A stretch of 24,032 bases of DNA from a virus, in the IMG/VR virus record IMGVR_UViG_3300037089_000924, positions 1 to 24,032 of that record; one strand, 5' to 3'. The notes under the pieces are model-generated. The model was not told the DNA's origin. It made no database searches and saw nothing but the letters and a program-made list of their open reading frames with translations. Positions 1 through 24,032 of the stretch are shown in pieces. Position 1 is the first letter of the stretch; each line of letters starts with the position of its first letter. Both the position numbers and the translations under genes were made by a program.

Positions 1-762
1 TTGAAATTTTTTAAGTAATGATTTAATTTGTTCTAAAAAAATAATTGATGGAGAGCCAAGGCCTATTTCCAATCTTTTATTATCAGTTTTTTTTAATATA
101 GAAATCCATCCATCTCCTGCAAAAATTCTATTAATTAATAGAGCTATAGATTTTTTATTCCAATAAAATACTTCTTCAGGCAAATTTTTAAATTCTGTTT
201 TTTTATTTGCTATTCCTTTACTTTCACACCATTCCATAATTACGTTTACAGTATTTGCTCCATGTTTTTGATGTGGATAATAATCAAATCCATTATTTTT
301 AGGACTTTTCCTTATATCTAACGATGGAAATAAATTATTAATAGATTCTTCAAATTCATCTAAATAATCCAGGCTGTTATTGGTAAATTTTACTTGTTTA
401 TTAGTACAACCATCTGTTATTAGATAACCAAGTAACTTAATTTCATTTTCATTAACAGATATATCTCCAAATCCTATATTAGCATCTAATATTTCGTCAT
501 TAATTTCAAGCTCTTTAGCTTTAACCCATTGTTGTTTGTTAATAATCCAAAAAGGATGATTTTCTCCAACTTCTACATTTCTTGAATCTTTTAATTTTAT
601 TTTTATACATTGCTTATCACCACTACACCAAGCGTCAGCAACTGTATCCATTTCTACTTGAGATGTTTCCAAGTTATATGAATAAACTAAATCACCTACT
701 TTAAAATTTTGTATAGATTTTGGACCATCTGGAGTATCTACAAATGTATTTTCTGGAATACA
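1..762 (-). other. Intein with LAGLIDADG homing endonuclease domain (partial)
   Basis: The inserted element starts at the Cys64 codon (762-760). Seen directly: the N-terminal Cys, the conserved His132 inside a block B-like segment, and two LAGLIDADG motifs about 100 residues apart, the usual spacing for a single-chain two-motif homing endonuclease. The block B Thr of TxxH is Gly129 here. Splicing activity and the downstream junction (expected His-Asn followed by Ser, Thr or Cys) cannot be judged because the element is cut by the window edge. Confidence 0.85.
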
Positions 763-951
763 TTGTCTGCTTTTTAAAACAATATTATTTCTATATTTTT
801 CAAAATCATCAAGACAATCTTCTTGATAATCATAGCACTCCATTTTATCTATTTTCTGCTCTGCAGCACTAAAAACGTGTCCATATGTATTTAAGTAATA
901 TGCTGGACTATTTGCACACTTAGCATATTCAGAAGCTTGAAATAAATTCAT
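1..951 (-). CDS. Terminase large subunit, 5' part, interrupted by an intein (partial)
   Basis: An open frame of 317 codons runs from ATG at 951 off the left edge. Residues 1-63 look like the N-terminus of a T4 gp17-type packaging ATPase and end in VLKSRQ, which in this family directly precedes the Walker A loop (SRQLGKT in T4 gp17). Instead of the loop, Cys64 begins a different domain with intein features: a Cys start, a splicing block A (residues 64-80), and a block B-like GENHPFW (129-135). Two LAGLIDADG-type motifs follow, LLGYLITDG (173-181) and LLINRIFAGDG (271-281). The C-terminal intein blocks and the rest of the ATPase lie outside the window. TerL drives DNA into the prohead using ATP, so this protein should be inactive until spliced. 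The short N-extein fits terminases that lack the long N-terminal domain of T4 gp17. Confidence 0.85.
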   Translation of the reverse strand, partial: MNLFQASEYAKCANSPAYYLNTYGHVFSAAEQKIDKMECYDYQEDCLDDFEKYRNNIVLKSRQCIPENTFVDTPDGPKSIQNFKVGDLVYSYNLETSQVEMDTVADAWCSGDKQCIKIKLKDSRNVEVGENHPFWIINKQQWVKAKELEINDEILDANIGFGDISVNENEIKLLGYLITDGCTNKQVKFTNNSLDYLDEFEESINNLFPSLDIRKSPKNNGFDYYPHQKHGANTVNVIMEWCESKGIANKKTEFKNLPEEVFYWNKKSIALLINRIFAGDGWISILKKTDNKRLEIGLGSPSIIFLEQIKSLLKKFQ

Positions 952-962
952 AACTTTTTATC

Positions 963-969
963 ATAAATA
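963..969 (-). promoter_or_regulatory. Late promoter-like motif before the terminase gene
   Basis: TATTTAT on the minus strand, preceded by C and followed by GATAAAAA, lies 11 bases before the ATG at 951. This is the shortest spacing in the set, so any leader would be only a few bases long. Confidence 0.55.
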
Positions 970-995
970 GGCAAAAAATTCTTTAACTATCAGAA

Positions 996-1304
996 TTACA
1001 GGCCTATATATATATTTTGAGGTAATGCCGGAGGTCTTATAAAATAAGTTTCTGAAACAAATAGTATAGAGGTGTTATTATTTGCAACATATACTTGATA
1101 ATCTCCATTTGTATCTGCAGACCATGATAAAGTATATATTCCAGTTGATGGGTCAGTAAGAACAATGTTCGGAACAACAAATGAATCTATTGTTCCATTT
1201 ATATATACAGCTATATTAAATGTTGCAGCAGTAACTGGCCTATTATCTGCATCTACGGATAAAATTTGGTCATAAACTGTTTGTCCTGTTAATATTTCTA
1301 TCAT
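996..1304 (-). CDS. Small beta-rich phage structural protein
   Basis: 102 residues, ATG at 1304, overlapping the stop of the preceding gene as TAATG, so the two are probably translationally coupled. The sequence alternates hydrophobic and polar residues, with a GIYTLSWSADTNGDYQVYV stretch typical of an immunoglobulin-like or baseplate-upper-protein-like beta sandwich. There is no signal peptide or membrane segment. Its place in the cassette after the giant fibre gene suggests a tail or fibre accessory protein. It resembles the 119-residue protein at 8442-8801 in general design (a strand-rich single domain with a D..GxY turn) but not clearly in sequence. Function unknown. Confidence 0.75.
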   Translation of the reverse strand: MIEILTGQTVYDQILSVDADNRPVTAATFNIAVYINGTIDSFVVPNIVLTDPSTGIYTLSWSADTNGDYQVYVANNNTSILFVSETYFIRPPALPQNIYIGL

Positions 1305-1534
1305 TATGAATTGTAATTAGTTAAAAGATAATTATCAGATACAATAATTATCTTTGTTTGTACATCAGAAACAGAGTCCGTACTTAAAAAATTAACAATT
1401 AAATTAGCAAGTTGAGTAAATCCAAATTTATCTCCTTCAATACCAATTGTTAATTGTATTGCCTGGCTGAATGTTCCATCAGGATTTGCATATGCCGAAT
1501 TCTGATATTCAAGTTTTGTTATTATGTAATTCAT
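1304..1534 (-). CDS. Small protein of unknown function
   Basis: 76 residues from ATG at 1534 (MNYIITKLEYQ). A GTG at 1561 would add nine residues, but I prefer the ATG because it follows an A-rich stretch and lies ten bases after the stop of the frame-corrected upstream gene. The sequence includes NPDGTFSQAIQLTIGIEG and a C-terminal strand-rich half, with no catalytic motif. The TAATG overlap with the next gene and the cassette context suggest a fibre- or tail-associated role. I do not recognise the family. Confidence 0.65.
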   Translation of the reverse strand: MNYIITKLEYQNSAYANPDGTFSQAIQLTIGIEGDKFGFTQLANLIVNFLSTDSVSDVQTKIIIVSDNYLLTNYNS

Positions 1535-1544
1535 ATTTTTATTT

Positions 1545-1897
1545 TTAAGGTAAACTTGCACTAATTATTAACCAATTTTTTCCCGTACTTTGTACTATGC
1601 AGGTTGAGAACCCTCTTGCGGGTCCACCTCTTGCTTGTATTGTTTGTGTTGAACTCCCATTTATTGTTTGTGTTGTTATTGCTGATAGTGTTATAGTTGC
1701 AGTTCCCGTTCCCGTGTTGCAAATTGTGTATGTTCGTCCAGGTAATGTAAAATTTCTATAGCATCTGGTAATGTTAACGTAAAATTAGTACTACCTGTAC
1801 ATTCTATTGTGTAATCATTTGGTCCTGCATAATAATTATTACTTATTATTTTATAACTCAATAGCGCCGGAATAGGTTGTCCTATAATTATACTCAT
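1545..1897 (-). CDS. Beta-rich phage structural protein, interrupted by a frameshift
   Basis: ATG at 1897 overlaps the stop of the giant fibre gene (TAATG). The start frame gives 68 residues ending at 1691, but its last 18 residues do not fit. Reading on in the -1 frame from about 1748 gives NFTLPGRTYTICNTGTGT and then a sensible strand-rich sequence ending ...GKNWLIISASLP at a stop at 1545-1547. Joined, the product is about 116 residues and resembles the common phage domain with DYTI...TLP...GRTY.I.N.GTG...QTI.G. The break lies in the A/T run GAAATTTT. One lost base there, by mutation or sequencing error, would explain it, as would ribosomal frameshifting. The joined frame ends just before the next ATG, which supports one original gene. 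Confidence 0.7.
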
Positions 1898-4800
1898 TAT
1901 GTTATCTGTTGAATTACAAATGTTGAACCTACTAGTATACTACTTGTTCCATTAGATGCATTTTGACAGAATTGAGGGAATAAAGTACCTCCTCCATTAA
2001 CAGTAATTGTTCCTTCAATTACACAGAAACCTGAAGTTGTTCCGGCTTGTCCAACACCTGCTCCTCCTAAAATTGTTTGTCTACTTGTTATAGTATTAAG
2101 ATTACTTGAGTTGTCAATTAACATTACTTGATAAATAATATTAGATGCCGTACATGTACCTGACATAGCAAATTTACTTCCCCCTACGGCATCAGCCGTA
2201 ACATGTAATGTTGCAATAAATGTGTATGTTTTTCCTGTTATAACTGTAGCACTTAAAACTGATATACCAGAAAGAACAGTATTTGTAGTTTGATTTTCTT
2301 GTTGAACTAATCTACTCTGTTGTATCTGAGGTAATTCTTGAGCTATTAATCCGTTATTTGTAAAGTTAAGTTTAGTACCATCATTAAACATATCTCCTTG
2401 ATTAGGAGTAGTTACTGTAGAACCAGATGAAATATTAACAGAAGATACTCCAGTAGTTGAACCTAATATATGTACATTAGCTGTAGGTGTTGTTCCTGTA
2501 GCTCCGAAATATGTTTTACCACCAAACACACTATTTCCCGTATTGACATATAAACTCCAAAGACGAGTTGCAACTAAAGAACCACCTACTGTTGGTGCTC
2601 CATCAATAAATACGTTTGCCGCATCGGATACAGTAGCGGGAGTACCGTTGTTACTAAAATTATCTATTGAAAAAGAGTTGGAATTTGTGTTTGCACTTGT
2701 AGAGCCCGATGCTAAAGTGGTTAAAAAATTACAAGAATCTACTCTAATATGAAGTCCTTTATTAGGTACGACAGTTCCTCCTCCATTAGGAGCCGCCAAA
2801 TAAAGCATAGAAGGACTATTATTACTTACAGTTGCCGGAGCATCTATACGTAATCCATTATTATTGAAAAACATAGCGTATGCACTTCCCGCCGTATTTG
2901 TAACAAAGTAAATATTAGAACCAGAAAACAAAAGCCCCGCACTAGAGGAAACCGATGCTAATCCAGAGTTTGGAATATTACCCGCAATATTTCCCGTAAT
3001 GAAATCATTCTTTTGCAATAAAAAGGTTCCCGTTCCCGTTCCGATACTCTGTTGTAATATAATAGATGCAGTACCGTTTCTATTACCAGCAGTTGAAGGA
3101 CTTTGAACAAATACCGTAGATGTATTTGAATTGCCACTTATTGCAGCTAATGTTGTTCCAGTTGATAATGTAAAGTAAGTTGTATTAAAATTTGAAGGGC
3201 TTAATGTTGTATATCCAACTCCATTTAAATTTAAGTATGTTCCATCATTCCAAATATCTCCATTATTAAGAGTAGTCACGGTTTGTCCAGAGCGAATTCG
3301 TAATGATGCATTACTTACGCTTGAGCCTTGTACATCTAGCATAGCAGTAGGGACATCACCTACACCAACTAATGTTTGTGTTGCTATAAATGTAAATGTT
3401 GAGCTAGTTAAAAATGTGTGTATAGTCTTACCTCCGGATGTTGTAATAATACCTCCGGTACCTATTCCTGTTCCATTTGTATATGATATAATTACAACAC
3501 CAGAACCTCCGGCTCCAGCTGAAGTAGAACCATAACTACCTCCACCTCCACCACCAAGGCCATTAGTTCCACCTCCAGCAGCAACAGCACCAGTTCCTAT
3601 ACCACCAAATCCACCTCCTCCAGCACCTCCTAAAGATGCAGCAGATACAGAACCACCAGCACCACCACCAGCATAAATTGTAGCAATACCACTTATGTTT
3701 GATGTAAGACCACTTCCTCCAACTCCACCTACGTTTGCACTAGGAGCACTAAGACCTACCTGAGCAGCACCACCACCACCAGAACCACCAACAAATCCAG
3801 TATTAATTGGTGTACCACCGCTCTTACCTTGTCCTACAACAGCAGCTCCACCTTGAGCAGTAGCACCATATCCGGAACCACCTCCAGAAGCACCACTCAA
3901 TCCAAATGTTACGCTTGTTCCATTTCCTACTCCAGAACCACCACCACCACCACCTAAAGCAATAGCAATACTTCCGAATGAAGATATACCTCCACTAAAT
4001 CCTTGAATATTATTGTTAAATGTAGGAGCTGTAGCTCCGGAACCAATAGTAATTGTATAAGAGCTTAAATTAGTTAATACTGTTGAACCAGTCAACCAGC
4101 CTCCAGCTCCACCTCCACCAGAACCTCCATCACCTGCTGCTGCAGCTCCACCGGAACCACCACCAGCTACCACCAGGTAGTTTACGGTTACGGTAGATTG
4201 AGTTGTAGCTGTATTTGGTTTAATTATATTTACAGCTGTGTTTCCAGATATTTTAAATTGAATATTATTATTATCATTAGTACCTATATTCATGGTATTC
4301 CCTAACGTATTGCCATTTTGAAGTATGGCAATTCCGTTAAAAGGAATCCAATTGATTCCGTTAAATAATAATGTAGTTAATGTATTTGTAACATATACAG
4401 TATTGTTTTTTACTGGTGCAGTAAAAGTCCAAGTAATTCCTGAAACATATACAGCTTCATCATTTGAACTTGCACTCCAAGCATTTGTTCCACCAGTTCC
4501 AACAAGATACGTATCTCCAACAGTATTAGCAGTTGGAGGAGTGTTAAGCACAGATATGACCGGCGGTAATTCTGTGCCGCTTGGTACTGATGCTCCTGGT
4601 TCCCAAAAACCATTACCCATACTATCAGAGGTTAAAACATAACCTGTTTGTCCACTTGGAGTTAATTGAAACCCTGATGATAATACTAATGTGCTTCCAG
4701 AAATTGATGTTCCAGAAATTACAACAGATTCTATATTTTTTGCATAAAGAGTAAAAGGAGATTGTCCAGTAAAATTATCATAAGCAAAAATAGCAGAAGA

Positions 4801-7296
4801 AGTAGCAGAAGAAGTTAAGGTGTTGCCAGAAACACCACCTATAATTCCATTAAGAGCATACATGGTATTAAAACTACCTCCGATTATAGTTGAAAATGTA
4901 GCTGAACCGGATATGTAATTATATGCTCCTGAAATGATATTAGAATTAGAAGCACCATAATCTATAATATTATAAGTTCCGCCAAATATAGAAGATGCAG
5001 TTGAACCGGAATTTACTGTGTTACCAGAACCATTTAAAATATTTACATAAGAATTTAAATGGTCTATAGTATTTAAAGAACCATTAGCAATGAAGTTAAA
5101 TATATGGTGAGGAGCTCCACATGGTGGAGGCCAACAACCAGGACCTGGACCTGGCGGTGGTGGCATAGGCATGTTAATAATTGTGTTTCCACTTCCTGCT
5201 AAAATAACTCCATATTTTGCAGCTGGATATACACTATTATTTTCTCCTCCTCCAATAAAAGAACCATCTCCTGCGGCATTATTATTTTGCCCTAATGCTA
5301 CTGCATAATTTCCAGAAGCATTTCCAATTCTTGATGCTATTATAGAAGTAATACCTGTGCTTGCAGAAAATAAAAATGCACTACTAAACACAGTGCTTAA
5401 ATCTGTTGAGCCAGAATAAATAGTTGTAGCAGAAACGGATTGTAAAGAAGTTGCTCCACTTGCAGTTAATGTGGATATTGTTAATGCTGATACATTAATT
5501 GTTGGTCTAAAAATTGTTCCTCCGGTATATGTATTTGTTCCGTTTTGAACAAATGTTTCATCTGAGTTTGCAATCATACTTTGAATGACAGAACCTAATT
5601 CTGTATTTCCAGAATAAATTGTACCACCAGTTAAAAATACAGAACTCAATCCAGGAGTGGCAACCCAATTGCCATTTATATCTGTTTGAAATGTGGATGG
5701 TGCTCCACTTGTTTGTCCAGAAATTAAAGTTAAACCTCCACCAATTGCAGATAAGTTTGTTCCAGATAAATTTAGTGTTATATTATTATCTTTAGTTTGT
5801 AATATTTGTGTATTAATTGTTGTGGCTGTTCCTAGAATTTGAACATTTCCTAATATTGTTGCATCACCTGTTACAAAAATATTTCCACTTATTGTTCCAC
5901 CAGATTTGTCATATTTATTTGATATGCTTATTGGTGTCAAGAAAACTGAACTCAAATCTGTATTTCCAGAGTATATTGTTGATGCAGAAAGTGTGGTAGC
6001 AGAAAGTAAAGAAGCATTTATTATACCAGTAAATGTTCCTCCTGAAATATTAACAGTAGGGTTTGATGCTGTGCCACCAGTATAAGTATTTAAACCATTT
6101 TGAACATGAGTTTCATGTTTATAGGCATCTTGATTTATTATTATGCCTAATTCTGTATTAGCAGAATAAATAGTGTTACCAGTAATTGTATTTGCACTTA
6201 TAGAGGTAAATACTGGAGAAGGTATTATATTTATAACAGGAGCTAAAAATGTTCCTCCTGTACTTATGTTAACACCAGGTTGGACATGTGTTTGATTACT
6301 ATATCCAGCATTATTAATTAAAATACCCACATCCGTTCCAGCAGAATAAAAAGTAGTTGCGCTTACAGATGGAGCAAATACTCCAGTACTAGCACTCCAA
6401 TTTCCAGCAGTATCAATTAGCCAAGAAGATGGCCCACCTGTTGTTTGACCCGATGTTATAACTAACCCTCCAAATTGAGCACTAATATGACTTCCACTAA
6501 AGTTTAATAATATAGTATTTCCACTAACTTGAATACTTTGTACATCAAATGTAGAAGCAGTACCTCTTATATTTACATTTCCATTTATTTCTATATCTCC
6601 ATTTACAATTGTTGCACCCATAGTTACAGGTCCCAAAATTGTATTTCCTGATGCACTTAAATTACTTACAGTAATAGATGATATATTTATATTAGGTCTG
6701 GATTGAGTGCCTCCAGTATATGTATTTAACCCATTCTGAACATATGTATTTCCAGTAGATGAAGTAGCATTGTCTAAATTAGAAGCAATATTATATATTA
6801 TAGAATCAAGAGCATTGCTACCAGAAAACATAGTTCCGGCGCTAAAACTTGTTGCTGAAAAAGAATTAAAAGTAGAATTTGCACTTACAGATATATGGTC
6901 GATTGTAAGTGCTGATATATTTACTGTAGGAAAACTAAATGTACCTCCAGTATAGGTATTTAACCCTGGTTGAATCTTAGTACCCCCATTTGCATTTAAA
7001 AATAATGTGCTTATTTCTGTACCGCCAGAATTGATAGTGCCTGCAGAAAAACTTGTAGCCGATAAAGAATTAAAATTTGAAAGTCCGGTAATCGTACCTC
7101 CAGTCAATTCTAAGAATGTATTTGAACCAAATTCAAATACCGATGTGCCATCAAAAGAATATATTTTTCTATCAGCAGTGTTAACCGCCAACTCTCCCTG
7201 CTGAATGAAAGTATCTTCGTTTCCAGTTGTTCCAGTAGGAATTCTACCAGAAACAGCAGTTCTTTTAGGTAAGAGCCTTACTCTTTTTGTTGACAT
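1897..7296 (-). CDS. Giant modular tail fibre / adhesin
   Basis: 1799 residues, ATG at 7296. Modules in order: a GELAVNTADRKIYSFDG segment (about 34-50) like the N-terminal domain of phage receptor-binding proteins such as Mtd; five NTYTGGT-type repeats with NISALTI and YSGxTxLS segments (about 106-620); two copies of a longer block containing SGQTxGxPS; a YadA-head-like stretch (GNYAVALGQNNN, about 665) interrupted by a Pro/Cys/His-rich insert (about 709-732); more beta-roll repeats (to about 840); a large Gly-rich domain (about 1036-1270) beginning YLVVAGGG and ending GVVIISY; two NNGDIWNDGTYLNL-type modules; and a C-terminal beta domain ending in GSTFVIQQIT. This is the design of a trimeric phage fibre that binds the host surface. 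Family knowledge supports fibre function; the receptor is unknown. No intramolecular chaperone domain is evident. Confidence 0.85.
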   Translation of the reverse strand: MSTKRVRLLPKRTAVSGRIPTGTTGNEDTFIQQGELAVNTADRKIYSFDGTSVFEFGSNTFLELTGGTITGLSNFNSLSATSFSAGTINSGGTEISTLFLNANGGTKIQPGLNTYTGGTFSFPTVNISALTIDHISVSANSTFNSFSATSFSAGTMFSGSNALDSIIYNIASNLDNATSSTGNTYVQNGLNTYTGGTQSRPNINISSITVSNLSASGNTILGPVTMGATIVNGDIEINGNVNIRGTASTFDVQSIQVSGNTILLNFSGSHISAQFGGLVITSGQTTGGPSSWLIDTAGNWSASTGVFAPSVSATTFYSAGTDVGILINNAGYSNQTHVQPGVNISTGGTFLAPVINIIPSPVFTSISANTITGNTIYSANTELGIIINQDAYKHETHVQNGLNTYTGGTASNPTVNISGGTFTGIINASLLSATTLSASTIYSGNTDLSSVFLTPISISNKYDKSGGTISGNIFVTGDATILGNVQILGTATTINTQILQTKDNNITLNLSGTNLSAIGGGLTLISGQTSGAPSTFQTDINGNWVATPGLSSVFLTGGTIYSGNTELGSVIQSMIANSDETFVQNGTNTYTGGTIFRPTINVSALTISTLTASGATSLQSVSATTIYSGSTDLSTVFSSAFLFSASTGITSIIASRIGNASGNYAVALGQNNNAAGDGSFIGGGENNSVYPAAKYGVILAGSGNTIINMPMPPPPGPGPGCWPPPCGAPHHIFNFIANGSLNTIDHLNSYVNILNGSGNTVNSGSTASSIFGGTYNIIDYGASNSNIISGAYNYISGSATFSTIIGGSFNTMYALNGIIGGVSGNTLTSSATSSAIFAYDNFTGQSPFTLYAKNIESVVISGTSISGSTLVLSSGFQLTPSGQTGYVLTSDSMGNGFWEPGASVPSGTELPPVISVLNTPPTANTVGDTYLVGTGGTNAWSASSNDEAVYVSGITWTFTAPVKNNTVYVTNTLTTLLFNGINWIPFNGIAILQNGNTLGNTMNIGTNDNNNIQFKISGNTAVNIIKPNTATTQSTVTVNYLVVAGGGSGGAAAAGDGGSGGGGAGGWLTGSTVLTNLSSYTITIGSGATAPTFNNNIQGFSGGISSFGSIAIALGGGGGGSGVGNGTSVTFGLSGASGGGSGYGATAQGGAAVVGQGKSGGTPINTGFVGGSGGGGAAQVGLSAPSANVGGVGGSGLTSNISGIATIYAGGGAGGSVSAASLGGAGGGGFGGIGTGAVAAGGGTNGLGGGGGGSYGSTSAGAGGSGVVIISYTNGTGIGTGGIITTSGGKTIHTFLTSSTFTFIATQTLVGVGDVPTAMLDVQGSSVSNASLRIRSGQTVTTLNNGDIWNDGTYLNLNGVGYTTLSPSNFNTTYFTLSTGTTLAAISGNSNTSTVFVQSPSTAGNRNGTASIILQQSIGTGTGTFLLQKNDFITGNIAGNIPNSGLASVSSSAGLLFSGSNIYFVTNTAGSAYAMFFNNNGLRIDAPATVSNNSPSMLYLAAPNGGGTVVPNKGLHIRVDSCNFLTTLASGSTSANTNSNSFSIDNFSNNGTPATVSDAANVFIDGAPTVGGSLVATRLWSLYVNTGNSVFGGKTYFGATGTTPTANVHILGSTTGVSSVNISSGSTVTTPNQGDMFNDGTKLNFTNNGLIAQELPQIQQSRLVQQENQTTNTVLSGISVLSATVITGKTYTFIATLHVTADAVGGSKFAMSGTCTASNIIYQVMLIDNSSNLNTITSRQTILGGAGVGQAGTTSGFCVIEGTITVNGGGTLFPQFCQNASNGTSSILVGSTFVIQQIT
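3484..4190 (-). repeat. Glycine-rich low-complexity domain of the giant fibre
   Basis: About 235 codons dominated by Gly with Ala, Ser and Val in GGGGSG, GGAGGGG and GGSGGGG runs; on the plus strand these read as CCACCACC/CCTCC repeats. The segment starts YLVVAGGG and ends GVVIISY, the usual borders of the glycine-rich domain found in many phage tail proteins. It may fold as polyglycine helices, as in some T4-type adhesins, but that is inference. Confidence 0.75.
5490..6980 (-). repeat. Five imperfect NTYTGGT repeat modules in the giant fibre
   Basis: Imperfect repeats with core (I/V)QxGxNTYTGGT followed by PTVNIS and then a SATxxSAGTIYSG segment occur near 5540, 6085, 6270, 6725 and 6960 (one reads NISTGGT). 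A sixth copy is in the separate gene at 8802-9539. Spacing is uneven because longer blocks lie between some copies. Confidence 0.7.
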
Positions 7297-7345
7297 ATCG
7301 AAATTATGTAATTTCTTTTAAACCCTATTTAGGGCTAACTTATTA

Positions 7346-7357
7346 AGCTATATAGCT
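7346..7357. promoter_or_regulatory. 12-base perfect palindrome in the divergent fibre/tube intergenic region
   Basis: AGCTATATAGCT lies between the divergent fibre and tube genes. A second short inverted repeat, CCCTATTTAGGG, is just to its left. The position suits an operator or a small RNA hairpin, but AT-rich palindromes also arise by chance. Confidence 0.3.
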
Positions 7358-7362
7358 CTTAC

Positions 7363-7369
7363 ATAAATA
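7363..7369 (-). promoter_or_regulatory. Late promoter-like motif upstream of the giant fibre gene
   Basis: TATTTAT on the minus strand inside ATCTATTTATGTAAG. It is 66 bases from the ATG at 7296, the longest spacing in the set, so this assignment is weaker than the others. Confidence 0.4.
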
Positions 7370-7425
7370 GATTTCAAAAAGTTTTTTTCTAACTATAAAA
7401 AATTGTAATAATTTTTTTTTACATG

Positions 7426-7432
7426 TATTTAT
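7426..7432 (+). promoter_or_regulatory. Late promoter-like motif upstream of the tail tube gene
   Basis: TATTTAT on the plus strand, within GTATTTATATGTAAATAAC, 25 bases before the ATG at 7458. It is the clearest plus-strand copy and reads in the direction of the gene, which argues that the motif is directional. Confidence 0.6.
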
Positions 7433-7457
7433 ATGTAAATAACCAAACTATTACGCT

Positions 7458-7946
7458 ATGGCAGATATGTTTAGACCAGTTCCTATAGACCAGGAACCTA
7501 AAAGAAAGAATAGATTTACTCTTGAGTTCCCAAGTGAACTTGGAATTGAAGCTTTTCTTGTACAAACAGCAGCAAAACCGTCAATTAACATTAACAAAAC
7601 TGAAATTCCCTATATGAATGGTTCTACCTTCGTTGCAGGTCGTTCGGTTTGGCAGGAAATGGAAATTTCTTTCCTTGATGTAATCGGACCCTCTACTACT
7701 CAAAAAATTATGGAGTGGGTTAGACTTCATTATGAATCTACAACAGGTAGAATGGGATATGCTATTGGATATAAGAAAAACCTTGTTCTTAAAGCTCTTG
7801 ACCCTAATGGAGTTGAAGTTGAAAAATGGACATTAGTTGGAAGCCAAATAGTTACGGCTAAGTTTGATGACTATGACTATGGTGCAGATGATATTGCTAA
7901 GGTTACGATTACCATCCAACCTGACAATTGTCTTTTAGCATCTTAA
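7458..7946 (+). CDS. 19: Tail tube protein, T4 gp19-like
   Basis: 162 residues, matching T4 gp19 (163). Family features along the chain: KNRFTLEFP near the N-terminus, IPYMNGSTFVAG (about 50-61), WQEMEISFLDVIGPS, a TGRMGYAIGYKK segment (about 95-106), LDPNGVEVEKWTLVG, and the C-terminal FDDYDYGADDIAKVTITI. It forms the inner tube of the contractile tail, stacked as hexamers inside the sheath. In T4 it lies next to gp18 in the same direction. Here it is on the opposite strand and about 2.8 kb from the sheath gene, with its own promoter-like motif and a downstream hairpin. No Shine-Dalgarno sequence precedes the ATG. Confidence 0.9.
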   Translation: MADMFRPVPIDQEPKRKNRFTLEFPSELGIEAFLVQTAAKPSININKTEIPYMNGSTFVAGRSVWQEMEISFLDVIGPSTTQKIMEWVRLHYESTTGRMGYAIGYKKNLVLKALDPNGVEVEKWTLVGSQIVTAKFDDYDYGADDIAKVTITIQPDNCLLAS

Positions 7947-7964
7947 TAATAGAATATTACTAAT

Positions 7965-8002
7965 AATTTGCCTGTTGTGATTTTATATCGCACAGGCAAA
8001 TT
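7965..8002 (+). terminator. Hairpin after the tail tube gene
   Basis: Perfect 11-bp inverted repeat AATTTGCCTGT / ACAGGCAAATT with a 16-base loop, 19 bases after the tube stop. It is followed only by CTATATTT, not a full U-run, so it may attenuate or stabilise the tube transcript rather than stop it fully; the next gene starts 14 bases later. Confidence 0.6.
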
Positions 8003-8015
8003 CTATATTTAAGAG

Positions 8016-8423
8016 ATGGGAAGCATAAGATTATATAGAACTTTTTATGTTGTTAATGTTGTGGCTTCAGGAAACACAACATCTGATATCTATACTCAGA
8101 TAAACCCATTTAGTCTAAGCGCTAATACTTTCCTGGCTGGTACTTTAATATCTGCTATTGAATCAGGATTTTCAATAACCAATGAATCATTAGGAGTATT
8201 TTTTGCTGATTTAAATCCATTTCTATACACAGTAGATAATACATATGATTTAGTATGGTATGTTCAATACACTTCTATTGCTCCTGTTAAAAAACTTATT
8301 ACAAGATTCAGAATTAATGCTATAAATATAGGTCAGAGTGTTGATGTAGAAGTCATGCCAAATAATACGGAAATAGAAATATTCCAAAATAGCATAGAAA
8401 TAGAAATATTCCCTAGTATTTAA
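8016..8423 (+). CDS. Small tail-associated protein of unknown function
   Basis: 135 residues, ATG at 8016 preceded by AAGAG, one of the few Shine-Dalgarno-like contexts here. The chain is strand-rich with YTVDNTYDLVWYVQYT (about 70-85) and KKLITRFRINAINIGQ. The C-terminus has a short tandem duplication of EIEIF encoded by a direct DNA repeat. There is no signal peptide or membrane helix. Lying between the tube gene and a baseplate-upper-protein-like gene, it is probably a virion accessory protein. I do not recognise the family. Confidence 0.7.
   Translation: MGSIRLYRTFYVVNVVASGNTTSDIYTQINPFSLSANTFLAGTLISAIESGFSITNESLGVFFADLNPFLYTVDNTYDLVWYVQYTSIAPVKKLITRFRINAINIGQSVDVEVMPNNTEIEIFQNSIEIEIFPSI
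8370..8412 (+). repeat. Short tandem duplication in the 3' end of the 8016 gene
   Basis: GAAATAGAAATATTCC occurs at 8370-8385 and 8397-8412, a 27-base (nine-codon) unit that keeps frame and encodes EIEIF twice. Confidence 0.8.
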
Positions 8424-8441
8424 TAATATAGGACATTCATT

Positions 8442-8801
8442 ATGCCAATAAGTAAAAGTGAATTTACAATAAAAAGAAATGACACTCTTCCTGCTTTACA
8501 AGCAACTCTTGTTGATGTAAATTGCCTTGGCGGTAAACTTCCTTTTAATTTAAGTGCTGTTACAGCTGTTACTTTTACCATGGTTGATAGCTGCGGAAAT
8601 GCAAAAGTTTTACTTCAACCCGCTCAAATAATATCAGCATCTGGTGGTATTTTACAATATAACTGGCAAGTTGGTGATACGGATACTGAGGGTGTATATG
8701 ATGGAGAATTTCAGATGTTCTTCAGCGGAGGAGGAAAGATGTCAGTTCCAAGAGACACTCCTATTTCAATAGAAATTTTTAAGGACATAAATCCTTACTA
8801 A
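8442..8801 (+). CDS. Baseplate-upper-protein-like N-terminal domain protein
   Basis: 119 residues, ATG at 8442. The pattern FTIKRNDTLPALQATLVD, then TAVTFTMVDSCGN, then LQYNWQVGDTDTEGVYDGEF matches the general form of BppU-type N-terminal beta domains, which anchor receptor-binding proteins or decorate baseplates. It follows the 135-residue gene by 18 bases; that gap holds TATTTAA, a one-mismatch version of the late motif that overlaps the previous stop. Its stop codon abuts the stop of the convergent fibre paralogue with no base between. The domain is moderately sure; its exact place in the particle is inference. Confidence 0.75.
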   Translation: MPISKSEFTIKRNDTLPALQATLVDVNCLGGKLPFNLSAVTAVTFTMVDSCGNAKVLLQPAQIISASGGILQYNWQVGDTDTEGVYDGEFQMFFSGGGKMSVPRDTPISIEIFKDINPY

Positions 8802-9539
8802 TTAAAAAATACCACCATCTACAATATCAAATACTGCAAGAAATATTGTATTTAAATCTGTACCTCCAGAATAATACGTTGTTGCCTCTATATTTTGTAC
8901 ATATACGGTATTAGCAGTAGTTCCTGTAAAGTCAGTTTGTCCAAGAATGACAGAATTTGTTGCCCCACTTTGTAATGTATTCCCACTACCACCAAGTATT
9001 ATTCCATATTTAGCATTAAGATATACATTGTTTTTTTCTCCTCCTCCAATAAAAGAGCCTACTCCTTGAGCTGTATTATTTTGCCCAAGAGCAACAGCAT
9101 AATCTCCCGCTGTATTACCTACTCTTCTAGCTATAATTGAAGTTACTCCAGTACTCGATGACCAAAGATTATTTCCAATGAGTAAGGAACTTAATTCTGA
9201 ACCTCCTGAATAAATTATTCCTGCAGAAAAAGTTACAGAACTAAGTGTGACAAATATTGACTTACCACTAACAAATATATTGTCAATTGTAAGAGCCGAT
9301 ACATTTACTGTTGGATATACAATTGTTCCTCCTGTATACGTATTTAATCCATTTTGTATTCTAGTAGTTCCACTTGTAATAACTTGCCCTATTTGAGCAA
9401 ATATGTCTGATAAATTAGTAGAACCAGAAAATATAGTAGCAGCAGAGATACTCTGTGTAAAGAGCGTATCCCCACTTACAGTACCTCCACTAAGATTCAG
9501 AAAAACCCTTTGAACAGGAAAAAAATAATTACCACTCAT
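8802..9539 (-). CDS. Short tail fibre-like protein, paralogue of the giant fibre
   Basis: 245 residues, ATG at 9539. It carries one RIQNGLNTYTGGT repeat with PTVNVSALTIDNI (about 58-85), a YSGGSELSSL segment, and then the YadA-head-like block WSSSTGVTSIIARRVGN...YAVALGQNNTAQG...SFIGGGEKNNV (about 125-180) that closely parallels residues about 640-700 of the 1799-residue fibre. It lacks the Pro/Cys/His insert, the Gly-rich domain and the C-terminal beta domain. It may be a short fibre, an adaptor or a decoy made by duplication. Own late-type motif upstream; convergent with the 8442 gene. Confidence 0.8.
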   Translation of the reverse strand: MSGNYFFPVQRVFLNLSGGTVSGDTLFTQSISAATIFSGSTNLSDIFAQIGQVITSGTTRIQNGLNTYTGGTIVYPTVNVSALTIDNIFVSGKSIFVTLSSVTFSAGIIYSGGSELSSLLIGNNLWSSSTGVTSIIARRVGNTAGDYAVALGQNNTAQGVGSFIGGGEKNNVYLNAKYGIILGGSGNTLQSGATNSVILGQTDFTGTTANTVYVQNIEATTYYSGGTDLNTIFLAVFDIVDGGIF

Positions 9540-9557
9540 TTATTAAAATGCTTTTTA

Positions 9558-9564
9558 ATAAATA
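9558..9564 (-). promoter_or_regulatory. Late promoter-like motif before the short fibre gene
   Basis: TATTTAT on the minus strand in CTATTTATTAAAAAG, 18 bases before the ATG at 9539. Confidence 0.6.
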
Positions 9565-9610
9565 GAAATTAAAACAATATAAATGACCACTATGCAAAAA
9601 AGCCAGGATA

Positions 9611-10672
9611 TTATAATGCTTTGATAAACCCCTTAATTTCAGATTTATCAATAAGAACTACAAGCTGGATATTTTGATTTCTAACTGATTCCCATTTAGT
9701 TTCATTTAAAAATTCAAGTTCTTTATCTTTTCCATTTTTATTATATGTCCATCCAGATTTAATTTCTATTTGTTTACCTCTTAAAGTAAAATCTGTGTGA
9801 TAAGTATGTATTTCTCTATTCCAATTATATTCAAAACTTTGACCAGATTTAACCTCATGTAATAAACCTTTTTCTTCTAAAAGTTCAAGAAAGTGTTTTT
9901 CATATGAGCCATTATAATATAATTTAGTGCTTTTATACTTTTTTATACGATATTGAACCTTTTGATGTTTTTGAAACATATCATAATCTTTTAAATGATG
10001 TGATACTCCAAATTTTTCGAGAGAAGTATCTTTCTTTTTTTGTTTAATTGATTCATTTTGAGATATATTTTCTACACCATATTGTTCTTTTACAGTTTCT
10101 ATTATTTTATCTTTAAATTCTTTTTTTTGAGTAACACTTTCTACCCCATATCTCTTTAAATTAGTAATTTTTTGTTTATCTAAAAATTTTTTTGTTTGAA
10201 GCGGATGTTCTACTCCATAATTTTTCTTCATCTCTGCTGACATTATTTTATACCAATTTTTTCCATAATCTACTCCATATTTTTCTTTTTTAACTTGAAT
10301 TGCTTGTTCTGTATTATTATAATTTTCATTTCCATATTTTTTCACCTTTGTTTCTTTAATTTTATCTTTTATAGATTCAAGTTGAAAAACATTATCAACT
10401 CCATATATCTCTTTTACAGCTTCTTTAGAGGCATTAATTCTTGATTCTATACTCTCCGGCAACTCTGACCATGATTTTCTACATATCTCAGAACAAAGCT
10501 TCTTGGAATCTTTTTTTCGTACTGTAAAGTCATTTTTACAATACAAACAACTTCTTTGCTCTCTGCTATTTATTTTCTTTATTTCATCCGCACAATGTCT
10601 GGAACAAGTTTTCATTCCATGTTTTGGATTTTCATTTCCACAACGTTCACATTTATTTTTCATATATTTCAT
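9611..10672 (-). CDS. Free-standing homing endonuclease-like protein with KYGV repeats and PD-(D/E)XK nuclease core
   Basis: 353 residues. ATG at 10672; a second ATG three codons later (10663) is possible. Two Cys4-type zinc-binding units open the protein (C8, C11, C23, C27 and C42, C45, C60, C64). Residues about 88-245 hold seven repeats with core (K/R)YGVxNxxQ spaced about 25 residues apart and rich in Lys, as in DNA-binding repeats of phage homing endonucleases. The C-terminus has a nuclease pattern, YHTDF (Asp294) then IEIK (Glu303, Lys305), which fits a PD-(D/E)XK core. It would cut phage DNA at a specific site and promote its own spread. It sits between the sheath gene and the short fibre gene with its own late-type motif. 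The target site is unknown. Confidence 0.8.
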   Translation of the reverse strand: MKYMKNKCERCGNENPKHGMKTCSRHCADEIKKINSREQRSCLYCKNDFTVRKKDSKKLCSEICRKSWSELPESIESRINASKEAVKEIYGVDNVFQLESIKDKIKETKVKKYGNENYNNTEQAIQVKKEKYGVDYGKNWYKIMSAEMKKNYGVEHPLQTKKFLDKQKITNLKRYGVESVTQKKEFKDKIIETVKEQYGVENISQNESIKQKKKDTSLEKFGVSHHLKDYDMFQKHQKVQYRIKKYKSTKLYYNGSYEKHFLELLEEKGLLHEVKSGQSFEYNWNREIHTYHTDFTLRGKQIEIKSGWTYNKNGKDKELEFLNETKWESVRNQNIQLVVLIDKSEIKGFIKAL

Positions 10673-10700
10673 ATTAGATTAATAGGTATAAACTTTATTA

Positions 10701-10707
10701 ATAAATA
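10701..10707 (-). promoter_or_regulatory. Late promoter-like motif before the homing endonuclease gene
   Basis: TATTTAT on the minus strand in CATATTTATTAATAAAG, 28 bases before the ATG at 10672. Confidence 0.55.
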
Positions 10708-10729
10708 TGCTTAAATTTTATGAAATAAA

Positions 10730-10755
10730 AAGGGACACATTTTATTGTATCCCTT
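10730..10755 (-). terminator. Intrinsic terminator after the sheath gene
   Basis: On the minus strand AAGGGATAC pairs with GTGTCCCTT (nine pairs, one G-U) around loop AATAAAAT and is followed by TTTATTT. It lies 40 bases past the sheath stop. Confidence 0.8.
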
Positions 10756-10794
10756 GATTTTATTAATTTGTAAGTACTTGATTATCAACTATTT

Positions 10795-13167
10795 TCAAAA
10801 ATCTGAAAAATTTGCTCCCGTAGGAAGAACTTGGAAAGTCAAGTCTATGAATTCCGCAGTTCTAGTAGGTTGCAATTGAATTTTTCCTACTAACACATTC
10901 CTATCAATTGTATCATTAGTATTATTAGAAGAATCCATCACTACTTTAAATGCTGATAAACCTCTTTGATTTTGAATCTGTAAAAGAAGAGGTTCTACTT
11001 TTGACAAGAACTGGTCTCTTAAAGTTTGGTCATTCTGTTCAAACAACAAAGTGATAGCTGCTGCTGAAATTAATCTTTCAACTTGTAGGAGAAGTCTTCT
11101 AACATTAATTCTATCAAGAGCAGACTGTCTTGACTGAAGTGTTTTTTGGCCCCAGATAACAACACCCTGTTGTACAAATGTAGCTATAGGATTAATTCTT
11201 CCTGCATACAAAGTATCTCTATCTGAACTAGTAAGTCTTACATCAGCTTTTACCACTGCTGTAGGTGCAGTTCCTCTGCTAATACCTGCAATTGCAATCC
11301 ATGGAGCAGTTGTGTTGTCTGTAAATGCTGCTGCTCTAACCACCATAAATGTAGGTGATTGGAAAGTATATCTTCCAGTGCTTTGGTCATTAAGCTGAAC
11401 CCATGGCCAGTATGTAGCTGCATAACTGCTATCAATTCCAGTAGAGTCAAGAAGTTGAACTGCTTCTTCAGAAGTTCCTTTTACATCGCCTACAGTAAGC
11501 CTTGGAGAGTCGATTACATATAATGTATCTGCTCTGTTTTCTACGGTTGCAAGAGCATAATTTACTAAACTTGTATTATTACTAAAATCAATACCAGGAG
11601 TAGCAAACAAATTAATATCTGTTACTTCAGCAGCTGCAAATGTATCAACACCTTGTTTAAATGCATTTACGTTGTCCTGGAAACCATCAGTAAAGAATTC
11701 ATATGGATTTTGTACAGTTAAGTATTTATCAAATCCATCAAATCCTCCAGCAGGAACAAGAGTAAACTTAAGTTTGTTTTTATCTATGAAAGTACCTGCA
11801 GCATTTGTATATCCAGTAAGCGAGTTAAGATTACCACTCACAAATTGTGAAGGGTCAGCCGTATTCTCCAAGTGGAATCCTTTAATAGTAGTCATGGCTG
11901 AAGTAATAACTCCATCATAATCGAACAAATCTGCTTCAACACTTTTTACTGATGCTTTAACACCAACATTAGATTGTGTAAGAGAAGTATAACCAAGTTC
12001 AGATATACCAAGATAAGTCTTGAAAACTGAATCTCCGGAGAAGTAAACTGTTTTGTAATAAATATTTGCGCTAGTAGAACCGCTTATTCCTGTTGTTCTT
12101 AAGCCATAACCTCTAAATCCTGCAGGAACAGTGTTCACTGGGAAACTAGCTGCCATGTCTACAGAAATAAACATAGACTTTATAGGGTAACTTTCATCAG
12201 TTGCTCCAATTACTTTTCCAATGAAATTTGGTTGTGTTTCGTCAAGAGTAAGATTAGACCATCTTTCAAGAGCCGTAGCCGTAGCCGTAGCATCTGTATC
12301 TTCAAATCTTCTTACAATAACTTCAAAAGTGTTATTTACAATATCAAGACTTCCAATAGAAATTTTTATTTCTCTTGAAGAAGAATCACCATGAGAAATA
12401 GTTTCAAATCTAAATAAATCTCTTACTTGACCTCCAATAACTCTTGAAACTACATAAGGAGTTTTTGAATTTTTATAAGAATCATTAAAGTTTTCATATG
12501 GTGCTTCTTTTGTAAATACAAGGGTTGGTTTAAGAGCACCAATATCTCCTCTCAGAGCAGCTTCTCTTATAAAATGAGGATAAATTCTCTCAACGTATAA
12601 TTCTTCAGCTCCACTAACAACTTCGGGGTCTTGTCCAAAAATCTTAACAATATAATCTTCTCTTGATTCATCAAGAGATACTGTAAATCCACTATTTGTA
12701 TCTGCAGTAAATGGACCAGTTGTAGCACTTAAAGAAAAAGGCATCAATGTTGAAGAAAGACCTCCAATTGTAACATCACTTTCATTTTGAAAATAAAAAC
12801 CACCAGAAATCTGATTTCTCTTACTTCTCAAAACTGCGAGCGTAGCTCCAGCATGAGTTCCTCCAGAAGCAACTATTAACCAAGCAGGTGAGTTAGTAAA
12901 ACCAACATTTCCAAGAACTCTTGTGATAGTTAATTCATTTGATTGACTCAAAAAAGAATTCGCTACATAAGGCGCAGGAAAATCAACATCAGTACTTCCA
13001 AATCTCAAAAGAAATTCATCAGAACTTGATATCGTGATTGGTTCAAAAGCAGGACCTTTTAAAAATTTTCCAACTAATCCTAATCTTGTAATACCTATCC
13101 TTGAGGCGAATACCGAAAAGTCCTGTTCACGAGTAAAGACTCCTGGTGATACGAATACTGTTGCCAT
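10795..13167 (-). CDS. 18: Contractile tail sheath protein, T4 gp18-like
   Basis: 790 residues (T4 gp18 is 659). The N-terminus VFVSPGVFTREQDFS is the usual sheath opening. The conserved C-terminal domain is clear from about residue 650: GVVIWGQKTLQSRQSALDRI, NVRRLLLQVERLI, FEQND, FKVVMDSSNNTNDTIDRN and PTRTAEFIDLTFQ. It polymerises around the tail tube and contracts at infection. The extra length is in the middle, probably surface-exposed insert domains. Its start is one base after the stop of the 102-residue gene, so the two share a transcript. A strong terminator follows. A short GTAGCC microsatellite near 12275-12293 encodes an Ala-Thr run. Confidence 0.95.
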   Translation of the reverse strand: MATVFVSPGVFTREQDFSVFASRIGITRLGLVGKFLKGPAFEPITISSSDEFLLRFGSTDVDFPAPYVANSFLSQSNELTITRVLGNVGFTNSPAWLIVASGGTHAGATLAVLRSKRNQISGGFYFQNESDVTIGGLSSTLMPFSLSATTGPFTADTNSGFTVSLDESREDYIVKIFGQDPEVVSGAEELYVERIYPHFIREAALRGDIGALKPTLVFTKEAPYENFNDSYKNSKTPYVVSRVIGGQVRDLFRFETISHGDSSSREIKISIGSLDIVNNTFEVIVRRFEDTDATATATALERWSNLTLDETQPNFIGKVIGATDESYPIKSMFISVDMAASFPVNTVPAGFRGYGLRTTGISGSTSANIYYKTVYFSGDSVFKTYLGISELGYTSLTQSNVGVKASVKSVEADLFDYDGVITSAMTTIKGFHLENTADPSQFVSGNLNSLTGYTNAAGTFIDKNKLKFTLVPAGGFDGFDKYLTVQNPYEFFTDGFQDNVNAFKQGVDTFAAAEVTDINLFATPGIDFSNNTSLVNYALATVENRADTLYVIDSPRLTVGDVKGTSEEAVQLLDSTGIDSSYAATYWPWVQLNDQSTGRYTFQSPTFMVVRAAAFTDNTTAPWIAIAGISRGTAPTAVVKADVRLTSSDRDTLYAGRINPIATFVQQGVVIWGQKTLQSRQSALDRINVRRLLLQVERLISAAAITLLFEQNDQTLRDQFLSKVEPLLLQIQNQRGLSAFKVVMDSSNNTNDTIDRNVLVGKIQLQPTRTAEFIDLTFQVLPTGANFSDF

Positions 13168-13168
13168 G

Positions 13169-13477
13169 TTATTTTATTTCTTTTGGTTGTTTATTATTCT
13201 TTACTTTCTTATCTTCTAACTCTCCTGAAAAAATTTCTACTTGTTTTTTAGCTTTACTTAAAGCTGTATCTTTAATAGAAACAATTTCCTCTTCTTTACT
13301 CTCACTTATTATACTTATCCAGCCATTTTTTAAATCACTAGATTTTAATATATCTTCTTCATTTAAGAGGTCTGTAATCTTTAAAGTATGCCCTCCTCCT
13401 ATAAAAACAATTTTCGTTTTCCCCCCAGCCTTGTAATTTAACCTGTATTCTATAGGCCTATTATTCTTAATGACCAT
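13169..13477 (-). CDS. Small protein upstream of the sheath gene, unknown function
   Basis: 102 residues from ATG at 13477 (MVIKNNRPIEYRLNYKAGG). A longer reading from TTG at 13516 is unlikely because it would include the late-type motif within the coding region. The first 60 residues look like a small beta domain with FIGGGHTLKITDLLNEED; the C-terminal 40 are Lys/Glu-rich and probably helical or disordered. It is cotranscribed with the sheath gene. I do not recognise the family; a tail assembly role is suggested only by position. Confidence 0.7.
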   Translation of the reverse strand: MVIKNNRPIEYRLNYKAGGKTKIVFIGGGHTLKITDLLNEEDILKSSDLKNGWISIISESKEEEIVSIKDTALSKAKKQVEIFSGELEDKKVKNNKQPKEIK

Positions 13478-13493
13478 CCTCAAAAATTTATTT

Positions 13494-13500
13494 ATAAATA
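13494..13500 (-). promoter_or_regulatory. Late promoter-like motif before the 102-aa gene and sheath
   Basis: TATTTAT on the minus strand in CTATTTATAAATAAATTT, 16 bases before the ATG at 13477. This copy also contains TATAAATA, the T4 late core, on the same strand, offset by four bases. Confidence 0.65.
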
Positions 13501-13526
13501 GAAAGAAAAAACACAAAATCTATTTT

Positions 13527-14237
13527 TTACTTCTCTACAATCTTAATAGAAATTCTAGTTACAGCGTTAACCTTTTCAAATTGAGTAGGGTCTATTAATT
13601 TACCATGAACAGTAATATTAAAAGAAATATTGTAAATTCTCTCTGTTTCAATTTCGTCAACCATATTTTTCTCTGTTGGGTCTTCAATTACTGAAGCAAT
13701 ATTATACCCATTAACATTCAAATAACCTTGACCATTTGAATAAGCATCTCTAAGAATTTTTTCATGAAATAAATTAGCATCTTCCTTATAATGAGTTATA
13801 AAGCTCATTTCATAAATAAAATCAACATAAGCTGGTTGCGGTATTTTAAAAATATTATATCCTTTGAGAGTACCATCAAATTTTGGAACTTTCAAAAATG
13901 TAAATTTTTTTTTATTAGGGATTGTGAATTTCATAGGAGCAGTACCTTTTTTTGTACCTGTCCTAAGAATCGTAATAAATGGCCTGGTAATTTCTTGACC
14001 ATTTTCACTTCTCATGTTTTTCCAATTCATCTTTCTTTCAGCCCACAATTCCTGATTAATATAAATTACCGGAACTTGTCTCACATTACCAGATTCATCT
14101 TCTACACTAAAATTAAAACTTTTTATGAAATTCATAATCGCAAAATCAAAGTCCTCTATTGAAAGTTTCTGCGGAAGATAGTTATGATTTTCAAATTGGT
14201 TATCTAAATTTTTACCAATATTATCATTTATGGCCAT
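13527..14237 (-). CDS. Tail completion / sheath stabiliser protein, T4 gp15-like
   Basis: 236 residues, ATG at 14237. Features include VPVIYINQELWAERK (about 55-69), RPFITILRTGTKKGTAP, an IPNKKKFTFLKVP stretch, IFKIPQPAYVDFIYEMSF (about 132-149) and YLNVNGYNIASV. This pattern fits the T4 gp15 family that caps the tail tube and sheath and joins tail to head; T4 gp15 is 272 residues. The position, between neck genes and the sheath gene, matches the T4 order 13-14-15-18. The assignment is from motif resemblance and order, not alignment. A weak A-U hairpin (AAAA-TAGA-TTTT) directly follows the stop. Confidence 0.65.
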   Translation of the reverse strand: MAINDNIGKNLDNQFENHNYLPQKLSIEDFDFAIMNFIKSFNFSVEDESGNVRQVPVIYINQELWAERKMNWKNMRSENGQEITRPFITILRTGTKKGTAPMKFTIPNKKKFTFLKVPKFDGTLKGYNIFKIPQPAYVDFIYEMSFITHYKEDANLFHEKILRDAYSNGQGYLNVNGYNIASVIEDPTEKNMVDEIETERIYNISFNITVHGKLIDPTQFEKVNAVTRISIKIVEK

Positions 14238-14254
14238 GTAAATGAGTGTTTTAT

Positions 14255-14261
14255 ATAAATA
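14255..14261 (-). promoter_or_regulatory. Late promoter-like motif before the gp15-like gene
   Basis: TATTTAT on the minus strand in CTATTTATATAAAAC, 17 bases before the ATG at 14237. It lies back to back with the plus-strand promoter that starts at 14274. Confidence 0.6.
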
Positions 14262-14273
14262 GTTTTAAATTAA

Positions 14274-14305
14274 TTTGGATTAAGTGTTTTCTTATTTTAT
14301 ATTTG
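14274..14305 (+). promoter_or_regulatory. Bacteroidetes-type housekeeping promoter driving the structured RNA
   Basis: TTTG at 14274-14277, then 20 bases, then TATATTTG at 14298-14305. This is an exact match to the published Bacteroidetes consensus (TTTG at -33, TAnnTTTG at -7, about 19-21 apart). Transcription would start at roughly 14310, just before the first RNA helix. No other region I checked has both boxes with correct spacing. Confidence 0.75.
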
Positions 14306-14309
14306 AAAG

Positions 14310-14615
14310 CCTTTTGTTCTCATCACACCGTTTTATTCTGGGGGCGTTGGTTTCGGGATGAGAAATTTTACACTGGAAGATGGTGGTTAACACTAGATTA
14401 CAGGAAAAAAGAAAAAATCGACTTCCTCTTTCCCGTATCCTTTTAACAAAGGATTCTATTTGATGCCTGAACTTAATTATCCTATGGTTACATAGGGGTT
14501 GGCTATAATAGACAAAAGAAAAAGATTACCTTTTCTTTTGATATGGGGGAAAGAGGGGGCGTTGGATTTTTTCTTTTTTCCCTAAAATCTGGTAGTATTT
14601 GATAATACTTTTCTT
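14310..14615 (+). ncRNA. Predicted structured RNA of about 300 nt with a four-way junction
   Basis: This fills the only gene-free stretch over 300 bases (14238-14649). Paired regions: 14317-14324 with 14357-14364 plus 14328-14330 with 14354-14356 (first hairpin); 14395-14399 with 14586-14590; 14403-14419 with 14565-14581 (17 perfect pairs); 14422-14434 with 14547-14559 (10 Watson-Crick pairs extended by U-G, U-G and C-G). Inside are three abutting arms: 14437-14454; 14455-14512 (built from 14455-14460/14507-14512, 14465-14472/14498-14503 and 14481-14486/14491-14496); and 14513-14540. The U-G pairs would be A-C mismatches on the other strand, so plus is favoured, in agreement with the promoter. 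No family is recognised; it is not a tRNA or tmRNA. Ends are estimates. Confidence 0.75.
14594..14615 (+). terminator. Possible weak terminator of the structured RNA
   Basis: AGTATT-TGAT-AATACT hairpin followed by TTTCTT. The stem is six A/T-rich pairs, so termination would be weak. A second AT palindrome, GATTAATATTAATC, lies just downstream. Confidence 0.4.
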
Positions 14616-14649
14616 AGATTAATATTAATCCTAGATTAACATAGGGATT

Positions 14650-15228
14650 TTACCTGGCCTTGAAGACATCTTCATCAATTTCAATCCCTTCGATTGTGAT
14701 GAAAAACCTTCTATCCCCAGCCCAAGAATGTTCATTGTTTATTTGAGAATGACCGTCATCAGTAATTTGATAAAATTGATTTTTATATCCTATAAAATCT
14801 CCCATTTTTATTAGGGAAATAATTTGTTGACCATCAATTTCTTCAATTAAATTTAATTCTTTAAGATGTTCAAAATATACATTTGCAGTGATTTTTCCCA
14901 TTCCTTTTTTAACCAATCCACCGGGAACATGTTGTGCTGGTTTTCCCGCTTCAACATTAATACTACCGTAAACTTTAACTTCAGGGTGCCAAATTTTTTT
15001 CTTAGCTTCTCCATATAATGGATGAGGCTTAGTTTTTATCAAATCTATTCTATAAAATAAAAAACTTTCTTTAAGTATGTCTTCTGTAATTTCTCTTCCA
15101 GCTTCAGTAAAAAAAGTAGCCTCTTGTTCTCCAAAAAACAGGCTAATTCCTTCCTTTTTCGATTCTTTTTCGTCGAATTTCTCAGGTTTTTTGCCTATTT
15201 CATTAAGATTATCTCTATCTTCAGCCAT
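14650..15228 (-). CDS. Neck / head-tail connector protein, possibly T4 gp14-like
   Basis: 192 residues, ATG at 15228, four bases after the stop of the gp13-like gene. The N-terminal 27 residues are charged and probably disordered. The core has LFFGEQEATFFTEAGREITED, then ESFLFYRIDLIKTKPHPLYGEAKKK (split across about 53-78) and a strand-rich C-terminal half ending GDRRFFITIEGIEID. The gene order behind gp13 suggests the gp14 neck position, and the FYRID...YGEAKKK segment is typical of head-tail completion proteins. The gp14 name rests mainly on order. The structured RNA region follows its stop. Confidence 0.6.
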   Translation of the reverse strand: MAEDRDNLNEIGKKPEKFDEKESKKEGISLFFGEQEATFFTEAGREITEDILKESFLFYRIDLIKTKPHPLYGEAKKKIWHPEVKVYGSINVEAGKPAQHVPGGLVKKGMGKITANVYFEHLKELNLIEEIDGQQIISLIKMGDFIGYKNQFYQITDDGHSQINNEHSWAGDRRFFITIEGIEIDEDVFKAR

Positions 15229-15232
15229 TTAT

Positions 15233-16411
15233 TTAAAATATTTCTATACCCATAGGACCATATCCTAAATTTTTGTTCACAGCTTCTTGTATTGCAGCTC
15301 TTTCTTCCATTATATTTTTATAACTTAAAAGTTCTAATTGAGCTGTTAATTCGTCTTTCAGAATTTTTTTATCTTCTCTAGCCGTATTAATTAAATCATC
15401 TTTATTTAATTCTAACTCAGCACCAGCAATAGGTAATTTTCCATTGAATTTACCCCTTATTCCTTTACCTAAGAGCTCTAAAGCAAGAGCCTGGGCAAAC
15501 TTCTTAACCCATGTTTGAGCAACTGAATTAAGCTGTGCAAATGAAATATAATTTAATTGAGCATCAGCAAAAGTTGATACAAGCCCATTACCTTGAGTTG
15601 TTGCGGAATTGCTTCCGGTAAATCCTGTAAATCCTGGATTAGCATTGAATCCAGAAAAAGAAGAGTTTCCATAATAACCAACTCTGTCTGTGTAATTATA
15701 AAATACAGTTCCAGGTGTTCCTACCACATTACTTGTATTTCCTTGACTACTACTTACAGTTGGAACTGGAAGTAGTTTTAATATTTTTGTTCCAAGAGGA
15801 CCAGGTTTTATAATATATGAATACTCAGCGCCCCTTACTCTGTTTCTCATACTTGCAGCCTGAGCAGTTAAAATAGTATCAAATACAGGCATCATACCAT
15901 ACAAAGCTTCTCCGGCAAAAGAAGCTCCGAACTCTGTAAACTCGAAGTTTTGTTGTGAAAAAGGGTCTAAACCATATAAATTTATAAAATTTGGAGTATA
16001 CCATAAAACTTCATTTATTTCTCTTCCTGCAGGAACTGTATATTCTTGTACACCACCTGAAAGCATAATAGAATCTAATTTAACTTCTACAGTGCCATTA
16101 ACTCCAATTCCTTGTTGATTAGCAAATGCTTGAGAAAACGACCTTTCAAAATATAAACTATTCGAAACATATTTTAATGTAAAATCAATTTCAGAAGGTA
16201 ATCCTAACATTTCTCCTAATCTATTTCTTAAGACCCAATTGTTTACATAGGAGGAATATTCTTCAATAGCTTCACAAATACATTCTATTATTTGTTCATC
16301 TCTAAGTTCTACTTGCATTACAGGCGCACCAGCTTTTCTTCTAATTCTATCAATTAGAAAACTTTGCTGGTCTGCAGACATACCTGTTAAACATCCATTA
16401 GCACAAAACAT
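15233..16411 (-). CDS. 13: Neck protein, T4 gp13-like
   Basis: 392 residues, ATG at 16411 overlapping the previous stop (TAATG). The N-terminal part (IRRKAGAPVMQVELRDEQI, about 23-41, then CEAIEEYSSY) and the C-terminal part (WVKKFAQALALELLGKGIRGKF, split near 300-322; then AGAELELNKDDLI and EDKKILKDELTAQLELL) match the gp13 neck family, which closes the filled head and accepts the tail. The length exceeds T4 gp13 (309) because of a Gly/Ser/Asn-rich middle insert at about 225-275. It is cotranscribed with the 96-residue gene and the 192-residue gene. Confidence 0.8.
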   Translation of the reverse strand: MFCANGCLTGMSADQQSFLIDRIRRKAGAPVMQVELRDEQIIECICEAIEEYSSYVNNWVLRNRLGEMLGLPSEIDFTLKYVSNSLYFERSFSQAFANQQGIGVNGTVEVKLDSIMLSGGVQEYTVPAGREINEVLWYTPNFINLYGLDPFSQQNFEFTEFGASFAGEALYGMMPVFDTILTAQAASMRNRVRGAEYSYIIKPGPLGTKILKLLPVPTVSSSQGNTSNVVGTPGTVFYNYTDRVGYYGNSSFSGFNANPGFTGFTGSNSATTQGNGLVSTFADAQLNYISFAQLNSVAQTWVKKFAQALALELLGKGIRGKFNGKLPIAGAELELNKDDLINTAREDKKILKDELTAQLELLSYKNIMEERAAIQEAVNKNLGYGPMGIEIF

Positions 16412-16701
16412 TATTTAAATGTATTACTTTGTTGAACAATAAACTGACTCATCATAGTTTTAAAACCTACAAAAGAGCCCGATGATACAATAATTTGAGA
16501 ACACATAACTCTAACACTTTGTCCGGCAGTAGCAGCCCATGTAAATTGACCACCACCCATAGCAGTGATATCAATTGTACCGCTTGTTAAACAAAATACT
16601 TCATGAATTGTTGATGCTGTAAGATTATTTCCAAAATCTCCATTATTATATGTACCTACTGGTAGTGGAAGTGCAGCAAAATTTGCGTTGTGATTAGCCA
16701 T
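16411..16701 (-). CDS. Small beta-rich virion protein
   Basis: 96 residues, ATG at 16701. Strand-rich with FCLTSGTIDITAMGGGQFTW (about 36-55) and a C-terminal SSGSFVGFKTMMSQF. Small proteins of this design occur as head or tail decoration proteins in marine phages, but I do not recognise a named family. It is first in a cassette with the two neck genes and immediately downstream of the capsid gene's terminator. Confidence 0.7.
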   Translation of the reverse strand: MANHNANFAALPLPVGTYNNGDFGNNLTASTIHEVFCLTSGTIDITAMGGGQFTWAATAGQSVRVMCSQIIVSSGSFVGFKTMMSQFIVQQSNTFK

Positions 16702-16715
16702 TTCTTATGTTTTTT

Positions 16716-16722
16716 ATAAATA
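16716..16722 (-). promoter_or_regulatory. Late promoter-like motif before the neck cassette
   Basis: TATTTAT on the minus strand in CATATTTATAAAAAAC, 14 bases before the ATG at 16701. Confidence 0.6.
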
Positions 16723-16754
16723 TGTTTTAAAATGTCGTAATTGAATATTGTAAT

Positions 16755-16786
16755 AAAAAAAAGAGGAGACCGAAGCCTCCTCTTTT
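16755..16786 (-). terminator. Strong intrinsic terminator after the capsid gene
   Basis: On the minus strand AAAAGAGGAGGC pairs with GTCTCCTCTTTT around a TTCG tetraloop closed by C-G, an extra-stable form, followed by a U-run. It is 20 bases past the capsid stop and fits the need to isolate the most highly expressed gene. Confidence 0.9.
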
Positions 16787-16805
16787 AAATCCAAGCGTTT
16801 TAAGC

Positions 16806-18464
16806 TTAGCAACCGTAACGGTTGATGTTGTCGATAATAATAACTCCATAGAACCTGTTGTTTACCATCTTCTTTGCATACCTGGTCATGATACCCTTTC
16901 TTGGGGTGAAGTCATTCGGGTCGTAAATAGTCTGTGTCAACTGCAATGGAATATAAGGTGCGTAGATATATCCAGCTTCAAGGAATGTATTTCCTTTGTG
17001 TCCGATAAGAACGATTGGAGCAGGAAGGTAAGGGTCTTTATAAACCACATATCTTGAACCAAGGTTTCCTATTTTTTCAACACCTAAGTTATACTTCTCT
17101 GATTCAGGAGCTGCTGAACCATCAACGTGGAAGTATTCAAGGTCATCAAATATTGCTCCTGCTTCTGCAGAACAAACCACCCAATTTGCTCCACCTCTCA
17201 ATGTAGCCTTGTGAATTTGAGCGGAAAGCTCATTAACTCTAGTGATAAGTGTCTGGTTCCAGTCTTTCTGTGTACCGAAGAAGTTTGCGTTGTTAGCAAG
17301 ACCATTGTAATCCCAACGAGCTCTGAAAGGAGCACCATTGATAAGGTCGATGATGATTTCTCTGTCAATTTCAGCTGCAATGTGCTCAGAAAGAAGAGCT
17401 GTTAACTCTGCTTCAGCATCAATTGAGTGATAAGCTTCTAAATCTTGTGCTAATTCAGGAGTCCAATGTGCTCTCAACTTTCTTGTGATTGTAGTCACAG
17501 TGATTGAAGAGAATCTGATGGTAAGTTCAGCCATTTCACTCTTAGCTTCAAGGTTGTTGAAGATTTCGAATGCAGGTTGTACACTAAATACAGCAAGGTT
17601 ACCGAAGTTTCCAGCGCCGTCATTAAGATTTGCAACACTAAAGTTTGCTCCATAAACACCTTGTGGTCTAACATCAAGAACAACACGAGCTATGTTATTA
17701 GCATATTGGTCTTGTGTCCAGTTCTGAATTTCAGCGTAGAAAGGGATACTGTTTCCAGCAGCTACTACAAGAACGTTTGTTGAACCAGCACTGTAATAAA
17801 TTGCAGTTACTGCAGAGAATCTCAATGTAGCACTTGACTGTTGTTTGCTAATATCGAAAGCAGTTGTTAAACCAAATCCAGAAGTACAAAAGATACCGTT
17901 TGAAAAGTTTGCACCAGAGATAGATTGTGCAGTACCAAGTGCAGTTTCACCTGTTCCGAAAGAAAGGTCAAAACCGTGGTTGTTATAAAATCTCTCATAA
18001 GCAGTTGTATCTGCAAATGTAGGTCCAGATTGATTGTTAGCAGTGTTCTGTGGAGCAACTTTGCTCTGACCAGCGATTTCAGCTGCTCTTCCAATCTCGT
18101 TAAACTGAGTGTTGTCAGGACCACTGAAGGATACTCTTGCATCCATGTAGAAAAGCAAACCAGAAGGTAATGCTAAAGGCTGTACGGATACAAGCTCGTT
18201 AGCAAGAAGTCTGGAGAATACTCTTCTTACGATTGGAAAAGCAACAGTATCGAATCTACCTGCAGAAGTATCAAGTGTTACCTCGTTCAGCATATACTGA
18301 GCTTGGTTTTCCATCAACTGAGCAGTGTTAGATTTTCTGATACCACCAAGTCCTTCAAGAAGACCTGATTCGTCCCAATTGGACATGATAGCATTTCTTT
18401 GCTCGGCAAGTGTTTTAAACACTGTTAAACCAACTTTGCCACTATTTAAAAGTTCACTATGCAT
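16806..18464 (-). CDS. 23: Major capsid protein, T4 gp23-like
   Basis: 552 residues (T4 gp23 is 521), ATG at 18464. Clear gp23 signatures: FPIVRRVFSRLLANELVSVQ (about 76-95) followed by LPSGLLFYMD; in the C-terminal half, HWTPELAQDLEAYHSIDAEA, LSEHIAAEIDREIIID and WVVCSAEAGAIFDDLEYF. It forms the hexamers of the icosahedral head after maturation. Candidate sites for the prohead protease (Leu/Ile-x-Glu) in the N-terminal region are LAE21 and LLE37; which one is cut is inference. It is monocistronic, with its own late-type motif and a strong terminator. Confidence 0.95.
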   Translation of the reverse strand: MHSELLNSGKVGLTVFKTLAEQRNAIMSNWDESGLLEGLGGIRKSNTAQLMENQAQYMLNEVTLDTSAGRFDTVAFPIVRRVFSRLLANELVSVQPLALPSGLLFYMDARVSFSGPDNTQFNEIGRAAEIAGQSKVAPQNTANNQSGPTFADTTAYERFYNNHGFDLSFGTGETALGTAQSISGANFSNGIFCTSGFGLTTAFDISKQQSSATLRFSAVTAIYYSAGSTNVLVVAAGNSIPFYAEIQNWTQDQYANNIARVVLDVRPQGVYGANFSVANLNDGAGNFGNLAVFSVQPAFEIFNNLEAKSEMAELTIRFSSITVTTITRKLRAHWTPELAQDLEAYHSIDAEAELTALLSEHIAAEIDREIIIDLINGAPFRARWDYNGLANNANFFGTQKDWNQTLITRVNELSAQIHKATLRGGANWVVCSAEAGAIFDDLEYFHVDGSAAPESEKYNLGVEKIGNLGSRYVVYKDPYLPAPIVLIGHKGNTFLEAGYIYAPYIPLQLTQTIYDPNDFTPRKGIMTRYAKKMVNNRFYGVIIIDNINRYGC

Positions 18465-18494
18465 TTTTTTAATTTTTTAATTTCGTTTGTTTAA

Positions 18495-18501
18495 GTAAAT
18501 A
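18495..18501 (-). promoter_or_regulatory. Late promoter-like motif before the capsid gene
   Basis: TATTTAC on the minus strand in CTATTTACTTAAAC, 30 bases before the ATG at 18464; one base off the common TATTTAT. Confidence 0.5.
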
Positions 18502-18503
18502 GA

Positions 18504-18523
18504 TAGAAAAAAAATGTTTTCTA
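18504..18523 (-). terminator. Weak hairpin after the scaffold gene
   Basis: On the minus strand TAGAAAA pairs with TTTTCTA across a loop that runs into a T-rich tract, 14 bases past the scaffold stop. Mostly A-U pairs, so weak. Confidence 0.4.
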
Positions 18524-18536
18524 CTTATTTTAAAAA

Positions 18537-19955
18537 TTATTCAGATTTTTTTCCAAATGCTAATTCTTTCATGCGTTTCATCTCTACACTTTCGTATAAA
18601 GGTTGAGACACACTCTTAACAACATTTGTAGCTGGGGATTTTAATTTATCAGTTATTGTCTGCTTGTTTGCATCAAGTTTAAATTCTTTAATAATCTTTT
18701 TGTAAAGTTCTTCAGCATCTTTTGCTGATTTTGCTTTATCAAACTGTTCTGCAAACTGAGTTTTTTCTGCTACTGTAAATCCACCACTTGCAAGTACTTT
18801 ATTAGCGTAAACTAATTTAGCGTTGAAAGTTTGCCATTCATTAATCTGACCTCTTAATTCAATGAAAGATTTTCTGAAATCAGCGAGTTCTTTCTGTGAT
18901 TCCTTCAATGAACCTGTTAAACTTACGTTTTCCTGGATGAGCTCGTCCAATTTGGACTCATATTGAGCTTTAAATTTATTTTCAACCATCTTCCACACTT
19001 CAGATTCTGACAAAGATGCCTGAGACCTTGGTGCTTGAGGATTGTGATGCTTATCTTTACTATCTCTTGTATATGCTTGTCTTCTATTTATTTGTCTTTC
19101 AGAAGAGAAAGAAGTTCCATATCCGCTTTCTTCCATTGCTGGAGTATTTTCGTCTGTTACTTCTATTTCATCAATATTTTCATCTTGCATATCTTCCACT
19201 ATTTCATAAACAGCTTCATCTTCCATTCCATGCTTATGCCCATGTTCATGGTCCATATCTATGATTTCAAATTCTTCTTCTTCAGAAACAGGAGCTGGAG
19301 CCGGAGCACCTGTTGGAGCACCAGAACCATCATCAGTAATTTCAATATCTCCACCTGTTGGAGCACCACCTGCTGTAGGTGTTGGAGCGCCTCCACCAAT
19401 TTGAGCTTCAATAGCTGAAAGCTTATCCATTATTTCTTGAAAAGGATTTGAAACAACTTCAGTACCAGTAGCGCTTGCATCTGTTACTGGAGCTTCTGCT
19501 CCTGCATCCATTGCAGGAGTTCCTGCTGCATCTTCATTTGTTATATTTTCCATATGTTCTTTATTGTCTGTATTATCTGTATCTTCATCACCTACTTCAA
19601 ATTCTTCTTCATCAGGAACAACTTCAAATTCATCTTCACTAGATGAAGGTTCTGTTGGTTCTGAAGTCATTGGAGGTGTTTCCATTGTTGAACCTGCAGC
19701 TTCTGTAGATTTATCAACAGTTACTTCTCCGCCATCTCCGATTGTTATATTAACGCCATTAGCATCAATCTTAACCTCTTCATTAACAGTTTCATTATTG
19801 ATAGCTTGATTCATTATTTTTTCCAAATGTTCTTCAAGTTGACCTTGAATTTCTTTTACAGCAGCATCTTTAGCAAAATTTCTAATTTCTTCGAAATCAA
19901 TTTTCGCTTCTTGAAGAGCTGATTTATTTACCTTGTTATTAGCTGTATTAGCCAT
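18537..19955 (-). CDS. 22: Prohead core scaffold protein, T4 gp22-like
   Basis: 472 residues, ATG at 19955, longer than T4 gp22 (269). The middle (about 85-265) is very acidic with Pro/Ala/Gly/Thr-rich stretches (PDEEEFEV; APTGAPAPAPVSEEEEFEI) and a DHEHGHKHG segment, and is probably disordered. The C-terminal third is a predicted coiled coil followed by NAKLVYANKVLASGGFTVAEK and FDKAKSAKDAEELYKKI, a pattern common to scaffold proteins of marine T4-like phages. It forms the internal core that shapes the prohead and is then degraded by the protease encoded just upstream. The Leu/Ile-x-Glu sites expected for this fate are plentiful. Confidence 0.85.
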   Translation of the reverse strand: MANTANNKVNKSALQEAKIDFEEIRNFAKDAAVKEIQGQLEEHLEKIMNQAINNETVNEEVKIDANGVNITIGDGGEVTVDKSTEAAGSTMETPPMTSEPTEPSSSEDEFEVVPDEEEFEVGDEDTDNTDNKEHMENITNEDAAGTPAMDAGAEAPVTDASATGTEVVSNPFQEIMDKLSAIEAQIGGGAPTPTAGGAPTGGDIEITDDGSGAPTGAPAPAPVSEEEEFEIIDMDHEHGHKHGMEDEAVYEIVEDMQDENIDEIEVTDENTPAMEESGYGTSFSSERQINRRQAYTRDSKDKHHNPQAPRSQASLSESEVWKMVENKFKAQYESKLDELIQENVSLTGSLKESQKELADFRKSFIELRGQINEWQTFNAKLVYANKVLASGGFTVAEKTQFAEQFDKAKSAKDAEELYKKIIKEFKLDANKQTITDKLKSPATNVVKSVSQPLYESVEMKRMKELAFGKKSE

Positions 19956-19973
19956 TTTAAATGACGGTTTTAA

Positions 19974-19980
19974 ATAAATA
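19974..19980 (-). promoter_or_regulatory. Late promoter-like motif before the scaffold gene
   Basis: TATTTAT on the minus strand in AATATTTATTTAAAACC, 18 bases before the ATG at 19955. Confidence 0.6.
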
Positions 19981-19981
19981 T

Positions 19982-20008
19982 TAAAAAAAAATGCAAAATC
20001 TATTTTGC
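19982..20008 (-). terminator. Intrinsic terminator after the prohead protease gene
   Basis: GCAAAA-TAGA-TTTTGC on the minus strand, starting directly after the stop codon and followed by ATTTTTTTTT. Short stem, long U-run. The TAGA loop recurs in the weaker hairpin after the gp15-like gene. Confidence 0.7.
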
Positions 20009-20674
20009 TTATAAACTTTTCCAGAAATCATTAGAAGAAAGGTCAAGTAATTTTTTATAATCACTTACTTTTTCTTCGAATTGTTCTACCTTCATAGGTA
20101 TTTCACAATCTTCGCAATACTGTGTCATTCCCCATTCTCTACCTTCTTTAAATAAATATGCGCCTGGAGTAGATGGAGAAGAAACGAAATCAAAAGCAAT
20201 TAATTCAAAATCGCTTTGTACAACATCTTTATTTCCTTGAGATTTAACAGAGCCCACTCCTCTTGAAGAAATACCCAACATTACTCCACTCTTAAGAAGA
20301 CCTTTTAAAATATCTCCGGCAGGAGTTTCAGTTATTTCGACTCTTCCATATAACTCTTCACCGTTCCACCACATTTCAATAATCTTGTGAGATACATTAG
20401 CAAGACTTACTACTGCACTATCAGGGTGGTCTAATTCTCCAAGAGCTCTATTTTCATTAACAGCTTCCATATATTTTTCAGCTTCCCTCTTAAGAATTTC
20501 AAAAGGATAAACCCTTCCGTTTCTATTTAAAGTATTTGCTTTTTGAAGAATACCAGTTAACACAATAGGTTTGTGCATTTCTTCCGCTTCTTTAATTAAT
20601 TTTTTGATGGAATTTTTATCATCAGAAAAATTATAGAACTCGGAAATAATATATTTATTTTGATTAGTTATCAT
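20009..20674 (-). CDS. 21: Prohead core protease, T4 gp21-like
   Basis: 221 residues (T4 gp21 is 212), ATG at 20674 overlapping the previous stop (TAATG). Conserved features: NRNGRVYPFEIL (about 50-61), the His motif GELDHPDS with His83, and the Ser motif LGISSRGVGS (about 133-142) with Ser136/Ser137, followed by DFELIAFDFVSSPSTPGAYL. This fits the S80 serine protease family, which digests the scaffold core and trims capsid proteins at Leu/Ile-x-Glu sites during head maturation. The C-terminal tail includes CEDCEIP, a Cys pair of unknown use. Its position upstream of scaffold and capsid genes matches T4 order 21-22-23. Confidence 0.93.
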   Translation of the reverse strand: MITNQNKYIISEFYNFSDDKNSIKKLIKEAEEMHKPIVLTGILQKANTLNRNGRVYPFEILKREAEKYMEAVNENRALGELDHPDSAVVSLANVSHKIIEMWWNGEELYGRVEITETPAGDILKGLLKSGVMLGISSRGVGSVKSQGNKDVVQSDFELIAFDFVSSPSTPGAYLFKEGREWGMTQYCEDCEIPMKVEQFEEKVSDYKKLLDLSSNDFWKSL

Positions 20675-20925
20675 TATTTTTTTATGTTTTTCTCAGCTTC
20701 ATCCATATCTTCTTTTTTCTTTACATCCTTAACACATTTTTCAAATTTTTCATCTTTTTTAGGACCAGTAGAAGCGTGACATACAGCCCATGGGTTTACT
20801 TTTTCATTTAAAGTATTTAATTCATTTTCAATTTCAGATTTTTCTTCCTGAAGTTGAGAAATTTTATGAAGCTTAGAAGCTTGCTCTTTAATAATTTCTC
20901 TAAATTTTAGCAATGAGATTTTCAT
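20674..20925 (-). CDS. Small prohead-cassette protein, unknown function
   Basis: 83 residues, ATG at 20925. A coiled-coil-like N-terminal half (about 5-42, Leu/Ile heptads, Glu/Lys-rich) leads into NPWAVCHASTGPKKDEKFEKC, a Cys- and Lys-rich motif seen in small phage head-region proteins, then a highly charged tail. It is translationally coupled to the protease gene. In T4 the comparable position, between portal and protease, holds the core proteins gp67 and gp68, so a minor core role is possible but unproven. Confidence 0.7.
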   Translation of the reverse strand: MKISLLKFREIIKEQASKLHKISQLQEEKSEIENELNTLNEKVNPWAVCHASTGPKKDEKFEKCVKDVKKKEDMDEAEKNIKK

Positions 20926-20944
20926 AGGGAAAATATAGTTTCTA

Positions 20945-20951
20945 ATAAATA
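20945..20951 (-). promoter_or_regulatory. Late promoter-like motif before the protease cassette
   Basis: TATTTAT on the minus strand in AGTATTTATTAGAAAC, 19 bases before the ATG at 20925. Confidence 0.6.
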
Positions 20952-20956
20952 CTAAA

Positions 20957-20992
20957 AAAAAAAGGAGCTTCTATTAGAAGCCCCTCTTTTTT
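20957..20992 (-). terminator. Intrinsic terminator after the 170-aa gene
   Basis: On the minus strand GGGGCTTCT pairs with AGAAGCTCC (one G-U) around a three-base loop. The stem is extended by A-U pairs and followed by a long U-run, 17 bases past the stop. Confidence 0.85.
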
Positions 20993-21008
20993 GATAAAAA
21001 TGATGTAT

Positions 21009-21521
21009 TTAACTTGATTTCTTCTTAATTATAAACCCTGAATCACCTCTTAATACTTTTGAATTGCCAATTATATTGGATAATTTCAACGCTTCTTCAA
21101 AAAGTTTAGTTTCTCTTTTATTACTTAATGGTATTCTTATTCCATGATTTATATTTATGGTATGAAGATTCAATTCAATTGAAATAAAATTTTTCTTTTT
21201 GTTATAATTGAAATTTTCCGGAATATCAAAAATATATATGTTTTCTTTTTCATTTGGAAAATAATTACTTATGGTTAATTTTCTTTCAAGGCCTAAAGTG
21301 TAAACCTTTTCTAATTCCATAGTTAATTTTCTTTTCAAGAAATCTTGTGATTTTTTAATATACCTATCCGTAGGACTAATCCAAAAACTTATATATATAT
21401 AAATTGTTTCAGGATAATCCCTGTTTTCAACGGTGCCAATTTTTACATTCAAGTTCTTATTCTTAATAAGCTTGCTATCAATTTTAATTTCCCTGGCAGT
21501 TCTTTTTGCTACTTTGTTCAT
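21009..21521 (-). CDS. Protein of unknown function
   Basis: 170 residues, ATG at 21521, Lys/Ile/Asn-rich. A basic N-terminus (MNKVAKRTAREIKIDSK) precedes an alternating strand-helix pattern with YPETIYIYISFWISPTDRY and a repeated hydrophobic strand near IYIFDIPENF. No catalytic motif, signal peptide or membrane helix. It lies alone between two terminators. The upstream region lacks TATTTAT but has TATAAATC, one mismatch from the T4 late core TATAAATA, about 27 bases before the ATG. Not recognised. Confidence 0.7.
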   Translation of the reverse strand: MNKVAKRTAREIKIDSKLIKNKNLNVKIGTVENRDYPETIYIYISFWISPTDRYIKKSQDFLKRKLTMELEKVYTLGLERKLTISNYFPNEKENIYIFDIPENFNYNKKKNFISIELNLHTININHGIRIPLSNKRETKLFEEALKLSNIIGNSKVLRGDSGFIIKKKSS

Positions 21522-21570
21522 TTTTTGAATATTGTTTAGAGAAATATAATGATTTATAACATTAAAGACA

Positions 21571-21606
21571 AAAAAAAAGAGATACTGGATAGCATCTCTT
21601 TTTTAA
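21571..21606 (-). terminator. Intrinsic terminator after the 276-aa gene
   Basis: On the minus strand AAAAAAGAGATGCT pairs with AGTATCTCTTTTTT around loop ATCC (one G-U), followed by more T, 13 bases past the stop. Confidence 0.85.
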
Positions 21607-21618
21607 TGAAAAAAAAGA

Positions 21619-22449
21619 TTATTTTTTGATTTCACTAAGAGTGTTTTTTAATTCGAGACATGAAAAAATATATTCATCAGCATTAATCATATTAATACCA
21701 TTTATATTCTCTAATTTCAATTTAAATCCTTCAAGTAAATCCCTTTTATCTTTTTCAGTTGTCTTAGTTTCTTTAAGAATTTCATTAATTAATTCTAAGT
21801 TTTCAGATTTTAAATCTTCTATGTAATTTGTCTTTGTAGAATCATCAGATACCAATATCTTAAAAATACTTTTTTCTTCTTCGTTAAGGTGTTCTAATCT
21901 TTCATTTAAAGTATTAACAGCTCTTTTGGTAATGAATTTCCATGAATTTAAATCTGGACCATCATTTTTTTCTTTAGATACACTTGTTTCATTCAAATCT
22001 TTTGGAGCAGTAAGGTAATTAACTAAAAAATCATAAGATTCAATTTCTTTGTCAAAAGCAGTAAAACCTCTTCTGGTTTTAGATTCAATTAAAGTACTGA
22101 TGTGTTCAAATAATTTGGTGTTTTTACCACCATTAGCCTCTACGTGAGTGCTGCTAAGCATTGTAAGTCTAAGGTCTCTATTCTCTCTAATAATATCTTC
22201 CCATCTTACATTATTGAAAATGCTGATATTTTGGTTAATAAATCTCTCAGCTAATCTTTCCTTTTCAAAAGGCTTACATCCTTCGAAATTTTTATATATT
22301 ATTTGTTGTTTGCTCAACACTGTGGAGCTTTTTACCGCTTGCAGAAATGAACTTAATGTTTTATTTGTACTTTCTTTCATAATTTCTGCTGAGGAAAGCC
22401 TTAATATTGAGTCTCTTACGGCTCCAAAGTTTAAACTGATATCTTTCAT
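21619..22449 (-). CDS. Helical protein of unknown function
   Basis: 276 residues from ATG at 22449 (MKDISLNFGAVRDSIL). The frame is open upstream to an ATG at 22497, but that reading would contain the late-type motif, so the internal ATG is preferred. Almost wholly helical and charged, with a C-terminal coiled-coil region (about 185-270) rich in Leu, Glu and Lys. No known catalytic motif. It is first in the head gene series and divergent from the VWA gene; a minor head or assembly role is possible by position only. Confidence 0.75.
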   Translation of the reverse strand: MKDISLNFGAVRDSILRLSSAEIMKESTNKTLSSFLQAVKSSTVLSKQQIIYKNFEGCKPFEKERLAERFINQNISIFNNVRWEDIIRENRDLRLTMLSSTHVEANGGKNTKLFEHISTLIESKTRRGFTAFDKEIESYDFLVNYLTAPKDLNETSVSKEKNDGPDLNSWKFITKRAVNTLNERLEHLNEEEKSIFKILVSDDSTKTNYIEDLKSENLELINEILKETKTTEKDKRDLLEGFKLKLENINGINMINADEYIFSCLELKNTLSEIKK

Positions 22450-22464
22450 ATGGATAGTTTTATA

Positions 22465-22471
22465 ATAAATA
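22465..22471 (-). promoter_or_regulatory. Late promoter-like motif before the 276-aa gene
   Basis: TATTTAT on the minus strand in AATATTTATTATAAAAC, 15 bases before the ATG at 22449. Confidence 0.6.
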
Positions 22472-22506
22472 TTTGAAAATTTTTCTTTAAAAATCAATTT
22501 AATTGT

Positions 22507-22514
22507 TATTTTTG
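22507..22514 (+). promoter_or_regulatory. Possible Bacteroidetes -7 box before the VWA gene
   Basis: TATTTTTG matches TAnnTTTG, 29 bases before the ATG at 22544. I see no TTTG at the right distance upstream, so this is only half a promoter. The late motif is absent on this strand here. Confidence 0.4.
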
Positions 22515-22543
22515 CTGATATCGAACCCTAAAAACCTAAAAAT

Positions 22544-24032
22544 ATGTTAAGACATGTAAGAATTAAAGATGATTTGCATCTTATTAATCAAACTATTGAG
22601 CATAAAAAACAAACTGTAAAAGAAACTGTTTTAAATACTCATCACATTTTTATCATTGACTGTTCAGGTTCAATGGATTCTGCTCTTCCTGAAATTAGAA
22701 AAGACCTTCATAACAAAATTTCAACTTTATTAAAAGTTGATGATTCCTTTTCTCTTCTTTGGTTTTCCGGACAGGGTGAACAAGGAGTTATTTTGGAAAA
22801 TTACAGAGTAAATAGTTCTACAACCCTTGAAAAAGTTAGAGAACTTATCAATAGACACTTGACTTCAAGATGTCTTACAGCATTTAAAGGCCCATTAGAA
22901 GAAGCTAAAAAAATAATCGCTAGAGTCAATGGCGAAAGAAAAAACATGCTTCACTCTTTATTTTTTCTTACAGATGGAAATGATAATTGTAATTCTCAAG
23001 AACAAATTATCAAAGCAGTAACAGCCTTAAAAGATGATGTAAGTAGCGCCACGATTGTTGAATATGGATGGTATTGCAATAAAGAATTGATGAATAAAAT
23101 GGCAAAAGAATTGGGTGGAGTCCATAAATTCAGCAAGGATTTTCAAGATTATGAACCAGCTATGGAAAAACAGTTCAACCAGGAGCATAAACAAAAAAGA
23201 ACTTATATGCCATTAGAGCATCAATCAGATTTTGATGCTATATTTAATATTATTGATGGTGAAATTATCTCTTATCTTGAGGAAAAAGGAGAAGTTTTAT
23301 TAAATTCCGGCACGGATAACATTTTTTATTTCAGTAAAAAAGCTCCAAAAAACAGCACCGAAATTAAATTTTCTCATAAAAATGAAAAATTACAAGGTGA
23401 TGAAACTATGCTTTCAAGTCTTTATGCATCATTATTTGTATTTAGCAGAAATAGCGATTATAATAAAGTATCTGATGTTTTAGGCTTATTGGGCGATGCA
23501 TATTTCATAATTCAAAAAAGTAACACATTTGGAACTCAAAAAATTAATGAGCTTGAAGCGAAATTTCTTGAAGCCACAGTTAATTCAAACAAGAGATATT
23601 CTAAAGGTTATAACCCTAATTTAGAGCCTAAAGAAGATGCTTTCTGTGTAATGGACATGCTTGATGAGTTAATGTCTGATGAAGATAATTTATGGTATCC
23701 AAAGCATGAAGCATTTGAATATGAAAGAATCGGAAGAAAAGCGGTGACTTCTACAAAAATGAATGATGAAGATGTTAAAAAAGTTAGCGAACTTCTTACG
23801 AGCAATGATGTAAAAGGAGCTAAAGCTAAGTTGGAAGAAATTGAACAAATGCAAAATAAGCCATTGCAGTTCCATTTTAACGATACCACTCAAGGATATT
23901 CTATTATGGAGCTTGTTTGGAATAACTCCAGAGCTAACTTATCAGTAATGGTAAATTATTTAGGATATGTTGAATTGCCAGATAATACTTTTAAACTTCC
24001 AAAACAATTTAAAACCAATATCTTTAGAAATT
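22544..24032 (+). CDS. VWA domain protein (partial, 3' end outside window)
   Basis: 496 codons from ATG at 22544 to the right edge with no stop. Residues about 33-190 form a von Willebrand factor A domain with a complete metal-ion adhesion site: DCSGS (Asp39, Ser41, Ser43), Thr112 in SRCLTAF, and Asp144 in FLTDGND. Such domains bind partners through a divalent metal. The rest (about 200-496) is mixed helix and strand with an acidic middle (MDMLDELMSDEDNLWYP) and no motif I recognise. No signal peptide, so it probably acts in the cytoplasm or virion. It is divergent from the head genes and lacks the late-type motif, so its timing may differ. Related functions range from chaperone partners to defence or stress proteins; none can be assigned. 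Confidence 0.85.
   Translation, partial: MLRHVRIKDDLHLINQTIEHKKQTVKETVLNTHHIFIIDCSGSMDSALPEIRKDLHNKISTLLKVDDSFSLLWFSGQGEQGVILENYRVNSSTTLEKVRELINRHLTSRCLTAFKGPLEEAKKIIARVNGERKNMLHSLFFLTDGNDNCNSQEQIIKAVTALKDDVSSATIVEYGWYCNKELMNKMAKELGGVHKFSKDFQDYEPAMEKQFNQEHKQKRTYMPLEHQSDFDAIFNIIDGEIISYLEEKGEVLLNSGTDNIFYFSKKAPKNSTEIKFSHKNEKLQGDETMLSSLYASLFVFSRNSDYNKVSDVLGLLGDAYFIIQKSNTFGTQKINELEAKFLEATVNSNKRYSKGYNPNLEPKEDAFCVMDMLDELMSDEDNLWYPKHEAFEYERIGRKAVTSTKMNDEDVKKVSELLTSNDVKGAKAKLEEIEQMQNKPLQFHFNDTTQGYSIMELVWNNSRANLSVMVNYLGYVELPDNTFKLPKQFKTNIFRN

Follow-up and report, generated by a model that had tools for sequence, protein, structure and literature searches.

GOLLD and ROOL are elaborate noncoding RNAs of unknown function that are encoded by phages and prophages and were found by comparative genomics (PMC12286853). 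The RNA described here resembles them in being phage-encoded, elaborately structured and found by comparison, whereas GOLLD and ROOL are larger (GOLLD often >800 nt) and are frequently neighbours of tRNA islands; the present RNA is built from two modules, spans about 300 nt and sits inside a neck operon. RNA anti-CRISPRs (Racrs) are solitary mimics of CRISPR repeats and are often found just downstream of a promoter (PMC10651486). They share with our RNA the small size, the strong promoter and a probable action on the host, but a Racr mimics a host CRISPR repeat, and the core pattern of the RNA studied here was found in no repeat array of 84,980 genomes. ToxI repeats are short tandem pseudoknots adjoining a toxin gene; type III antitoxin RNAs of this kind and their phage mimics also repeat a structured module in which each copy is a putative binding site, whereas the two modules here are about 100–220 nt apart and lie between phage structural genes. 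The pRNA of phi29 is made early by the host polymerase from a host-recognised promoter. It is likewise a structured phage RNA with a host-type promoter, and the RNA here is found among head and neck genes, but the phage is T4-like and the RNA has two homologous modules in place of one pRNA fold. T4-like phages are not known to use RNA for packaging DNA, and their motor has no known RNA. ColE1 RNA II and the T4 R-loop origin transcripts, finally, are structured, contain G-tracts and a repeated G motif and have a host-type promoter; the RNA here differs in that its locus carries no origin signature and in that it is absent from this locus in some relatives.

The window is the whole stretch of DNA that was analysed, a 24-kb virus record (24,032 nt), and all positions of the RNA gene refer to its plus strand (Table 1). 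It carries T4-type head and tail genes, including a major head protein and a tail sheath (PHROGs) and a prohead protease (Pfam). A homing-endonuclease-like gene (9611–10672, minus strand; PHROG homing endonuclease, Pfam DUF7487) adjoins the tail sheath gene, as does its relative in contig L008, and three plus-strand open reading frames without Pfam match (7458–8801) are located within the minus-strand structural block. Relatives were gathered from IMG/VR, first via the major capsid protein and then by alignment of gene 13527–14237; searching with only the proteins of the two flanking genes gave no matches, and a DNA search of phage records returned AT-rich chance matches only. Judged by the capsid protein, even the closest named phages, Rhodothermus phage RM378, Microcystis phage Mel-JY01 and uncultured giant phages, are distant. 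All relatives are metagenome-derived virus contigs, and the evidence is sequence-based throughout; the promoter type points to Bacteroidota as the probable host phylum of this group of large phages. A homologue of gene 14650–15228 is found on the far side of the gap in 31 of 32 loci; in the remaining one, L090, the RNA is present although the far flanking gene was not found. The gap is 304–594 nt wide in 29 of 31 loci and ~2.7 kb wide in L109 and L110, where it contains extra sequence beyond the RNA. The sequence-only reading had placed the RNA antisense to the head-tail genes: it does run against the late operon, but it is wholly intergenic and overlaps no coding sequence.

Table 1 Features of the RNA locus in the window
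Feature	Position	Strand	Basis or remark
RNA gene	14310..14610	+	Fold z −5.6; covariance-model match; predicted transcript ends
Promoter, Bacteroidota sigma-A type, TTTG-N20-TATATTTG	14274..14305	+	Exact match; kept at same place in nearly all relatives
Module 1 hairpin P1	14317-14324/14357-14364, apical loop 14329-14355	+	Covariation, 24 distinct sequences
Motif 1, GGGGGCGTTGG, in P1 loop	14340..14350	+	Conserved; changes together with motif 2
Tail element of module 1, ATGGTGGTT (family: AUGGUAGUA)	14380..14388	+	Concerted with 14589-14597 across clades
Outer P2	14392-14399 with 14586-14593	+	Minimum-energy fold, mean probability 0.95
P2, 17-bp perfect stem	14403-14419/14565-14581	+	Mean probability 0.97
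P4, 13 pairs	14422-14434/14547-14559	+	Mean probability 0.98
Three inner arms, contiguous	14437-14454, 14455-14512, 14513-14540	+	Variable; one to three in relatives
Motif 2, GGGGGCGTTGG, 3′ side of P4	14555..14565	+	Identical to motif 1
Tail element of module 2, CTGGTAGTA	14589..14597	+	Concerted with 14380-14388
3′ hairpin AGTATT-TGAT-AATACT, then TTTTC	14594..14614	+	Mean probability 0.9; possible terminator
Flanking late gene, neck-type by position	13527..14237	−	Conserved in 32 viral loci; used for synteny and tree
Flanking late gene, other side of RNA	14650..15228	−	Same order in 31/32 loci
CTATTTATA element of late gene 13527–14237	14254..14262	−	Late-promoter candidate; outside RNA

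The minimum-energy fold of positions 14300–14620 has a free energy of −99.5 kcal/mol (z = −5.6), a value reached by 0 of 100 dinucleotide shuffles, and mean pair probabilities lie between 0.83 and 0.98 in the outer stems and in the stems that close the three arms. The 17-bp stem, the 13-pair stem and the three contiguous arms, which the sequence-only reading had described for the plus strand, were all reproduced. Of the wobble pairs it named, the U-G pairs at 14423–14424/14557–14558 are present and the G-U pair at 14435/14544 is absent from the minimum-energy fold. It had overlooked both the conserved 5′ hairpin P1, whose pairing is missing from this minimum-energy fold, and the composition of the RNA as two copies of one module. 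The predicted transcript begins about 5–7 nt past the −7 element and ends at the 3′ hairpin; our terminator scan, whose rule requires three G-C pairs, did not list this hairpin. The position of P2 is taken by a helix of different sequence in some relatives, L092 and L094 among them.

A covariance model built on the 5′ domain of the RNA matches 24 distinct virus contigs (E 5e-18 to 3e-7; 16 of the matched sequences were used in building it), always at this locus and, in searches of whole contigs, with a single match per contig. The window, itself part of the model, is matched at 14312–14387 (74 bits, E 2.5e-14); the diverged L118 gives a weak match, and a few further, more diverged relatives of the RNA exist beyond the 24 contigs. 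Compensatory changes in related phages, for which we looked, are present. In P1, each of the eight pairs has changed on both sides among the 24 distinct sequences and still pairs. Of all cells 87.2% are paired, a share that falls to 45–56% on shifting the partner by one to three columns, and the covariation score is 0.596 versus 0.227 ± 0.021. The loop-closing pair of P1 is the strongest covarying column pair in the domain. Among nine relatives that form one clade, a compensatory change is seen in 29 of the 47 pairs that make up P1, P4 and the arms (0/500 shuffles), and 94.8% of cells are paired, versus 38–54% after shifting; the P4-homologous helix in L096–L107 is compensated in 8 of 11 pairs, and a second clade of seven sequences in 14 of 60. 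The locus almost certainly encodes a real RNA gene.

P1, the P2/P4 rod and the two sequence motifs occur in all type A members examined, with the exception of L118, which is without the G motif; type A denotes RNAs of the kind found in the window. The arms inside P4 vary, from a single one in L084, L102 and L111 up to three in others. Because of this variation, the four-way junction that had been put in the foreground is a peripheral, dispensable feature. Three further structural candidates were rejected: (i) a P1b hairpin (UUUU/GGGG) and (ii) a pseudoknot between the P1 loop and downstream sequence, neither with supporting covariation, and (iii) a three-strand switch in which tail 1 or tail 2 pairs with a middle strand, prompted by L107, L114 and L115; the L086 group pairs differently here or not at all.

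The RNA had been proposed to lie outside known families, and this holds: Rfam 15 gives no match in the window at gathering thresholds, and relaxed thresholds yield only matches far below gathering. Neither the GOLLD and ROOL models of Rfam nor those of group I and group II introns match the window, and ARAGORN finds no tRNA or tmRNA gene in it; the flanking genes are intact, and the RNA lies between genes rather than within one. Together with the missing Rfam match, the coding potential speaks against a decayed gene: no open reading frame is conserved on either strand, and the longest plus-strand ATG frames have 6–69 codons and are dissimilar between clades. A short frame starting at AUGGUAGUA was considered and discarded, its reading frame not being conserved. 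Searches of a literature collection returned no description of this RNA.

The sigma-A consensus of Bacteroides consists of TAnnTTTG at −7 and TTTG at about −33, and its −7 part has been confirmed in Flavobacterium (PMC7366714). The promoter that had been read from the window was located in front of the RNA and directed at it; it matches the consensus exactly and is conserved in relatives. Across the whole window 3 exact matches were found versus 1.8 expected, so a single match is not rare. Conservation is more specific: nearly every relative has a promoter before the RNA with ≤2 mismatches to the consensus and a spacer of almost always 20–21 nt. A mechanical scan of 28 leaders yielded 13 exact matches, 14 with one mismatch (in five of which the top-scoring match is located elsewhere in the leader) and 1 with two, while exact matches occurred in 27 of 2000 shuffled leaders. 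By eye, the aligned leaders of all type A, B and C relatives contain a host-type promoter, or at least its −7 part, aimed at the RNA.

The structural neighbours do use a different motif, as had been stated: the late genes carry CTATTTATA, mostly 7–39 nt 5′ of the ATG in this window and in L005–L009 and L014. Read on the plus strand, it appears as TATAAATAG at 14254 and 13493 of the window, shortly upstream of late-gene ATGs. As the reverse complement of TATAAATAG, CTATTTATA is reminiscent of the T4 late TATAAATA, and it is probably the late promoter of this phage group. Folding energy does not choose the strand of the RNA; in single-sequence folding the minus strand has a z-score of −8.6 for this window. 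We assign the RNA to the plus strand because of its promoter, the plus-strand motifs and the count of 73 G-U against 14 A-C helix cells, a comparison that is biased, as helices were defined with G-U allowed.

One module, present twice, forms the core of the RNA: a helix with UGGUAGUA at the base and GGGGGCGUUG at the distal end. Allowing 1 mismatch, the GGGGGCGUUG motif occurs in just two places in the window, namely motifs 1 and 2. The two motifs change together between phages: both copies read GAGGGCGTTAG in L100, GGGAGCTTGG in L114 and L115, GGGGGCTTGG in L111, GGGTGTTG in L090 and GGGGTTG in L109. Tail elements of the UGGUAGUA type behave similarly, with a mean within-phage identity of 6.2/9 compared to 4.4 after permutation (0/20000 as high), determined for ten clade representatives from hand-aligned nine-mers and uncorrected for kinship. 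The two modules may thus represent two sites for the same ligand; gene conversion or a direct contact between the two motifs could also produce their concerted change.

In IMG/VR, 21 stretches match the P1 pattern; 19 of them are this locus and contain the P1 stem. In 84,980 bacterial and archaeal genomes the pattern matches 40 stretches, all as single matches; none of these combines the P1 stem, the promoter and the second motif, and no credible copy of the RNA was found in bacterial genomes by this pattern. Other gaps of G022, G024 and G019, inspected as possible second copies, are coding-like and contain the P1 domain in no case. Distant relatives of the flanking genes (L120, L122–L128) have no such gap, and in L117, L119 and L121 the gap holds other sequence with apparent open frames, judged by eye. 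The frame in the L121 gap resembles, also by eye, a GIY-YIG endonuclease. Such frames in place of the RNA suggest an insertion hotspot between the two neck genes.

In the tree of gene 13527–14237, type A RNA spans the whole clade, and types B and C are nested inside it at the same locus: type B (L085, L091 and L095) forms one starred branch (100/100), and type C is represented by L089. Type B RNA lies on the reverse strand of the gap (about 3551–4000) and has a different architecture of tandem hairpins with conserved sequences of its own, a ACGGACAGAAAUGCAACAC loop, a GGGGGGCGA motif and a G-rich 3′ hairpin. Type C (L089 2343–2936, reverse strand) occupies a 594-nt gap that folds strongly (z = −5.1) but has no type A domain. 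It is possibly a further large structured RNA, and only one viral contig was found to contain its core sequence. Both types sit behind the same kind of promoter as type A. On this tree type A RNA is old and has been replaced at its locus by two RNAs with the promoter kept, RNAs that we consider unrelated to type A by inspection and from the failure of the model to find them. Type B shares a GGGGGGCG tract with type A and could possibly be an extremely divergent form of it.

We tentatively favour the reading that the gap RNA is an early, host-transcribed RNA that acts in trans through two sites for a ligand, which is probably a host factor; we grant this proposal somewhat less than an even chance. 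It is based on the host-polymerase promoter, the two like modules and the exchangeable type of RNA at the locus. Transcription by the host RNA polymerase and its main sigma factor would start at about 14310 upon entry of the phage DNA; this would need no phage factor, while the surrounding structural genes await their CTATTTATA promoters. The transcript of ~300 nt would fold into two domain copies, the P1 domain followed by the P2/P4 domain with its variable spacer arms, and both copies would bind the same sequence-specific ligand. The RNA would then be a trans-acting sponge or decoy with two sites whose target is a host factor; a defence protein or an RNA-binding protein is a plausible candidate. 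Replacement of type A by types B and C with the promoter kept is expected if a trans-acting function tolerates exchange of the RNA. The sequence comparisons establish conservation at the RNA level, a conserved promoter, two modules that vary in concert, the age of the RNA and turnover at its locus; from them we infer transcription, early timing and, most of all, the ligand and the counter-host role. Conservation by descent over a deep clade suits a housekeeping function no less well than an arms-race decoy. Rather doubtful is the more far-reaching proposal of a new viral class of two-site RNAs, in which an early host-transcribed decoy would have identical domains coevolving with a host or phage ligand and a dedicated slot in the neck operon would have been held by at least three unrelated RNA classes in succession.

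Among the alternatives, a primer RNA for a replication origin, working like ColE1 RNA II or a T4 R-loop origin, ranks next in probability, although we consider it improbable. Here, the G-rich motif 1 of the RNA would hybridise to the template opposite motif 2, forming an R-loop, and a processed end would prime DNA synthesis. Such pairing would force the two motifs to be identical, as is observed, and the host-type promoter and a structured RNA with a G-tract in its 5′ hairpin and an identical second one near the 3′ end are in line with it. In contrast, GC skew follows the gene strand in three contigs of 80–100 kb and shows no lasting sign change centred on the RNA, the identity of the D1/D2 tails is not contiguous with the G motif, L117 and L119 are missing the RNA at this locus, and in other members two unrelated RNAs hold it.

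Slightly less probable still is a cis-acting antisense or collision element, with early counter-transcription silencing the late neck genes and the RNA as a by-product or terminator. The orientation of the RNA against the late genes, its location between two of them, the promoter adjoining the late promoter of gene 13527–14237 and the terminator-like hairpin at the RNA end would all be explained. Such a role would, however, require neither a covarying multi-helix fold nor two concerted modules, and the RNA covers no coding sequence.

We regard two functions borrowed from known systems as very unlikely, to about the same degree. A packaging or assembly RNA on the head-neck machine, similar to the pRNA of phi29 and suggested by the sequence-only reading alongside a regulatory RNA, would match the position among head and neck genes and the host-recognised early promoter that pRNA also has; against it stand the packaging of T4-like phages, which is not known to use RNA, the distant relatives that possess homologous genes without the RNA gap (L120, L122–L128) and the lack of any recognised pair of interlocking loops. 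An RNA anti-CRISPR or antitoxin mimic would account for a small phage RNA with a strong promoter and a repeated module, but a CRISPR repeat is much smaller and less structured than this RNA, and for the P1 core, the part that was compared, 84,980 genomes gave 40 matches, all single and none in a bacterial repeat array. That there is no RNA gene but a DNA-level palindrome cluster or a decayed gene is hardly credible: both strands of the window fold well, but compensatory changes, the conserved directional promoter, the (biased) excess of G-U over A-C and the lack of a conserved open reading frame all oppose it.

To our knowledge, few phage noncoding RNAs beyond tRNAs are conserved over a deep virus clade, and from Bacteroidota phages we are aware of almost none. 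As the RNA has a promoter of its own, covaries strongly and carries a sequence-specific module in duplicate, the question of its ligand is directly testable. The replacement of one structured RNA by another at the same locus might be the signature of a host conflict based on RNA.
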